Shown here one piece after another: positions 1 to 64,000 of a stretch of 64,000 nucleotides of DNA. The position numbers and the translations under genes were made by a program. The number at the start of each line of letters is the position of its first letter. Within the stretch, counting starts at the first letter, position 1. Source of the stretch: Deltaproteobacteria bacterium RIFCSPHIGHO2_02_FULL_40_28 (GTDB taxonomy: Bacteria; UBA10199; 2-12-FULL-40-28); NCBI GenBank assembly GCA_001798135.1, contig MGRJ01000023.1, forward strand, positions 1 to 64,000, given 5' to 3'. The notes below the pieces were generated by a model. That model was not told where the DNA came from, ran no database searches, and saw only the letters and a list, made by a program, of their open reading frames with translations.

Positions 1-95
1 CGAGGAGTCCCACAGGGACGACGAAGCAATCCAGATTAAATCTGGATCGCCACGCTCCCCCTCGCTGTGCGCTCAGGGTCGCTCGCGATCTCGAT
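1..95. repeat. REP-like palindromic repeat
   Basis: The stretch contains two inverted-repeat parts. The segment at about 43-92 (GGATCGCCACGCTCC then GGTCGCTCGCGAT) reappears in reverse complement at 29909-29960. The left part (GACGAAGCAATCC) resembles the common class of intergenic repeats found in many environmental genomes. Here it is read through in frame by the partial gene ending at 266. Confidence 0.6.
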
Positions 96-266
96 AAAAA
101 TCCTGCCACCGAGCCCAATCAATGGAACAAACAAGCCATTCGTGATTTGTATTTGGAGCAATTTCCTCAAACTCAAAAGGTGCGTTCTTTAACGGAGGGA
201 GAAAAGAAGGCGGTCGATAAATTCGTAGATAATTTGATTACGACTTTACTTACAAAGGGAAACTGA
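1..266 (+). CDS. 3' end of an unidentified protein, partial
   Basis: An open frame enters from the window's left edge and stops at TGA 264-266. The last 55 or so residues look like a real protein C-terminus, with mixed polar and hydrophobic residues and a helical end ending in LTKGN. The first 30 codons are encoded by a palindromic repeat that recurs near 29.9 kb, so the repeat appears to lie in frame inside the gene. I cannot identify the family. The 5' part lies outside the window. Alternatively the repeat interrupts the gene and only the tail survives as a remnant. Confidence 0.4.
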   Translation, partial: RSPTGTTKQSRLNLDRHAPPRCALRVARDLDKNPATEPNQWNKQAIRDLYLEQFPQTQKVRSLTEGEKKAVDKFVDNLITTLLTKGN

Positions 267-271
267 ATTTC

Positions 272-556
272 TCATTTCTGAGAATAAAAGAACCCAAGTA
301 ATTTGCTTGCTACAAATCCCAGTATCATAAAAATCAAAAAAGAAGGAAAAAACCACGAGAGCCCAAGTCCACTCCAGTGTAGCCATTGAATCTCACAATT
401 GTCCGCATCGATGTAGGTGCAAAATTCTCCTTGTGGGTTATGTTTCATAGCAATCCACATCATCAAGCCCGCGACAGTCAGGCTGATCAAGGCACTGATG
501 GACACACTGATTTTAAGATAAGATTTTTTTAATGAACACTTTTTTTCTGTAACCAT
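272..556 (-). CDS. Small two-TM membrane protein
   Basis: A 94-residue protein with two hydrophobic segments (about residues 15-36 and 65-88). Between them is a loop with two Cys (EFCTYIDADNCE) that could form a disulfide outside the membrane. The family is not recognised. Its start overlaps the 3' end of the upstream transglycosylase-like gene by 28 bases on the same strand. The two are therefore probably co-transcribed from the sigma-54 promoter at 1375-1391, which makes this a likely membrane partner of the muralytic protein. Function is unknown; the reading frame and topology are directly visible. Confidence 0.6.
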   Translation of the reverse strand: MVTEKKCSLKKSYLKISVSISALISLTVAGLMMWIAMKHNPQGEFCTYIDADNCEIQWLHWSGLGLSWFFPSFLIFMILGFVASKLLGFFYSQK

Positions 557-1347
557 AGTTTTTCGTGGTAAATATTACCAACTCTGGCACCATAATCAGT
601 TACCTTATCTTTTGCCAGAGCATTATAATGCGTGGCAATTTTTTCAACTGTTGGTTCTTTGATTCTTTCACTGATTCTTTTAATCAGCATCACGCCTGCG
701 TGAATATTGATTTCCGGATTTTCCAAATCCTGTTTTGAATAACCCAAATTCTTCCACGCCTCGGAGTTTATATTCATGGGCAGAATAGAGTCTCGGAAAG
801 GATAAATCTTGTCATAATACCCGTGAGTAGTCTCCATGTACATAATAGCGCGCACTAAATCAGGATCCACGTTTTGGGCTTTGGCCTCTTTGACAATGAG
901 ATCATCATACTTTGCAACTTGAGATTGTTTGTGATTTTCAAACCAGGGTTTTGATCCATCGGCTTTAGGGTTTTCAGCCACTTCAAAAATCGCAGGCGTG
1001 TTTTCCAAAATACTTTTTTTGCGATCAGCTTCCATGTTCAAAACCGGCATGTTTTTTTCTGCGATATTTTTTGTGTTTTGAATTTTCCACGAATTGACCA
1101 CGTCCATCTTGATATCAAGATAACTGGCGGGGAATTTCATTTCACTCACGAGATTTGGGTTTTGCTGGGTGAGTTCAAAAATTTGATCGGCCATGAATTC
1201 CGTGGAATGGTTTTGCTGAGTTCCTGTTTCCAAAATCCCCATCACTTCACTTAAAAACTGGTTGGCATCAAGCTCGGTGGGAATGGTCGACATCTTTTGA
1301 ATAAAAAGTGGCTTGCTAACAATGGTCTGCCCAATAGGATCAGTCAT
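529..1347 (-). CDS. Transglycosylase SLT-like domain protein
   Basis: A 272-residue protein. Residues 1-150 are an uncharacterised helical region without a signal peptide. Residues 155-265 resemble a lysozyme-like soluble lytic transglycosylase fold: the segment DLVRAIMYMETTHGYYD carries the probable catalytic Glu, followed by the helix INIHAGVMLIKRI and the late THYNAL motif typical of SLT domains. Such enzymes cleave the MurNAc-GlcNAc bond of peptidoglycan. The start is fixed by a strong AAGGAGG site upstream of ATG 1347. A sigma-54-type promoter lies 28 bases upstream, giving a leader of about 17 nt. Lack of an export signal suggests a non-Sec route, or a phage- or secretion-associated role. 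Domain call moderate. Confidence 0.65.
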   Translation of the reverse strand: MTDPIGQTIVSKPLFIQKMSTIPTELDANQFLSEVMGILETGTQQNHSTEFMADQIFELTQQNPNLVSEMKFPASYLDIKMDVVNSWKIQNTKNIAEKNMPVLNMEADRKKSILENTPAIFEVAENPKADGSKPWFENHKQSQVAKYDDLIVKEAKAQNVDPDLVRAIMYMETTHGYYDKIYPFRDSILPMNINSEAWKNLGYSKQDLENPEINIHAGVMLIKRISERIKEPTVEKIATHYNALAKDKVTDYGARVGNIYHEKLWLQKKSVH

Positions 1348-1374
1348 GACAAAATCCTCCTTACCTTAACTCTA

Positions 1375-1391
1375 AGCAAAAACCTTGCCAA
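1375..1391 (-). promoter_or_regulatory. Sigma-54 promoter for the transglycosylase operon
   Basis: On the minus strand the sequence reads TTGGCAAGGTTTTTGCT, with the -24 GG and -12 GC separated by exactly 10 bases. Transcription would start near 1364, just upstream of the AAGGAGG ribosome site and ATG 1347. The match to the YTGGCAC-N5-TTGCW consensus is strong. Confidence 0.7.
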
Positions 1392-1570
1392 AATCACATA
1401 GCCCAATAGTCATTAAAATTCAGCAAGATACAAATTTCACTCAAAAATCAGTCCCACTAAAAAGTTCGATTTTGGGACGGTGTCCAATGGACGATCAAAG
1501 GTTCAAAAAATGACGATTCAAGGGTAAGTGGTCAAAAAAATGTCTGGAAGCTATTATTTATGACGGGGTC

Positions 1571-2356
1571 TTAGAGTTTTTTTTCCTCTTTAAAAATTCC
1601 GTTGATATTAATTGTTACCAGCGATTCAAATAAAAATCTGGGCATCAGTTTCATGATTGTTACAGCCAGTATCATGGGCCAGGGGAAAATATAGCATGGT
1701 TTTTGTTTTTGAATGGCCCGAGAGATTTTTTTTGCGGCCACTTCAGCGGTTAACAAAAAAGGCATGATGGCATTTTTTTCGGTCATGGGGGTGGCAATAT
1801 AACCAGGATGAATCGAGGTGACCATAATTCCATGTTTTTTTAAATCCATTCGAAGCGATTCTGTGTAGGTGGTAAGCCCAGCTTTACTTGTTGCATAAGC
1901 ACTTGAGGTAGGAAGCCCTCTAAAGGCAGCCACACTGGAGATGGCAACCAAGTGTCCTGATTTTTGTTCTAGCATGATTTCTTTAGCAACTTCGATGGAA
2001 AAAATAGTGCCCATTAAATTGGTGTTTAAAATGGCAATCACCTCTTTTTTATTTTTTTCCCAGGCAGGGGTTTGATAACCAATACCTGCATTGGCAATAA
2101 ATAAATCAAGCCTTCCCCATTTTTTTGCGAGAATGTTAATAGCCATAGTGGTTTGCTCAAAGTTGGTAATATCACATACTTCGATATCAATTTGTGCATG
2201 AGGAAAACGAGAGAGGATATTTTTTTTTAAATCTTCTAAAAGAGGAAGCCTTCTGGCGGTGAGTCCTAAAGTATATCCCTGGCCGGCTAGTTTTAAAGCC
2301 AGGGCATAACCAATGCCTGTGGAGGCTCCTGTGATGATGCAGGTTTTTTGTGTCAT
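1571..2356 (-). CDS. Short-chain dehydrogenase/reductase
   Basis: A classical SDR of 261 residues. The Rossmann motif TGASTGIG is at residues 9-16, NAG at 89-91, catalytic Ser near 140-141 and the YATSK catalytic Tyr154/Lys158. It would oxidise or reduce a hydroxyl or keto group with NAD(P)H; the substrate cannot be read from sequence. The C-terminal hydrophobic stretch (PWPMILAVTIMKLMPRFLF) resembles membrane-associated SDRs acting on lipids. I chose ATG 2354-2356 because AAGGAG lies 8 bases upstream; a TTG two codons earlier is also open. Divergent from the ferredoxin gene, separated by about 65 bases that must hold both promoters. Confidence 0.85.
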   Translation of the reverse strand: MTQKTCIITGASTGIGYALALKLAGQGYTLGLTARRLPLLEDLKKNILSRFPHAQIDIEVCDITNFEQTTMAINILAKKWGRLDLFIANAGIGYQTPAWEKNKKEVIAILNTNLMGTIFSIEVAKEIMLEQKSGHLVAISSVAAFRGLPTSSAYATSKAGLTTYTESLRMDLKKHGIMVTSIHPGYIATPMTEKNAIMPFLLTAEVAAKKISRAIQKQKPCYIFPWPMILAVTIMKLMPRFLFESLVTININGIFKEEKKL

Positions 2357-2421
2357 AAGCAAAACTCCTTGACTAAAAGGGAGATTCTATGATGAATCCG
2401 CCTGTATGGTAAGGAGTATTT

Positions 2422-2652
2422 ATGTCGGATCCTAATGAGCGAGTAAAAGATAATATGACTGGTAGTTGGTATGTTGATAGCCAATGTATCGATTGTGACT
2501 TGTGTCGCACCACAGCCCCAGCTAATTATAAACAAAACCCAGACGAAGGTTACTCTTTTGTCTATAAACAACCCGAAAATGATGAAGAAATAAAGCTTTG
2601 TCAGCAAGCCTTAGAAGAATGCCCGGTGGAAGCTATTGGCAAAGATGGGTAA
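2422..2652 (+). CDS. Ferredoxin, single [4Fe-4S] cluster
   Basis: A 76-residue ferredoxin. Cys22, Cys25 and Cys28 (CIDCDLC) plus distal Cys67 followed by Pro form the ligand set of a monocluster bacterial ferredoxin; an extra Cys60 could pair in a disulfide. It is a soluble electron carrier. The start ATG has AAGGAG 7 bases upstream. It is divergent from an SDR gene and sits upstream of nrdJ but is separated from it by 275 bases with their own promoter, so it is probably monocistronic. The redox partner is unknown. Confidence 0.88.
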   Translation: MSDPNERVKDNMTGSWYVDSQCIDCDLCRTTAPANYKQNPDEGYSFVYKQPENDEEIKLCQQALEECPVEAIGKDG

Positions 2653-2713
2653 TTCAAATTTTTTTAATAAAAACAAATAGTTAGTATATTGATTAATTTA
2701 ACGCAGCGCATCC

Positions 2714-2731
2714 AAAGATTTTTTTATCTTT
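2714..2731 (+). terminator. Weak A/T hairpin with T tract
   Basis: AAAGAT and ATCTTT flank six T and are followed by more T. It could end ferredoxin transcription, but the stem has only one GC pair. Confidence 0.3.
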
Positions 2732-2775
2732 TTAAATCAAATACTTAAATAATACTTCCAAAAAAAACTTGAAGG

Positions 2776-2791
2776 CCACTAATGGTTGTGG
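2776..2791. promoter_or_regulatory. NrdR-like box 1
   Basis: CCACTAATGGTTGTGG has the palindromic ends of an NrdR box (consensus ACACwATATATwGTGT) with a divergent centre. It lies exactly 31 bases (three helical turns) from box 2 and immediately upstream of the -35 element. Alone it would be unconvincing; the spacing makes it likely. Confidence 0.5.
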
Positions 2792-2820
2792 TTGAATAAA
2801 ATTCATCCACAAGATATAGT
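2792..2820 (+). promoter_or_regulatory. Sigma-70 type promoter of nrdJ
   Basis: TTGAAT at 2792-2797, a 17-base spacer and TATAGT at 2815-2820. NrdR-like box 2 covers the -10 and box 1 abuts the -35, the usual repressor arrangement for ribonucleotide reductase genes. Confidence 0.55.
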
Positions 2821-2822
2821 GG
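2807..2822. promoter_or_regulatory. NrdR-like box 2
   Basis: CCACAAGATATAGTGG matches 13 of 16 positions of the NrdR consensus and overlaps the -10 element of the nrdJ promoter. NrdR represses ribonucleotide reductase genes when dATP is high. No nrdR gene is in the window. Confidence 0.65.
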
Positions 2823-2927
2823 TATCCTGCAGAAGGGCCATCTATCCCGACAAAAATTTTTAAGTTAAGTTCCTTGTCTTTCTAAGGCAAAGGGTTAGGT
2901 TTTGTTTTGACTAGAATTGGGGGGCAC

Positions 2928-5900
2928 ATGAAAATCCAAAGACAATTTACAAAAAAAGGGCATTCACCATACGAGGGTATTTGCTTTACTACCAGACGAT
3001 CGGAAATTAAAAATCCAGATGGGTCTTTTGTTTTCCACATGGATAATGTGGTGGTACCAGAAACTTGGTCTCAAGTAGCAGCAGATGTGCTGGCTCAGAA
3101 ATATTTTCGTAAAACAGGGGTTACTAAAAATCAAAAGCCCGAAAATCTTCATTTTCACAATCAAAGAGAAAATGCCCCAAAAAATACTTCTAAGGAAACC
3201 ACAAGTGAAAATGATGCTCGCCAAGTTTTTCATCGTCTTGCTGGTTGTTGGACTTATTGGGGAGAAAAATACGGTTACTTTGATACCAGTGCCGATGCTG
3301 ATGCTTTTTATGATGAAGTGTGTCGTATGTTGGCTGATCAAATGGGAGCGCCTAATAGTCCACAGTGGTTTAACACAGGGCTTTATTATGCTTATGGTAT
3401 TTCAGGTAAGTCACAAGGCCATTACTATGTAGATCCTAAAACAGAACAACTTACACGCTCACAAAATGCTTATGAACGTCCACAACCTCATGCTTGTTTT
3501 ATTCAATCGGTTACCGATGATTTGGTAAACGAAGGTGGCATTATGGATTTATGGACCAAAGAAGCTCGTCTTTTTAAATATGGCTCGGGCACTGGTTCTA
3601 ATTTTAGTGCCATCCGTGGACGTGGTGAAAAACTATCCGGCGGTGGTCAATCTTCGGGCTTGATGAGTTTTTTGCAAATTGGTGATCGAGCTGCTGGTGC
3701 TATTAAATCTGGTGGAACCACACGCCGTGCTGCCAAGATGGTTATTGTAGATATCAATCATCCAGATATTCAAGATTTTATTAATTGGAAGGTAGTAGAA
3801 GAACAAAAAGTTGCGGCTCTTGTTACGGGTTCTCGCTTATGTGAAAAACATCTCAATTTAATTATACAAGCTTGTCACGATGCTGATATGCAACATTTAA
3901 AAGAAGATCGTTTCGAGCCCAAAAAAAATGCCAAGCTTAAAGATGCCATTGCTGAAGCAAGAAATTGTGAGCTTCCTTTAAATTATATTTATCGTGTGAT
4001 TCAATACGCTCGCCAAGGATTTACAGGAATTCAATTTAAAAGTTACAATACTGAATGGACTTCTGAGGCCTATCACACTGTATCAGGGCAAAATTCAAAC
4101 AACTCTGTTCGTCTCACAAACGATTTTATGCAAGCAGTTTTGAAAAACCAAGATTGGAATTTAGTAAGCCGTACATCGAATAAAATCATTAAAACTGTGA
4201 AGGCCAAAGAATTATGGGACGAAATTTCATATGCGGCTTGGTCTTGTGCTGATCCGGGTTTACAATTTGATACCACTATTAACGAATGGCACACTTGTCC
4301 TCAAGGCGGGAGAATCAATGCCAGCAATCCTTGCGTAACGGGAGACACGCTTGTGGCAACAGATGTAGGGTGGCAGCGCATTGATGCCCTGGTTGGCAAG
4401 AGTGCAAATGTGATTGGTGCAGACGGAGTTCCCCATTTTGTAACCAAAATTTTTTCAACGGGAAACAAGCTCGTTTTTCGTCTGCGGACAAAAGCGGGTT
4501 ACGAAGTGAGAATCACCGACAATCACCGGGTATTAACTCTGGAACGGGGCGATGTTCCTGTATCCGAGCTCACTGTTGGGGAGCATTTAAAATTGCAAGG
4601 CCCTGGTTTTGGAAGAGCAGCTCTTCCAGAAAGGTTGGCTCTAGGTATTGGTGTTGCCGTGGGAGATGGTTGTTTAACCAGATCTTATGCCGGGGGTCGA
4701 TGTGAAGAAATTATCATTTTGACCATGAGTCGTGAAGAGGCCCCCATTCTTCAAACCATTGCGGGTGAGGTGAATGAGCAGAAACGTTTCTTGCGTGTAG
4801 CTGGTATGGCCGGAAATCCGCAAATTGTGACTGTTAATGAGGAAGGTTCGCAGAGAACATCCCGCTTAAGTTTTGCTACTCAATCCGTTGTTGATCTGTT
4901 TAAGGAATATACCGTTTTGGATGAGGGAAGTGATCGCAAAAGGTTTCATCCAGCAATTTTTGAACTAGACCGCCCTTCTTTGGCGGCCGTGCTCCGTGGA
5001 CTTTTTACGGCGGATGGCACCGTTGCCAATTATGGTGAAAAAAGCCAGTATGTTTCCCTCGATTCTTCTTCCCTAGAGCTATTACGACAGGTACAGCTTC
5101 TGCTTCTCTCCTTTGGCATCAAGTCGAAACTTTATCAGAACCGACGAGCTGGAAAAAATGAGGCTCTTCTTCCGGATGGAAATGGAGGGCTTCGTTCTTA
5201 TCCCGTTTGTGAAATGCATTCCCTGCGTTTAAGCCGTGTTTCCCGAATCATTTTTGAAAGAGAAATCGGTTTTGATGCCCAGAGCCGAAAGACAGCCACT
5301 TTGCGCGAACTCAACGAAAAAATTGGCACCTATCGAGATGATTTGACTGATGTGATTACATCCATTGAGTCCATTGGAGAAGAGGCTGTTTTTGATCTCA
5401 CAGAGCCAGTTACCTCCCACTTTGTGGCCAATGGTCTCGTGGTTCATAATTGTTCAGAGTACATGTTTTTAGATGATACAGCTTGTAATTTAGCTTCACT
5501 TAATTTGATGAAATTTTATGATGTGGATAAAAAAGCATTTCTCATCAACAATTATCTTCATGCCACCAGATTATGGACCATCATTTTAGAAATTTCTGTT
5601 TTGATGGCTCAGTTTCCCAGCCAGCAAATTGCTGTTAAAACCCATGAGTACAGAACATTGGGTCTTGGCTATGCCAACTTGGGTGCTCTTTTAATGGTGA
5701 TGGGCATTCCTTATGATAGTAGGAAAGGCCGCGCCATTGCAGGGGCCCTAACGGCTATTTTGTGTGGTGAGTCTTATGCAACGAGCAGCGAGCTAGCCCA
5801 TGAACTAGGAGCTTTTCCAAAATTTACTGAAAATAAAAATGATATGTTGCGTGTAATTCGTAATCATCGCCGGGCAAGTTTTGATGCTAAACCCGAAGAG

Positions 5901-7622
5901 TACGAGGCGCTTTCTATATTGCCCATTGGAATCGATGAAGAATTTTGTCCAGGTTCTCTTTTGGAAACAGCAAGAAAATGTTGGGACCAAGCCCTGATTC
6001 AGGGTGAAAAATATGGTTTTCGCAATGCGCAAACTACAGTGATTGCTCCTACCGGCACCATTGGATTGGTGATGGATTGTGATACCACAGGCATTGAGCC
6101 CGATTTTGCCTTGGTGAAATTTAAAAAATTAGCGGGGGGTGGTTATTTTAAAATTATCAATCAAAGTGTACCACCAGCCTTGGAAACTTTAGGTTATAGC
6201 AAACAGCAGATCCAAGATATTGTTAATTATTGTCGTGGTTCAGGAACTTTAAAAGAATCTCCCGAAATTAATCATGAGAGCTTAAAAAAATATGGTTTTA
6301 CTGATGAAATTTTAGCCAAGGTAGAAGCTCAATTGTTAAGTGCATTTGATATTACTTTTGTGTTTAACAAATGGAATTTGGGAGAGAAATTTTTTGAAAC
6401 CTTGGGCATTTCAGAAGAAATTTATAATAATCCCACCTTTAATTTTTTGCGCCATTTGGGTTTTACGCCAGAACAAATTACCAAAGCTAACGATTATTGT
6501 TGTGGGACCATGACCATTGAAGGAGCGCCGCATCTTAAGGCAGAACATCTCCCTATTTTTGATTGTGCCAATAAGTGTGGAAAATATGGCAAACGTTTTA
6601 TCAAAGCAGATGCCCACATCGAAATGATGGCAGCAGCCCAGCCTTTTATTTCGGGAGCTATTTCTAAAACCATTAATATGCCACATGAGGCCACCATTTC
6701 TGATGTGCAAAATGCCTATCTTAAATCGTGGGGGATGATGATTAAGGCCAATGCTTTGTATCGTGATGGTTCTAAACTTTCTCAACCCCTTAATTCGGTG
6801 GCTAACGAGCTTTATGATGAAATTAAAGCTTCTGAACAAGAAGAGGCCCATCCAAACTCTCATCAAATCATCGAAAAAGTGATCTATCGGTATCTGTCCA
6901 AAAGAAGGATCCTTCCCAGCAGACGTAGTGGTTACACGCAAAAGGCCGAGGTGGGAGGACACAAAGTTTATTTGCGCACGGGCCAGTTTCAAGATGGATC
7001 TCTGGGCGAAATCTTTTTAGATATGCACAAAGAAGGAGCTGCTTTCAGAAGTCTCATGAACTGCTTTGCAATCGCAGTTTCCATTGGGCTTCAGTACGGA
7101 GTGCCATTAGAAGAATTTGTCGAAGCTTTTACCTTCACCCGCTTTGAGCCTAATGGCATGGTGAAGGGCCACGATAACATCAAAATGGCGACTTCGGTTA
7201 TTGATTATATTTTTCGTGAACTCGCCATGAACTACTTAGGTCGTTATGATTTGGTGCATGTAAATCCAGAAGACTTACGAAACGATGCGGTTAAAAAACC
7301 AGAAGCTGACTTTGAAGAAGAGGAAGTGGTTGCTATTCGCAAAATACCAGCAACAACTTATAGCGCAGGAGATGGTACTCAAATGGAAGTAGGAGGCACT
7401 GCCGTTGTTGTTTCCGGATCAGAAGCGTTAGCTGCTAAAAAGGTACCCCTTACCTACAAGGGGATTATGAAAGATTTTGATGTAGCTACCAACAAACTCT
7501 ATCAAGCTAAACTCAAAGGCTATGAAGGGGATCCCTGCCCTGAATGTGGCCAAATGACCCTGGTACGCAATGGGAGTTGTTTAAAATGCGACTCGTGCGG
7601 TGGAACCACGGGATGTTCTTAA
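2928..7622 (+). CDS. nrdJ: B12-dependent ribonucleotide reductase NrdJ with intein
   Basis: Class II ribonucleotide reductase, which uses adenosylcobalamin to reduce ribonucleoside di- or triphosphates to deoxynucleotides. The 1564-residue precursor carries a 373-residue intein at residues 469-841, leaving a mature enzyme of about 1191 residues. The N-terminus ([27 protein letters not shown]), the active-site NPC-SEY, the [14 protein letters not shown] motif and the C-terminal CPECGQ...[11 protein letters not shown] redox tail are characteristic of long NrdJ. ATG 2928 matches the family start; a TTG seven codons earlier is open but has a poorer ribosome site. A promoter with two NrdR-like boxes lies upstream. 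The gene is monocistronic. The intein interrupts right at an active-site cysteine, so splicing is needed for activity. Confidence 0.95.
4332..5450 (+). mobile_element. Intein with LAGLIDADG endonuclease in NrdJ
   Basis: The insert begins with Cys (CVTGDTLV, block A) and ends with VVHN before an extein Cys, the classic splice junctions. Block B is present as VRITDNH, and the C-terminal blocks as [16 protein letters not shown]. The centre carries two LAGLIDADG-type motifs with acidic ends ([10 protein letters not shown] and LRGLFTADG), so the homing endonuclease looks intact. The +1 residue is the enzyme's own NPC cysteine, a known insertion point for inteins in ribonucleotide reductases. The DNA looks richer in G+C than the flanking nrdJ sequence, consistent with horizontal arrival. 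Confidence 0.92.
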
Positions 7623-7698
7623 AAAAAGTTCCTTTGAAAAAATCCCTTTGATTGGCACTATTCCCTCTGTTACACTTGTAACTTGACGAGGGGTTCAG

Positions 7699-9762
7699 GT
7701 GTGTCAAAATATTGTCATTTTGATCATTCTTTTAAGCTTCATCCATTGTGGGGGTGGTAGTGTTGTAAGCGAATCTACCACTCTTCCTACTGAAACCGGT
7801 TCTGTCGAAATTTGCGATCAACTCGATAACGATCTAGATGGAGAGGTGGATGAAAATAATTCACAAGGATCTCAAACCTTTTATCAAGATGCCGATGGGG
7901 ATGGATCTGGTAATCCCAGTGTGAGTGTAAATGCCTGTTCTCAGCCCACAGGGTATGTAACCAACAACCTCGATGCCTGCGATACTGATGCCACCACAAT
8001 TCTTTGCTCAATTTACTACGCCGATCATGATGGTGATGGATGTGGAAGCTTACAAGATACCTCATGTCTTTGTGCTGCTACTGACATTTATGTTTCCAAG
8101 GGTGGAGATGTGGATGATGATGACTCTTCTGTTTTTCTGGGAGGGATAGAATTTATTGATGAGCTAGACCAAGATTGTGATGGGGAAATTCGAAGTATTG
8201 AACTAGCCAGTGCTTATTCCATTTTTGAAGGAGGTTCTATTGGGGATGATAATGGTTTTAATTTGGAATCAGTGGATTTTAATGGAGATGGAGTTGATGA
8301 TTTATTGATTGGTTCCCCTTACGCCGAAAATCACAAGGGGCATGTTTATCTTGTTTATGGAAGCCCAGCCCTCAATTTACAAATACAGGATGTTACTTTT
8401 GTTGGAGAAACAAGTGGAGATGAAATTGGTCGTTATATAGCCAATGGAGGAGATACCAATAACGATGGCTGCGAAGATATTTTAATCGGGAGTCCCTACC
8501 AACTTTCTGGCAAGGGGAAGACTTACTTAATTTACGGTACTGGCACTGGGTGTATTATTAATACCGAATTAGATGGTAGTTTTAATGTGGTTAATTTGGA
8601 TCAAGATGGTCAAGATTTAAAGGGAGTTACTTTTTTAGGTGTAAACATTTCTGATTATAGCGGGGCTAATATAAGCCCCGCAGGAGATTTAGACGGGGAT
8701 GGCTTGAATGATTTTTTAATTGGGGCTTATGGAGCTAGTGCTACAGCTTCTTTTTCAGGAATGGTTTATGTGATCTATGCACGTGCTTTAAATGATCCTA
8801 CTTGTTTTTTCCAAGCTAATCCAAAACAGATTAATTTATCAGTGTATGATACTCAGTTAGATCCCCTATGTGGTTTTGAGATTTATGGAGAAGGTTCGGG
8901 AAGTGTTTTTGGAATTACTTTAGCGAGCTTAAATGATGTGAATGGAAATGGAAGTGCTGATGTTCTCATTGGGGCTTATGGATACAATCCAACGGGTTCT
9001 CCCGAAACAATCTATCAAGGCCAAGTTTATCTTTTTGATTTTGATCAACTCACTTTAGGAGCCATTGTTGATACCTCCGATGCCATGGCTTATTATGGAG
9101 GCCCGGTACAGATTTATCAAACCGGAGATATTAGGGCCTGTGGACAAATGCTGGCTGGTTTGGGTGATGTAGATGGGGATAGCAATGATGATTTTATGGT
9201 GGGGTGTTATGCCTTTGATAATCCCAATGTTCCCATGATTGATACAGGTATGGGGGCGCTTTACTATGGTGGCACAAATTATTCGGGGGATATTGCCTAT
9301 GATACTAATGCCCTTGTTTTTAATGGAGCTGAATTTCATGGTCATATTACTGAAGGTGAAATAGCAGGGCATGCCAATTTTAATGGGGATGCTTATGGAG
9401 ATTTTGTGATTGGAGCTAATCGGGCAGATGGAAAAAGTTTTGAAAATGGGGGCAAAACCTATCTTGTTTTAGGAAGGGCTAGGGCCGACTTTACGAGCAA
9501 AGTAGAAAATGGTTACTACATGTTAGAGGATGTGAGTCTTAGTTTTAATGAGGATGCAGGTTTTATTTTTCTTCCCGAAAGAGCGTTTGATGAAAGTGGT
9601 TTTGGTGTAACTACAGGGGATTTTGATGGTGATGGGGATTCTGATGTAGCCATTGGTGCTCCCGGTGATGAAATAAATAAAAACTACCACACCTATGGGA
9701 TTAATAATCCCAGCGATCCTGCTCGTAGGGGCAAAGTTTATTTGTTTTTATCGGATTATTAA
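7699..9762 (+). CDS. MopE-motif and FG-GAP propeller lipoprotein
   Basis: A 687-residue exported protein. Residues 1-20 form a hydrophobic signal ending in CGGG, a probable lipidation Cys. Residues 38-150 carry acidic metal-binding repeats of the MopE type (CDQLDNDLDGEVDENN, then YQDADGDGSG). From about residue 178 there are seven FG-GAP repeats with DxDGDGxxD calcium loops followed by LIGSPY or LIGAYG and GxVYLxYG strands, giving a seven-bladed integrin-like propeller. It would sit on the cell surface and bind calcium, perhaps for adhesion. It starts at GTG 7699 behind GAGGGG. The 3' end is directly adjacent to the convergent THX gene. No terminator is visible between them. Confidence 0.85.
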   Translation: MCQNIVILIILLSFIHCGGGSVVSESTTLPTETGSVEICDQLDNDLDGEVDENNSQGSQTFYQDADGDGSGNPSVSVNACSQPTGYVTNNLDACDTDATTILCSIYYADHDGDGCGSLQDTSCLCAATDIYVSKGGDVDDDDSSVFLGGIEFIDELDQDCDGEIRSIELASAYSIFEGGSIGDDNGFNLESVDFNGDGVDDLLIGSPYAENHKGHVYLVYGSPALNLQIQDVTFVGETSGDEIGRYIANGGDTNNDGCEDILIGSPYQLSGKGKTYLIYGTGTGCIINTELDGSFNVVNLDQDGQDLKGVTFLGVNISDYSGANISPAGDLDGDGLNDFLIGAYGASATASFSGMVYVIYARALNDPTCFFQANPKQINLSVYDTQLDPLCGFEIYGEGSGSVFGITLASLNDVNGNGSADVLIGAYGYNPTGSPETIYQGQVYLFDFDQLTLGAIVDTSDAMAYYGGPVQIYQTGDIRACGQMLAGLGDVDGDSNDDFMVGCYAFDNPNVPMIDTGMGALYYGGTNYSGDIAYDTNALVFNGAEFHGHITEGEIAGHANFNGDAYGDFVIGANRADGKSFENGGKTYLVLGRARADFTSKVENGYYMLEDVSLSFNEDAGFIFLPERAFDESGFGVTTGDFDGDGDSDVAIGAPGDEINKNYHTYGINNPSDPARRGKVYLFLSDY

Positions 9763-9873
9763 TTATTTCTTGACGATTTTTTTCGTGTTGCGTTTAACTT
9801 TTCTGAGGCGGCTTTTTCCGTTGGACCCTCTCCAAATTTTTCCACGCTTGGTTCTTTTATCTCCTCGACCCAT
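9763..9873 (-). CDS. 30S ribosomal protein THX
   Basis: A 36-residue, very basic protein starting MGRGDKRTKRGKIWRGSNGK and ending in a Lys/Arg tail. This is the signature of ribosomal protein THX, a short peptide bound in the head of the 30S subunit. ATG 9871-9873 has AAGGAG six bases upstream. The stop TAA at 9763-9765 abuts the stop of the opposing FG-GAP gene. It is too short for usual gene-finding cut-offs. A promoter is visible upstream. Recognition rests on the conserved GKGDRRTRRGKIWRG-type N-terminus of the family. Confidence 0.88.
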   Translation of the reverse strand: MGRGDKRTKRGKIWRGSNGKSRLRKVKRNTKKIVKK

Positions 9874-9895
9874 ATTTGCTCCTTGTATTCGAAAT

Positions 9896-9924
9896 CATTT
9901 AATTTTATTTGCCCCAATCGTCAA
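9896..9924 (-). promoter_or_regulatory. Sigma-70 type promoter of the THX gene
   Basis: On the minus strand TTGACG (9919-9924), a 17-base spacer and TAAATG (9896-9901). It lies 23 bases upstream of the THX start codon. The -10 match is moderate. Confidence 0.45.
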
Positions 9925-9966
9925 TCTTAAAACGCAACTCTTTGAAAGGGTTGTCGATAGAGGATC

Positions 9967-12540
9967 ATGCCAGGTCTAGTCGTTATTGCTACCTTAGAGA
10001 CTTATCGTGCTGCTGTTGCAGCTTTGGAAGCGAGTATTCCAGAGGATGCTGCTTCAGAAGTACAAGCTCGTTTAACTAATTTATCTAACGCCGCCGATGT
10101 GATTCAGAAGTTAACTGATTATGCCTTTGAAGCTCAAAGACGTTTGGGTTTAATTGATGCTGGTTTGGGTAACATGGCGCATCCCAGAGATCAGCTCATT
10201 CGTTTAAGTCATGAGTTGCTGGCTTTAGCTTCTGAAATGGAAGTAAGTTTGGATTCATTTCCTACAGATACAGCAATTCAAGCTGAATACGATGGCATGT
10301 TAACTGGGGCTCTTGTTTTAGCTACGGGTTTAGAAGTATTGCCCAGTGGTGAAACCCTGGCTCCTTGGCAAGTTGTTCCTGATATTGCCAGAAAAAATCC
10401 CCCACTAGTTTCTAGTCAGCCTACTCTACAACATTTAATTTGGGAAGTAACAGGTGTGGCCGATGAAAGATTACAAGGGCAATATGGGACTGCAAGATGG
10501 GAAGGAGATGCAGCCCTTGCTATTTTTACCTCAGCTGGAGTGGATCGTTCTTGGCTTAAAGATTTTACTCCCACTTTAACCGTTGAAAAAAATCATCCTC
10601 GAGAAACGGGAGTTAATCGTGTTGGTCAAGCCATGAATTGGATTAAAATTGGTTTAGGGCCTGTGGAAGTTCGTATTTTATTTCATTGGGGAATGCGGGT
10701 TGTGCCCAGGGTTTTTGTAGTGAAAACCCAAAATAAATTTGCCCCTCTTAGTTATCCTGTTTCTCTACTTCATTCCAGGGACAGCCAAGATCTTCCCTTA
10801 GAAAAATTATTTGAAGATGCTTTTAACATGGCAGAAGCTTTGCCAACTGAGGTTTTGGAGTTAGGTGAAGAAATAGATGGTGTTCCAGGAGTTACTTTTT
10901 TACCTTCACCTACACCACAGGCTCATGTTGATTTGGTACGAAAGTTAGCTCCCAATCTTCCTTTTCAGTTTCATCTTCCTAATGCAACCAATGTAGATCA
11001 AACCAGGATTTTAGGATGGAATACAGATATTCACTCCATGATTCAAAATTTAGGGGCTTATTTTATTTTTCAAAATGCAATGGCGGAAGCCCCAACAGAA
11101 AAAACAGATTTAGATAACACCATGCATCGTTATGCCGAGTGGGCCTGGAATTTAATGGTTCATCGAAACAAAGAAATTGCAACTGATTTACGAAATAATC
11201 CTCATGAGCAGCCCTATGGTTATGCTTTGTTTTTAGATACGGTGATAGAGGCTTTGGCTTGGGCAGAAAGAGAAAATAAACCCATGCGTGAACGAGCCAT
11301 GTTGCGAGACATGGGAGATGATGTAGCGACTGCACTTAGGGATCATTGTGCTTGGATTTTAGAAACCGACTTAGCAAAACAAGTAGTGCTTAATCGTGAG
11401 TACCAACAACTTGCTTGGCCATTAGCTAAATTAGCCGAATATTATCGATTTACAGAACATGGAACAGGATTAAAAGAGGCCCAGGTTTTGGGAAGGAAAG
11501 TCATGACATTGCTTGATGAAGAAGCAAAAAGAATTGTTGATGAGGCAGAAGGTGAAACTGCAGCAAGAGAAGCCCTTGCTCGTGCTAGTTTAGTTTTGCC
11601 AGACCATCCTCTCTCGGATGCAGATTTAACGTCTTATGGATTTTTACCTCTAGGAGCGTCTGAACTTATTTTAGCAGGACAAGTTTTAACACAGGCCGAG
11701 TATGACCAATTGAGAGTAAGACGAGGCTACTCACATCCTTTTGTAGGCAATGTTGTGGCGTTGCCGCAAGATGCTTATCAAGCTTGGCGTGTTAATCCAC
11801 TTAATGATCCAAGTAGTCTACAAGCTGTAAGGGATTTTCCCCAAGCTGGAAGAATCCAAGGGGCCAACATGCTTTGGTTAGAGGCTCTAGAGGGAGCAGC
11901 TGCTAGTGATCCTCAAGCTTCTACTGCACGATCTGACATTGAAAAAACAGCTGATGGAATTGTGGCTTGGTATGGGAATGATTATCCTCATTATGAAGGG
12001 TTTTGGGGTGGAGAGCATTGGCTTTTGCAAGCAGGCTTGCGTGGGGCTACAGCCAGGTCTGGTTTGGCAAGGCCTCCTATGCGGGCCCTTCAACTAGAAG
12101 AGCATGATTACGAAGTTGTAAAGCAAGGACTTAGCTGGCTTTTAGATCAAAATTTTTGGGCGGGTGATGAGCTCGTAGCAGCTCTTCAAATGGAACCTTC
12201 CGATCAACGCCCCTCTGATTTTTTTGTAGGATCAACGGATGAGTTAACTTCTGTGTTAAATGAGATGGGTTATGAGGTGGATGAAAATAATGTGCAAGCG
12301 ATGGAAACAGCGCTTGGCCGTAGTGGATTAGCTCCTGAAGTAGCCCGTTTTGTCATTCAACATGTGTTGGGTTGTGGTGAAGAAAACGATCTTGCACAAC
12401 TTGCTGAAATAACACAGGTTGATTTTGAAAATCCATGGAAAGTTCAACCAAAGGACATTCAATTACCTTGGAACCCTGGACGCTCTATTTCAGGGGCCTT
12501 ACCTCGTGTACTTGAATTAAGTTTGAAGGCTGCCATTTAA
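9967..12540 (+). CDS. Large orphan protein, 857 residues
   Basis: A long, well-formed coding region of 857 residues. No signal peptide, membrane segment or catalytic motif that I recognise is visible. Composition is Ala/Leu/Glu-rich with many predicted helices. Trp-containing segments (LAPWQVVPDIARKNPP, GNDYPHYEGFWGGEHWLL) suggest folded globular parts in the second half. The start is ATG 9967 with AGAGG upstream. It follows the divergent THX gene and precedes the Cys/Asp-rich exported peptide, with a possible -10 (TATAAT at 12573-12578) between them, so it may be monocistronic. It could be a cytoplasmic protein of a lineage-specific family; I assign no function. Confidence 0.7.
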   Translation: MPGLVVIATLETYRAAVAALEASIPEDAASEVQARLTNLSNAADVIQKLTDYAFEAQRRLGLIDAGLGNMAHPRDQLIRLSHELLALASEMEVSLDSFPTDTAIQAEYDGMLTGALVLATGLEVLPSGETLAPWQVVPDIARKNPPLVSSQPTLQHLIWEVTGVADERLQGQYGTARWEGDAALAIFTSAGVDRSWLKDFTPTLTVEKNHPRETGVNRVGQAMNWIKIGLGPVEVRILFHWGMRVVPRVFVVKTQNKFAPLSYPVSLLHSRDSQDLPLEKLFEDAFNMAEALPTEVLELGEEIDGVPGVTFLPSPTPQAHVDLVRKLAPNLPFQFHLPNATNVDQTRILGWNTDIHSMIQNLGAYFIFQNAMAEAPTEKTDLDNTMHRYAEWAWNLMVHRNKEIATDLRNNPHEQPYGYALFLDTVIEALAWAERENKPMRERAMLRDMGDDVATALRDHCAWILETDLAKQVVLNREYQQLAWPLAKLAEYYRFTEHGTGLKEAQVLGRKVMTLLDEEAKRIVDEAEGETAAREALARASLVLPDHPLSDADLTSYGFLPLGASELILAGQVLTQAEYDQLRVRRGYSHPFVGNVVALPQDAYQAWRVNPLNDPSSLQAVRDFPQAGRIQGANMLWLEALEGAAASDPQASTARSDIEKTADGIVAWYGNDYPHYEGFWGGEHWLLQAGLRGATARSGLARPPMRALQLEEHDYEVVKQGLSWLLDQNFWAGDELVAALQMEPSDQRPSDFFVGSTDELTSVLNEMGYEVDENNVQAMETALGRSGLAPEVARFVIQHVLGCGEENDLAQLAEITQVDFENPWKVQPKDIQLPWNPGRSISGALPRVLELSLKAAI

Positions 12541-12604
12541 AAATACAGGTTTAATAGCACTATCTTTTTTGATATAATGAAAATGGGTCTAAAAAGGAGA
12601 ATTT

Positions 12605-13012
12605 ATGTTTAAAATTTTTTTTTACCTGTTTTTAATGGTTTTTTTCATAGGTACGTTATCAAGTTGGGGAGCGGCTCCAACTCAAAGTTCTGCAAAAAAG
12701 GCAGGGAAAGCTAAAACCCATTGCGTTAAAGCTGAAAATAGTTATGGCTCCACTTATTTTTGTCCTAAAAGTGGAGTGAAAAAAGATAATAATTTTTGGA
12801 AATATGTAGGGCAACTTAAACAGACTACCAAAAAAGGAGGCACTGCATCTCAAAATGATGGATCCACAGAAGTGCCTCCTGGTGTGGATGACCCTGATTT
12901 AGATGGATGTGACGAAGATTGGTATGATGCCTGTACTGAGGATGGATGTGGGGATGATCAAACCACTCCTGAATGTGATGATGATTGCTGGGATGAAGCC
13001 TGTGATCGGTAA
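12605..13012 (+). CDS. Exported Cys/Asp-rich small protein
   Basis: A 135-residue protein with a clear signal peptide (hydrophobic residues 5-22, cleavage near WGA-AP). The middle is basic with Cys pairs (THCVKAENSYGSTYFC). The C-terminal 45 residues are dominated by Asp, Glu and Cys in spaced motifs (DGCDEDWYDACTEDGCGDD, CDDDCWDEACD), about one Cys every five residues. This suggests a disulfide-rich or metal-binding exported domain, thematically similar to the MopE segment in the lipoprotein at 7.7 kb. AAGGAG precedes ATG 12605. No family is recognised. Confidence 0.7.
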   Translation: MFKIFFYLFLMVFFIGTLSSWGAAPTQSSAKKAGKAKTHCVKAENSYGSTYFCPKSGVKKDNNFWKYVGQLKQTTKKGGTASQNDGSTEVPPGVDDPDLDGCDEDWYDACTEDGCGDDQTTPECDDDCWDEACDR

Positions 13013-13261
13013 TTAAAATTGTCTTAAAATTACATAAGGGGCAACTTTTACCGCAGACTGCCGATACTTAAGTTGTAACCCTGATATTTTCCAAGACTTG
13101 ATTAGCAGCCCTAATAAGGCCTTGAAGACACTAGACATTTTCGATTTTTTTGTCCAACAAGGGAAGATAGAAAGGCCCTCTTTTTAGGGGGTGAGATCAC
13201 CAATTTTTTTGTGTGATTTCAATGAGTTATTATATACGATGACACAAAGCGTTAGTTGTCG
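13013..13261. other. Intergenic region upstream of carD
   Basis: About 250 bases without a convincing gene. Nothing clear is seen here except a G/C-paired stretch near 13172-13192 (GGCCCTC, then AGGGGG after five T). The carD promoter and leader follow directly. Confidence 0.4.
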
Positions 13262-13290
13262 TTGACGGTATGTGCCCCTTGTGGTATAAA
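13262..13290 (+). promoter_or_regulatory. Sigma-70 promoter of carD
   Basis: TTGACG at 13262-13267, exactly 17 bases, then TATAAA at 13285-13290. Near-consensus, with a leader of about 73 nt before ATG 13371. Confidence 0.75.
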
Positions 13291-13370
13291 ATATGCCATT
13301 CTAAGGTCTAAATTCCGTTAGCGAAACAAAACAAGGGATGAAAATCATCCTACATGGAGGGATAAGGGAC

Positions 13371-13910
13371 ATGGCAAGTCCAAGACAATCAAATCAGACA
13401 AAATCAAAAGTAAAAATGCCCGATTTACCGTTTAAGGTTGGTGATATGGCCGTCTACCCAGCGCATGGAGTAGGTGAGGTTAAAAGCATTGAATCCCGCG
13501 AAATCTCAGGAAGCAGGCAGGTATTTTATGTCCTGCAAATCCTTGATTCTGGGATGAAAATCATGGTTCCTACCTCAAACGTCAATGCTGTGGGTTTACG
13601 AGAGCTTATTTCAGAAGATGAAGTAAAAGCCGTTTACACCATCCTTAAAGAAAGAGATGTGGTGATTGATAATCAAACCTGGAATCGGCGCTATCGGGAG
13701 TATATGGATAAAATTAAAACGGGTTCTGTTTATGAAATTGCAGAGGTTTTTAGAGATCTTTCGCTTCTCAAAAACGAAAAAGAGCTCTCCTTTGGTGAAA
13801 GAAAAATGCTTGATACAGCCAAGAACCTCTTGGTTAAAGAATTAGCCTTTGCCGAAGGACGTGACGAACGTGAAATCGAGGAAGAACTCGACGAAATTTT
13901 CGTCGATTAA
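13371..13910 (+). CDS. carD: CarD/CdnL family RNA polymerase regulator
   Basis: A 179-residue CarD-family protein. The N-terminal RNA polymerase interacting domain (residues 18-80: FKVGDMAVYPAHGVGEVKSIE, then FYVLQILDSGMKIMVPTSNV) is followed by the helical C-terminal DNA-binding domain (about 95-170: NRRYREYMDKIKTGSVYEIAEVFRDL). It binds the polymerase beta subunit and stabilises open complexes, particularly at rRNA promoters. I prefer ATG 13371, preceded by GGATAAGGG; an ATG 11 codons earlier has its purine tract touching the start codon. A consensus promoter lies upstream and a strong terminator follows, so it is monocistronic. The symbol follows the family; CdnL would be equally suitable. 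Confidence 0.93.
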   Translation: MASPRQSNQTKSKVKMPDLPFKVGDMAVYPAHGVGEVKSIESREISGSRQVFYVLQILDSGMKIMVPTSNVNAVGLRELISEDEVKAVYTILKERDVVIDNQTWNRRYREYMDKIKTGSVYEIAEVFRDLSLLKNEKELSFGERKMLDTAKNLLVKELAFAEGRDEREIEEELDEIFVD

Positions 13911-13931
13911 TTAAATCAAAAAATAAGATTC

Positions 13932-13962
13932 GAAAAGGCCCCCGTTTTGGGGGCTTTTTTTT
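13932..13962 (+). terminator. Intrinsic terminator of carD
   Basis: GCCCCC (13938-13943), loop GTTTT, GGGGGC (13949-13954) and then eight T. Confidence 0.9.
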
Positions 13963-13985
13963 CATCCAAAAAACATTTTTTTGAC

Positions 13986-14008
13986 AGTGTCAAATAAAAC
14001 GTGACACT
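13986..14008. promoter_or_regulatory. Inverted-repeat operator candidate
   Basis: AGTGTCA and TGACACT form a perfect 7-base inverted repeat around a 9-base spacer. The right arm overlaps the -35 of the signalling-operon promoter, so a bound regulator would compete with RNA polymerase. Confidence 0.5.
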
Positions 14009-14029
14009 TATTGACAAACCCTGTACAAT
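14001..14029 (+). promoter_or_regulatory. Promoter of the histidine kinase operon
   Basis: GTGACA (14001-14006), a 17-base spacer and TACAAT (14024-14029). The expected start near 14036 coincides with a hairpin at 14037-14055. Confidence 0.55.
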
Positions 14030-14036
14030 TGAACCC

Positions 14037-14055
14037 AGTAAGCCATCGGCTTACT
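14037..14055 (+). promoter_or_regulatory. 5' leader hairpin
   Basis: AGTAAGCC ATC GGCTTACT is a perfect 8-base stem with a 3-base loop. It sits at the predicted transcript 5' end and just before the GGGGTGG ribosome site of the kinase gene. It may protect the mRNA end or limit initiation. Confidence 0.45.
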
Positions 14056-14071
14056 GTTAGGGGTGGTAAAT

Positions 14072-15238
14072 ATGAGTTCTTCTATTGGGGCTAATTCTCA
14101 AGCCCCTGTAAGTCCAGATCAAAAGTCATATAATTCAAAAGATGCTCGCATTAAGGAATTAGAGGCCCTTTTAGAAACGATTTCTCGTGGAAAATACATG
14201 TGGGAGTCCACTTTCGATGCCATTACTTCTCCTGTTATGATTGTATCCCATGATTATCATATTTTACGCGCCAATCGGGCTGCAGCTCATATTTCAAAAG
14301 TGGATGTACGCGCCCTGATTGGAACCAAGTGTCACGAAACTTTGGCTGGTTCTCCCGAAATTTGTCAGGGATGTCCCTTAAGCGTTACTCTCAAAAAACA
14401 AACTCCAGGTGGGTGTACCCTAGAGCCTTTTCAAAAAAGCGAGAGGCAGTTTGCAGTTCATAGTTATCCCTTAAAATCAAGTGAGGGAGAAAAACAAGTG
14501 GTGCTTTATTACCAAGATGTTACCGAAGAAAAAGATTTAAATCGCAGACTTCTGCAAAGTGAAAAATTAGCTGCTATTGGTCAATTGGCTGGTGGAGTTG
14601 CTCACGAAATTAATAATCCTTTGGGAGGTATTTTAGCTTTTGCTCAGTTGGCCATGCGGCAGTTAGAAAAAGAACATCCCGCCCAAGATGATTTAAAAGA
14701 AATTGAAGAAGCTGCTCTTCGCTGTAAAAGAATTGTGCAAGATCTTCTCGATTTTTCGAGGCAAAGTGGGGATGAAAATATGGTCCCCATGCAAATGAAC
14801 GATGTAGTCAATAAAATTGTGCCCTTGGTTCAGGTGCAAACCCGAGCTTCACGCATTCGTTTTGAATCTCAATTAGCCACTACTCTCCCTTCTATCAAGG
14901 GGAGTGTTTATAAATTACAACAAGTGTTTTTAAATTTAATTAACAATGCTTGCCAAGCTGTAACAACGGGTGGGTTTATTAAATTATCCACTTTTTATGA
15001 TAAAGAAAAAAATATCGTATGTGCCGAAATAGAAGATAATGGTCATGGGATTCGTGATGAGCATTTAAGTAAAATTTTTGATCCTTATTTTACCACTAAA
15101 AAACAAGGTGAAGGCACAGGTCTTGGTTTGGCTATTACTTATGGCATTGTAGAAGAACATGGTGGTTCTATTGAAGTAAAAAGTGTTTGGGGTCATGGAG
15201 CCAAGTTTAAAATTTCGTTTCCAGCAATTGAAAGATAG
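14072..15238 (+). CDS. PAS-domain sensor histidine kinase
   Basis: A soluble 388-residue sensor kinase with no membrane segment. A PAS domain (about residues 40-150) carries Cys87, Cys98, Cys101 and Cys115 (KCHETL, ICQGCPL), a pattern common in deltaproteobacterial PAS kinases and suited to redox or metal sensing. A HisKA domain with phosphoacceptor His178 (GGVAHEINNPLGG) is followed by an HATPase domain with the N box (NLINNACQAV), DNGHGI and GEGTGLGLAI. It would autophosphorylate and hand phosphate to the receiver protein encoded 12 bases downstream. ATG 14072 follows TAGGGGTGG; a GTG three codons earlier is open. It is the first gene of a six-gene signalling operon. Confidence 0.92.
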   Translation: MSSSIGANSQAPVSPDQKSYNSKDARIKELEALLETISRGKYMWESTFDAITSPVMIVSHDYHILRANRAAAHISKVDVRALIGTKCHETLAGSPEICQGCPLSVTLKKQTPGGCTLEPFQKSERQFAVHSYPLKSSEGEKQVVLYYQDVTEEKDLNRRLLQSEKLAAIGQLAGGVAHEINNPLGGILAFAQLAMRQLEKEHPAQDDLKEIEEAALRCKRIVQDLLDFSRQSGDENMVPMQMNDVVNKIVPLVQVQTRASRIRFESQLATTLPSIKGSVYKLQQVFLNLINNACQAVTTGGFIKLSTFYDKEKNIVCAEIEDNGHGIRDEHLSKIFDPYFTTKKQGEGTGLGLAITYGIVEEHGGSIEVKSVWGHGAKFKISFPAIER

Positions 15239-15250
15239 AAAGGAAAAAAT

Positions 15251-16636
15251 ATGAAAGCAAAAATATTGGTGGTGGATGATGAGGTTGCTTTAACAAAGGC
15301 CTTATCAAAATATTTAACCCAGGAAGGCTATGCGGTAGACATAGCGGGAGACGGGCCAGAGGCCATCGAAAAATTTAAAACAGGACATTTCGATTTGCTT
15401 TTAACTGATTTGCAAATGCCCAATATGGATGGAGTTACTCTTATTAAAGAAATTAAGGCGCTCAATCCATTAGTGGTTTGCATCGTGATGACTGGTTTTG
15501 CATCTATCCAATCAGCGGTAGAGGCTACCAAGGCTGGAGCTTTTCACTATGTAACAAAACCGTTCGAGCTGGATGATATTGGTCTGTTGATTAAAAAGGC
15601 CCTGGAACATACCCAGCTTAAAGGTGAAAATCAAATTTTGCAGAAGCAGATAAAAACTCGCTATGGTTTTGAAAATATTATTGGAACCAGTGATGAGTTA
15701 AATGGTGTTTTAAAATTAGTGCAAAAAGTAGCTGATACTGATTCAACCGTTCTTATTCTTGGTGAATCAGGAACAGGTAAAGAGCTGATTGCTAGAGCTA
15801 TTCATTACAATAGTAATCGCGCTGATAAGCCTTTGGTTCCTGTAAATTGTGGAGCCATTCCTGAAAACCTTTTGGAATCTGAACTTTTTGGCCATGTAAA
15901 AGGTTCTTTTACAGGTGCTATCAATTCCAAAATGGGCCGTTTTGAGATGGCTAATGGTGGCACTATTTTCCTCGATGAAATTGGAGATATGAGTTTAAGA
16001 CTCCAAGTTAAAATCTTGCGTGTTTTGCAAGAAAGAAAATTTGAACCCGTTGGTTCAACTAAAACAGTAGAGGTTGATGTACGTATTATTACGGCGACTC
16101 ATCGTAACTTGGAAGATTTGGTAGCCAAGGGAGAATTTCGTGAGGATCTCTATTATCGTTTAAATGTTATTCCCTTAAACATACCTCCTTTACGGGAGAG
16201 AGTATCAGACATTCCCATTCTCGTGGACTATTTCCTCAAAAGTTATTCTACGGCTAATCGGGTAAAAGAACCCATTGTCACTCAAGATATTATGAGTCTT
16301 TTGATGAATTACAAATGGCCTGGTAATATACGCGAATTAGAAAATACCATTGAACGCTTGGTGGTTTTAAGGCCAGCTCAAGTTATTGGGCTTAACGATT
16401 TGCCTGATAAATTTCTCAAGGCAACAGATACTATTTTCAAAAACTCAGCACTTCATATTCCAGATGCCGGCATTTCATTAAAAAATGCCGTAAATGATTT
16501 CGAGAACACCCTTATATTAAAGGCCCTTGAAAAAACTGGTTGGAATAAAAATAAAGCAGCAAGTCTTTTGCGACTTAATCGCACCACCCTAGTTGAAAAA
16601 ATTAAGAAAAAGCAGCTGGAAAAGGATGTGCACTGA
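15251..16636 (+). CDS. NtrC-family sigma-54 response regulator 1
   Basis: A 461-residue activator with an intact receiver: acidic pair DD9-10, phosphoacceptor Asp53 (LTDLQMP) and Lys in HYVTKPF. The AAA+ domain has Walker A GESGTGKE, the sigma-54 contact loop as GSFTGA and Walker B LDEIGD. A Fis-type helix-turn-helix ends the protein (NKNKAASLLRLNRTTLVEKI). Phosphorylation by the neighbouring kinase should drive oligomerisation and sigma-54 promoter opening. It is 12 bases after the kinase gene and is the only one of the three tandem activators with all receiver residues, so it is the obvious cognate partner. AAGGAAA precedes the start. Confidence 0.93.
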   Translation: MKAKILVVDDEVALTKALSKYLTQEGYAVDIAGDGPEAIEKFKTGHFDLLLTDLQMPNMDGVTLIKEIKALNPLVVCIVMTGFASIQSAVEATKAGAFHYVTKPFELDDIGLLIKKALEHTQLKGENQILQKQIKTRYGFENIIGTSDELNGVLKLVQKVADTDSTVLILGESGTGKELIARAIHYNSNRADKPLVPVNCGAIPENLLESELFGHVKGSFTGAINSKMGRFEMANGGTIFLDEIGDMSLRLQVKILRVLQERKFEPVGSTKTVEVDVRIITATHRNLEDLVAKGEFREDLYYRLNVIPLNIPPLRERVSDIPILVDYFLKSYSTANRVKEPIVTQDIMSLLMNYKWPGNIRELENTIERLVVLRPAQVIGLNDLPDKFLKATDTIFKNSALHIPDAGISLKNAVNDFENTLILKALEKTGWNKNKAASLLRLNRTTLVEKIKKKQLEKDVH

Positions 16637-16646
16637 ATAGTTTTCT

Positions 16647-18044
16647 ATGAGTACAATGCATAACCCTTCCATTCTTCTGGTGACCCAGAGTGAGACTGAC
16701 CTTGCCTTTTTAAGTAAGGTTTGTTCCAAAAATGATTGGAGCATAGCAAGTGTGGCTGATGCAACCCTTGCCATGCATCAACTTTCTCATCATGATTTTA
16801 CAGTGGTTATTATCGATTCTGATTTGGGTGACATCAATGGTTTGCAACTGTTGGAATGGATTATTACCCAGGTTGTGCGTCCCGAGGTTGTTTTACTCTC
16901 ACAAGCTTCTTCTACAGAAGTGGTTGTTAAAGCAATTAAACATGGAGCCTTTGATTATCTTGAAAAGCCTCTTGTTTCTGTAAATAAAGTGACTCATCTT
17001 ATTCGTCAAGCCATCGAAAAGTATAAGTTGATCCATCCAAGTTACGAGAATGGTGAAAATTTTCCAGGCTATCAGGGTATTGTGGGTACTAGTCCCAAAA
17101 TGCGCGCTGTTTTCGATTTGATTCGTAGTGTGAGTGCAAGTGATACCAATGTGCTGATTACTGGTGAATCGGGGACAGGAAAAGAATTGGTGGCCAAAGC
17201 CATTCATCAAACAAGTCTGCGTAAAGATAAACCCTTCGTTGTCATTAATTGTGCGGCCATGCCCGAAACACTTTTGGAGTCTGAGCTTTTTGGTTATATA
17301 CGCGGAGCTTTTACAGGAGCGGCTACGGATAAAGAAGGGCTTTTCGAAATTGCTCATGAGGGATGCGTTTTTTTAGATGAAATAGCCGACATTCCACCTT
17401 CGATGCAGGTTAAATTACTTCGTGTGATTCAAGAGGGTGAAGTGCGCCGCATTGGGGATACACTATCAAAAAATATCGATGTGCGTATTATGGCTGCAAC
17501 CAATAAAAATTTAGCTTCCGAAATTAGCAATGGAGGATTTCGAGAAGATTTATTTTATCGCCTTAATGTTATTGCCATCAATTTACCTTCTTTGAAGGAT
17601 AGATCGGATGATATTCCTATTTTAACCCAAAGCCTCCTTCAAAAATACACCAAACAATTAGGCAAACCCGGGGTAAAGATTGCTTTTGATGCGTTAAGTG
17701 CTCTTCAAAATTATTCCTGGCCTGGAAATGTACGTGAATTAGAAAATGTGATCGAGCGAGCCATTGTATTATCTGATGGAGATACGATTACAGCAAAAAA
17801 TTTACCTTCTAAAATTCTTTCTGCCATTTTTTACAATTCGGTGAAACAAGAACCCGATTTAGCCGAACTGAATTATAAAGAAGCCAAGAAAAGGGCGTTG
17901 AATATTTTTAACCGTTCCTATATCATAGGTATTCTTGAGAAAACAGGGTGGAACATCACAGCAGCTTCAGAACAAGCTGGGATGGATCGCAGTAATTTTA
18001 AGAAAATCATAAAAAAATATAGTGTTGAAATGAAGAAAGAGTAA
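16647..18044 (+). CDS. NtrC-family sigma-54 activator 2, degenerate receiver
   Basis: A 465-residue paralog of the preceding gene. The receiver keeps a possible phosphoacceptor (Asp57 in IIDSDLG) and the conserved Lys (YLEKPL). It has lost the acidic pair that binds magnesium (LVTQSETD in place of LVVDDE), so classical phosphorylation is doubtful. The AAA+ part is intact (GESGTGKE, GAFTGA, FLDEIAD) with a C-terminal helix-turn-helix (AASEQAGMDRSNFKKII). It may be controlled by ligand, protein contact or mixed oligomers with activator 1. It lies 10 bases downstream of activator 1 in the same operon. Confidence 0.9.
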   Translation: MSTMHNPSILLVTQSETDLAFLSKVCSKNDWSIASVADATLAMHQLSHHDFTVVIIDSDLGDINGLQLLEWIITQVVRPEVVLLSQASSTEVVVKAIKHGAFDYLEKPLVSVNKVTHLIRQAIEKYKLIHPSYENGENFPGYQGIVGTSPKMRAVFDLIRSVSASDTNVLITGESGTGKELVAKAIHQTSLRKDKPFVVINCAAMPETLLESELFGYIRGAFTGAATDKEGLFEIAHEGCVFLDEIADIPPSMQVKLLRVIQEGEVRRIGDTLSKNIDVRIMAATNKNLASEISNGGFREDLFYRLNVIAINLPSLKDRSDDIPILTQSLLQKYTKQLGKPGVKIAFDALSALQNYSWPGNVRELENVIERAIVLSDGDTITAKNLPSKILSAIFYNSVKQEPDLAELNYKEAKKRALNIFNRSYIIGILEKTGWNITAASEQAGMDRSNFKKIIKKYSVEMKKE

Positions 18045-18065
18045 AAAGATAAAAGGAAAAGGGAA

Positions 18066-19478
18066 ATGTCTGCCAAGACAAAAAGTCAGCTTTTAATTAT
18101 TGGTTCGTGGCTCACAGCTATTGATCAGCTCAAAACTCAGCTTAAAAAAGATGATTTTGATATTACCGTAGTTACTTTAGAAGAAGCTATTTCTTCTATG
18201 CGCGAAGCTGACTATGATTGTGTACTCATTCTTGTTGATGGAGAAGATGTTACTCCAGAAATTTCTTTAAGCGGAGAATTAAGAAAAACTTACGATAATT
18301 TACCCATTTTTGTGATTGGTAAAAAAAATCATTGGGAACCAGCAGTTTCTTTCATGAAGCAAGGTGTTACTGACTATTTGCCTTATTCTGAATCTAAGGA
18401 TTGTCTCAAAAAAAATCTTTCTAACAAAATTCGTGTTTATCACATGACTAAACGTGTTTTTCAGGGAGATGGAGTGTCTCGTTTCATTTCGCCTTTTGAA
18501 GGCATGGTGGGAAATTCAGAACGAATGCAGGAAAATTTTCGGATGATTCAATCGGTGTCAAAATCTAATGCTACGGTTTTAATTACTGGCGAATCAGGAA
18601 CTGGAAAAGAATTAGTGGCCAAAGCTGTGCATCATATCAGTAATCGTTCGCAATATCGTTTTGTTGATCTTAATTGTGGTGCCATTCCTAGAGATCTTTT
18701 AGAAAATGAACTTTTTGGCCATGAAAAAGGTTCTTTTACAGGTGCCCATAAAAGATATTTAGGAAGTTTTGAAGCAGCTCATCGGGGAACTCTTTTTTTG
18801 GATGAAATTAGCGAGATGGATCCCTTGTTACAGGTAAAATTACTGCGTGTACTTCAAGAACGAAGTTTTATGAGAATTGGTGGAACAGAAAAAATTGATG
18901 TGGATGTGCGCATTATTGCTGCCACCAATAAAAATTTACACGATTCCATTGAAAAAGGATTATTTCGGGAAGATCTTTTTTATCGTCTCAATGTTGTTAA
19001 TATTAATATTCCTGCTTTACGCGAAAGACGAGAGGATATTCTTTTAATTGCTACTCATTTTTTAGAATTTCATTCTGCTAAAAATAATCGCATTTTTATC
19101 GATTTTGCAACCGATGCCATGGAGACTTTAATTAATTATGATTGGCCAGGAAATGTACGCGAATTAGAAAATACTATCGAACGTATTGTGGTGCTTCATG
19201 ACGATTCACAAGTGAAACTTAAATATCTGCCTAAACATATTCAAAAGGTTAATCGTTCTATTGCCCTTTCAGAAGTGGCTAAACCAGCTACAACCGATGA
19301 AACCAATATTATTCCTTTAGATGATTTAGAAAAGCAAGCGATTGAGTTAGCCTTACTTAAGTTTCAAGGTAATATTTCAGTTGTAGCCAAAAAATTAAAA
19401 ATTGGTCAAGCCACTCTTTATCGTAAGGTAAAAAAATATGGTTTGAATCAGCTTCATTTACAAGGAAAGCCTTCATGA
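18066..19478 (+). CDS. NtrC-family sigma-54 activator 3, pseudo-receiver
   Basis: A 470-residue third tandem activator. Its N-terminal 120 residues keep the receiver outline but lack the acidic pair (LLIIGSWLTA), a clear phosphoacceptor and the Lys (DYLPYSES), so it looks like a pseudo-receiver. The AAA+ module has GESGTGKE, GSFTGA and FLDEISEM, and the C-terminus has a Fis-like helix-turn-helix (ISVVAKKLKIGQATLYRKV). It could be constitutively active, or gated by the STAS/RsbW-like proteins encoded immediately downstream with ATGA overlaps. AAGGGAA lies upstream of ATG. Confidence 0.9.
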   Translation: MSAKTKSQLLIIGSWLTAIDQLKTQLKKDDFDITVVTLEEAISSMREADYDCVLILVDGEDVTPEISLSGELRKTYDNLPIFVIGKKNHWEPAVSFMKQGVTDYLPYSESKDCLKKNLSNKIRVYHMTKRVFQGDGVSRFISPFEGMVGNSERMQENFRMIQSVSKSNATVLITGESGTGKELVAKAVHHISNRSQYRFVDLNCGAIPRDLLENELFGHEKGSFTGAHKRYLGSFEAAHRGTLFLDEISEMDPLLQVKLLRVLQERSFMRIGGTEKIDVDVRIIAATNKNLHDSIEKGLFREDLFYRLNVVNINIPALRERREDILLIATHFLEFHSAKNNRIFIDFATDAMETLINYDWPGNVRELENTIERIVVLHDDSQVKLKYLPKHIQKVNRSIALSEVAKPATTDETNIIPLDDLEKQAIELALLKFQGNISVVAKKLKIGQATLYRKVKKYGLNQLHLQGKPS

Positions 19479-19813
19479 TTCGTTATTCAGAAATGAAAGA
19501 TTCCATTATGCTTGTATCTCTTGAGGGCAGTCTTGAGGTTGGCAAGCAAGCAAAACTCAAAGATGATTTGATAAAAATTATTCCTGTTACTTGCTCTACC
19601 GTTGTCTTAGATTTATCTTTAGTGGAATTTATTGATAGCGCATGTTTAGGAGCCTTGATTGGCTTAACCCGAAGTTTAAGGGCCAAAGGTGGTGAAGTTG
19701 GTCTTGCAAATCCCAATACGGAAGTGCGGTCTATTTTTCAAATTACCCGTCTTGATAAAATATTTAAAATCTACGATTCCGTTGACGAGGCCCTAAAACA
19801 ATTCTCGTCATGA
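19475..19813 (+). CDS. STAS-domain anti-sigma antagonist
   Basis: A 112-residue single STAS domain of the SpoIIAA/RsbV type. VVLDLSLVEFIDSACLGALIG carries the DSA motif with the Ser that partner kinases phosphorylate. The unphosphorylated form would sequester an RsbW-like kinase domain. Its ATG overlaps the TGA of activator 3 and its stop overlaps the start of the fused RsbW-GAF-RsbU gene. The three therefore appear translationally coupled and probably act together. No alternative sigma factor is encoded nearby, so the ultimate target is unknown. Confidence 0.9.
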   Translation: MIRYSEMKDSIMLVSLEGSLEVGKQAKLKDDLIKIIPVTCSTVVLDLSLVEFIDSACLGALIGLTRSLRAKGGEVGLANPNTEVRSIFQITRLDKIFKIYDSVDEALKQFSS

Positions 19814-21495
19814 AACCAAAAATAATAACCATCTCATTCCGCATTTTAAGCGAAGGAGAAATTGTTCCTACTTTTGAAAAAAATATTCACACTCTCTCCA
19901 AAAAACAAAAAAGAAATTTTTCTTCACAATTCATCCAAGATTTAATGACAGCTTTTACCGAAGGAGTAGCTAACGCTATACGGCATGGTCATGAGTTAGA
20001 GCAGAATAAAGCAGTAGAAGGTATAATAAAGGCTAGTGCAGAGAAAATTGAGATGGTTATTTTAGATCATGGGCCTGGTTTTGAATTAGGAAAAGTTCTT
20101 ACTCCTCGTTTTGAAGAGCTTACCGAATCTGGTCGTGGAATATTTATGATTAGGCAATTGATGGATGAGGTTGTCTATAAAAAAGTAGGAGGAGTAAATA
20201 AACTGATCTTAAGAAGAAATTTTGCCGAAAGTGGAGAGGAAGCCAGAAATCTTAATTTTCTTTATGAAATGAGTGAAACCATTCTTAAAAATCCAGATCC
20301 TTCTTTAGTATATAAAGTGATTCTTGATAGGGCTCTTGAGATGTTTAAAGTAGAGCGCGCCTCCATTTTAATTTTAGATCCAAAAACAAATAAACTAACA
20401 GTAGTGGCTAGCCGTGGCATGACAGACACCATTAAAAATCAAATTCAAGTTAAGCCTGGTGAAGGAGTTTCGGGTTATGTTTTTCTTCATGCTAAGCCTT
20501 GTTTAATTGAGGATATTGATAATAATGCTTCTGGTTGGGACAGACAGAAACAATATAAGAGCGCTTCTTTTATTTCTGCTCCCATGATTTGTTCACCCAT
20601 GCGGTTGGGTCACGAATCAATTGGTGTGATCAACATGACAGATCGTATTGACGGAAAACCATTTACCAAGAAGGATTTAAACCTGTTAACAACAATTTCT
20701 AATCAAGCTTCGGCTTATCTTTATATTTGTAATTTGATTAATCGTTTGAAAGAATCAGAAGGATTAAGACGCGATTTGGAAATTGCACGTAAAATTCAGC
20801 AGAGTTATTTGCCTGGAGATCCACCAAAAATAACAGGCCTTAAACTTGCTGGTTGGTGTGAAACAGCTTCCAAGGTGGGAGGGGATTATTTTGATTTTAT
20901 TCCCGATGAAGATTCTGCTGTTTTTGTTGTGATAGCCGATATTTCAGGACACGATGTTGCTGCTGCCATGACAATGGCTAATTTTAGAAGCCAACTTAAA
21001 ACAATTCTTCAGTTTGAAAAAAACCCATCTCGAGTTTTAATGAGACTTAATCAGTTTCTTTACAAAGATTTAATCAAAAATGATCAATTTGTTTCTGTCA
21101 TTCTTTTTCATATAGATGTCAGAAAAAATACTGTTGAATGGGTAAATGCAGGACATGTGCCCCCTTTATTTTTGAGAGAAAATCAGGGACGCACCCTTGA
21201 TGAAGGTTTTCACAGGGGTTGTGTTTTAGGGGTTAATCTTGATGAAAATTATGTGTCAAATTTGATGGAGCTTAGAGAAAATGATTTTCTATTTCTTTTA
21301 ACTGATGGTCTTTGTGATAACAGGCGATTGGATAAGGAAATTTATGGTCTAGAGAAAATTCAATCATTCATTAAAAAAAATCAGGTGGATTCTCCTGTGG
21401 TTATTTTGGATAAACTCAAATCAGAATTAAAAACTTTTTTTGGAAACGATTTCTTAACCGATGATATGACGGCTGTTTTAATAAAAATGGGGTGA
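19810..21495 (+). CDS. Fused RsbW-like kinase, GAF and PP2C phosphatase
   Basis: A 561-residue protein with three modules. Residues 1-140 are an HATPase of the serine-kinase/anti-sigma type (FTEGVANAIRHG, DHGPGFELG, GRGIFMIRQLMDEV). About 160-315 form a GAF sensor (ERASILILDPKTNKLTVVASRG). About 320-561 form an SpoIIE/RsbU-type PP2C phosphatase (KIQQSYLPG, SKVGGDYFD, VIADISGHD, WVNAGHVPP, LLTDGLCD, LTDDMTAVL). Putting an antagonist kinase and its opposing phosphatase on one chain is a compact partner switch; the substrate is probably the STAS protein whose gene it overlaps. No membrane segment is present, so the GAF domain likely reads a cytoplasmic signal. Confidence 0.9.
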   Translation: MKPKIITISFRILSEGEIVPTFEKNIHTLSKKQKRNFSSQFIQDLMTAFTEGVANAIRHGHELEQNKAVEGIIKASAEKIEMVILDHGPGFELGKVLTPRFEELTESGRGIFMIRQLMDEVVYKKVGGVNKLILRRNFAESGEEARNLNFLYEMSETILKNPDPSLVYKVILDRALEMFKVERASILILDPKTNKLTVVASRGMTDTIKNQIQVKPGEGVSGYVFLHAKPCLIEDIDNNASGWDRQKQYKSASFISAPMICSPMRLGHESIGVINMTDRIDGKPFTKKDLNLLTTISNQASAYLYICNLINRLKESEGLRRDLEIARKIQQSYLPGDPPKITGLKLAGWCETASKVGGDYFDFIPDEDSAVFVVIADISGHDVAAAMTMANFRSQLKTILQFEKNPSRVLMRLNQFLYKDLIKNDQFVSVILFHIDVRKNTVEWVNAGHVPPLFLRENQGRTLDEGFHRGCVLGVNLDENYVSNLMELRENDFLFLLTDGLCDNRRLDKEIYGLEKIQSFIKKNQVDSPVVILDKLKSELKTFFGNDFLTDDMTAVLIKMG

Positions 21496-22763
21496 AAATC
21501 TTGAGTATTCTTTCGTATCAGGAATGTCTTGATGAACTTAACTCCTTTGAAGGGAGAGGTGTTAATCGTGAACTCACTCGCGTAGAGAATGCCCTGGAAA
21601 AACTGGGGAATCCCCATCATCATTTCAAAAGTATTCATATTGCTGGTACTAATGGCAAGGGTTCTACGGTAGCTTTTATTGCACAAATTCTTAAACTATC
21701 TGGTTATATTACAGGTTTTACTATTTCCCCGCACTTATCTTGTGTGAGAGAGAGAATCAGGCTTAATAATCAATGGATGAATGAGGAAGATTTTGTTTTT
21801 TTTCATAATCACATGCGAAAAATTCTTTCAGATATACCCCTTACTTATTTTGAATGGATTATTGTGATGGCTTTTTTTTATTTTTATCAAAAGAAAATAG
21901 ATTGGGCTGTGGTAGAAACAGGCCTTGGGGGACGCTGGGATGCCACCAATGTACTTCGTCCTATGGCAGGAGTGATTACTCAAATTGGTTTAGAGCATCA
22001 GGATTATCTTGGAAATTCCCTGGAAGAAATTTTAACTGAAAAAATGCAGATTTTAAAACCCAACCAATTTGCCTGGACAGCTATTACCCAAGAAGGATTG
22101 CTTGAAATGTTATGGCAGTATTGTTTTGAAAGAAGCATTCCTTTTTATGTTATCGATGATTACTTAGAAGAGGAGAAAAAAGACAGGTTCTCTTTTTTTG
22201 GTTTGGAGAATTTGAAATGTAGTTTGAAAGGGAGACACCAAATTCGCAATGCTTGTTTGGCCATAGGTGTGTGTTTAACTTTAAGGGATGATGGTTTTAT
22301 TATTCCTGATGAAGCCATTACCCAGGGAATTGCGAGTACAAAATGGCCGGGACGTTTTGAACAATTGCTGGGTCAACCTCGTCTGATTGTTGATGCTGCA
22401 CACAATTTAGATGGTATTCGTTCACTTGTTGATGAGGCCAAAAAAACTTCTGATACTTTTGATATTTATTTTTCTGCTTTAAAAGATCGCCCATTTTTAA
22501 AAATGGCCTTGGAATTAGCTGATATGGCAGAGCGCTTAACATTAGTGCCGCTTTCCAATGGACGGGCCCCATCTCTTTTGGAACTTCAAAATTATCAAGC
22601 GGAACTTTCTCGACTTTTAAAGATTGAGGTGCGAATCTTAGAAGGTGGGGTGTCAAAACTAAAAGAGGAGGTTTTAAGCGCAGCTTCCACAACCCCTATT
22701 TTAGTAACTGGGTCTATTTACTTTATTGGTGAGGTAAGGCCTTATTTCGTCAAAGAAGAATAG
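21492..22763 (+). CDS. folC: Folylpolyglutamate/dihydrofolate synthase
   Basis: A 423-residue Mur-ligase-like enzyme that adds glutamate to dihydropteroate and folates using ATP. The FolC P-loop AGTNGKGST is at residues 51-59. Further motifs are FTISPHLSCVRERI, WAVVETGLGGRWDATN and the C-terminal domain's RLIVDAAHNLDG. Length is normal. The GTG start overlaps the TGA of the phosphatase gene, which places this housekeeping gene at the end of the signalling operon; a TTG two codons later is an alternative start. Confidence 0.93.
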   Translation: MKILSILSYQECLDELNSFEGRGVNRELTRVENALEKLGNPHHHFKSIHIAGTNGKGSTVAFIAQILKLSGYITGFTISPHLSCVRERIRLNNQWMNEEDFVFFHNHMRKILSDIPLTYFEWIIVMAFFYFYQKKIDWAVVETGLGGRWDATNVLRPMAGVITQIGLEHQDYLGNSLEEILTEKMQILKPNQFAWTAITQEGLLEMLWQYCFERSIPFYVIDDYLEEEKKDRFSFFGLENLKCSLKGRHQIRNACLAIGVCLTLRDDGFIIPDEAITQGIASTKWPGRFEQLLGQPRLIVDAAHNLDGIRSLVDEAKKTSDTFDIYFSALKDRPFLKMALELADMAERLTLVPLSNGRAPSLLELQNYQAELSRLLKIEVRILEGGVSKLKEEVLSAASTTPILVTGSIYFIGEVRPYFVKEE

Positions 22764-22771
22764 GAGAAAAA

Positions 22772-23884
22772 ATGGTTAAAAAACACTTTTTATTTTTGAT
22801 AGTTTTTCTTTTTTGGGGAACAAAACTTTTTGCTTATGATGCAAACTTAGAACAAGCTGTTCAGCTTTACTATAATGCCGATTTTAATCAGGCCATTTCT
22901 CTTTTGGATAGTTATATAGCAAGCCATCCCAATGATCCCATGGGTTACATGGTGCGTGGTTCAGCGCTCGATTGGAAACAGCACTTGGCCGACAACAATG
23001 ATTTAGATGTACAAGCCTTAGAAAATTATAAAATGGCCAACAAATTGGCTTTTACTCAGTGGAATCAAGATCAGGGCAATTTGGATAAGATGGTCATTTT
23101 AGGCAATAGCCACATGTACCTCTCTAAAAAATGGCTCGATTTAGATAAAAAATCAAGAGCAGGGCTTATTCTCAAGAAGGCCAAGCTTCACATGGAAAAA
23201 GTAATCCAGGATGATCCCAATCGATTAGATGCCATGTTGGCTCTTGGAATTTTTAATTTTTATACAGCAAATATTCCCGCGGGACTTAAAATGATTGCAA
23301 GTCTTATGGGGATGAATGGAAACGAATCAAAAGGTTTAGAATATTTAAATCGTGTAGCTGATACGCCCAATCTTTTTCAGACTGATGCTCTTTTTCTTTT
23401 AACCCATGCCATTGGGAAAACAAAAAGGAATTATATGGGGGCCATACCCTATCTTGATCGTTTGATTCAAAAATATTCTAACAATCCCATTTTTTTACAT
23501 ATCAAGGGAGAATACGCCCAAAGAGGAAAAAAATATGATGTTTCTCGAAAAGCCTTTGATCAATATTTTTCTTTTTGCCAGGGAAAATCTGCAAATATGT
23601 GTCCCAAGCTAGAAGCTTTTTTAGCTCATTATTATTTGGGTTCGGGCTATATGGAGGAAGGAAAATTTGCTGAAGCCAAGGGATATTTAGAAAAAGCAGA
23701 AGAACTGAACGAAAATAAATTTCCTGATCGTACTGTTCGTTTAAATTACAACAAGGGAATGGTGGCCAAGGGTTTAGGAAATAAAAATGAGGCGAGCGCC
23801 GCATTTCAAAAAGCCATTGATTTGGGAAAAGACAACAAAGAAGTAGAAGCCATGGCTAAGAAAGAATTGATGTCAATTAATTGA
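22772..23884 (+). CDS. Exported TPR-like protein
   Basis: A 370-residue protein with an N-terminal signal peptide (residues 4-21, hydrophobic, cleaved near LFA-YD). The rest is helical repeat, with TPR-like pairs such as AVQLYYNADFNQAISLLDSY and GYMEEGKFAEAKGYLEKAEE near residues 295-315. It is likely periplasmic and acts by protein-protein contact. AGGAG precedes the start and it follows folC by 8 bases, so it is cotranscribed. Proteins of this type occur in many deltaproteobacteria without a firm function. Confidence 0.8.
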   Translation: MVKKHFLFLIVFLFWGTKLFAYDANLEQAVQLYYNADFNQAISLLDSYIASHPNDPMGYMVRGSALDWKQHLADNNDLDVQALENYKMANKLAFTQWNQDQGNLDKMVILGNSHMYLSKKWLDLDKKSRAGLILKKAKLHMEKVIQDDPNRLDAMLALGIFNFYTANIPAGLKMIASLMGMNGNESKGLEYLNRVADTPNLFQTDALFLLTHAIGKTKRNYMGAIPYLDRLIQKYSNNPIFLHIKGEYAQRGKKYDVSRKAFDQYFSFCQGKSANMCPKLEAFLAHYYLGSGYMEEGKFAEAKGYLEKAEELNENKFPDRTVRLNYNKGMVAKGLGNKNEASAAFQKAIDLGKDNKEVEAMAKKELMSIN

Positions 23885-23940
23885 CTTGGGATTGTGCAAT
23901 AATTGTCAGAATGGATATTTTTTTCCTCTTTGCGTCAAAA

Positions 23941-23954
23941 GTTATATCTATAAC
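23941..23954. promoter_or_regulatory. Possible activator site upstream of a sigma-54 promoter
   Basis: GTTATA TC TATAAC is a 6-base inverted repeat about 70-84 bases before the expected start of the sigma-54 promoter at 23998-24014, a normal distance for an activator site. Confidence 0.35.
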
Positions 23955-23997
23955 CTATTGATTTTAAACATTTATTTTTGTTTTTTTATTTTGTCAT

Positions 23998-24014
23998 ATG
24001 GCATGGCATTTGCT
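23998..24014 (+). promoter_or_regulatory. Sigma-54 promoter of the 104-residue protein gene
   Basis: ATGGCATGGCATTTGCT, with GG (24000-24001) and GC (24012-24013) separated by 10 bases. The expected start is near 24025, giving a leader of about 16 nt, much like the transglycosylase promoter. Confidence 0.65.
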
Positions 24015-24040
24015 GTTTATGAGGGCAAGGGAGGTAGGCT

Positions 24041-24355
24041 ATGTCACGATGGAGAGAAACTCTTTGTGGTTCAGCAATTCAAGGGGCCGAAACCCAGGGG
24101 CGTGAGAAAGAAATTATTCAAGGAGATGACTCACAGGTGTTAAGTTGTGGAGGGCAGTATCTTTCACATCAAACAACTTTTTCAAAACCCTTCATGCCCA
24201 CCATTCTTTTTCTTCCCAATGACAAGCAAGAAACAGTTGTAGTGGAAGCTCCTTTAAGCAATTGTCGTCGTTATTCTAACGATAGTGCACCTGCCATCGA
24301 TGATTTAGAACTTGCCGAAGACGAAGAAACCTCAACCGAATTTAAAGGGCATTAA
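24041..24355 (+). CDS. Hypothetical acidic protein, sigma-54 controlled
   Basis: A 104-residue soluble protein with a strong GGAGGT ribosome site. The N-terminal third is charged and Gln-rich, there are three Cys, and the C-terminus is acidic (DDLELAEDEETS). No family is recognised. It stands alone behind a sigma-54-type promoter, so its expression should depend on one of the NtrC-type activators, probably encoded just upstream. Its stop overlaps the stop of the convergent methyltransferase gene by four bases. Confidence 0.65.
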   Translation: MSRWRETLCGSAIQGAETQGREKEIIQGDDSQVLSCGGQYLSHQTTFSKPFMPTILFLPNDKQETVVVEAPLSNCRRYSNDSAPAIDDLELAEDEETSTEFKGH

Positions 24356-24948
24356 AAATACCAAAATCGATGTGTTGTTTTCATGTATTGTTTATACATC
24401 TCACCAAATTGACTGATCAAAAAATCTTCTTCTAAAAGTGCAATCATCGTTGTGCCCCCATATGCGGGAAAAAATAAAATTAAAAAATACACATGGGGAA
24501 AAATTAACAAGATCGCTATGATTGAAATTTTGAGAGAAGTATAGATGGGATGACGGATATACGAATAAATTCCCGTTGTAACCAAAAGATTTTTTTGTGT
24601 GCTATCAATTCCTACCCTCCAGGCCTCCTTCATTTGCCAAAGCGCAAGAACAAATAATCCCCAAGATAAAAATAAAAGGCTTAATCCAATGACAGTGAGA
24701 CTTAATTGGGGTGGAAAAAGATAACTTTTTTCATCTACTCCATGCCAGGAAAACCATAAAATCCCTCCCATCCACGCAAGAAAGAAGGGGAAGATCGCTT
24801 TTTTAAGCCAAGCCTCAGCTAAAAAATGATGAGTGGTTAAAAGAATAGGGCTTTTTTTGATTTTTTTACGAACAGAAAAAAATTTAAAAGCTACAGTACT
24901 TCCAAAAAGGAAAATATAGAGGGTTAAAATCAATTTTTGATCTAGCAT
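24352..24948 (-). CDS. Isoprenylcysteine methyltransferase-like membrane protein
   Basis: A 198-residue integral membrane protein with about five hydrophobic segments. Near residue 130 it has the ICMT/PEMT signature: TTGIYSYIRHPIYTS followed by EEDFLISQFGEMYKQYM. This family binds S-adenosylmethionine within the membrane and methylates lipid-like or isoprenylated substrates; the substrate is unknown here. It is convergent with the 104-residue gene and runs away from the tRNA-Leu gene, with only about 50 bases between them for its promoter. Confidence 0.85.
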   Translation of the reverse strand: MLDQKLILTLYIFLFGSTVAFKFFSVRKKIKKSPILLTTHHFLAEAWLKKAIFPFFLAWMGGILWFSWHGVDEKSYLFPPQLSLTVIGLSLLFLSWGLFVLALWQMKEAWRVGIDSTQKNLLVTTGIYSYIRHPIYTSLKISIIAILLIFPHVYFLILFFPAYGGTTMIALLEEDFLISQFGEMYKQYMKTTHRFWYF

Positions 24949-24998
24949 TTTAAACCTTGATCAAATTCTTATTAGGCAGTATGAAAACCAACTTTCAA

Positions 24999-25065
<67 letters not shown>

Positions 25066-25082
<17 letters not shown>

Positions 25083-25163
25083 CAGAATTAAGACACCTCA
25101 TCATTCTGCGCACTGCAGCCAGACAAGACCTATGTCTTGTCTGCCGATTCCGGGGAGCGGCAC
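25066..25163. repeat. Direct repeat of the tRNA-Leu 3' end
   Basis: GATTCCGGGGAGCGGCAC occurs at 25066-25083 (inside the tRNA) and again at 25146-25163. Such a copy is the usual footprint of tRNA-targeted integration. Between the copies lies a 9-base inverted repeat (AGACAAGAC/GTCTTGTCT, 25122-25143). Directly after the second copy is GCCTCGCT/AGCGAGGC, another palindrome. Confidence 0.65.
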
Positions 25164-25513
25164 CCACCTTTGCCTCGCTGTAGCGAGGCTTCGGCGTGGC
25201 AAGCAAACAAATGAAGAGCGGCTGCCAACCATATTACCCCTAATAACCCCATCCAAAGCGTATGTGCTTTTAAATCATTTATAAAAGCCTTTTTTGCAAA
25301 TTCAGAGGCATGGGTGAATAAAACAGAAAGCCCCCCATTTAAATTCATTTGTTTGATGAGTTCCATTTCAAAAACAAGACTCCCCCACAAAATAGTAAGC
25401 ACACAAACAAGTGCAATGAGGCTCCCTGAAATCCATTTTTTAAGGTAAAGATGTCCCGAACCAGGAAATAAAAAAAGGTTCATCAACAGAGCTGTTCTTT
25501 TTCGATTTGTCAT
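25130..25513 (-). CDS. Small membrane protein with repeat-derived C-terminus
   Basis: A 127-residue protein with an N-terminal hydrophobic stretch (residues 8-20), a second (30-50) and a third (84-105). The last 23 residues (from CHAEASLQRG to the end) are encoded by the palindromic repeat and the duplicated tRNA 3' end, so the native C-terminus seems to have been replaced. Its ATG overlaps the stop of the upstream gene, so the two form a small operon. The family is not recognised. Confidence 0.55.
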   Translation of the reverse strand: MTNRKRTALLMNLFLFPGSGHLYLKKWISGSLIALVCVLTILWGSLVFEMELIKQMNLNGGLSVLFTHASEFAKKAFINDLKAHTLWMGLLGVIWLAAALHLFACHAEASLQRGKGGCRSPESADKT

Positions 25514-25779
25514 TCTTCATCCTCACCATAAGCTACGTCTAAATCATCTAAGAAAGAATCGTCATCTACTGATTTAACCACGCGGTCATATTTTTTATGT
25601 GATTGCCTTATTTCATTTTGGTTTTTAATAGCCTTATTATGCTGAATTCGATTTTGATTTAAAAGTTCTTCCGGGCTGGCTTCCACTGGTTTCAAGGGTT
25701 TTATAGGAGTAGCTTGCCTCCTTGGTTTAGAATTGTTAGGAGGGCTTTGTCCTTTTTTATCAAATTCTGTGTAAGCCAT
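25510..25779 (-). CDS. Small charged hypothetical protein
   Basis: An 89-residue hydrophilic protein starting MAYTEFDKKG. It has a Pro/Lys-rich N-terminus and an acidic C-terminus (DDDSFLDDLDVAYGEDEE), with helical, charged middle segments. No family is recognised. I chose ATG 25779 because a longer frame to 25884 would add a hydrophobic leader overlapping the divergent exonuclease gene. It is translationally coupled to the membrane protein downstream by an ATGA overlap. Confidence 0.5.
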   Translation of the reverse strand: MAYTEFDKKGQSPPNNSKPRRQATPIKPLKPVEASPEELLNQNRIQHNKAIKNQNEIRQSHKKYDRVVKSVDDDSFLDDLDVAYGEDEE

Positions 25780-25835
25780 AAATAAAGGGTAGCATAATTT
25801 TTTAGAAAAGAAAACTAGGGAGAAGGAAAGAACTA

Positions 25836-26435
25836 ATGGCAAAAACAGGTTGGGTTGTTCTTGATTTAGAAACAAAAAAAACACTTGATGAGGTTGGCGG
25901 GAGGGATCACCTAGGTCAACTAGGGGTTACCATATGTTGCCTTTACGATTACGATCGTGATGTTTATTTTACATTTGAAGAAAAAGATTTAGGTCTTTTG
26001 CAAAATCATCTCATTAACACAAATCTGATTATTGGATTTAACCATGTTTCTTTTGATATGCCAGTTCTACAACCTTATTTCTCAATTGATGTAGCTCAAT
26101 TTAATCATTTCGATATTATGCTAGATCTCCAAAAAAAGTTGGGACATCGTGTGGGGCTTGATTCGGTAGCAAAAGCCACATTAGGTGTTGGTAAAACAGG
26201 GCATGGGCTTGATGCCATTCGTTTTTATCGTGAAGGAAGAATGAAGGAACTGATTGATTACTGCCAAAATGATGTAAAGGTTACAAAAGATGTTTTTGAT
26301 TATGGTTTAAAGAACAAAAGTCTTTCTTACATGGCCAAAATGGGCGGACAAAAAAAAGAAGTAAAGCTGGATTGGGCTTTTAAAAAGAAACAGGAAGACA
26401 AACACCCCTTTGAAGCCCAATACAAATTATTTTAA
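25836..26435 (+). CDS. DEDD-type 3'-5' exonuclease, YprB-like
   Basis: A 199-residue RNase H-fold nuclease. DLET near residue 10 gives the first Asp/Glu pair, GFNHVSFDMPVL (about 68-79) the second Asp and YCQNDVKVTKDVF (about 147-159) the last Tyr/Asp site, as in YprB-type ribonuclease H-like domains. It would degrade nucleic acid from the 3' end using two metal ions. AGAAGGAAAG lies upstream of ATG. It is divergent from the small charged protein gene. In related genomes this domain often accompanies helicases, but none is adjacent here. Confidence 0.82.
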   Translation: MAKTGWVVLDLETKKTLDEVGGRDHLGQLGVTICCLYDYDRDVYFTFEEKDLGLLQNHLINTNLIIGFNHVSFDMPVLQPYFSIDVAQFNHFDIMLDLQKKLGHRVGLDSVAKATLGVGKTGHGLDAIRFYREGRMKELIDYCQNDVKVTKDVFDYGLKNKSLSYMAKMGGQKKEVKLDWAFKKKQEDKHPFEAQYKLF

Positions 26436-26449
26436 ATAGCTTGATTTTT

Positions 26450-26469
26450 TGTTAAACATTTGTTAAACA
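26450..26469. promoter_or_regulatory. Toxin-antitoxin operator repeats
   Basis: TGTTAAACA occurs at 26450-26458 and 26461-26469, one helical turn apart and just before the antitoxin ATG. Each copy is itself nearly palindromic. This fits autorepression by the ribbon-helix-helix antitoxin. Confidence 0.5.
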
Positions 26470-26475
26470 ATAAGT

Positions 26476-26706
26476 ATGTTAGGTGTTCGGTTAGATGCAG
26501 CCCTCGATAAGGAGCTTACCTCCTTCCTTAAAAAATCGAAGAGAAAACGAAGTGATGTGGTTAAAGAAGCCTTAAGGCAATACTTGCTTCAAAGATTAGA
26601 AGAAGACTGGCATGATCGTAAAACCATCCAGGCTTGGGAGTCTATTTCGCTTGGGCGCATGGTTTCGTTAAAAGAGGTTGATGAGTACTTGAAAACCTGG
26701 GAATAG
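26476..26706 (+). CDS. Ribbon-helix-helix antitoxin
   Basis: A 76-residue CopG/ParD-like protein. The N-terminal strand MLGVRLDAALDKELTSFLKK and helix SDVVKEALRQYLLQ form the ribbon-helix-helix DNA-binding fold; the C-terminal half should wrap the toxin. It is followed after three bases by the ParE/RelE-like toxin gene. Direct repeats just upstream likely serve as its operator. There is no Shine-Dalgarno site, so translation may start from a short leader. Confidence 0.88.
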   Translation: MLGVRLDAALDKELTSFLKKSKRKRSDVVKEALRQYLLQRLEEDWHDRKTIQAWESISLGRMVSLKEVDEYLKTWE

Positions 26707-26709
26707 CGA

Positions 26710-27006
26710 ATGCAGTTATTTTTTGCCTCTTCTGCCTTAGAAGATCTCAATAGAATTTACGCCTTTGTAAAAGTAACCTATCCTAAAGCTGTTAAACTGG
26801 CAGCAAAACGACTTTATTATGGATTTAATTCTTTAAAAAAATATCCAGAACTGGGATATCCTTTGTTTCATTTAGGGAAAAATTTTAGGGAATTTTTAGT
26901 GCCTTTTGGAAAAGGAAACTACATTATTCGATACCGGGTTTTAAAGAAAAAGTTATTTGTTCTTCATCTGTGGCATAATAAAGAAAATCGATTAAGGCAC
27001 TTTTGA
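26710..27006 (+). CDS. ParE/RelE family toxin
   Basis: A 98-residue protein with the ParE/RelE-family fold: SSALEDLNRIYAFV at the start, a long middle helix, then YPELGYP, REFLVPFGKGNYIIRYRV and the terminal strand LFVLHLWHNKENRLRHF. ParE toxins block DNA gyrase, whereas RelE toxins cut ribosome-bound mRNA; sequence alone favours the ParE side. It is paired with the antitoxin gene directly upstream and is part of the accessory zone after tRNA-Leu. Confidence 0.87.
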   Translation: MQLFFASSALEDLNRIYAFVKVTYPKAVKLAAKRLYYGFNSLKKYPELGYPLFHLGKNFREFLVPFGKGNYIIRYRVLKKKLFVLHLWHNKENRLRHF

Positions 27007-27022
27007 AAAAAAGCATGCACTG

Positions 27023-28447
27023 TTATGCTACTCGATTATTTTCTGGTGCAAAGATAATTTTTGGATCTCCCCCATTTTTTATCCAGCTATCATATTTTTG
27101 CATGAGTGCATATCCTTTGGGATCATTTTGCATCCAACGTGCTTTTATTTTTCTAAAGCCATTTGCATATCCTTGATGTAAAGTTACGTAGCCTCCATCG
27201 AGTGGAAGATCCAGATCTCCTAGATAGTAAATACTAAAAATCTCAGAAAAATAATCCCTATAATCTGTAATTGCATAGCGGGTTGGAAATTTAAGAATAG
27301 CTTCTGGGTCTGTAAACAAGTTTACGTAGTGTTGTGCTACTAATTTGGCAAATGCTCCAGGGGTTTGCTCTGTATCTTCTGAAACATTCCAGTTCCCACC
27401 CATTTGATTATCAAGATTAAAAAAGGCTCTATGTCCCATTTCATGGAGAAGAGTGTGAGCAGCAGTTAACTGATCATAGTCATCAAAAATGACAATTTCA
27501 TTTTTATTAGTTTTAGTTGAACCTAATATTACTTGGGGTGGATTATTGTCCCATGGATGGTTGTTGTAATATCCTCTTAATTGTTGTCCCCAATTTAGTG
27601 TATAGAAGTTTATTTGAGAACCAACTTTGGATCGTAAATAGGAAGGGATAGCATCCCATGTAATTTTTAAGGCTTCCAATATTTTTGGATTTTCTTGGTT
27701 GGTAAAAAAGTTAGAGGGCAGACCAAATGTGGAATTAACAGGTTTACTCAATGATAAGTCTATAGACTTTAACATGTCATCACCTGTTTCATCTAAGTTA
27801 TCATATTCTGTAAGATCTTCTAAAGGTTCGGTTTCTTCAATGGTTTCTTGAAAGGCTTCGTTTTCTATTTCTCCATCTTGTAAATAAATAATCTTGGCAA
27901 TTTGTTTTTTAATGGGATCAATTTTTATTTTTTCTTCTGGAGGAAGTGTTTCATCATATTCTGCTAAGGAAAGATAAACAATTTCTAAAGGGATATTTTT
28001 TAAAGCGAGTTCAATTTGTTCTATATCTGTTTCTCCGTGATATTTCCAAAAAACTTTTCTACAGCCATATTTAAATTTAAGATCAAAATCAGTAGGACTT
28101 CGGTAATCAACTTTTTTAATTTGAGCTAAATAATCTTTTCCAGGCCTTGTAGACCATTTCATTAATTTCGAAACAGAATTAGCAGGGCGCAAGCCAACTT
28201 CTGCTAAGGATGCAACATAGGTTTCTAAAGTGAATCTATTTTGAAGTGCTGTGAAACGTAATCGATCATAAAAATTTAAAACTTGAAAAGCTTGGGGCCA
28301 AAGTATCCAAGGTATGAATTCATCTCTCTCAAGTGTTGTAATAACTCCATCCCCTTCAAAGAGAGTTTGTTCTAGTTTTTTGAATTCTCTATGGGTGAGT
28401 AGAGGATCATCCAAGAGCTGTCTTAGTTTTCCAATGAGAATAGCCAT
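27023..28447 (-). CDS. Gluzincin-like metallopeptidase, short paralog
   Basis: A 474-residue protein. Residues 20-95 form a domain shared with the 1008-residue protein at 30-33 kb (acidic loop EGDGVITTLERDEF, then YDRLRFTALQNRFTLETY). Residues 190-225 are a very acidic linker. The catalytic region has HEMGH at 335-339 and a downstream Glu402 in DYFSEIFSIYYLG, the zinc-ligand layout of gluzincins such as lethal-factor-like peptidases. No signal peptide is visible, so it is cytoplasmic or uses another export route. It is divergent from the caspase-like gene. Family membership beyond the zinc motif is inference. Confidence 0.7.
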   Translation of the reverse strand: MAILIGKLRQLLDDPLLTHREFKKLEQTLFEGDGVITTLERDEFIPWILWPQAFQVLNFYDRLRFTALQNRFTLETYVASLAEVGLRPANSVSKLMKWSTRPGKDYLAQIKKVDYRSPTDFDLKFKYGCRKVFWKYHGETDIEQIELALKNIPLEIVYLSLAEYDETLPPEEKIKIDPIKKQIAKIIYLQDGEIENEAFQETIEETEPLEDLTEYDNLDETGDDMLKSIDLSLSKPVNSTFGLPSNFFTNQENPKILEALKITWDAIPSYLRSKVGSQINFYTLNWGQQLRGYYNNHPWDNNPPQVILGSTKTNKNEIVIFDDYDQLTAAHTLLHEMGHRAFFNLDNQMGGNWNVSEDTEQTPGAFAKLVAQHYVNLFTDPEAILKFPTRYAITDYRDYFSEIFSIYYLGDLDLPLDGGYVTLHQGYANGFRKIKARWMQNDPKGYALMQKYDSWIKNGGDPKIIFAPENNRVA

Positions 28448-28544
28448 TCGCCTTTATCGACTAGATAATGAAGGAGTTGTCAAATAGACGAGGCAATTAA
28501 AATGCTAATAAATTCAATGAGATAAATTAATTTTTCTCTTAAAA

Positions 28545-28573
28545 TTGACTTTTTATTTTGGTGGTATTAACTA
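28545..28573 (+). promoter_or_regulatory. Candidate promoter of the caspase-like gene
   Basis: TTGACT, 17 bases, TAACTA. The transcript would begin within a few bases of ATG 28583, leaving little room for a ribosome site. Confidence 0.35.
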
Positions 28574-28582
28574 GATAGAGCC

Positions 28583-29331
28583 ATGACAAGCATATATGGC
28601 CCCCCTCCAAATCCAGTAGAAAAATACGCTCTTCTTATTAATGGTAGCTCTGCATCGGTAGATATACAAGCAGTAGATAAGATAATCGATCGCTTAGTAT
28701 CGTTGGATAGGGACTATGATATATATGTTGTAAGTACGGCATACCCAAAAACTTAGGGGTGGATCATTATTTTTCTGCAACAACAGATCAATTGTATCAG
28801 GCAATTCAAGAAATTAAACAAAAAGTAGATCGTGATGATCAAATTGTGGTTTATACCTTTGGTCATGGTGGTGCAGGAAGTATTCCTTGTCTTCAGGATA
28901 GTTGTAATTATGATTGGTTTGTTCCGGAGCTGAATTCTATGGTTTATGGGAGTCGTGCTATTGTTTTAACAGGGTGTTATAGTGGAGATGCAAAAAATGA
29001 TTTTTTAAATCAATCAGCAACACTATTTGCTTCAACTGGATGTCCTGGCGAAATTACTTATGGTAGTTTATATCACGATTATTTTTGGACTGAAATGAAA
29101 AACCTATATCATAATAATCCATTTTATCAGCCAGCTTTTCTTACTCGATGTTTTTATGCTCAAAGTCAGTTTCGATCAATGGTAAACACTTGGGAATATG
29201 CTTCTGTACCAATTTGTGAAGTAAGCGCCGATTATTTTTTGGTAATGGAACGTGCTGCAGAGGCAGAAATGAGAAGATTAGAATCCAACCCCTATGCCAG
29301 GGGGCTAATACAAAAAATAAAACCAAGATAG
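28583..29331 (+). pseudogene. Caspase/C13-like cysteine peptidase with frameshift
   Basis: Two frames together encode one 249-residue peptidase. From ATG 28583 the first frame gives EKYALLINGSSAS...DYDIYVVSTAYPK and stops at TAG 28754-28756. The -1 frame continues as NLGVDHYFSATTDQLYQA up to 29331. The joined protein has the caspase-like dyad: His95 in VVYTFGHGG and Cys132 in VLTGCYSGD, each after a hydrophobic strand. At the junction, 28744-28750 reads C CCA AAA, a textbook -1 slippery heptamer. The gene could be a pseudogene, a sequencing error in a C or A run, or expressed by programmed frameshifting. It lies between the two metallopeptidase genes. Confidence 0.65.
28744..28750 (+). promoter_or_regulatory. 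Possible -1 slippery site
   Basis: C CCA AAA in zero frame fits X XXY YYZ. Slippage moves the ribosome into the frame that encodes the rest of the peptidase, four bases before the zero-frame stop. Confidence 0.35.
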
Positions 29332-29386
29332 TATCCTCGTATCAAATAGATTTTTTCAAATAAGGAAATAAGCGCAGTAATAATTT

Positions 29387-29764
29387 TTATTTATCCCCCC
29401 TCCCTTGAGGGGAGGGGGTTGGGGGAGGGTGACCAAAACAAACTAAATAAATTTGTTCTAAAACTATTTCTCTATTTTCATAAAACTCATGATTCCAAAA
29501 CCGTAAAATCTTATACTTTTCTTTTTTTAACCATTGATCCCTATTTTGATCTTTTTCCTTTTGCTCAGCATGTTGTCCCCCATCTAGCTCAATAATAATA
29601 AGCTTCTCAAGACATACGAAATCTACAATATAGGGCCCAATGGGATGTTGTCTTCTAAACTTAAGCCCATAGAAACGTTTAGCTCTTAAAAAATACCAGA
29701 GGTCCTTTTCTGTTTCTGTGTTTTTTATTCTTAATTCTTTTGCAAACGAAATGGATGAGCCCAA
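29387..29764 (-). CDS. DUF559 endonuclease-like protein
   Basis: A 125-residue protein of the DUF559/Vsr-like nuclease fold: RAKRFYGLKFRRQHPIGPY, then VDFVCLEKLIIIELDGGQH with the Asp and Glu expected of a PD-(D/E)xK-type active site, and the C-terminal WNHEFYENRE. The TTG start is preceded by a G-rich stretch that belongs to a flanking repeat. The last residues (PPPTPSPQGRG) are encoded by the opposite flanking copy. Gene plus repeats make a 416-base unit. The biological role of such solitary DUF559 proteins is not established. Confidence 0.82.
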   Translation of the reverse strand: MGSSISFAKELRIKNTETEKDLWYFLRAKRFYGLKFRRQHPIGPYIVDFVCLEKLIIIELDGGQHAEQKEKDQNRDQWLKKEKYKILRFWNHEFYENREIVLEQIYLVCFGHPPPTPSPQGRGDK

Positions 29765-29810
29765 AGAATCACCCTCTCCCTAACCCTCCCCCCTCAAGGG
29801 GGAGGGGGTA
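29395..29810. repeat. Inverted palindromic repeats flanking the DUF559 gene
   Basis: Left copy 29395-29432 (CCCCCCTCCCTTGAGGGG then GGGTTGGGGGAGGGTGA) and right copy 29769-29810 (its near reverse complement) bracket the gene tightly and encode its last codons and leader. This looks like a short mobile cassette. Confidence 0.6.
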
Positions 29811-29908
29811 AGAAAGAAACATAATGTTTCCAAATGGTAAAGTTAATCAAGAAATTTTTTTAAATGCACATTTGTGTTTTTTAATTTTGAAATTGTAGTG
29901 ATGAATGG

Positions 29909-29960
29909 TCATCGCGAGCGACCCATCGCTGCGCGAAGTGGAGCGTGGCGATCCAGGTCC
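29909..29960. repeat. REP-like palindrome, second copy
   Basis: TCATCGCGAGCGACC ... GAGCGTGGCGATCCAGG is the reverse complement relative of the element at 1-95. It lies just downstream of the 1008-residue protein's stop codon. Confidence 0.6.
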
Positions 29961-29962
29961 AA

Positions 29963-32900
29963 TTAACTTAAATAAATGGTTTTAAGGTGGGTGTATTGTT
30001 CGTTTTCAGAACCACTTTTTTCTTTGTTTTCGAGATAGGCAACCCAAGTTCTTACCTCTACCTGAAGGGCTGCAAAGGCTTCTGGAGCTTCGGATTTTAA
30101 TTTATCAATTACTGAGATATCCCCTTCTATTTTAAGTTCTTCTAACCTTTTAGAAAGACTATAAAATGCAGAATGATCTTTTTTAATGAGATCAACAAGA
30201 AGGGTTCCTAGTTTTTGATATTGGTGTGAATGAGCATAAAATTGACCTAGGGTGTAAACCTGCATTGTTTGTTTATTGGATGCTTGAACGAAGTAGTCTT
30301 CGGCTAATTTTACATCTTTACTTGCTTGATTATTTTGTGGATCTTGTGATCGTTTAAAATAAAATATTCCATAACTTCTTAACATGCCACCATCTGCTGG
30401 GTCCAATTCAAGTTCATCTAGTTTTTTAAGATAAGCCAAAGCCTCATCCCATTTTTTTTCTGCCATTGCAACTTGGAAGGCCCATTCTTGAAAAAGTGGT
30501 GATTGAGGATGAGCCTCTGCTAGTTGATAAACGAGGGGGTATTCAAAATTTGTTTCAGTATTTTCTTTTTCTAAATTTCCCAGATTTAAAATTGGAATTT
30601 TGAGTGCAAGAAATAATTGAATACTTTGATCATGGGGATTTTTGAGGATTAATTGTTTTATAATCTCCCAAGCTTGGGAGCGTCCTGGATCATCAGTGGG
30701 AGATAAATCTAAAATAAGGAGGGCATAATCTCTTAATGCTGGATAAAAATGGGTTTCAGAATAAAGCTGATGCAAGGGCCCGTATTGCACTATAGCAGAT
30801 AATGTTTTAATTTCTTGATACCGAGTTTCAGTAGCGCTTGTTTCAAAGTTGGTATCGGGATAACTTTGAGCTACTTGTTCTAAGTTTGTCCAGCTCAGAT
30901 CGGTTTGTCCTTGTTGTAAGGAGGCATCAACTAAATTAGCTCCTCCCCAAGTAAAGGCTTTTTCTGGTGTTCCTTCCTTCCAATAGTGATCAAAAAGATT
31001 CATAAGCCCCTGGTAGGGTTTTTTAATTGGATTTTCTGTTTCTAAAGTTGTGGAATAAAAAAGAGCAAAGTTTAGAACCCAAGTATCGATTTCAGAAACT
31101 GGAGATAAACTAGCGATCAAGCTTTCTCTTGGTTCTTCTTGTGCAAGTGAATCATAATAATCAATAATATCTTTAAAATCTTCTCCTCCAGTAATGCTAT
31201 CTTCTTGGATGGTGCCACCCTGTTTTGCAATGACCTTAATGGCTATACTATGAGCCAAGCTTTGGAGAGCAATATGTAATTTTTCAGCAGGAGATCCAGA
31301 GATGGCATTGATTACTTTTTCAAAATAAACCCAGCTTGAGTTTTCTTCCACATAATCACGTACTTTTTGTAATCCGAAAGTTTTATCAATGAGATGGAGA
31401 GTAACAGCCGTAGTAAGAGAAGGATGATAAGGATTGGCCTGGTACAGGGCCATTAATTCTGTCTCACGCTCTACAGCACTTTTGGCCATAAGATGCTCTA
31501 CTTGTGTTTGAATAGAGTGATCTACAGGTGTTTCTAACCATGTGGCAACTTGGGCTTCGGTTAATTCGGGATGTAATTTTGCAAATTGAAAAGCAGATGC
31601 ATATAAATCATTTCCAAAAATTTCTGCAGCATTTCCACCATGCTCTAGGTAATAATCAAATTTTGCTATAAGAAGATAACCAACTGGATCTTCACGACGA
31701 AATTCAGCCCTTCTTTGTCTTGGGGAAACTCCACTCCAGTCTGCAAAACAACTACTACCACATTCGGGAGTGTTTTCTAATTTTCCCATTTTATAAATGG
31801 CAAAATTTTCAGCAAACCATTCTTGAGGATCTGTGGCTGCATAGAGGGTAGAAAAATAACGGAGAGGTGGCTTGTTTCCAGTAAAAGGTGGTTGATGGAG
31901 GCTCTCTTTTTTTACCTGACTAAAATGAAGTGAGAAAAGATTAAAAAGACTTCCAGGAAGTTGATTGCCTCCTCCGCATTTTTGATCGACTAAAAAGAAG
32001 GCAGCATGTCCTACTTCATGAATAATGCAATGAATGGCTTCGTAGGCTTTATAGCCTTCTGTAAAATAACCAATTTCAATTTTTTTATCAGAAGTTTGAT
32101 GACAAATTCCAGAAATGGATGTCATGGGTTCAGAAATTGTTTTTTGATCATTGTAATAATCTCGTAAGACATCATCCCAAGATCCATAACGCATAGAAAT
32201 TTGATTTTGATTGAGTAAATCTAAATCTTTTTGAGTTAAAACTTGGTTGGCTAAGGTAAGAGCTTGGGCAGAAGGAATCTCCGTTGTATTTTCGGGGAGA
32301 AATTTTAAAACATCATCAGTCACATCCCGATAGTCAGAATAAACTTCAGCGGGATCTGCTATTTCTTCTTCAGAGTGATCATGTCTTAAATCGATAAGTC
32401 TTGTTTTTAAAGCAATGGCTGCTTCTATTTGGGTAGGAGAATGGCTAGGAGTAGAATCAAAAACTTCCAGAGCAGCAAAGAGATCATAAATACCATAATT
32501 CCCTAATTTAATTTTGATAGAATCATGGTTCTCATTCTCCAAGAGAGTTAGAACAAATTTTTGATCCCCATGGGCATACCAAATTTTCCAGCCTGTTTTT
32601 GTTTTTTTAATTTTATCAAGCGTGAGAAGAACTTCTTCTGTATTTGCCTCACCAGCCAGTTGTTGTAATTTATCTAAGGGATTTTTTGTGGTTAGCCCGT
32701 ATTCTTGCAGAGTTGTTATATAGTGCTCTAAGGTAAAAGCATTGTGCGCGGTTAAGAGTTTTAATCGCCTGTAATCTTCTGTTGATTCAATGGAATAAGA
32801 ACCAGGATGTTGATTTAAACCTTCTAAAAAATCATCAAGTTGGGACAGTTCATTTTTATCAACAACTCCACCCTGGCTAAAAAGCCCAGCTTCTAGATCT

Positions 32901-32989
32901 GTAAATTCAAGCCCTGTGAGTTTATGATCGGCTAGTAAGTAATGAATAAGCGAAAGAGAACCCATCCCTTCTTTATCGACTACTCCCAC
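29963..32989 (-). CDS. Large gluzincin-like protein with helical repeats
   Basis: A 1008-residue protein. Residues 20-105 match the N-terminal domain of the 474-residue paralog (LEFTDLEAGLFSQGGVVDKNELSQL, an EF-hand-like Asp/Asn pattern; then AHNAFTLEHYITTLQEYGL). The zinc site is HEVGH at 324-328, with Glu394 in QEWFAENFAIYKMG as third ligand. From about residue 450 to the end it is all helical, with TPR-like pairs (DYALLILDLSPTDDPGRSQA, AMAEKKWDEALAYLKKLDEL). The start is GTG 32989, or ATG 24 bases downstream; both have poor ribosome sites. No signal peptide is present. It may be a processed effector or a cytoplasmic protease with a scaffold tail. Confidence 0.68.
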   Translation of the reverse strand: MGVVDKEGMGSLSLIHYLLADHKLTGLEFTDLEAGLFSQGGVVDKNELSQLDDFLEGLNQHPGSYSIESTEDYRRLKLLTAHNAFTLEHYITTLQEYGLTTKNPLDKLQQLAGEANTEEVLLTLDKIKKTKTGWKIWYAHGDQKFVLTLLENENHDSIKIKLGNYGIYDLFAALEVFDSTPSHSPTQIEAAIALKTRLIDLRHDHSEEEIADPAEVYSDYRDVTDDVLKFLPENTTEIPSAQALTLANQVLTQKDLDLLNQNQISMRYGSWDDVLRDYYNDQKTISEPMTSISGICHQTSDKKIEIGYFTEGYKAYEAIHCIIHEVGHAAFFLVDQKCGGGNQLPGSLFNLFSLHFSQVKKESLHQPPFTGNKPPLRYFSTLYAATDPQEWFAENFAIYKMGKLENTPECGSSCFADWSGVSPRQRRAEFRREDPVGYLLIAKFDYYLEHGGNAAEIFGNDLYASAFQFAKLHPELTEAQVATWLETPVDHSIQTQVEHLMAKSAVERETELMALYQANPYHPSLTTAVTLHLIDKTFGLQKVRDYVEENSSWVYFEKVINAISGSPAEKLHIALQSLAHSIAIKVIAKQGGTIQEDSITGGEDFKDIIDYYDSLAQEEPRESLIASLSPVSEIDTWVLNFALFYSTTLETENPIKKPYQGLMNLFDHYWKEGTPEKAFTWGGANLVDASLQQGQTDLSWTNLEQVAQSYPDTNFETSATETRYQEIKTLSAIVQYGPLHQLYSETHFYPALRDYALLILDLSPTDDPGRSQAWEIIKQLILKNPHDQSIQLFLALKIPILNLGNLEKENTETNFEYPLVYQLAEAHPQSPLFQEWAFQVAMAEKKWDEALAYLKKLDELELDPADGGMLRSYGIFYFKRSQDPQNNQASKDVKLAEDYFVQASNKQTMQVYTLGQFYAHSHQYQKLGTLLVDLIKKDHSAFYSLSKRLEELKIEGDISVIDKLKSEAPEAFAALQVEVRTWVAYLENKEKSGSENEQYTHLKTIYLS

Positions 32990-33100
32990 CTTTTGTTGTG
33001 ATCCTATTTAAGAAAGTATAACGGGTCTGCTCTCCTCAATGGGGGTTAAATTCCCGGGGTTTAGAGCCCACGATAAGTAAAGTCCTTCCCGTTAAATATT

Positions 33101-33120
33101 AAAAAATAGTAATAATTTCA
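33101..33120 (+). promoter_or_regulatory. Shared upstream element of small RNA 1
   Basis: AAAAAATAGTAATAATTTCA lies about 60-79 bases before the predicted start. Nearly the same sequence lies at the same distance before small RNA 2, so it is a candidate activator site. Confidence 0.45.
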
Positions 33121-33152
33121 ATATCTTATAAAAATAACAATAGAGGGCTTAT

Positions 33153-33169
33153 TTGGCACAAGGGTTGCT
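33153..33169 (+). promoter_or_regulatory. Sigma-54 promoter of small RNA 1
   Basis: TTGGCACAAGGGTTGCT matches the consensus at all core positions, with GG and GC 10 bases apart. Confidence 0.8.
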
Positions 33170-33179
33170 TTATCTCCTA

Positions 33180-33280
33180 TTGAGACGATTGCAGATGAAA
33201 ATCTACAGTTGACCTCTTGACCCTCCATTCCCTCCGAGCCGCCTTTGGTTGATCAGGGTTAGCCAGGGGCGGCTTTTCCC
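33180..33280 (+). ncRNA. Small RNA 1, CCUCC-rich, sigma-54 dependent
   Basis: A transcript of about 100 nt is predicted between the sigma-54 promoter and a strong terminator. A 5' stem around 33190-33207 (TGCAGAT GAAA ATCTACA, one mismatch) is followed by a C-rich linker with ACCTC, ACCCTCC and CCCTCC. A 14-base-pair hairpin (33237-33274) then ends in TTTT. No coding frame of note is present. The CCUCC motifs complement the GGAGG of ribosome sites, so it may act as an anti-Shine-Dalgarno regulator. It runs convergently into the 3' side of mqnD. A related RNA gene lies at 35.8 kb. Confidence 0.6.
33237..33277 (+). terminator. Terminator of small RNA 1
   Basis: AGCCGCCTTTGGTT pairs over 14 positions (with G-U pairs) with AGCCAGGGGCGGCT around a 10-base loop, followed by TTTT. 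The stem could also terminate the opposing mqnD transcript. Confidence 0.75.
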
Positions 33281-33305
33281 CCCGAAAAGCTTTCAAAAAA
33301 TCGGT

Positions 33306-34133
33306 TCAATCTACAAATTCAATTTTTGGGAGATGTGGAATGAGTTTTTTCTGATAGGCGCGTTCTAAAAAAAGATGAACGGCTTTCTTGCCATCCGCGC
33401 CATAATCCAGCGTTCGTTGATTGACATACATACCTACAAAACGATCGGCTTGTTTAGGATCCAAATCCCTTGCATACTGCATGGCATGATTTAAGGCGTC
33501 TTCTCTGTGATCTAATCCATAAGCAATACTGGCCTTTTGCAGCCGAGCTAATTTTTTCATGAGATCCATCCCCAAATCTTTGCGAACGGCATTTCCACCT
33601 AGGGGAAGGGGAAGCCCCGTTTCATCTTTCCACCACTGGCCTAAATCCACAATCAACTTAAAGCCCATGTCTTGATACTGCAATTGCCCCTCGTGAATAA
33701 TAAGTCCCGCATCCACGATGCCCGCCTCTACAACTTCTAAAATTTGATCAAAAGGAACCACCACAGGCTCAAATTCGGGCTGGGCCATCTGCAGCGCTAA
33801 ATAAGCCGAAGTAAGCCTTCCTGGAATGGCCACCTTTTTATTTTTAAATTCAGAAAGCGGAAAAGCTTGTTTGGCAACAACCATGGGGCCATAACCCTCT
33901 CCCATGCTGGCCCCACTGCCTAGAAGGGTATAACGGTCGGCTAAATAGGCATAGGCATGAATAGATACAGCTGTAATTTCGTAGGTTCCACTGTGAGCAG
34001 CTTGATTCAAAGTTTCGATGTCACGTAAGGTATGCTCAAACTTGAGGCCCTCAGGATCAATTTTTTTAGCAGCCAACGCATAAAACATAAAGGCATCATC
34101 GGAATCGGGGCTGTGTGCAATACGAATTAACAT
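33306..34133 (-). CDS. mqnD: 1,4-dihydroxy-6-naphthoate synthase
   Basis: A 275-residue enzyme of the futalosine pathway to menaquinone. It converts cyclic dehypoxanthinyl futalosine to 1,4-dihydroxy-6-naphthoate. Diagnostic MqnD features are HSPDSDDAFMFYAL, the DIETLNQAA motif, GRLTSAYLALQ, the catalytic-His region GLIIHEGQLQYQ and DLGQWWKDETGLPLPLGG. Length fits the family. No other mqn gene is in the window. It stands alone, divergent from the DUF1016 cassette, and its 3' end faces small RNA 1. Menaquinone matches the presence of complex I in the same window. Confidence 0.92.
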   Translation of the reverse strand: MLIRIAHSPDSDDAFMFYALAAKKIDPEGLKFEHTLRDIETLNQAAHSGTYEITAVSIHAYAYLADRYTLLGSGASMGEGYGPMVVAKQAFPLSEFKNKKVAIPGRLTSAYLALQMAQPEFEPVVVPFDQILEVVEAGIVDAGLIIHEGQLQYQDMGFKLIVDLGQWWKDETGLPLPLGGNAVRKDLGMDLMKKLARLQKASIAYGLDHREDALNHAMQYARDLDPKQADRFVGMYVNQRTLDYGADGKKAVHLFLERAYQKKLIPHLPKIEFVD

Positions 34134-34175
34134 GCAGGGGCATTATCACTCTCATTATCATGGGGCAAATCTATT

Positions 34176-35508
34176 TTTTTTCAAAAAATAAGAAACTTTA
34201 GGGGTGTCTTTTGACGAGAATGTCTTGATGAATTTTTGATCTGGAGGTGAAAATGCAGTTATCCAAAACAAACGACTACACTAAATTTCTGGCTAATATC
34301 AAATCGCGCATTTGCTTAGCCAAAATTTCAGCGGCACGTCAGGTTAATAATGGGTTAATCAGCCTTTATTGGTCTATTGGACACGATATTGTTGAAAAAC
34401 AAAAGACACTTGGTTGGGGAAAATCAGTTGTCGAGAAATTATCCAAGGATTTACAAAAGGCATTTCCTAATTCTGAAGGATATTCAGCAGATAATTTATG
34501 GCGTATGCGGCAATTTTATACCGAATATTCTAATCCTACAATTCTGGAACAACTTGTTCCAGAATTGACCGGCACAAAGACCAAAAAGGTTGAATTGCCA
34601 ATTTTGGAACGGCTTGTTCCAGAATGGCGTAACAAAATTAAATCTTTGAATAATAAGAAAAAGCCGCTCCATTGGGAAAAAATGATTGGACCAATTCTGG
34701 CAAATATTCCGTGGGGGCACCATGTTCTTATCCTTAAGAAAATTAAGTCATTTCCAGAAAAACTTTATTATCTAAAAGCCACAACGGCATTGGGTTGGAG
34801 TCGTGATGTTCTTTTAAATCAAATCAAGGCTGACTCTTATTGCCATTTTATAAGAGACAGCAAAGCAAGTAATTTTAAATTAGCTTTGCCGGCTTATCTG
34901 GCGGAACAGGCGGAAGAAACTCTCAAGAGTTCCTACAATCTAGAATTTTTGGGGATCAAGGAAGCTATCCATGAACGTCATTTGGAAAATCGGCTTATTG
35001 AAAAGCTCAAAAATTTCATTCTCGAACTTGGCTACGGATTTTGTTTTATTGGCAATCAGTACCGGTTGACGCTTGGTGAGAACGAATATTTTATCGATCT
35101 TCTTTTTTATCATCGCTTTCTCAAATCATTGGTTGCTGTTGAATTGAAAACCGGTAAATTTAAGCCGGAATATGCCGGAAAAATGGATTTTTATCTTAAC
35201 CTTCTTAACGAATCTGAAAAAGCTAATGACGACAGACCATCCATTGGCATCATCCTTTGTGCTGAAAGAGATAAATTGGAAGTTGAGTTTTCGCTGAGAA
35301 CTAAAATCAACCCTATCGGTGTGGCGGAATACAAACTTTATCAAAGTCTTCCTGATAATTTGAAAGGCAAATTACCGACTTCAAAACAGCTTATCGAAGG
35401 ATTAAAATAATTGTACCAGGAAACTTCAAACTTGAAGTGCCAATTTGACACCTCAAATGAAGAAATAAGAAATACGGTTCCACTTTTTTCAAAAAATAAG
35501 AAACTTTA
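34176..35508. repeat. 25-base direct repeats flanking the DUF1016 gene
   Basis: Perfect 25-base copies at 34176-34200 and 35484-35508 (core CAAAAAATAAGAAACTTTA) enclose the DUF1016 gene and nothing else of note. This suggests the gene entered as a unit or can be lost by recombination between the copies. Confidence 0.65.
34253..35410 (+). CDS. DUF1016 (YhcG-like) PD-(D/E)xK nuclease
   Basis: A 385-residue protein of the YhcG family. The N-terminal DUF1016 domain (residues 5-170: IKSRICLAKISAARQVNNGLISLYWSIG, SVVEKLSKDLQKAFPN, GWSRDVLLNQI) is followed by a nuclease domain (210-340) with GNQYRLTLGENEYFIDLLFYHR and LVAVELKTGKFKPEYAG, giving the Asp and ExK of the catalytic site. A 60-base tandem duplication (34541-34627) repeats ILEQLVPE/ILERLVPE. 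ATG 34253 has GGAGG six bases upstream. These genes often travel with restriction or defence loci. Here it lies between 25-base direct repeats. Confidence 0.88.
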   Translation: MQLSKTNDYTKFLANIKSRICLAKISAARQVNNGLISLYWSIGHDIVEKQKTLGWGKSVVEKLSKDLQKAFPNSEGYSADNLWRMRQFYTEYSNPTILEQLVPELTGTKTKKVELPILERLVPEWRNKIKSLNNKKKPLHWEKMIGPILANIPWGHHVLILKKIKSFPEKLYYLKATTALGWSRDVLLNQIKADSYCHFIRDSKASNFKLALPAYLAEQAEETLKSSYNLEFLGIKEAIHERHLENRLIEKLKNFILELGYGFCFIGNQYRLTLGENEYFIDLLFYHRFLKSLVAVELKTGKFKPEYAGKMDFYLNLLNESEKANDDRPSIGIILCAERDKLEVEFSLRTKINPIGVAEYKLYQSLPDNLKGKLPTSKQLIEGLK

Positions 35509-35700
35509 TAGTCTTGTAACCATGAAGCAATTAGTCTCATTATTCGCTTCACAATATGAAGCGATTAGAGAGGTGGTTGCAGACTGTGACTACCTCCAAA
35601 AGTTTATAAAGTACCAGGTTTTGTGGTCTTTGCACCTCCACCTGAGGAGTGGTTTTGTGGAGCACTCCCCCCAAATAGAAAACTAGGCAAAAATTGCCTA
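35411..35700 (+). other. Degenerate stretch after the DUF1016 gene
   Basis: No convincing gene. An open frame at 35411-35686 begins SNLKCQFDTSN, faintly like an ORF6N-domain fragment, but has no ribosome site and crosses the direct repeat. The part near 35570-35680 has many inverted repeats. ACTAGGCAA/TTGCCTAGT (35682-35702) is a perfect 9-base hairpin that may end transcription from the cassette. Confidence 0.35.
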
Positions 35701-35711
35701 GTAAAAACTTT

Positions 35712-35730
35712 AAAAAATATAATAATTTCA
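35712..35730 (+). promoter_or_regulatory. Shared upstream element of small RNA 2
   Basis: AAAAAATATAATAATTTCA matches the element upstream of small RNA 1 (19 of 20 positions with one gap) and lies at a similar distance, about 58-76 bases, from the predicted start. Confidence 0.45.
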
Positions 35731-35760
35731 TAGAGTTAAAATGTAAAACCAAAGTGTGTT

Positions 35761-35777
35761 TTGGCACGTTCTCTGCA
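35761..35777 (+). promoter_or_regulatory. Sigma-54 promoter of small RNA 2
   Basis: TTGGCACGTTCTCTGCA has the full -24 box and correct 10-base GG-GC spacing. The -12 box is CTGCA in place of TTGCA. Confidence 0.75.
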
Positions 35778-35787
35778 ATAGATAGAA

Positions 35788-35880
35788 GCAGGTTTGTTGA
35801 TCTTTAAAGTTTTTAAAGTGACCTCCATGTACCCTCCGAGCCGCCTGTGGACTGAGTTTGGGACGCAGGCGGCTTGACCC
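35788..35880 (+). ncRNA. Small RNA 2, CCUCC-rich, sigma-54 dependent
   Basis: A transcript of about 90 nt with the same order of parts as small RNA 1. It has a 5' hairpin (CTTTAAA GTT TTTAAAG, 35802-35818), a linker with ACCTCC and ACCCTCC, and a terminator hairpin beginning GAGCCGCCT. Linker and terminator sequence are conserved between the two RNAs (GACCTC, ACCCTCCGAGCCGCC, GGCGGCTT), while the 5' hairpins differ in sequence but not position. No gene is encoded. It is likely a paralog of small RNA 1 under the same activator. Confidence 0.6.
35839..35875 (+). terminator. Terminator-like hairpin of small RNA 2
   Basis: AGCCGCCTGTG pairs over 11 bases with CGCAGGCGGCT around a 15-base loop. 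The T tract is short, so termination may be partial. Confidence 0.55.
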
Positions 35881-35914
35881 CTCTAATAAAAATTTTCTAA
35901 TAAATTCAAATCTT

Positions 35915-36071
35915 AAACATCAGAAAGAAAAAATATCTGTAAGCAAAAGCGTCTCGCAGCCAATTTGTCCTTCCGAAAAATGAAAACAAATTGGCGAGAG
36001 CGAGTGGTTTCAAACCTCGATGGTTTGAAAACCACGTCTTTTGTGGCAGATATTTTTTCTTTCTGATGTTT
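35915..36071. mobile_element. MITE-like element with 25-base terminal inverted repeats
   Basis: Perfect 25-base inverted ends at 35915-35939 and 36047-36071 (AAACATCAGAAAG ... CTTTCTGATGTTT). Inside are nested hairpins (CCAATTTGT/ACAAATTGG and GGTTTCAAACC/GGTTTGAAAACC). There is no coding capacity. It lies between small RNA 2 and the CBS protein gene. Confidence 0.65.
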
Positions 36072-36126
36072 TTAAATTTTTTTTGAAAGTTTCTTTTTTA
36101 ATCAACCTAGAGTATATTTTTGCCCC

Positions 36127-37218
36127 ATGCCTTTTGTGGAAATACATTCTATTTCGCCAGGTTTTCTTATTTTGGCCCTGGTGTTTGTGTTGCTCAATGC
36201 TTTTTTCGTGGCGGCCGAATTTGCCTTGGTAAAAACTCGCTCAACTCATCTGGAAGTTTTAGCCAATCAAGGCCATCCTATGGCTACACTTGCCAAGCAC
36301 ATGGTTTCCAACTTAGATTCCTACCTTTCGGCAACTCAACTTGGGATTACGCTAGCCAGCCTGGGCTTGGGCTGGATTGGTGAACCTGCTTTTGCCAAAC
36401 TTTTGGAGTTTCCCATCCACTATTTACAAATTAATTTGTCCGATGCAGCCCTTCATTCGGTTTCTTTAAGTCTGGCTTTTTTAGTCATTTCTGCACTTCA
36501 TATTATTTTAGGTGAATTAGTTCCAAAAACATTAGCCATTCAATATGCCGAAAAAATTTGTTTTATCGTGGCCATTCCTCTTCAAATTTTTTACATTTTA
36601 TTTTTTCCATTTCTTTGGATTTTAAATGAATCTTCTTTTTTGTTTCTTAAAATGTTTGGATTCAAACGATATCGCGCAAGCCGTGCTCATTCGGAAGAAG
36701 AAATTAAACTCATTTTGGAAGATTCTGTGGAACAAGGAAAAATGGCTCCACAAAAACAACATCTTTTAGATAACGCTCTCGATTTTTCTCATAGAAAAGT
36801 TGCCGATATTATGGTGCCTGTTGCAGAGATAGCCTGTTTTTACTTGGATAAAACAGTGGAAGAAAATCTGGAATACGCCAAAGAGTCTGGCCATACGCGT
36901 TTCCCTCTTAAAGAATCTCAAAAAGGGAGATTTATTGGTTTTGTGCATATTAAGGATGTTATTTGGAGCTTAGAAAACAAAGAGATGATTAATTTGTTTG
37001 ATTTAAAAAGATCTCTTTTATTTCTCAACGAAAACTTAACCATCGATCGTGTATTAAAAGAATTTCAACGAGGACATGTACACATGGCAGCTGTTTCTCA
37101 TTCCACCTCTCTCGAAAATAAAATCATTGGTTTTTTAACATTAGAGGATGTGATTGAAGAACTAGTTGGAGAAATTAATGATGAATTTGATCTGCAAAAT
37201 CCTAACCCGCAAGACTAA
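36127..37218 (+). CDS. DUF21-CBS membrane protein lacking CorC domain
   Basis: A 363-residue protein of the HlyC/CorC (CNNM-like) family. The N-terminal DUF21 region has about four membrane segments (residues 10-30, 65-90, 105-125, 135-165), including FFVAAEFALVKTR and LGELVPKTLAIQYAE. A CBS pair follows (about 205-355: MVPVAEIACFYLDK, TRFPLKES, GFLTLEDVIEELVGEINDEF). Relatives act in magnesium or cobalt transport. The usual C-terminal transporter-associated domain is missing; the chain stops right after the second CBS. Its 3' end overlaps that of the convergent hpnE by 17 bases. Confidence 0.88.
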   Translation: MPFVEIHSISPGFLILALVFVLLNAFFVAAEFALVKTRSTHLEVLANQGHPMATLAKHMVSNLDSYLSATQLGITLASLGLGWIGEPAFAKLLEFPIHYLQINLSDAALHSVSLSLAFLVISALHIILGELVPKTLAIQYAEKICFIVAIPLQIFYILFFPFLWILNESSFLFLKMFGFKRYRASRAHSEEEIKLILEDSVEQGKMAPQKQHLLDNALDFSHRKVADIMVPVAEIACFYLDKTVEENLEYAKESGHTRFPLKESQKGRFIGFVHIKDVIWSLENKEMINLFDLKRSLLFLNENLTIDRVLKEFQRGHVHMAAVSHSTSLENKIIGFLTLEDVIEELVGEINDEFDLQNPNPQD

Positions 37219-38548
37219 CCTTTGTTTCTTCAATTTTAAGGCGTGCTTTAGCAATTTCTGCAGCCAGCTTGGCGGAAACCACCGCCGATTCGATGGTAGC
37301 CGGCAATTCTGTTTTAACCCAATCCCCAATAACTAAAAAATTTTCAAAAGGGCTTTGAACTTCTGGTCTTAAAAGTTCAGAAGCAGGTGTGGGTGAAAGA
37401 GTAGCCTCTCTTTCTTTATTTACTAAAGAATGAATCAGCGTGGCTTCTTTTGCTTTGGGGAATAAAATTTCAATTTCTTTTTTTGCTATTTCTAAAATTT
37501 CATCACGAGAAGAATCTAAAAGGTGTCTGGCGCCACTAATAACACCCATGTAATGATAGGGGGGATGAGTTACATCTGAAATTCTATTTCGATTAAAAAA
37601 CCAGTGCACAGAGCCGTAAGCACTTCCTACAAAAAAATCCTCGAAAATTTCTTTGTCGTACCATAAATTAATTGAAACAATAGGGGAGGTTTCTAACTTT
37701 TTTAAATTTGAAAAATAAGGAAGAGAGTCTACAAAACCAGGAGGAATTATTTGCAAAAGTCCCTGAAAGGGGATTGCACTTACATACAAATTGGCCCTGT
37801 ATTCTGTTCCATCAGTTAGTTCAACAGATTGTATTTTTTTATCCAAGATATGAATGCAATCCACTTGGGAATCTCTTATTATTTTATGTCCCCTAAGTTC
37901 CAGATAAGCCTTGGCAGGCTTGGCCAAGAGATCATTCAAATTTGTTTTAGGAAAAATCATGCGTGCATCATGAGCATTTCCCAAAAGTCCTTTTTTAATT
38001 ACTGTTGCCAGATTTTTGGCACACGCTACCTCTGGATCATCATTTAAGGTGGCTAAAGTTAAAATATCCCAGAAATTTTTTTGTGATTTTAAAGATTGTC
38101 CTTCATTAACCAACCATTGACGCACAGTAAGGGATGCAAGTTTGTTTAAATTTTTAAGGGAACGATAAAGTGAAATCAGATTAAATTTATCTTTCCAGCT
38201 TAAAGCTTTAAGGCCAAGAATTCCTATCAAATGATTTTTAAAATTAATTTTTTCTCCTGAATCAAGAATAAGAGGCACGTTTTCTTGTTTTTGAGAACAT
38301 AAAGCGTAGTTAGCTCCAATGGTATCAACAAAACGGAGTGTTTCATGGTAGGCACCCATTAAGAGATGTTGCCCATTATCAACCCAGCATTTGGTTTTAC
38401 GATCAACAAATGCGTAAGTTCTTCCACCTAGGAGTGGTTTTTTTTCAAAGAGAGTGATTTGATAACCTAATTCCGCAAGAAAGACAGCCAAAGATAAACC
38501 AGCAAAGCCACCACCTATAATAATTGCCTCTGGTTTTTCTAAACTCAT
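37202..38548 (-). CDS. hpnE: Squalene-forming FAD oxidoreductase HpnE
   Basis: A 448-residue amine-oxidase/desaturase-like flavoprotein. The dinucleotide-binding motif GGGFAGLSLAVFLAELGYQITLFE starts near residue 12, with GGRTYAF and DNGQHLLMGAY following. Its C-terminus NFLVIGDWVKTELPATIESAV closes the FAD site. In the HpnCDE pathway it reduces hydroxysqualene to squalene. Its start overlaps the stop of hpnD by four bases, and hpnC lies before that, so the operon runs hpnC-hpnD-hpnE. No squalene-hopene cyclase is present in the window, so the end product cannot be named from here. Confidence 0.9.
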   Translation of the reverse strand: MSLEKPEAIIIGGGFAGLSLAVFLAELGYQITLFEKKPLLGGRTYAFVDRKTKCWVDNGQHLLMGAYHETLRFVDTIGANYALCSQKQENVPLILDSGEKINFKNHLIGILGLKALSWKDKFNLISLYRSLKNLNKLASLTVRQWLVNEGQSLKSQKNFWDILTLATLNDDPEVACAKNLATVIKKGLLGNAHDARMIFPKTNLNDLLAKPAKAYLELRGHKIIRDSQVDCIHILDKKIQSVELTDGTEYRANLYVSAIPFQGLLQIIPPGFVDSLPYFSNLKKLETSPIVSINLWYDKEIFEDFFVGSAYGSVHWFFNRNRISDVTHPPYHYMGVISGARHLLDSSRDEILEIAKKEIEILFPKAKEATLIHSLVNKEREATLSPTPASELLRPEVQSPFENFLVIGDWVKTELPATIESAVVSAKLAAEIAKARLKIEETKVSLAG

Positions 38549-39408
38549 AAGAACGATGAATTAAAAAAAATGCGTGTTAAAATGAAAAACTTTTGAAACA
38601 AGTTTAAGCCCACACGTTGGTGCAAAACCGGATAATGTAATCTTTTAATTTTATCTAAAATAGTTTCATAAACAGTTGCCATGATTTTTGCAGCTAAAAG
38701 TTTGCCGCTAGAATCTGAAGTTAGTTCACCTCTGGCTTTATTGTAGTAAGATTTAGCTCTTTCGTATTGCAAATTAAAAAGAGATTCAAAGTGAATGTTG
38801 TTTGTTTTATTGATGAGATCATTTTCTGAAATTTCACATTGTTTCATTTCATCTTGTGGAAGATAAATGCGCCCCTTATCCATATCAGAGCCCACATCAC
38901 GCAAAATATTGGTAAGTTGAAGGGCTATGCCTAAATTGATTGCTGTTTTATCAGAGGTGGCTGATTGATATTCAAAAATCCGCATACAAACCAGCCCTAC
39001 AACAGACGCCACGTGATAACAATATTCATAAAGTTCAGAAAAATTTGCATAACGATTTTTAGTGATATCCATTTCGCATCCTTTAATCAAAAGAAGAAAA
39101 AATTCTTTTGGAATGGAGAATCGATCGATGGTTTGTTTTAATTCTTTAAGAAGGGGAACAATAGGAATACCGCGATAAGTATTTTCGAGTTCTTGTTTCC
39201 AGGATTCTAATAGTTCTCTTTTTCGAATAGGATTGGCCTCTTCGTCAACCACATCATCAATCACACGAAAAAAAGCATACACGCGTCTTAAGGCCTCACG
39301 TTTTTCTTTGGGTAGAAAAAGAAAAGAACTCGAAAAATTAGAGCGCGATCTGGCAACAATGGATTTAGAGTCACCTGATTTAAGTAAAATTAAGTCGATA
39401 TGGTTCAT
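38545..39408 (-). CDS. hpnD: Presqualene diphosphate synthase HpnD
   Basis: A 287-residue squalene/phytoene synthase fold enzyme. The two Asp-rich metal-binding motifs are FFRVIDDVVDEEAN (about residue 47) and LRDVGSDMDKGRIYLP (about 165). In this operon it should condense two farnesyl diphosphates to presqualene diphosphate, HpnC then forming hydroxysqualene. FSSSFLFLPKEKREALRRVYAF is the typical N-terminus. It overlaps hpnC upstream and hpnE downstream by four bases each. Assignment as HpnD rather than HpnC rests on operon position and length. Confidence 0.88.
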   Translation of the reverse strand: MNHIDLILLKSGDSKSIVARSRSNFSSSFLFLPKEKREALRRVYAFFRVIDDVVDEEANPIRKRELLESWKQELENTYRGIPIVPLLKELKQTIDRFSIPKEFFLLLIKGCEMDITKNRYANFSELYEYCYHVASVVGLVCMRIFEYQSATSDKTAINLGIALQLTNILRDVGSDMDKGRIYLPQDEMKQCEISENDLINKTNNIHFESLFNLQYERAKSYYNKARGELTSDSSGKLLAAKIMATVYETILDKIKRLHYPVLHQRVGLNLFQKFFILTRIFFNSSFL

Positions 39409-40325
39409 TTTTTTCTTATCGATTTGAGTAACAAAAGCGGCACATCCAAGAGGCCAAGCCTGGGTCTATGCTCAAATACATTACAATGGCCAGATAAAAT
39501 TTTTCTTAAAATGGTTGTACCTCCATGCCAGGTTAACCTTAACTCTAATCCAAAGCGCCCAGGAATTTTATGAATAAGAGGTTTGCCTCTTTCAAAAAGT
39601 TCTAGGGTGCGATGAACCTCAAAAGTAAGCAGTTTTTTAAATTGGGCACTATAGTGTTTACTCGTTATATTTTCCTCATAAAGTCCAAAACGCTGCATGT
39701 CTTCTAAGGGAAGGTAGATGCGGTCTTTTTCTAAATCAATTGCAACATCTTGCCAAAAATTGGCTAATTGGAGGGCTGTGCAAATATAATCGGAATATTC
39801 CAAAAAAGTTGGTGCCGGGTAACCCATGATGTACAAAACAATTCGCCCAACCGGGTTTGCCGAATAACGGCAGTAATTAAGAATTTGTTCAAAATCCTGA
39901 TAGCGTTTTACCATCACATCCATTTTAAAGGCCGTTAACAAATCATAAAAAAGAGAAATGGGAATCTTAAAGCGGGAAATGGTTTCTCTTAAGGCAATAA
40001 AAACGGGATGGGTAGGGGGAACAACAAAAATATTTTTGAGTTCATTTTCCCACGCTTTTAAAAGATCCAGTCTTAATCCCTCATAAGATTTTTCATCTGC
40101 AAAATCATCGGCGATGCGTGCAAAGGCATAAACAGCTGCAATATAAGGTCTTAGGTTTTTTGGTACAATCAGAGATGCTACAGGAAAATTTTCGTAGTGG
40201 TTTCTGGCTAAAAAAAGGCAGTAGCGAAAAGATTCTTCAATTTGCTTGGCCGATATTTTTTGTCCATGAGGGTTGGTAGGAACTAAATCGGGAAGAGGAA
40301 CGCCTTTTTCGAGGGGCATGGACAT
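39405..40325 (-). CDS. hpnC: Hydroxysqualene synthase HpnC
   Basis: A 306-residue relative of HpnD. It has the N-terminal segment ARNHYENFPVASLIVPKNLRPYIAAVYAFAR typical of HpnC, the Asp-rich motif RIADDFADEKS (about residue 72) and the second motif FWQDVAIDLEKDRIYLPLEDM. It would turn presqualene diphosphate into hydroxysqualene. Its ATG overlaps the stop codon of the small upstream gene by one base, so the small gene is probably part of the operon. Confidence 0.88.
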   Translation of the reverse strand: MSMPLEKGVPLPDLVPTNPHGQKISAKQIEESFRYCLFLARNHYENFPVASLIVPKNLRPYIAAVYAFARIADDFADEKSYEGLRLDLLKAWENELKNIFVVPPTHPVFIALRETISRFKIPISLFYDLLTAFKMDVMVKRYQDFEQILNYCRYSANPVGRIVLYIMGYPAPTFLEYSDYICTALQLANFWQDVAIDLEKDRIYLPLEDMQRFGLYEENITSKHYSAQFKKLLTFEVHRTLELFERGKPLIHKIPGRFGLELRLTWHGGTTILRKILSGHCNVFEHRPRLGLLDVPLLLLKSIRKK

Positions 40326-40660
40326 TATTTGTTATCCTTTTTTGGGGTTTTCCCAAAACGTTTAATTCCTTTAAAAAAGCCTGGGGATTGACGAAGAAGC
40401 TTTGAAGTATCTGATGGGGTAAGATCTTTAAAAATACCTGAGCTTTCTTCTGCAAAAAATTCTTGATCTTTATTTGTAGTTCTTGGTTTGAGCAGAATTT
40501 TTCTTCGTTCTTCTTTTCTTTGAATGGGATCGGCTGGGAGGGCATGAGAAAGTTTAACAAAGCCCATATCCCTTACTTTGCCTAGAGGGGAATAATTTTT
40601 GGGAGTTAAGATTTTACCTGTCTCCCACTCAAAACTTTCTGTATCTTTCTTGGTGGACAT
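40325..40660 (-). CDS. Hypothetical protein preceding hpnC
   Basis: A 111-residue hydrophilic, basic protein starting MSTKKDTESFEWETGKIL. It has no membrane segment or recognisable domain, and a Lys/Arg-rich C-terminus (GIKRFGKTPKKDNK). The longer open frame to 40684 would begin inside the HU terminator, so I use ATG 40660. Its stop overlaps hpnC by one base. Whether it is a functional part of squalene synthesis or a leader gene is unclear. Confidence 0.5.
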   Translation of the reverse strand: MSTKKDTESFEWETGKILTPKNYSPLGKVRDMGFVKLSHALPADPIQRKEERRKILLKPRTTNKDQEFFAEESSGIFKDLTPSDTSKLLRQSPGFFKGIKRFGKTPKKDNK

Positions 40661-40667
40661 AGAAAAT

Positions 40668-40704
40668 AAAAAAAAAGGCAGCAAGCCTAAAACTTACTGC
40701 CTTT
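40668..40704 (-). terminator. Intrinsic terminator of the HU gene
   Basis: On the minus strand GGCAGTAAG and CTTGCTGCC form a 9-base stem (one G-U) with a 7-base loop, followed by about nine T. Confidence 0.85.
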
Positions 40705-40724
40705 ATCTTAACAAGAATCAAAGC

Positions 40725-40997
40725 TTACTTCACCAAGTTTTTAAGGGCCTGGCCTGCCTTGAATTTAGGGGCACGGGTTGCCTTAATCTTGATTTCAGCA
40801 CCGGTTTGCGGATTGCGTCCGACTCGGGCTTTTCTTTTTGCTACTGAAAAGGTTCCAAATCCTGTGAGGGTAATTTTATCACCCTTTTTCAGGCATTTAG
40901 CAACGCCTTCGGTAACAGCATTAAGAGCCTGTTCGGCTAATGCTTTGGAACATTCACATTGGTTAGAAACGAAATCAATTAAATCTGCTTTTGTCAT
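40725..40997 (-). CDS. DNA-binding protein HU
   Basis: A 90-residue HU/IHF-family protein. The N-terminal helices MTKADLIDFVSNQC and ALAEQALNAVTEGVAKCL are followed by GDKITLTGFGTFSVAKRKARVGRNPQTGAEIKI, the signature with the DNA-bending beta arm containing the Arg-Asn-Pro tip. It compacts and bends DNA as a dimer. Strong GGAGGT precedes ATG 40997. A near-consensus promoter lies upstream and an intrinsic terminator downstream, so it is monocistronic and probably highly expressed. Confidence 0.95.
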   Translation of the reverse strand: MTKADLIDFVSNQCECSKALAEQALNAVTEGVAKCLKKGDKITLTGFGTFSVAKRKARVGRNPQTGAEIKIKATRAPKFKAGQALKNLVK

Positions 40998-41040
40998 AGT
41001 CTACCTCCTAGATAGATAAGTTGTTTTGAAAATTGAAAGT

Positions 41041-41068
41041 ATCATAGTTCACCGCAAATCAATGTCAA
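41041..41068 (-). promoter_or_regulatory. Sigma-70 promoter of the HU gene
   Basis: On the minus strand TTGACA (41063-41068), a 16-base spacer and TATGAT (41041-41046). Confidence 0.65.
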
Positions 41069-41199
41069 GACTTAATCAGCGGGTGATCTTTTTTTGAGAA
41101 GACCGCCAAGCCACAACTGACGGTTATTAGATGATTGTTCAATAAAACATATATCCCATTTCATTGACTTTTCAAAAGGCATTGGATATTGCCGTAATC

Positions 41200-43677
41200 A
41201 TGCCTGAATCCAAAGAGATAGTAGCTATCAACATTGAAGATGAAATGAAGTCTTCCTACTTAGATTACGCTATGAGCGTGATTGTAGGAAGAGCCCTCCC
41301 CGATTGCCGGGATGGGCTAAAGCCTGTGCATCGCCGTATTCTCTATGCCATGTTTCGAGAGGGCCTGCTCTCTAGCAAACGCTACTCTAAGTGCGCAGGT
41401 GTTGTGGGAGAAGTGCTTAAAAAATATCATCCCCATGGTGATACCGCTGTTTACGATACCTTGGTGCGTATGGCTCAGCCTTGGAACATGCGCTATCCCT
41501 TAATTGATGGGCAGGGCAACTTTGGTTCTATCGATGGAGATTCTGCAGCGGCTTACCGATATACCGAATCTCGTTTGATGAGCTTGGCCGAAGACCTCAT
41601 GGCCGATATCGATAAAAACACAGTTGATTTCACACCTAATTTTGATGATTCCACCGTAGAACCCATTGTTCTTCCAACGCGATTTCCCAACCTTTTAGTT
41701 AATGGCTCTGATGGCATTGCAGTGGGTATGGCTACCAAAATTCCTCCCCATAATTTATGCGAAATTATTAATGCTTTGATGGCCTTGATTGAAAACCCAG
41801 CTTTGGGGACGGCCGAACTTTTAAAAATTGTACCTGGACCTGATTTTCCCACGGGAGCTAGTATTTATGGACAAACAGGTATCAAACAGGCCTATCAAAC
41901 GGGGCGTGGTATTGTTCAAATGAGGGCTAAGGCCGCCATTGAAAAAATTCCAAAATCCGACCGCGAAATGATTATTCTGACTGAAGTTCCCTTTCAGGTG
42001 AATAAGGCCAGACTTATTGAATCTATTGCTAATCTAGTGAATGAAGAAAAATTGGAAGGAATTAGCGAAATTCGCGATGAATCCGATCGTAAGGGCATAA
42101 GGGTAGTGATCGAACTCAAAAAATCCGTAGTTTCTGCTGTAGTGTTAAACCAGCTCTACAAACATACAGCGATGCAGTCTTCCTTTGGTATTATTATGCT
42201 TACCATTGTGGCAGGTCAGCCACGAATTTTAAGCCTCAAAGAAACTTTGGAACTTTTTATTGAATATCGAAAAGAAATTGTAACTCGGAGAACTTTATTT
42301 GAATTGGAAGAAGCAGGAAGACGAGCCCATATTTTAGAAGGTTTAAAAATTGCTGTCGAAAATATTGATGAAATTGTAGCTTTGATTAAAAAATCAGCAA
42401 GTCCCCCAGAGGCTAAAACAGCTTTAATCAGCCGGTTTGGTTTTAGTGAAATTCAATCTCAGGCCATTCTCGAATTAAGACTGCAGCGTTTAACTGGTTT
42501 AGAGAGGGATAAAATAATTCAAGAATATGATGAAATCCAGACCCTCATCAAAAAATTAAAAGAAATTCTCTCCAGTGAAAAATTGGTGATGGAAATTATT
42601 GTAAATGAATTAAAAGCAATTCGTGAAAAATATGGAGATGAAAGAAGAACCGAAATTATTGTTTCTGAAGTAGAAAGTTTTTCGGATGAAGATTTAATCC
42701 AAGAAGAAGAAACTGTTGTCACGGTAAGTCATTTGGGTTACATCAAACGCAATCCAATTAATCTTTATCGAGCGCAAAACCGTGGTGGACGTGGAAAAAC
42801 AGGCATGACCACACGCGAAGAAGATTTTGTTGAGCAAATCTTTGTTGCCTCCACTCATAGTTATGTCTTGGTGTTTACCAACAGGGGACGCATCCATTGG
42901 CTGAAGGTGCACGAAATTCCTGATGTGGGGCGCACAGCCAAAGGAAGAGCCATTACAAATCTGATTGCATTAAGTGGTGATGAAAAAGTTTCTGCTATTC
43001 TTTCTATTCATTCTTTTGAAGAGCCTGGCAATATTATTTTTGTTTGCAAATCTGGTACAGTGAAAAAAACAGATCTCAAGGCTTATTCTAACCCCCGTCA
43101 GGGTGGCATTATTGCATTAACGATTGAAAAGGGAGATGAATTAATCGAGGTACGTTATACTAATGGAAAACAAGATGTGGTGATTAGCACGCGAGAAGGA
43201 CAAACCATTCGCTTTAATGAAGAAGATGCACGGCCCATGGGACGCGGGGCAACGGGAGTTCGTGGTATTTCTTTGGGAGAGGGTGATGCCGTAGTGGGTA
43301 TGAGCCTTATTAGTGACGAATCCACTCTTCTCACTGTATCTGAAAATGGATATGGAAAAAGAACAGAAACAGGAGAATACCGTGTGCAAGGCCGTGGGGG
43401 AAGTGGGGTTTTAACAATGAAAACCACTGATAAAACGGGCATGGTGGTTGCTACTCTTCAGGTGGCTAATTCTGATGATGTGATGTTGATTACTAATTTG
43501 GGAAAAATTATTCGAATACCTGTTAATCAAATTTCAGTGATGGGACGTAATACTCAAGGAGTCAGACTCATCCAATTAGAAACTGGCGAAAAAGTTGTAT
43601 CTGTTGCCAAGCTTGCTGAAAAAGAAGAACTTGCCGAGAAAGAAGTTCTTACTGAGAAAGAAGAAGTGGGTGAGTAA
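41200..43677 (+). CDS. gyrA: DNA gyrase subunit A
   Basis: An 825-residue type IIA topoisomerase subunit that cuts and rejoins DNA within the A2B2 gyrase. The catalytic Tyr121 lies in AAYRYTESRL. The quinolone region reads HPHGDTAVYD, with Thr82 and Asp86 at the two common resistance positions. The C-terminal beta-propeller carries a GyrA box as QNRGGRG, which favours GyrA over ParC. I use ATG 41200 (MPESKEIVAINIEDEMK); a TTG 12 codons earlier is open. The C-terminal tail is an imperfect acidic repeat (LAEKEE, LAEKEV, LTEKEE). gyrB is not in the window. The next gene starts inside the stop region. Confidence 0.93.
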   Translation: MPESKEIVAINIEDEMKSSYLDYAMSVIVGRALPDCRDGLKPVHRRILYAMFREGLLSSKRYSKCAGVVGEVLKKYHPHGDTAVYDTLVRMAQPWNMRYPLIDGQGNFGSIDGDSAAAYRYTESRLMSLAEDLMADIDKNTVDFTPNFDDSTVEPIVLPTRFPNLLVNGSDGIAVGMATKIPPHNLCEIINALMALIENPALGTAELLKIVPGPDFPTGASIYGQTGIKQAYQTGRGIVQMRAKAAIEKIPKSDREMIILTEVPFQVNKARLIESIANLVNEEKLEGISEIRDESDRKGIRVVIELKKSVVSAVVLNQLYKHTAMQSSFGIIMLTIVAGQPRILSLKETLELFIEYRKEIVTRRTLFELEEAGRRAHILEGLKIAVENIDEIVALIKKSASPPEAKTALISRFGFSEIQSQAILELRLQRLTGLERDKIIQEYDEIQTLIKKLKEILSSEKLVMEIIVNELKAIREKYGDERRTEIIVSEVESFSDEDLIQEEETVVTVSHLGYIKRNPINLYRAQNRGGRGKTGMTTREEDFVEQIFVASTHSYVLVFTNRGRIHWLKVHEIPDVGRTAKGRAITNLIALSGDEKVSAILSIHSFEEPGNIIFVCKSGTVKKTDLKAYSNPRQGGIIALTIEKGDELIEVRYTNGKQDVVISTREGQTIRFNEEDARPMGRGATGVRGISLGEGDAVVGMSLISDESTLLTVSENGYGKRTETGEYRVQGRGGSGVLTMKTTDKTGMVVATLQVANSDDVMLITNLGKIIRIPVNQISVMGRNTQGVRLIQLETGEKVVSVAKLAEKEELAEKEVLTEKEEVGE

Positions 43678-44110
43678 AAAAATATTTTTATTTTTTTGGA
43701 TTTCCTTTTTTTTTAATTCTGTTTCTTTTGCAACCTTAGATTCTATTTCAATACAGTTGGTTACCGGAAGAGGCATTGTCAATTTCCATGTAGAATTAGC
43801 TGTAACCCAGAAACAAAGGGAGAGAGGGTTAATGAATAGATCTTTCCTTTCCGATAATGCTGGTATGTTATTTGTTTGGGATCAAGAGGTCATTGAAGAA
43901 TTTTGGATGAAAGATACACCCATCTCGCTTGATATTGTTTTTCTAGATCAATATAAAAATATTATTTCCATTGTTCCTAACACAACTCCTTATTCACTTG
44001 TTCCTATTCGCTGCCCCACTCCTTTTCGTTATGTTTTAGAAGTTAAAGGCGGGAGAATGGGTAGTCTTAAAGCTAAGCCGGGGAATAAGATACTTTTTGA
44101 TGGAGTGTAA
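43670..44110 (+). CDS. DUF192 exported protein
   Basis: A 146-residue protein with a signal peptide (ILFF-type hydrophobic stretch, cleaved near SFA-TL) and a DUF192 domain: VELAVTQKQRERGLMNRSFL, GMLFVWDQEVIEEFWMKDTPISLDIVFLD and the C-terminal RYVLEVKGGRMGSLKAKPG. The family function is not established. The chosen GTG start overlaps the gyrA stop by eight bases; an ATG 75 bases earlier would overlap gyrA more and place charged residues before the signal. The FHA activator gene begins at the base after its stop. Confidence 0.82.
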   Translation: MSKKIFLFFWISFFFNSVSFATLDSISIQLVTGRGIVNFHVELAVTQKQRERGLMNRSFLSDNAGMLFVWDQEVIEEFWMKDTPISLDIVFLDQYKNIISIVPNTTPYSLVPIRCPTPFRYVLEVKGGRMGSLKAKPGNKILFDGV

Positions 44111-45730
44111 ATGGCCGAACTACACCTTTCCAAATCAGGTTTGCCAGGTCTTGCTATTCAAATTGGTAGAAAACCTTTTTTAATTGGCAGAGATGTTGGT
44201 TGTGATTTATGCCTGCCCGAGAATATTATTTCCAGACAACATGCTTGTATTGAATGGGGAGAGCAAGGGCATCAACTTAAAAATCTCAGTAAGCATGGTA
44301 CTTTAGTTGATTCTTTGCCTATTGATAAAATAGTTTTAACCGATGGGGTTGATTTTCAAATTGGTCCTTGGCGTTTTGTTTTTAAAGAAAGCAGCCTTTT
44401 AGATGAAAAAAAACGTCGTGATATGAACACTGTTATTACAGAACTTAAAAAAGAATCTCCTACCAGGCTTATTCGCTTAAATCCAGACACACATCATTTT
44501 GAAATACAAAATCCTGTTTTAAAAATTAAAAACGCCAGGGAAGAAAAAAATATTTCTTTAACATCCACAAAAATGATTGTGGGATCTCATGCTAACTCGG
44601 ATATTATGATTGAAGATGACTATGTTTCAGGGTCGCATTTAGAGATTAGTTTTGAATTAGAAGGAATACGGCTTAAAGATTTAAATTCAACCAATGGCAC
44701 TTTTGTGGATGGTCAAAGAATAACAGAAGCTCTTTTTACACATCGGTGTGAAATTTTAATTGGTAAAACAAATTTGAAGTTAGATTGGGTATCTAAAGAA
44801 CAAAATTTAAAACCTTATGAGGGAGATTTTTTTTGCGGGATGGTGGGAAAATCTGCTGCCATGCGGAATCTTTTTTCCAAAATATTAAAGGTAGCTAGAA
44901 GTGGGCTTTCTATTTTGATTGAAGCAGAATCTGGTTCAGGGAAAGAGTTGGTTGCCAAGTGTTTGCATGATTTATCCGAGTTAAAAGGTCCCTTGGTAGT
45001 CGTAAATTGTGGGGCTATTTCACCCAATCTTATTGAAAGTGAATTATTTGGACATGAAAAAGGGGCTTTTACGGGAGCTTTTCAAAGGCATCTGGGGGCT
45101 TTTGAGCAAGCTCATGGGGGCACTTTATTTTTGGATGAAATTGGAGAACTACCGATTGAACTCCAACCCAAATTATTGAGGGTATTGGAAAATCAAATGG
45201 TAAGAAGGGTGGGAGGAGCAAATGAAGTGTCTGTAAAGGTTCGTGTGGTGGCAGCAACTAATCGTAATTTAACTGAGTTAGTTAAAAAGGGATTATTTCG
45301 TGAAGATTTGTATTATCGTCTTTATGTTGTGCCTCTTCAAATTCCTCCTTTAAAAGAGAGGACAGAAGATATTCCTTTGTTAGCTCGTTATTTTATTGAA
45401 CAAGCAGGCTCTCCTCGTCTTTTAAATGAGGCATCCATTCGTAAATTAGTTACTCATTCTTGGCCTGGCAATGTAAGAGAACTTAAAAATGCTATTTTAC
45501 GAAGTCTTGTTTTGTCGGAAGCCAATCCTCTAGGGGTGACCGATATTGATCTTTCTTCTATTCCTTTTTACAAGGGAGAGGATGAAATTAATTTAGAAGA
45601 TGTTGAGAAATCCAAAATTGAAGAAGCCATTAACCGATGTGGAGGAAACAAAACCAAAGCAGCAGAAATGTTAGGCATTGCTAAATCTACTTTGTTTAAA
45701 AAATTAAAGGATTATGCAATTGAACTTTGA
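44111..45730 (+). CDS. Sigma-54 activator with two FHA domains
   Basis: A 539-residue activator without a receiver. Two N-terminal FHA domains (about residues 18-95 with IGRDVGCDL and ISRQHACIEW; about 150-220 with VGSHANSDI and NSTNGTFVDGQRI) bind phosphothreonine peptides. The AAA+ module has an altered Walker A (AESGSGKE), the sigma-54 loop GAFTGA and Walker B LFLDEIGEL. A Fis-type helix-turn-helix ends it (NKTKAAEMLGIAKSTLFKKL). Such proteins couple Ser/Thr kinase signalling to sigma-54 transcription, as in myxobacteria. No Ser/Thr kinase gene is in the window. It starts immediately after the DUF192 stop. Its 3' end overlaps the cold-shock gene by 19 bases. Confidence 0.92.
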   Translation: MAELHLSKSGLPGLAIQIGRKPFLIGRDVGCDLCLPENIISRQHACIEWGEQGHQLKNLSKHGTLVDSLPIDKIVLTDGVDFQIGPWRFVFKESSLLDEKKRRDMNTVITELKKESPTRLIRLNPDTHHFEIQNPVLKIKNAREEKNISLTSTKMIVGSHANSDIMIEDDYVSGSHLEISFELEGIRLKDLNSTNGTFVDGQRITEALFTHRCEILIGKTNLKLDWVSKEQNLKPYEGDFFCGMVGKSAAMRNLFSKILKVARSGLSILIEAESGSGKELVAKCLHDLSELKGPLVVVNCGAISPNLIESELFGHEKGAFTGAFQRHLGAFEQAHGGTLFLDEIGELPIELQPKLLRVLENQMVRRVGGANEVSVKVRVVAATNRNLTELVKKGLFREDLYYRLYVVPLQIPPLKERTEDIPLLARYFIEQAGSPRLLNEASIRKLVTHSWPGNVRELKNAILRSLVLSEANPLGVTDIDLSSIPFYKGEDEINLEDVEKSKIEEAINRCGGNKTKAAEMLGIAKSTLFKKLKDYAIEL

Positions 45731-45978
45731 GTGGATTGAAAAAGTATATTTTCAACAAGAGCAGAATTTTCTGGGATTTGATCTACATTAAATGCCACAG
45801 GTCCTTTAGCTCCTTCTTTTAAATCAAAATAAACAGTTTCACCCTGGGAAAGTTTTTTATACCCATGAATGATAATTTGTGAAGCATGCACAAATACATC
45901 GCCACCATTTTGATCTTCGATGAAGCCATAACCTTTTATTTCATTAAACCAACGAACTTTGCCTTGATGACGTGACAT
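45712..45978 (-). CDS. Cold-shock domain protein
   Basis: An 88-residue protein. Residues 3-65 are a cold-shock domain with both RNA-binding motifs (GKVRWFNEIKGYGFIED and DVFVHASQI). A 20-residue C-terminal extension follows (ENSALVENILFQSTQSS). It would bind single-stranded RNA or DNA. I use ATG 45978, preceded by AGAGGGAG; the longer frame adds a 16-residue leader without a ribosome site. It is convergent with the FHA activator gene, with overlapping 3' ends, so antisense interference is possible. Confidence 0.9.
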   Translation of the reverse strand: MSRHQGKVRWFNEIKGYGFIEDQNGGDVFVHASQIIIHGYKKLSQGETVYFDLKEGAKGPVAFNVDQIPENSALVENILFQSTQSSIA

Positions 45979-46033
45979 GTTTTCTCCCTCTCTTGAGTGA
46001 TACGAGATTCTCCTATCAAAAGTCAAGGATGTG

Positions 46034-47394
<1,361 letters not shown>

Positions 47395-47401
47395 AGTTAC
47401 T

Positions 47402-48841
47402 TCATTTTTTCAATTTATTATTTTCTATAAAACCTAAAAGATAACAAAATAAAAAAGCTGGAATTTTGAAAATATTTGTTTCTTTGATGATGCCGTAATT
47501 GGATACATTTTTTGTAATGGCAAAAGCATGAGAAACTTTTGGTGTATATTTAAAAAATTCTTCGTATGATTCAATAATTTTTCCTTCTGGATTTTCCTGA
47601 TATTTAACTTCGTAGGCATGTATTGTATTGTTAGGAAGTGTAAATACAAAATCTATTTCCCTGTTTTTTCTCCAATATCCAGCCCAGGCGCCTTGAGAAT
47701 GATAAAATGTATGAAGATGTTTTAACACGCAAGCTTCAACAAGGGGTCCTAGTTCATTAGGGTCTTCAAAAATTCCTTCGCCTTTGAGGAGTACGGCATT
47801 TCTTAAACTGGGATCGGCTATGTAGAATTTTGCCCTTGGTTTTAAGGATTTTTTTCCTTTTTGATTGAACGGATTTAATCGATAGATAAGATGGGTGTCT
47901 TCTAATCTTTGAAGATGATTTTCTACAGTAATGGGAGAAACTCCTAATTCTCTGGCAAGAGTATTTTTTTCAAGAATACCTCCTAGGTTAAAGCAGAGGT
48001 AAGCGAAAATTTTTTCCAAATGATGGAGGGACCGGGCATTGTATAACAGAGCCATATCTTGTTTGAGAGTTTTGTCGATAATGTCTTCTCGAATGAAGTT
48101 TTGAATCATGTTCAAAGGAAAGTTACCAGAGACGAAAGCTGGAAATCCCCCTTGGAGGAGGTAATTGTTGAATTCGCTTTGAAGGGGCGCGCACTGCAGC
48201 ATAAGATCTGTTTTTTTTTGGGGAGAAAGTTTAGTTAATGTGTACAAATCAAAATCATTGGGTAATTCTGGTGGCGCTATTCCTTTAAGGGATAAGTATT
48301 CATAAAATGTAAGGGTAGGGACATGAATACTTGTCCATCGTCCTGCAGCCGATTCGGTTCGCTTTGAATTTTTAAGAAGTACTGCGGCAGAACCTGTAGC
48401 AACAATTCGTGTGCGGGGGTATTCTCGTAAAAAAGACATGAGCCAACGGGTCCAGTTTGGAATGTAATGGATTTCGTCTAAAAGCAGTAAATTATCATGA
48501 TCAATGGTCCCAATATTTTTTTCATAAAGGTTTAAAATTTTTGGAAGATCATTTTGACTTAGTGTAAAATCTTCAAAGTTAAGGTAGATAATTTTTTTGG
48601 CGCGAGTTCCTTCTTTTAGATTTTTTGCTGCTATTTGATGCAGGAGTGTTGTTTTTCCTACACGGCGTGCTCCCGTAAGAATAATGGCGCGGTTTAAGTC
48701 CGGATAGGATAAAAAATTTAGGATTTCATAAAAAGCCAATTTTTTAAAAGGATGGGCTAAGTGTGAGGGAATATAACCCGTTTGCCACCAACTATTCTGG
48801 CGAGCCATGATGCCAAAAATTTGAGTTTCAGAAATAATCAT
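47402..48841 (-). CDS. AAA ATPase with DUF4143 C-terminus
   Basis: A 479-residue ATPase of the AAA_14/DUF4143 class. It has Walker A GARRVGKTTLLHQI (about residue 56), Walker B LLLLDEIHYIPNW, the sensor region RIVATGSAA and a winged helix (ARELGVSPITVENHLQRLEDTHL). The C-terminal DUF4143 domain has the nuclease-like segment NREIDFVFTLPNNTIHAYEVKYQ. Members are abundant in anaerobes and archaea, often near mobile or defence genes; their action is unclear. It is a single gene with an A/T-rich upstream region and a GTATATGA-like stretch of short repeats. Confidence 0.85.
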   Translation of the reverse strand: MIISETQIFGIMARQNSWWQTGYIPSHLAHPFKKLAFYEILNFLSYPDLNRAIILTGARRVGKTTLLHQIAAKNLKEGTRAKKIIYLNFEDFTLSQNDLPKILNLYEKNIGTIDHDNLLLLDEIHYIPNWTRWLMSFLREYPRTRIVATGSAAVLLKNSKRTESAAGRWTSIHVPTLTFYEYLSLKGIAPPELPNDFDLYTLTKLSPQKKTDLMLQCAPLQSEFNNYLLQGGFPAFVSGNFPLNMIQNFIREDIIDKTLKQDMALLYNARSLHHLEKIFAYLCFNLGGILEKNTLARELGVSPITVENHLQRLEDTHLIYRLNPFNQKGKKSLKPRAKFYIADPSLRNAVLLKGEGIFEDPNELGPLVEACVLKHLHTFYHSQGAWAGYWRKNREIDFVFTLPNNTIHAYEVKYQENPEGKIIESYEEFFKYTPKVSHAFAITKNVSNYGIIKETNIFKIPAFLFCYLLGFIENNKLKK

Positions 48842-48937
48842 AAATATATAGTATAGTTTATTTTTAATATAGTCAATATATATATCATACTATATATTTT
48901 ATATAAATACCTAATTTTATTTAAAAATTTAGCTTAT

Positions 48938-49063
48938 GGGTCTGTTGAAAAATATAGTTTTCCACCAATTCTGTCATTCCCCGCCCCTGCCTTTCCGCCA
49001 GAGGCGGACCAACCTTTGGCTGGCGCAGGGATGACAAAGGGGAGACATTTTTCAACAATCCCC
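48938..49063. mobile_element. MITE-like repeat abutting the fumC stop
   Basis: TGTTGAAAAAT (48943-48953) and ATTTTTCAACA (49047-49057) are 11-base inverted ends. The core holds GCC(A)GAGGC-type palindromes. The element ends at the base before the fumC stop codon. Confidence 0.6.
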
Positions 49064-50452
49064 TTATTTCGGGTTGAGCATGATTTTAGGATCTAAAAGT
49101 TTATCAATTTCTTTTTCGGACAAGATTTTTTCTTCGATAAGAACCTGCCGAATGGTTTTATTTTCTTTATAGGCTTTTTTAGAAACAGCAGCAGCTTTGT
49201 CGTAACCAATAACGGGATTTAAATTGGTAACTAAGGCCAGGCTTGCTTCCATTAATTCTTTGCAGCGTTTGGTATTAGCTTCAATCCCGTTCACGCATTT
49301 TGTGGCCAGCATACTTGATCCATTAGCGAGAAGTTTGATGGATTCAAAAAGATTTCCAGCAATAACAGGCATCATCACATTCAACTCAAAATTGCCATGT
49401 TGTCCACCAATTTGAATGGCAAGATCATTGCCTTGCACTTGAGCTGCAATTTGCATGACCGATTCCGGAATGACGGGGTTGATTTTCCCTGGCATGATGG
49501 AAGAGCCAGGTTGTAATTCTGGAAGATGAATTTCATGAATGCCACAACGTGGCCCACTGGCTAGCCAACGTAAGTCGTTGGCAATTTTCATGAGAGAAAT
49601 AGCTACTGTTTTGAGAGCTCCACTTGCAAAAACACAGGCATCTTTTGCAGATTGAGCTTCAAAGTGGTTTTTAGCTTCAGAAAATTTAAGTTTTGTTTGT
49701 TGATTTAAATTTTCACACACTTTTTTTGCAAACTGAGGATGAGTATTAATTCCTGTGCCTACAGCAGTTCCACCAATGGCTAGTTCTAAAAGTCCATCCA
49801 AGGCTTGATGGGATCTTTTAATGCTTTGTTCGATTTGTGAGGCATAACCAGAAAATTCTTGGCCCAAGGTGATGGGAGTTGCATCTTGTAAATGGGTACG
49901 CCCAATTTTAATGACTTGAGAAAATTCTTTGGCCTTTTTTTCAAAAGAATTTTTAAGTTCGGTAAGTGCGGGAATAAGGCCTTGGGAAAAACCAAGGGCT
50001 GCCCCTACATGAATTGTAGTTGGAATTACATCGTTGGAAGACTGGCCACAATTAACATGATCGTTTGGATGCACCGGTTTTTTGGAGCCAACGATTCCAC
50101 CAAGTTCTGGATTACAAAGATTAGCAATAACTTCGTTGGCATTCATGTTGGTAGAGGTGCCAGAGCCTGTTTGATAGATATCTAAAACAAAGTGGAAATC
50201 GTGTGTGCCAGTAGCTACTTCAAGAGCTTTTTTAGCGATAGCCTCGCCAATTTTTTTATCAAGTTTTCCTAAATCTGTATTGGCCACCGCAGCAGCCCAT
50301 TTAACAAGGCCAAGGGCTTGAATGAAGCGGCGATCGAAACGACGATTGGATACCTTGAAATTTTCAACGGCTCTTTGGGTAGAAGCCCCATACAAAAATT
50401 CATTGGGGATTTTAATTTCCCCCATCGAATCGCTTTCAACGCGGTTAGCCAT
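49064..50452 (-). CDS. fumC: Fumarate hydratase, class II
   Basis: A 462-residue class II fumarase that interconverts fumarate and malate in the citric acid cycle. The superfamily signature GSSIMPGKINPVIPE lies near residue 315. Further conserved parts are TGSGTSTNMNANEVIA, NDHVNCGQSSNDVIPT and GRTHLQDATPITLGQEF. Length and colinearity are normal. AGGAG precedes the ATG. It is a single gene with a MITE-like palindrome directly at its stop codon, which probably serves as its 3' structure. Confidence 0.94.
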   Translation of the reverse strand: MANRVESDSMGEIKIPNEFLYGASTQRAVENFKVSNRRFDRRFIQALGLVKWAAAVANTDLGKLDKKIGEAIAKKALEVATGTHDFHFVLDIYQTGSGTSTNMNANEVIANLCNPELGGIVGSKKPVHPNDHVNCGQSSNDVIPTTIHVGAALGFSQGLIPALTELKNSFEKKAKEFSQVIKIGRTHLQDATPITLGQEFSGYASQIEQSIKRSHQALDGLLELAIGGTAVGTGINTHPQFAKKVCENLNQQTKLKFSEAKNHFEAQSAKDACVFASGALKTVAISLMKIANDLRWLASGPRCGIHEIHLPELQPGSSIMPGKINPVIPESVMQIAAQVQGNDLAIQIGGQHGNFELNVMMPVIAGNLFESIKLLANGSSMLATKCVNGIEANTKRCKELMEASLALVTNLNPVIGYDKAAAVSKKAYKENKTIRQVLIEEKILSEKEIDKLLDPKIMLNPK

Positions 50453-50613
50453 GAATCTCCTTTCAATTCAATGCACTTAAATTATTTTTTAGATTGATGC
50501 TAGAAAAATCATCTTTCGGCAAATTTAAATAGGACTTTATATTTGGCATGCCTAATGTAAAGTAGTACTTATGATTGCCAAGCAGGAAGGAAATATTCTT
50601 CGAACAACTTTAG

Positions 50614-50741
50614 GGCACCTCTAAAAACTATGGTTTCATGTCATCCCTGCGAAGGCAGGGATCCAGAAACTCTTGAAAAGACTGGATTCCCGCCTTCGCG
50701 GGAATGACAAATAGAAAAAAATTTGAGTAAATAGAGGTGCC
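50614..50741. mobile_element. MITE-like element with nested palindrome
   Basis: Ends GGCACCTCTA and TAGAGGTGCC are perfect 10-base inverted repeats. The core (50640-50708) is another palindromic repeat, CATCCCTGCGAAGGCAGG paired with CCCGCCTTCGCGGGAATG, of a type widespread in bacterial genomes. One element appears to have inserted into the other. Confidence 0.65.
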
Positions 50742-50873
50742 TTTTGGTTATCAATCCACGTCTCAGTACTTTGCTGGGGCAACTTTTTGAGGCGATGGAA
50801 AGCACTCACTCGGTTTCTCAAATTGAGGGATGTAGAAGATACTTGGCATACAGTCCGCCTTTGTCTCCGTGGT
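50742..50873 (+). other. Non-coding stretch before the ATPase repeats
   Basis: A TTG-started frame of about 52 codons (NPRLSTLLGQLFEAMESTH...) runs to 50910, but it has no ribosome site and matches no family I know. It may be a remnant of a gene disrupted by the MITE; a 15-codon frame on the other side (MIAKQEGNILRTT) could be its head. Nothing else is visible. Confidence 0.3.
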
Positions 50874-50960
50874 CTGTAAATAATATAAAATTGATTTACA
50901 GAGGAATTTAATTCAAGTAATATTCCTCTGTAAAAATAATAATTATAATTTACAGAGGAA
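50874..50960. repeat. Alternating inverted repeats before the DUF234 ATPase
   Basis: CTGTAAA (50874), TTTACAGAGGAAT (50895-50907), ATTCCTCTGTAAA (50922-50934) and TTTACAGAGGAA (50949-50960) alternate in orientation. The last copy includes the ribosome-site AGAGGA just before ATG 50964, so the array could be an operator or integration footprint. Confidence 0.6.
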
Positions 50961-50963
50961 CCC

Positions 50964-52385
50964 ATGTTTTACGGTCGTGAATCCGAATTACAACAGCTTA
51001 AAGCCCTGTTAAAAAAAGAAACTGCCAGCCTTGTCGTAATGCGTGGCCGGCGTCGTATTGGTAAAAGTACGCTTGTTGAAAAGTTTGCTGAATCTTTCGG
51101 GCTTTTTTGCGAATTCCAGGGGCTGGCTCCACGGTCTGGGCTTAAAGATGACGACCAGAGACGAAATTTCAGTGAGCAAATGGGTAAAATTTTCAAGATT
51201 CCCCCCTTGCAGCTTGATCATTGGACCGAGGCTTTTGCGCATCTGGCAAGCCACACTCGGAAGGGGAGGACACTGATTTTTCTGGATGAAATTTCCTGGA
51301 TGGCAGGCGGAGAGAGTGATTTTCTCGGAAAATTAAAAATTGTCTGGGATACGGAATTTAAAAAAAATCCAAGGCTTGTTCTTGTCTTGTGCGGGTCGGT
51401 TTCTTCCTGGATTGACAACAATATTTTAAGGGATGCCGATTTTGTAGGGAGGGTTTCGCTGGAAATCAATCTTCAGGAACTTCCCCTCAAAGACTGCCAC
51501 GAATTTTGGAGGGACAAAAAAGGACGCATTTCTTCCATGGAAAAGGCTAAAATCCTGTGCGCCGTGGGAGGAGTGCCCAAATATCTTGAAGAGGTTGATT
51601 TTTCTGCAAGCTCCGAAAAAAATATTCAGAGGCTTTTTTTCAAAAAAAGTGGATTATTGTTCAACGAGTTTGACAAGATATTTTCGGATATTTTCAGCCA
51701 AAGGGCCCCACGTTACAAGGACATTGTTGGGGTTTTGGTTTCCGGAAAATGTTCGGCCCTGGAAGTAGCCAAAAAACTGGGGCTTTCGCAAAACGGTGAC
51801 ATTACTGAATATCTGACAGATCTGGAAAAGTCAGATTTTTTAAGCCGCGATTACACCTGGCAGTTTGATGGAAGAAAATCACGGATAAGCCGCTATCGCA
51901 TCCGCGACAATTATCTGAGATTTTACCTGAAATATGTGGAGCCGATCAGGGAAAAAATCAGGTCTGGCCTGTACGAACCCAGGGGCCTGGAAAGCTTGAA
52001 ACATTGGTCTCTCATTTTTGGGTTTCAGTTTGAAAACCTGATATTAAATAATTTAGGCGCCGTTTTAAATCATCTGGAGATCGACCCCAATTCTGTTATC
52101 AGTGCCTCCCCTTATTTTCAAAGAAAAACCAAGGGTAACAAGGGGGCCTGCCAGATTGATCTATTGATCCATACGAGGTTTTCTACCCTTTATTTGTGTG
52201 AGATAAAATTTAGGGTTCGGATAGGAAAGGAAGTTATTGATGAGGTAATTCAAAAAATAAATCTTCTAAAACGACCCAAGGGGATGTCGATTCGCCCGGT
52301 CTTAATTTGCGAGGGAGAGATAAGCGAGGAGGTTTTGGAAAGTGATTTTTTTGACCAAATCATTTCTTTCAAGGATTTGCTGTAA
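50964..52385 (+). CDS. AAA ATPase with DUF234 nuclease-like domain
   Basis: A 473-residue archaeal-type ATPase. Walker A is GRRRIGKSTLVEKF (about residue 28), Walker B TLIFLDEISWM, and a winged helix lies at about 255-300 (LEVAKKLGLSQNGDITEYL). The C-terminal DUF234 domain ends with a PD-(D/E)xK-like site (GACQIDLLIHT, LYLCEIKFR). It is distinct from, but analogous to, the DUF4143 ATPase at 47-49 kb. Base use (more C and G at third positions) differs from the neighbouring A/T-rich genes, and the gene is bounded by repeats; both suggest horizontal transfer. Confidence 0.87.
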   Translation: MFYGRESELQQLKALLKKETASLVVMRGRRRIGKSTLVEKFAESFGLFCEFQGLAPRSGLKDDDQRRNFSEQMGKIFKIPPLQLDHWTEAFAHLASHTRKGRTLIFLDEISWMAGGESDFLGKLKIVWDTEFKKNPRLVLVLCGSVSSWIDNNILRDADFVGRVSLEINLQELPLKDCHEFWRDKKGRISSMEKAKILCAVGGVPKYLEEVDFSASSEKNIQRLFFKKSGLLFNEFDKIFSDIFSQRAPRYKDIVGVLVSGKCSALEVAKKLGLSQNGDITEYLTDLEKSDFLSRDYTWQFDGRKSRISRYRIRDNYLRFYLKYVEPIREKIRSGLYEPRGLESLKHWSLIFGFQFENLILNNLGAVLNHLEIDPNSVISASPYFQRKTKGNKGACQIDLLIHTRFSTLYLCEIKFRVRIGKEVIDEVIQKINLLKRPKGMSIRPVLICEGEISEEVLESDFFDQIISFKDLL

Positions 52386-52472
52386 GTGCGGACGTTAGGC
52401 AATGGCAGGAAGCAGTCTGACGCAACAAAAACTAATAAAAGCCGATAATATTCAAGTGTTCTAGGAACGGGA

Positions 52473-52501
52473 TTGACACGATATATTGCTTGTATCATAA
52501 T
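52473..52501 (+). promoter_or_regulatory. Sigma-70 promoter of the 52.5-55.7 kb operon
   Basis: TTGACA (52473-52478), 17 bases, CATAAT (52496-52501). Transcription would start about 30 bases before ATG 52540. Confidence 0.7.
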
Positions 52502-52539
52502 AATAAATTCTGTGTGTGTTTTATGTTTTCTGGAGTGTT

Positions 52540-53208
52540 ATGATGACTGTAACCCCAACAGGCTGTGCGCAACTGAGGGTCCTTCTGGATCAGGAGATTG
52601 AATACCCCTCACGTCAAGAAATGGTGGCATACTATCTAAACCCTGTTTACAGTGACGGCGGACTCACTCAGGATGATTTTACCTTTGCAGCCTCGCAGCA
52701 TTTCCCAAGTCTCCCAGGGCTTTTTGCTACTTTTGACGAGTTTTCCAGCTGCTATGTTGCGTTGCAAAAAGAATTTGGTGGAAAGCAAAGCCCCGGGCCG
52801 GTTGAAACAGCGTTACCATCAAAATTTTTTTATCCACCTCAACGACCCGCCTCTTTTGCTAGAGACACAGACGTACAAGACTTGCCGGAAGATTTTATCA
52901 ATTCAGCCAGTGATGGCGATCTCACGAATACCTTGAGTGCCTTTTTGGATGCCATCTTGCAACATGACAGAAAAGACCGTATCTTGCGTGATCTGGAAGA
53001 TCTGCCGTTTCGGAGCAATTGGGGTGCCGCACTCATGGCTGTTGTTGTGACGAACTCTTTGCCCTTCACAGTTTCGCCCCTGCCTGATGACGTTGTAATT
53101 GGTCACCAGACAGAAGTGCTTGCTGCAGATGGCACAGGGATGCCGCAGAGAGTTATCCTCACAGATGAGGAAACAGGCCGGCGTTGGTTGCTGGCTAAAA
53201 AGAACTAA
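52540..53208 (+). CDS. Hypothetical protein, 222 residues
   Basis: A soluble protein starting MMTVTPTGCAQLRVLL. It lacks a signal peptide. Distinct segments are an aromatic-rich N-terminal half (PSLPGLFATFDEFSSCYVAL), a Pro-rich linker (SKFFYPPQRPAS) and a C-terminal beta-rich end (VLAADGTGMPQRVILTDEETGRRWLL). No family is recognised. TCTGGAG precedes ATG 52540. It is first in an operon with an exported protein and an O-antigen-ligase-like gene. Codon use is richer in GC than in most of the window. Confidence 0.62.
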   Translation: MMTVTPTGCAQLRVLLDQEIEYPSRQEMVAYYLNPVYSDGGLTQDDFTFAASQHFPSLPGLFATFDEFSSCYVALQKEFGGKQSPGPVETALPSKFFYPPQRPASFARDTDVQDLPEDFINSASDGDLTNTLSAFLDAILQHDRKDRILRDLEDLPFRSNWGAALMAVVVTNSLPFTVSPLPDDVVIGHQTEVLAADGTGMPQRVILTDEETGRRWLLAKKN

Positions 53209-53231
53209 ACACATAACATAAGGAGATTTCT

Positions 53232-53918
53232 ATGAAATTTACATGGACCCTAGTTTGCTTGACCCTTCTTGTCTCTAGCCCGGCATGGGCACTTGATTTT
53301 GTGTTTGCAGAATCTGAAGGCAGCAACTCTTCGACGGCTAGTGTGGCCGATTGCCAAACACTAACTTCGGCGTCGGAGGCTAACGACTCGGATGCTTTTA
53401 CCTATACATTCGAATGGAATACCCTCGAAGTTAGCAAACTAACAGAAATCTTGGATGCTGGTGGAACCTGCACCCTGAGCTACACAACCTCCATCAACTA
53501 TGATCCAAGAAATCCTTCCAATCCCAAGGGCAGTGGCAAATCGTCCATGGAGGGTTTTGCGAAAGTAATGGCCTCCGCCTACGTGATCGATACGGATGGA
53601 ACTACCTCAACAGTTGTCTACGAAAGCGCTGACACAATCACCGGTCTCTGCGCGGGGGATTGCACGGATCCCGACATACCTCCCTCATCTTACACCACAA
53701 CCGCAACCAAGGGCACAAAGACAAAAAGTTCGTTTGACCTCACTAATACTTTCAAAACAGTTGTCGATTACATTCCTCTGGAGAATATGGATTACATAAA
53801 AGTCTCAGTGACCGGTTTCACAATTGCCTATGCCAAGTGCAACAGTACTTCGCAGGACAGACCGACGGCAACTGCCTCTGCCGCCCTTAAGGGTACGATT
53901 GTTTGTAAGAGCCCGTGA
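53232..53918 (+). CDS. Exported protein of unknown function
   Basis: A 228-residue protein with a clear signal peptide (residues 5-20, cleavage AWA-LD). The mature part is Ser/Thr-rich and beta-predicted, with Cys spaced to form disulfides (DCQTL, GTCTLSY, LCAGDCTDPD, AKCNST, TIVCKS). It is probably secreted or surface-located. AAGGAG precedes the start. It lies 23 bases after the preceding gene, and its stop overlaps the GTG of the O-antigen-ligase-like gene. No family is recognised. Confidence 0.68.
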   Translation: MKFTWTLVCLTLLVSSPAWALDFVFAESEGSNSSTASVADCQTLTSASEANDSDAFTYTFEWNTLEVSKLTEILDAGGTCTLSYTTSINYDPRNPSNPKGSGKSSMEGFAKVMASAYVIDTDGTTSTVVYESADTITGLCAGDCTDPDIPPSSYTTTATKGTKTKSSFDLTNTFKTVVDYIPLENMDYIKVSVTGFTIAYAKCNSTSQDRPTATASAALKGTIVCKSP

Positions 53919-55651
53919 GCAGTCTTCTTGTGTCTCCAAAATTTCTCATGAAAAATAAAAATCTTCCCTTTCTCATTTTTTGGTTTTTGGTTTGTGTGGG
54001 TGTGGTTTGGTTTTACACAAGACATGCTTTTTTAAGGCCTACCGATGATCCCAAAGAAGCCATCCTTTATTCATCTCTTTTTTTATTTAATTTATTTTTG
54101 ATGCCCAAGTGGTTTTATGCGCGTAAGGTAATGGGGTCTCTCCCCTTTTTTCTTGTTTTTGTTTACCTGGGGTACGGGTTTTTAAATGTTTTATTTGTAG
54201 CCACAGCTCATTTTGAAGGCATGGCGCTTTGGGGCAAAGAAGCCCTTTTACTTTTAACAGCTCTCAATCTGGCCCTTTTAGGAAAAGAAAAAATTGTTTT
54301 CGCTTGTTTTATTTTATGTGTGGTGGGGCTAGCGGCTTTTATATTTTCGGTAATTCCATCCCAATGGGTTGAAGTTTTAAATTCTTTTAAAAAAATTCCC
54401 ATTGGGCATATTAGTTACTATTCTGATTTTGCACTTTTATCCCTTGGTTTTTGTATTTTGTTTTTTTACTATTTTCGTTTTGTAACTCCCAAAATTTTTT
54501 TTGGAACCGCATCTTTTTTTCTTTTTTGTCTTTTATGGTTATCGGCTACCAGGGCTAGTTTACTGGGTTTAGGATTTGCTTTAATTTTGGCTTTTTGTTT
54601 TTTACCTCAGAAAAAACATATTTTGTTGTGGCTAAGTATGGCTGTGGTGAGTTTGTTGTTTGTTAATAATGGTCTTCATTACAGCTTTAGAAATGTGAGC
54701 ATAGCCCAACGTTTTGAAAAAATTATTCCTGAAGTTGAAAAACATTTTTCTACGAATGTTGTTTCAAATTCTGTTTCAAACTCCTTGGAACCTTCTTTGC
54801 AAATACAACAAGCGCAAAAAAATTCTAGATTGTGTATGTATCAAAATACCTGGGAAGGTTTTTTAGCCAAACCTCTTTTAGGTTGGGGAGTGGGGAGTTT
54901 TCGGTATAATTATCTAAGATTTATTAAACCAACAGATCCCGAGCAATCGCTTTTAATGAAGGGGCACAAGGTGTGGGTGATGTATCCCCATAATGAAAGT
55001 TTGAAACAACTTTTTGAAAGTGGTTTTGTTGGTACTCTTCTTTTTTACATGGTTTATCTTTTGCCTTGTTTTGCAGCTTTTTCTCTCTGGAAGAAAAAAG
55101 AAGATGATTTATTTTTAATTCTCTTGGGTGTGTTTTATCCCAGTATTGGTTTTGTTTTTCAGTTTGATACAGCTTTCCATAATCCTGTAATGCGGCTTGG
55201 TCTTCTTATTCCTCTTGCTCTTGGTTTTTATTATCTTTTGGATTTGAAATTTTCTTCTTGGCAGATTTTTTTTCTTAAACCTCTTTTTGTGATTTTTCTT
55301 TTTTTCTCCCTTCCTACATTAGGCTATGCATTTTCGAGTTACTATCTTGCCCATGGAAATAAAGAGAGTTTTGAAAAAATAGTGAAGCTTGCTCCTGGAA
55401 GATTTGAAACTTTAAGTCGCCTTTCTGGTTACTACATAAAAAAAGAGCGATTTGATTTAGCAGAACCTATTTTGAAAAGAGCGGTTCATACTTTTCCAAG
55501 CATTCCTGCTTTGCGAACCCAATTGGCTCATGTTTTTTTAAAAAAGGGAGAAAAAGTCAAAGCTCTGATGGAGTTAAAAGAACTTCAAAAAATGTATCCT
55601 GAAAATGAAGAAACCAGAAGATTGTTTGATCAAGTGATGACGATGCAATAA
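53915..55651 (+). CDS. O-antigen ligase-like membrane protein with TPR tail
   Basis: A 578-residue polytopic protein with about ten hydrophobic segments between residues 20 and 480. The ligase/polymerase family core is visible: LLWLSATRASLLGLGFALIL, a large periplasmic loop (about 240-355) and LGWGVGSFRYNYLRF with HNESLKQLFESGFVG. Residues 490-578 form TPR-like helices (GRFETLSRLSGYYIKKERFDLA, LAHVFLKKGEKVKALMELKEL). It would join or polymerise surface sugars on a lipid carrier. GTG 53915 overlaps the previous stop; ATG 53948 is an alternative. No sugar-synthesis genes are nearby. Confidence 0.8.
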   Translation: MSSLLVSPKFLMKNKNLPFLIFWFLVCVGVVWFYTRHAFLRPTDDPKEAILYSSLFLFNLFLMPKWFYARKVMGSLPFFLVFVYLGYGFLNVLFVATAHFEGMALWGKEALLLLTALNLALLGKEKIVFACFILCVVGLAAFIFSVIPSQWVEVLNSFKKIPIGHISYYSDFALLSLGFCILFFYYFRFVTPKIFFGTASFFLFCLLWLSATRASLLGLGFALILAFCFLPQKKHILLWLSMAVVSLLFVNNGLHYSFRNVSIAQRFEKIIPEVEKHFSTNVVSNSVSNSLEPSLQIQQAQKNSRLCMYQNTWEGFLAKPLLGWGVGSFRYNYLRFIKPTDPEQSLLMKGHKVWVMYPHNESLKQLFESGFVGTLLFYMVYLLPCFAAFSLWKKKEDDLFLILLGVFYPSIGFVFQFDTAFHNPVMRLGLLIPLALGFYYLLDLKFSSWQIFFLKPLFVIFLFFSLPTLGYAFSSYYLAHGNKESFEKIVKLAPGRFETLSRLSGYYIKKERFDLAEPILKRAVHTFPSIPALRTQLAHVFLKKGEKVKALMELKELQKMYPENEETRRLFDQVMTMQ

Positions 55652-55698
55652 GACGCTGTTGAAAAGAGTTGTTTTTGGCCATACATTGCCATACACTA

Positions 55699-55730
55699 TT
55701 ATTCACAGATTTATCCACAGCTGTGGATAA
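55699..55730. promoter_or_regulatory. Cluster of three DnaA boxes
   Basis: TTATTCACA (55699-55707), TTATCCACA (55711-55719) and TGTGGATAA (55722-55730). The last two match the DnaA consensus perfectly and together make a 20-base palindrome. A/T-rich sequence follows (to about 55780). It may bind DnaA to control smc or be part of an origin or datA-like site. Confidence 0.65.
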
Positions 55731-55841
55731 GTTTAATAAGTAAAAACAATGGTTTATGATTAGAACTTTACAAAAAAAAGACCTTCATGGTACGCTCCAT
55801 TTAATTAGAGTATCGTGGCCATTAAGGAGTATTAATTATTT

Positions 55842-58800
55842 GTGCGACTCAAGCGACTAGAAATAATCGGTTTTAAGTCCTTTCTAGAAAAAACTATCGT
55901 TAGTTTTGACAAAGATGTGACTGCCATTGTGGGTCCTAATGGTTGCGGCAAGTCAAACATTGTTGATGCTATTTGTTGGGTTATGGGGGAACAATCAGCT
56001 AAACATCTTCGTGGAAAATCCATGGAAGATGTTATTTTTGCAGGATCTGAAGTAAGAGCGCAACTGTCAATGGCCAGTGTTGAACTTACTTTTTCAACAG
56101 AAGGCTATCAAACTCCTTTTCAATATGCTGATCAATCTGAAATTTCAGTATGTCGAAGACTCTATCGCACAGGAGAATCAGAATATTTTATCAATCGTAT
56201 CCCTGTGCGTTTGAAAGACATCACAGATTTATTTTTAGGTACAGGTGTTGGCCGCAAGGCTTATTCGGTAATTGAACAAGGGAAGGTACATCAAATTGTA
56301 ACGGCTAAGCCCGAACAACGTCGCTACTATATCGAAGAAGTGGCAGGCGTTTCCAAATTTAAAGCACGAAAAGAAGCAGCCGAGCGCAAAATTGAGGCAA
56401 CTCAGCAAAATTTGCTTCGTTTAACAGATATTGTTACTGAAGTAGAAAGACAAATACGTACGTTAGATCGGCAAGCAAGAAAGGCCGAAAAATATCGTGA
56501 AGTCAAAAACGAATTTACAACTCTTGATTTAAAACTTCTTTCTACCAAGTATCAGCATTTCTATGAGGCGCAAGACCAACTAGAGAAAGATTTAAAAGAA
56601 TTAGATGGAAACGAAGTAAGTCGTAAAACATCACTTCTGGAACAAGAAAACAAAGTAGAAATTTATCGAACCGAATTAATTGAGCTCGAAAAAAATTATC
56701 AGTCTGTTCAGAATAATCATTACGAAATTACAAATGCGGTTAAACTGGGTGAAGCTGCCTTTAGTTACAAAAAAGAAGAGCTAGAAGGGCTTGTCAAAAA
56801 TAGGGAAGTTTTGGATTGTGACATTGAAGAAGTTGAAAAAGAATTAACTGGCATGAACAATGGCCTTGATCAACTAGGAGAGCAGAAAATGCTCGTGGAT
56901 TTTGAGGAGGCTAGTTTAATTGACGAGGTAGAGGTGTTGCAAAAAGAAGTAGACGAAAAAAATACATCCATTGCAAATTTAAGAACATGTGTAGATCAAA
57001 TACGTGAATTACTTTTTACTACCGAGGCCCGTTTGCAAAAACTAGAAACTCTTTTGGGTGAGAAAGATCGAAGAGGAAGTGAAATTAGAAATCGCCTGGA
57101 AAAAGAAGAAATAGAATTAGAAGAATTAAAAAAACAATACAATCAATTCGATTGTATTTATCGCGAATCAAATCAAGCCTTAGATTCTTTAAAACAACTT
57201 AAACTCGATCTCCATGTGCGTACAGATTCTCTTTTTTCTGAAGTGGCTAGTTTAAAAGAAATACTTAAAAGCAAACAAGATGCCCTTTTAAGTTTGAAAG
57301 AAGAGCTTGCTCTTAAAAAATCTCGTTTAGTTTCCCTAGAAGAACTTCAACGTAATTTTGAAGGTTATGAAGAAGGCACACGTCAGGTCATGCTTCAAAA
57401 AGAAAAAATGAACCAGGAAGGCATTTTTGGTACGGTAGCTCAATTTGTTGAAACAGAGCCTCGTTATGAGGGAGCTATTTCAGCAATTTTAGGTGAGAAA
57501 CTCCAGTATGTTGTTGTTAAAAGCCAACAAGAAGGTTTGGAAGCTGTGCAATATCTCCAGTCAGTATCGGCTGGTCGTACTTCTTTTGTGCCCCTGCAGC
57601 TTAGAAACTATGCAAGTGATCATGGAGATATCCCTACTCAGCAAGGGGTATTAGGCCCCATGAAACAATTCGTACGTTTTAAAAATGACTATGATCATCT
57701 GGCAGATTTTCTTTTTGGTGATGTAGTTTTGGTTGAAGATTTAAAAAAGGCAGTGGATCTTTGGGCCTCTAATGGCCATCGTAAAACATTAGTAACCTTA
57801 GGTGGCGAGGTGGTTGATCCTACTGGAGTGATCACAGGAGGAAGCCCTGCTAAAACTTCTCAGGCTCTTTTAGAAAAGAAAAGAGAAATGAAAGAACTGG
57901 CTCAAATGATTTCTCTTTTAGAAGATGAACTCAAAGAAAAAGAAAAAGGTTTTACTGATCTTGCCAGCAAATTAGAAAATTTAGAATCTCATTTAGAACA
58001 AACAAAAACAAATTCGGTAGAAGAGGAAATTAAAGTTTCTAATCAGGAAAAAGATATTGTGCACTTAAAGAAAGATTTAGAAGCTCTGGAAAAAAAACAA
58101 ACCGAGTTAACCATGGCTATCGATTTAGATCGCAAAGCCTGGGATATTTTACTTCCAGAAATGGCTACCTACCAGGCTGAACAAAAAGAATTGGTGGTCA
58201 AATCAAACGAAAATAAAAAAATTCATGAAGAAAAACGTTTTCAACTTGAAGAACATCAAAAGCTCATTGAATCGAGAGTTGCTGCCTTAACCAAGAAAAA
58301 AATAGAACTTGCCCAGGCTAAAGAAAGAAATATTCATCTCGAAAACGAAGTAAATCGCATCATTGAAGAAAAAAATCGGCTTCGTTTGATGATTGCCGAT
58401 TTAGAAACCAAAAGAGAAATTGCAGATGGAAGGGTAGAATTTTTAAAAAGTGAAATTTATCATACAAACAGAACTATCCAGAAAAAATTAAAGCAAAGAG
58501 CTTCTATCGAAGAAGATGTGGTGGTTCAAAGGGAAAATTACGAATCTCGAAGTAGTGCTATCCGTGATTTAGAGTTAACACTGCGTCAATTAAGACAAGA
58601 TCACGATGAAGCTAGTAGTAAATTGAACCAAGTTTCTATTTCTTTAACTGAAACCAGGGGAGAAATGAAAATTTTAACTGAGCAATGTTTGGAAAGACAT
58701 CAAATACTTTTAGCCGATATCTACCAAAACCATTTAGATGAAACCCTCATATTAAATGAAGTGGAAGAAAGAGTGAAGGTTTTGCGTGATCAACTTTCAC

Positions 58801-59396
58801 GCATGGGAGAGGTAAATACAGGAGCCTTAACTGAATATGAAGAACAAAAAACGCGATTTGATTTTCTTTCCAAACAAAAAGAAGATTTAGAAAATTCTTT
58901 AACCGAGCTGCAAAGAGTGATTCAAAAAATTAACCGAACAACCAAGGAAAAATTTTTAGAAGCCTTTCGAATGGTTGATGAAAAATTTCAGGTTATTTTT
59001 CCTCATCTTTTTAAAGGGGGCAAGGCTAAACTGCTCTTAATCAATGAAAATGATCTTTTAGAAAGTGGTGTAGATATTATTGCCCAACCACCTGGTAAAA
59101 AATTACAATCCATTAGCCTCCTGTCTGGAGGTGAAAAAGCTCTGACTGCAGTGAGTCTTATTTTTGCCATGTTTTTAATTAAACCATCGCCATTTTGTAT
59201 TTTAGATGAAGTGGATGCACCCTTAGATGATGTAAATGTAGGACGATATAACGATATCATTCGTGAAATGACAGGTAAAACCCAATTTGTTGTTATTACC
59301 CATAACAAAAATACCATGGAGACAGCCGATGTGCTCTATGGGGTTACAATGCAAGAGGCGGGTGTATCGCAGCTCGTTTCCGTCGAAATGCATTAA
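55842..59396 (+). CDS. smc: Chromosome segregation protein SMC
   Basis: A full-length 1184-residue SMC ATPase that, with ScpA/ScpB, organises and segregates chromosomes. Walker A GPNGCGKSNIVDAI lies near residue 32. Long coiled coils flank a hinge at about 510-670 (GTVAQFVETEPRYEGAISAIL, GVITGGSPAKTS). The C-terminal ABC signature LSGGEKALTAVSLIFAMF and Walker B FCILDEVDAPLDD complete the head. The start is GTG 55842, with AAGGAG 12 bases upstream, longer than usual. DnaA boxes lie about 110 bases upstream. The stop codon overlaps a MITE-like element. Confidence 0.94.
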   Translation: MRLKRLEIIGFKSFLEKTIVSFDKDVTAIVGPNGCGKSNIVDAICWVMGEQSAKHLRGKSMEDVIFAGSEVRAQLSMASVELTFSTEGYQTPFQYADQSEISVCRRLYRTGESEYFINRIPVRLKDITDLFLGTGVGRKAYSVIEQGKVHQIVTAKPEQRRYYIEEVAGVSKFKARKEAAERKIEATQQNLLRLTDIVTEVERQIRTLDRQARKAEKYREVKNEFTTLDLKLLSTKYQHFYEAQDQLEKDLKELDGNEVSRKTSLLEQENKVEIYRTELIELEKNYQSVQNNHYEITNAVKLGEAAFSYKKEELEGLVKNREVLDCDIEEVEKELTGMNNGLDQLGEQKMLVDFEEASLIDEVEVLQKEVDEKNTSIANLRTCVDQIRELLFTTEARLQKLETLLGEKDRRGSEIRNRLEKEEIELEELKKQYNQFDCIYRESNQALDSLKQLKLDLHVRTDSLFSEVASLKEILKSKQDALLSLKEELALKKSRLVSLEELQRNFEGYEEGTRQVMLQKEKMNQEGIFGTVAQFVETEPRYEGAISAILGEKLQYVVVKSQQEGLEAVQYLQSVSAGRTSFVPLQLRNYASDHGDIPTQQGVLGPMKQFVRFKNDYDHLADFLFGDVVLVEDLKKAVDLWASNGHRKTLVTLGGEVVDPTGVITGGSPAKTSQALLEKKREMKELAQMISLLEDELKEKEKGFTDLASKLENLESHLEQTKTNSVEEEIKVSNQEKDIVHLKKDLEALEKKQTELTMAIDLDRKAWDILLPEMATYQAEQKELVVKSNENKKIHEEKRFQLEEHQKLIESRVAALTKKKIELAQAKERNIHLENEVNRIIEEKNRLRLMIADLETKREIADGRVEFLKSEIYHTNRTIQKKLKQRASIEEDVVVQRENYESRSSAIRDLELTLRQLRQDHDEASSKLNQVSISLTETRGEMKILTEQCLERHQILLADIYQNHLDETLILNEVEERVKVLRDQLSRMGEVNTGALTEYEEQKTRFDFLSKQKEDLENSLTELQRVIQKINRTTKEKFLEAFRMVDEKFQVIFPHLFKGGKAKLLLINENDLLESGVDIIAQPPGKKLQSISLLSGGEKALTAVSLIFAMFLIKPSPFCILDEVDAPLDDVNVGRYNDIIREMTGKTQFVVITHNKNTMETADVLYGVTMQEAGVSQLVSVEMH

Positions 59397-59524
59397 AGCA
59401 CTGTTGAAAAACGCCCATCTACTTCGTTAAACAAAAAATTGAATCAATCAACGTACATTTTAAGTACGCCTCTTGATTCAATTTTTTGTTTGCCTTGTAT
59501 CTGGGCATTTTTGAACAGTGCTTT
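59395..59524. mobile_element. MITE-like element overlapping the smc stop
   Basis: Outer arms AAAGCACTGTT (59395) and AACAGTGCTTT (to 59524) match over 21 of 23 positions. An inner perfect 19-base pair lies at 59429-59447 and 59473-59491 (AAACAAAAAATTGAATCAA). A central GTAC palindrome follows. The smc TAA shares bases with the left end. The element may act as the 3' hairpin of smc and insulate nuoA. Confidence 0.75.
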
Positions 59525-59586
59525 TAAGGGTAATTTTTCACACCTGCATCATTGACAAGCTCCCAAAAATTACTTAAAGGCATCGC

Positions 59587-59958
59587 ATGCATCATCCTTA
59601 TCTCCCGGTGTTATTGATTATTGTGCTCGGGGGTCTTTTTGCTGGTGTTTTTCTTTTAGCCTCCTCTCTTATTGGCCCCAAAAAGGGCACCAAATCTAAG
59701 TTATCTCCTTATGAATGTGGCTTAAAACCCGTTGGAAATGCTAGAGAAAGGCTAGATGTAAAGTTTTCGTTAGTTGCCATGCTTTTTATTCTTTTTGATA
59801 TCGAAACTGTTTTTCTTTTTCCTTGGGCTGTTTTGTACCGAGATTTCATTAAAAGTGGTTTGGGCCTCTTTATGGCTATCGAAATGGGGATATTTCTTTT
59901 CATTTTGGCAGTTGGCTTGGTGTATGTGTGGCGAAAAAAGGCCCTTGATTGGAGATAA
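59587..59958 (+). CDS. nuoA: NADH-quinone oxidoreductase subunit A
   Basis: A 123-residue three-helix membrane subunit of complex I. Conserved features are YECGLKPVGNARERLDVKFSLVAMLFILFDIETVFLFPW, including the Cys-containing loop and Asp/Glu in the second helix. It is first of seven consecutive nuo genes that share short gaps or overlaps. A weak AAAGG site precedes ATG. The MITE-like element lies just upstream. Confidence 0.94.
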   Translation: MHHPYLPVLLIIVLGGLFAGVFLLASSLIGPKKGTKSKLSPYECGLKPVGNARERLDVKFSLVAMLFILFDIETVFLFPWAVLYRDFIKSGLGLFMAIEMGIFLFILAVGLVYVWRKKALDWR

Positions 59959-59959
59959 A

Positions 59960-60433
59960 ATGGATCTAGGTAAATTTTTTGGAGATACAATTCTTACGAC
60001 CCGCATGAAAGATTTAGTTAACTGGGGACGTAAGTATTCTCTATGGCCCATGCCTTATGGTACAGCTTGCTGTGCTATCGAATTTATGGGTGCTGTTTCA
60101 GCCATGCATGATATTTCACGTTTTGGTGCCGAAGTTGTGCGTTTTTCACCACGTCAATCCGATTTACTTTTAGTGATGGGCACTATTAATTATAAACAAG
60201 CCCCTGTTTTGAAAAAAATTTATGAACAAATGTGCGAGCCAAAGTGGGTTGTCGCTGTTGGAGCCTGTGCTTCTTCGGGTGGGTTTTATGATAATTACAG
60301 TGTGATTCAAGGCATTGATGAAGTGATCCCGGTGCATGTGTATGTTCCTGGATGTCCTCCGCGTCCAGAACAAATTATGGATGCTGTGATCAAAATCCAA
60401 AAAATGATTGATCCGAAAGGAGCCCTTGATTAA
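59960..60433 (+). CDS. nuoB: NADH-quinone oxidoreductase subunit B
   Basis: A 157-residue subunit carrying the terminal N2 [4Fe-4S] cluster. Ligands are Cys37 and Cys38 (TACCAIEF), Cys103 (GACASSGG) and Cys132 (GCPPRPEQ). It sits where the peripheral arm meets the membrane and passes electrons to quinone. I use ATG 59960, with GGAGATAAA before it; the open frame extends upstream but into nuoA. The stop overlaps the nuoC ATG by one base. Confidence 0.95.
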   Translation: MDLGKFFGDTILTTRMKDLVNWGRKYSLWPMPYGTACCAIEFMGAVSAMHDISRFGAEVVRFSPRQSDLLLVMGTINYKQAPVLKKIYEQMCEPKWVVAVGACASSGGFYDNYSVIQGIDEVIPVHVYVPGCPPRPEQIMDAVIKIQKMIDPKGALD

Positions 60434-60912
60434 TGACAGTTGCCGAAATTTTAAAAAAAGAATTTCCTGAAAGTTTTATAAGTGAACACCATGATTATGG
60501 AGACGAAACTGTTTTTATTCAAAAATCCAATATTGTGACTGTGATGCGTTTTTTAAAATATGATGCGAGAACTTCTTTTGAACAACTGCTTGATTTGTGT
60601 GGTGTTGACTATCAAGGAGAAACACCTCGTTTCGAAGTGGTGTATCACTTGTATTCTTTGAGTAAGAAAAAAAGATTAAGAATTAGGGTAAAGGTGGATG
60701 AGACTGATTTAAAAATAAATACCATTATTCCTGTTTGGGAAATTGCTGATTGGTTTGAACGTGAGGCTTGGGACATGTATGGTATTTATTTTGAAGGTCA
60801 CCCTAACTTAAAAAGACTTTTAACTTGGGAAGGTTTTGTAGGGCATCCTTTAAGAAAAGATTATCCGGTAAATAAACGCCAACCTATTCCTGAACCCTTG
60901 GATATTGTTTAA
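60433..60912 (+). CDS. nuoC: NADH-quinone oxidoreductase subunit C
   Basis: A 159-residue 30-kDa-type subunit of the peripheral arm. The family signature WFEREAWDMYGIYFEGHPNLKRLL and HPLRKDYPV are present near residues 112-148. It helps support the N2 and quinone region with NuoD. It is a separate gene rather than a NuoCD fusion. It overlaps nuoB by one base and is two bases before nuoD. Confidence 0.94.
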   Translation: MTVAEILKKEFPESFISEHHDYGDETVFIQKSNIVTVMRFLKYDARTSFEQLLDLCGVDYQGETPRFEVVYHLYSLSKKKRLRIRVKVDETDLKINTIIPVWEIADWFEREAWDMYGIYFEGHPNLKRLLTWEGFVGHPLRKDYPVNKRQPIPEPLDIV

Positions 60913-60914
60913 TT

Positions 60915-62105
60915 ATGCCAGCGCTAAAGCAAGAATTAGAATCTGAAACCATGCTTTTAAATGTAGGGCCCTCACATCCAGCCATGCATGGCGCACTTCG
61001 CACTCAGATGGAGTTAGATGGTGAACGCATTGTAGGTTCAGCCAGTGAAATTGGTTATCTTCATCGTTGTTTTGAAAAACATTCAGAATGTTCTACTTAC
61101 CAACAAATTATTCCTTATACCGATCGTCTTAACTACCTTTCAGCTCTTATGAACAATGTGGGTTATTGCATGGCTGTAGAAAAGCTTCTCAAAATTGAAG
61201 CTCCTGATCGTGCGATTATTATTCGAGTGATTATGTGTGAACTTTCTAGAATTATGGATCACTTTGTTTGTGTAGGAACCAACTTGGTAGATATTGGAGC
61301 TCTTACTAATTTTTGGTTTTTCTTTAATATCCGTGAGAGAATTTACAATTTAATAGAAATGGTTACAGGTGCCAGGCTAACTTATTCCTACACTCGGATT
61401 GGAGGAGTAGCCAGAGATTTGTATCCTGCTTTTGCAATCGATTGCCGCATTGTTTTAAAAGAAGTGGAACAGGCCGTAAAAGATGTGTTGGGTCTTATTC
61501 AGCATAATCGTATTTTAGTTGAACGTACTGTCGATGTAGGTGTGGTAACAAAAGAACAAGCAATTGAATGGGGATTTACTGGCCCATGCCTTAGAGCCTC
61601 AGGGTATGATCATGATTTGCGTAAGGCCGAACCTTATTATTTTTATGATCAATTTGATTTTGATATTCCCATTGCTGAAAATGGCGATAGCTATGATCGT
61701 ATTATGGTGAGGATGGAAGAAGTAAGACAATCCACACGTATTGTACTTCAAGCATTAGAAAAATTACCATCAGGGCTAATCATGACAGATGCTGCCCTGG
61801 TTTCACTGCCACCTAAAGAAGAAGTGTATGGAAGTATAGAGGGGTTGATGAACCACTTCAAACTTATCATGCACGGTATTCTACCTCCCAAGGGAGAAAT
61901 TTATAGTGCAACCGAAGCTGCTAATGGGGAATTAGGTTTTTACATTGTAAGTCAAGGGGGAGCTTCCCCTTATCGCATTAAAGTACGGCCTCCTTGTTTT
62001 CCCATTTTTGCAGTCTTTGATAAAATGATTAAGGGACTCATGGTGGCCGATGCCATTGCCATTTTAGGGGGATTAAATGTGGTAGTAGGGGAGTTGGATC
62101 GATAA
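60915..62105 (+). CDS. nuoD: NADH-quinone oxidoreductase subunit D
   Basis: A 396-residue 49-kDa-type subunit forming the quinone pocket. LNVGPSHPAMHGALR at the start holds the quinone-binding His; GYLHRCFEK, MDHFVCVGTNLVDIGA, ARLTYSYTRIGGVARDL and the C-terminal PYRIKVRPPCF are conserved. It lacks the full set of hydrogenase metal Cys, as expected for complex I. The stop overlaps nuoE by one base. Confidence 0.95.
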   Translation: MPALKQELESETMLLNVGPSHPAMHGALRTQMELDGERIVGSASEIGYLHRCFEKHSECSTYQQIIPYTDRLNYLSALMNNVGYCMAVEKLLKIEAPDRAIIIRVIMCELSRIMDHFVCVGTNLVDIGALTNFWFFFNIRERIYNLIEMVTGARLTYSYTRIGGVARDLYPAFAIDCRIVLKEVEQAVKDVLGLIQHNRILVERTVDVGVVTKEQAIEWGFTGPCLRASGYDHDLRKAEPYYFYDQFDFDIPIAENGDSYDRIMVRMEEVRQSTRIVLQALEKLPSGLIMTDAALVSLPPKEEVYGSIEGLMNHFKLIMHGILPPKGEIYSATEAANGELGFYIVSQGGASPYRIKVRPPCFPIFAVFDKMIKGLMVADAIAILGGLNVVVGELDR

Positions 62106-62578
62106 TGTTGTTTCAATTTAATGCACAAAATCAAAAAAAGTTTGAGGAACTTCTCTCACACTATCCTACTAAGGTTGCAGCGCTTTTACCAACGCTTTGG
62201 TTGGTGCAAGAACAAGAAGGAAATATTTCTTTTGAAGCGATGGAAGTTGTGGCCAATCTTTTAGATGTTTCTCCTGCTCATGTTTATAGTGTGGCTACTT
62301 TTTACACCATGTATCATTTAAAACCTGTTGGGAAACATCATCTTCAGGTATGTCGTACTTTGTCTTGTGCTTTGATGGGTTCAGAAAATCTACTTGAGCA
62401 TTTCAAAAACAAGTTAAAAATTAATGAAGGAGAAGTAACTCCTGATGGACGTTTTTCACTGTGTGCAGTGGAATGTTTGGCCAGTTGTGGCACTGCGCCT
62501 GCCATGATGGTGAATGAAACATACCATGAGAATTTAAATGTACAAAAAGTGGATCAGATTTTGAAAGAGTTAAAGTAG
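62105..62578 (+). CDS. nuoE: NADH-quinone oxidoreductase subunit E
   Basis: A 157-residue thioredoxin-fold subunit with the N1a [2Fe-2S] cluster: Cys83, Cys88 (VCRTLSC) and Cys124, Cys128 (CLASCG). With NuoF and NuoG it forms the NADH-oxidising module. The N-terminal helix includes LPTLWLVQEQEGN. Its TAG stop lies within a 28-base perfect palindrome, the only repeat inside the nuo operon. Confidence 0.94.
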   Translation: MLFQFNAQNQKKFEELLSHYPTKVAALLPTLWLVQEQEGNISFEAMEVVANLLDVSPAHVYSVATFYTMYHLKPVGKHHLQVCRTLSCALMGSENLLEHFKNKLKINEGEVTPDGRFSLCAVECLASCGTAPAMMVNETYHENLNVQKVDQILKELK

Positions 62579-62602
62579 GGGCACGGCGCGCCGTGCCCCT
62601 AC
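62575..62602. repeat. Perfect 28-base palindrome at the nuoE stop
   Basis: GTAGGGGCACGGCG and its reverse complement meet without a loop. The nuoE stop TAG is part of the left arm. It belongs to a common GC-rich palindrome type and could stall or terminate polymerase before nuoF. Confidence 0.8.
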
Positions 62603-62621
62603 GGGAAACTAAAATTTAAAA

Positions 62622-63914
62622 ATGAATGCTCCTAAGAAACAATTAGTTCTTACCAACCGCGTGGGTATCCCCGATTCTCACACCCTGGCTGTTTATCAAA
62701 AAACGGGGGGCTATTCAAAAGCCCTATCAAAAACTTTTTCACAAACTCCAGATGGGGTTATTGAAGAAGTAAAAAATTCAGGGCTGAGAGGGCGTGGAGG
62801 AGCTGGATTTGCCTGTGGCATGAAATGGAGTTTTGTTCCTAAAAATACAGGAAAACCCACCTATCTTTGTGTAAATGCCGATGAATCCGAGCCCGGAACT
62901 TTTAAAGATCGCCTTCTTTTAGAAAAAGATCCTCATCAACTCATCGAAGGAATTATTATCGCCTGCTATGCCATTAACTGTCATACGGCCTACATTTATA
63001 TTCGTGGTGAATTCGATTTATCTTACAAACGCATCCACAAAGCCATTGAAGAAGCCTATGCCCAAGGCATTTTAGGAAAAAATGTTCTGGGGAAAAATTA
63101 TGCCTTGAATGTTTATATTCATCGTGGAGCTGGCGCTTATATTTGTGGTGAAGAAACAGCTCTTTTAGAATCCATTGAAGAAGGAAAAGGGCAACCCCGC
63201 ATTAAACCTCCTTTCCCTGCTGTGGTTGGTTTATTTGGGTGCCCCACCATTATCAACAATGTTGAAACTCTTTCGGCGCTTCCCTTTATTTTATCAGAAG
63301 GGGCCACTGCTTATAAAAAGTGGGGAACAGAAAAATCACCAGGTACCAAACTTTTTTCTGTTTCAGGCCATATTCAAAAGCCAGGCGTTTACGAATTGCC
63401 TCTGGGATATTCTTTGAAAAAATTAATTGAAGAAAATTGTGGAGGAATGACTGCTGGAAAAAAACTGAAGGCCGTTATTCCTGGGGGATCATCGGTTCCT
63501 ATTTTAACAGCCAAGGATGTAGAAACCATGATGTTAGATTACGAATCTGCCATTGCTCATGGATCTATGCTTGGTTCTGGCGGAGTGATTGTCATGAACG
63601 AAGATGTGGATATGGTTTGGGCTTTAAAAAATCTAACACGCTTTTATGCTCACGAGTCTTGTGGACAATGCACGCCTTGTCGTGAGGGAACAGGTTGGGT
63701 GGATAAAATTCTTTATCGTATGTTGCATGAAGGTGGCACCAATGAAGATTTAAATCTTTTAACTGACATAAGTCATAACATGATGGGAAAAACCATTTGT
63801 GTTTTAGCTGATGCAATGGCAATGCCCGTTTTAAGTTATATTAAAAAATTTCCTGATGATTTTAGAAATCACTTCAGGAGAACAGGAAGTTCTCCCAGGG
63901 CCAAGGTTATTTAA
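62622..63914 (+). CDS. nuoF: NADH-quinone oxidoreductase subunit F
   Basis: A 430-residue subunit that binds NADH, FMN and the N3 [4Fe-4S] cluster. The nucleotide-binding motif GLRGRGGAGFACGMKW is near residue 52, the FMN region at NADESEPGTFKDR, GAGAYICGEETALLESIEG is conserved, and the cluster ligands lie in ESCGQCTPCREG with a later Cys (GKTICVLADA). It is separated from nuoE by a palindrome, and nuoG begins one base after its stop. Confidence 0.95.
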   Translation: MNAPKKQLVLTNRVGIPDSHTLAVYQKTGGYSKALSKTFSQTPDGVIEEVKNSGLRGRGGAGFACGMKWSFVPKNTGKPTYLCVNADESEPGTFKDRLLLEKDPHQLIEGIIIACYAINCHTAYIYIRGEFDLSYKRIHKAIEEAYAQGILGKNVLGKNYALNVYIHRGAGAYICGEETALLESIEEGKGQPRIKPPFPAVVGLFGCPTIINNVETLSALPFILSEGATAYKKWGTEKSPGTKLFSVSGHIQKPGVYELPLGYSLKKLIEENCGGMTAGKKLKAVIPGGSSVPILTAKDVETMMLDYESAIAHGSMLGSGGVIVMNEDVDMVWALKNLTRFYAHESCGQCTPCREGTGWVDKILYRMLHEGGTNEDLNLLTDISHNMMGKTICVLADAMAMPVLSYIKKFPDDFRNHFRRTGSSPRAKVI

Positions 63915-63915
63915 T

Positions 63916-64000
63916 ATGGCAAAGATTAAGTTAAAAATTGATGATCGTGAAATAGAAGCCGAAGCAGGAACAACGGTTTTAGAGGCTGCAAAAGCTGTTG
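63916..64000 (+). CDS. nuoG: NADH-quinone oxidoreductase subunit G, partial
   Basis: Only the first 28 codons are in the window: MAKIKLKIDDREIEAEAGTT and VLEAAKAV. This matches the N-terminal [2Fe-2S] ferredoxin-like domain of NuoG, and the position after nuoF supports it. The rest is cut by the window end, so the cluster ligands cannot be checked. Confidence 0.85.
   Translation, partial: MAKIKLKIDDREIEAEAGTTVLEAAKAV

Follow-up and report, generated by a model that had tools for sequence, protein, structure and literature searches.

The window analysed here, bases 1–64000 of contig MGRJ01000023.1 (assembly of 2.16 Mb in 31 contigs), contains a clan-CD (legumain/caspase-like) cysteine peptidase gene that is split between two overlapping frames. 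The split was very probably caused by a non-programmed single-base indel in a C3A5 run. In the proposed sequence of events, a formerly intact peptidase gene of an uncultured deltaproteobacterial lineage would have had its frame broken by a one-base indel in the run at 28744–28751, and translation would now end after 58 codons.

Two overlapping frames of one peptidase gene

The features of the split gene are as follows.

28583–28756, + strand: zero-frame open reading frame (ORF0), from ATG at 28583 to TAG at 28754–28756, 58 aa; predicted to hold strand 1, helix 1 and strand 2 of the fold and no catalytic residue (profile match, E 4.3e-8, and mapping on the model of a relative)
28720–29331, + strand: -1 frame, stop to stop, matched by the profile as the remainder of the clan-CD peptidase domain
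28744–28750, + strand: C CCA AAA heptamer in X XXY YYZ phase, inside the C3A5 run (28744–28751), the likely indel site
28754–28756, + strand: premature TAG of the zero frame
28864–28866, + strand: codon of catalytic His95, in a GHG motif (family alignment)
28975–28977, + strand: codon of catalytic Cys132, in a GCYSG motif (family alignment)

The -1 frame had 203 sense codons from 28720, or 190 aa counted from its nearest start, GTG 28759. Joined, the two frames read as a 249-aa protein in which His95 and Cys132 both aligned to family-conserved columns. The initial annotation had described the overlapping frames as one caspase-like protein with these two residues, and the homology evidence bore this out. 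The family profile, built from 19 rows including the split protein itself, matched ORF0 at positions 5–49 (E 4.3e-8) and the -1 frame at positions 48–208 (E 1e-51). The nearest relative (G002; same order, 447 aa, 47% identity) runs in a single frame across the join, where it reads ...PVFPENLGQAEY.... Because the profile covers both frames end to end and the nearest relative is continuous, the two frames encode one protein, and from these alignments the split of one gene is more than chance. A search of the same genome with the family profile found no second copy.

The surroundings of the gene were also inspected. The assembly has a single DUF559 gene, an endonuclease-like minus-strand ORF at 29387–29764 (Pfam E 2.4e-40). 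Imperfect inverted repeats of 41 nt with 78% complementarity enclose it (29384–29818) and start 53 bp past the peptidase stop; ORF and repeats may together form a small mobile element. On either side of the peptidase gene lies a minus-strand ORF with an HExGH motif (27023–28447 and 29963–32989), and the two resemble each other in their N-terminal segments. Both gave only sub-cut-off matches to the Pfam ATLF model (E 0.04–0.07), and from their sequences they look like paralogous metallopeptidase-like proteins. A ribbon-helix-helix/ParE toxin–antitoxin pair was seen at 26476–27006. Elsewhere in the window, a ribonucleotide reductase ORF (2907–7622) has an apparent intein, judged from the translation only, with a segment ending in VVHN before CSEYMFLDD.

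Protein family and predicted fold

Against the curated models, the joined protein scored slightly below the family cut-offs of Pfam C13 (21.7 bits, cut-off 22.8) and C25 (19.4 bits, cut-off 23). Across the 19 family members, Pfam C13 matched 10 (best E 9.7e-7), C14 matched five, and NCBIfam caspase_w_EACC1 (NF047832) matched 13 (best E 1.9e-8). Compared with solved structures, the family profile matched metacaspase-4 and legumain (E 0.001–0.003). The predicted model of a relative (pLDDT 79, pTM 0.82) had a caspase-like alpha/beta fold, with legumains as the top PDB fold matches (E 7e-5, probability 1.00); the split protein itself was placed on this fold by alignment alone. In the joined protein, the catalytic His (HG) and then the Cys follow core strands, which is the order of clan CD. 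Given the Pfam and NCBIfam matches, the structure profile and the fold match of the relative's model, the predicted assignment as 'caspase-like' holds at clan-CD level, and the nearest solved fold is legumain (C13).

Resemblance to either known group is partial. Legumains share the fold and the His/Cys order and gave the best solved-structure match by both profile (E 0.003) and fold, but identity is ~13%, the split protein lies under the Pfam cut-off, and its relatives bear thioredoxin and HEAT/TPR-like parts. Caspases and metacaspases (C14), together with caspase_w_EACC1, also belong to clan CD and account for the 5/19 and 13/19 matches above, whereas the split gene itself fell far below the NF047832 cut-off (14.1 against 140) and a Pfam C14 search of its genome gave no match.

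Most relatives are longer than the split protein, with the thioredoxin and HEAT or TPR-like parts C-terminal to the peptidase domain. In five of them (L005, L036, L037, L038, L043), the clan-CD domain is joined by a thioredoxin domain, which has WCxPC in several, and by HEAT or TPR-like repeats; EF-hand-like D-x-D/N-x-D-G segments occur between these domains. The split copy ends at residue 249 and the C-terminal half of most relatives is absent; a search downstream of 29331 with the 447-aa relative found no remnant of it. All named relatives came from metagenome assemblies assigned to 'Deltaproteobacteria', and several of these carried a groundwater label. A first scan of the named genomes with the split protein as the query gave no match, and the 19 members aligned together were too diverse to serve as a query; a tighter set found the named relatives.

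The slippery heptamer and the origin of the break

The initial annotation had placed a C CCA AAA heptamer exactly at the break, four bases before the zero-frame stop. The heptamer is indeed in phase at 28744–28750, but the gap to the stop is 3 bases. Like the bacterial -1 programmed frameshift genes dnaX and the IS3-family transposases, the split gene thus has an X XXY YYZ heptamer in the zero frame; unlike them, it showed no conservation of the site, no stimulator that could be found and no conserved two-product arrangement. None of 21 homologues had an in-frame X XXY YYZ heptamer at the aligned place, where the nearest relative reads CCT GAA AAC in one frame, and neither the motif nor the frame arrangement is conserved. 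By the criteria of an E. coli survey (element 6–17 nt upstream; PMC4066793), no Shine–Dalgarno (SD)-like stimulator was present in the 30 bases upstream of the heptamer. Downstream, RNA folding was no better than that of dinucleotide shuffles (z +0.35, -0.43 and -0.18, pseudoknots being outside the model), and there was no Rfam match near the site. Neither class of stimulator was therefore found, although bacterial frameshift sites do not always have one.

We then estimated how often a heptamer would stand beside a break by chance. One-base losses were simulated in intact genes of the window, with the requirement that a -1 shift restore the frame. An in-phase heptamer stood beside the simulated break for 5–10% of random positions and 6–16% of homopolymer or C/A-run positions. 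The 45 intact genes of the window contained 246 in-frame heptamers in 18,388 codons. Because 5–16% of simulated losses give an in-phase heptamer, its presence at the break is only mildly above chance.

These results bear on the suggestion in the initial annotation that programmed frameshifting controls a dangerous protease. Programmed -1 ribosomal frameshifting at C CCA AAA, yielding a limited amount of full peptidase, would account for a motif in exact phase 3 bases ahead of the stop and for a -1 product comprising the full domain and both catalytic residues. The motif is also of a frameshift-prone type: in E. coli, C_CC.A_AA.A shifts at >0.10% without a stimulator (PMC4066793). We nevertheless consider this reading improbable, as the uninterrupted orthologues lack the heptamer and have no need of a shift, no SD-like sequence or downstream structure above shuffles accompanies the site, and simulated losses give the same coincidence in 5–16% of cases. 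The two checks named beforehand, conservation of the slippery site in orthologues and a downstream stimulatory structure, thus both went against it. Since the motif is prone to shift without a stimulator, leaky low-level frameshifting is possible, with no evidence of use; leakage alone does not amount to programming. A lineage-specific, recently evolved -1 frameshift giving a trace level of the caspase/legumain-like peptidase would escape detection, because the nearest relative is only 47% identical, a point that also counts against the preferred reading of a non-programmed indel; we rate such a frameshift as marginally less probable still than the programmed mechanism in general. Least probable is stop–restart coupling, in which ribosomes would end translation at 28754 and begin again at GTG 28759 and the two polypeptides would reassociate. 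The GTG lies two bases after the stop and in the right frame, but it has no well-spaced ribosome-binding site, the arrangement would divide one beta sheet by placing strands 1 and 2 on a separate polypeptide, and no relative has a two-part build.

A non-programmed indel could be a mutation in the cell or an error in the consensus, both of which the initial annotation had raised. Relative to its intact homologues the gene carries a disabling lesion, one mark of a pseudogene. Counting against the preferred reading, the 249 codons show no other damage and keep both catalytic residues, so the break would be of recent date, an error of sequencing, or one that recoding makes tolerable. Singleton frameshifted prokaryotic genes in the GeneTack survey (PMC3711429) share the single break, homology across it and lack of conservation in relatives, and we found no difference between them and the split peptidase; many such singleton breaks validated by homology have been attributed to sequencing error (PMC3711429). 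The homopolymer context, the single break with its otherwise intact frame and catalytic residues, and the origin of all named relatives from metagenome assemblies would fit an intact gene in the cell with a miscounted C3A5 run. This form of the non-programmed indel is a real but lesser prospect, as errors of this kind are less expected in runs as short as 3 and 5 bases and frame breaks are apparently infrequent elsewhere in the assembly. A frame-switch scan of 418 kb of sampled stretches found no second clear split gene, the scan being uncalibrated and having missed the split peptidase itself; visual inspection of its 11 most suspicious junctions showed nearly all of them to be boundaries between genuine neighbouring genes. 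All 16 full-length ABC domains in the assembly were unbroken, and the 45 window genes used for the codon counts were all open. The assembly thus looks clean, which leans toward a real lesion. The earlier readings of a recent pseudogene and of a base error both survive, and we infer a biological lesion: a real mutation, in an accessory gene that is dispensable, has roughly double the probability of a consensus error.

Consequence for the product and loss in relatives

Aligning the split protein to the predicted model of its relative placed the break after strand 2 in the central sheet. Both catalytic residues lie in the downstream frame, which would be without strands 1 and 2, and on this model neither fragment would be expected to fold as a peptidase. 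With the catalytic residues missing from ORF0 and two core strands missing from the downstream frame, active peptidase would be expected at most in the trace amount permitted by a slippery motif without stimulators, pointing to loss of function.

The family was matched in 20 of the 46 genomes of the class, its own genome counted, and none of the other genomes with a relative had a split at the equivalent site. In another genome of the same order (G004), the family gene (L020) is an 84-codon fragment and apparently decayed. Two further members, L008 and L010, have the catalytic Cys replaced (DQN and DQE where DQC is expected), suggesting from their sequences that they are non-catalytic. The family is sporadic, and because of this scattered presence and the decayed copy in the same order, loss of the gene appears to be tolerated. 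The decayed copy and the two members without the catalytic Cys likewise indicate that the family tolerates loss of function.

In an AT-rich genome such as this, finding a slippery heptamer where a frame breaks says little in favour of recoding, because simulated one-base losses left an in-phase motif beside the break in 5–16% of cases. We found no case of a recoded bacterial caspase in the literature; if true, the lineage-specific frameshift would be an unusual recoding control of a potentially self-damaging protease. The split gene also draws attention to a clan-CD peptidase family from deltaproteobacterial metagenome assemblies that carries thioredoxin and repeat domains and is poorly described by the curated models used here.
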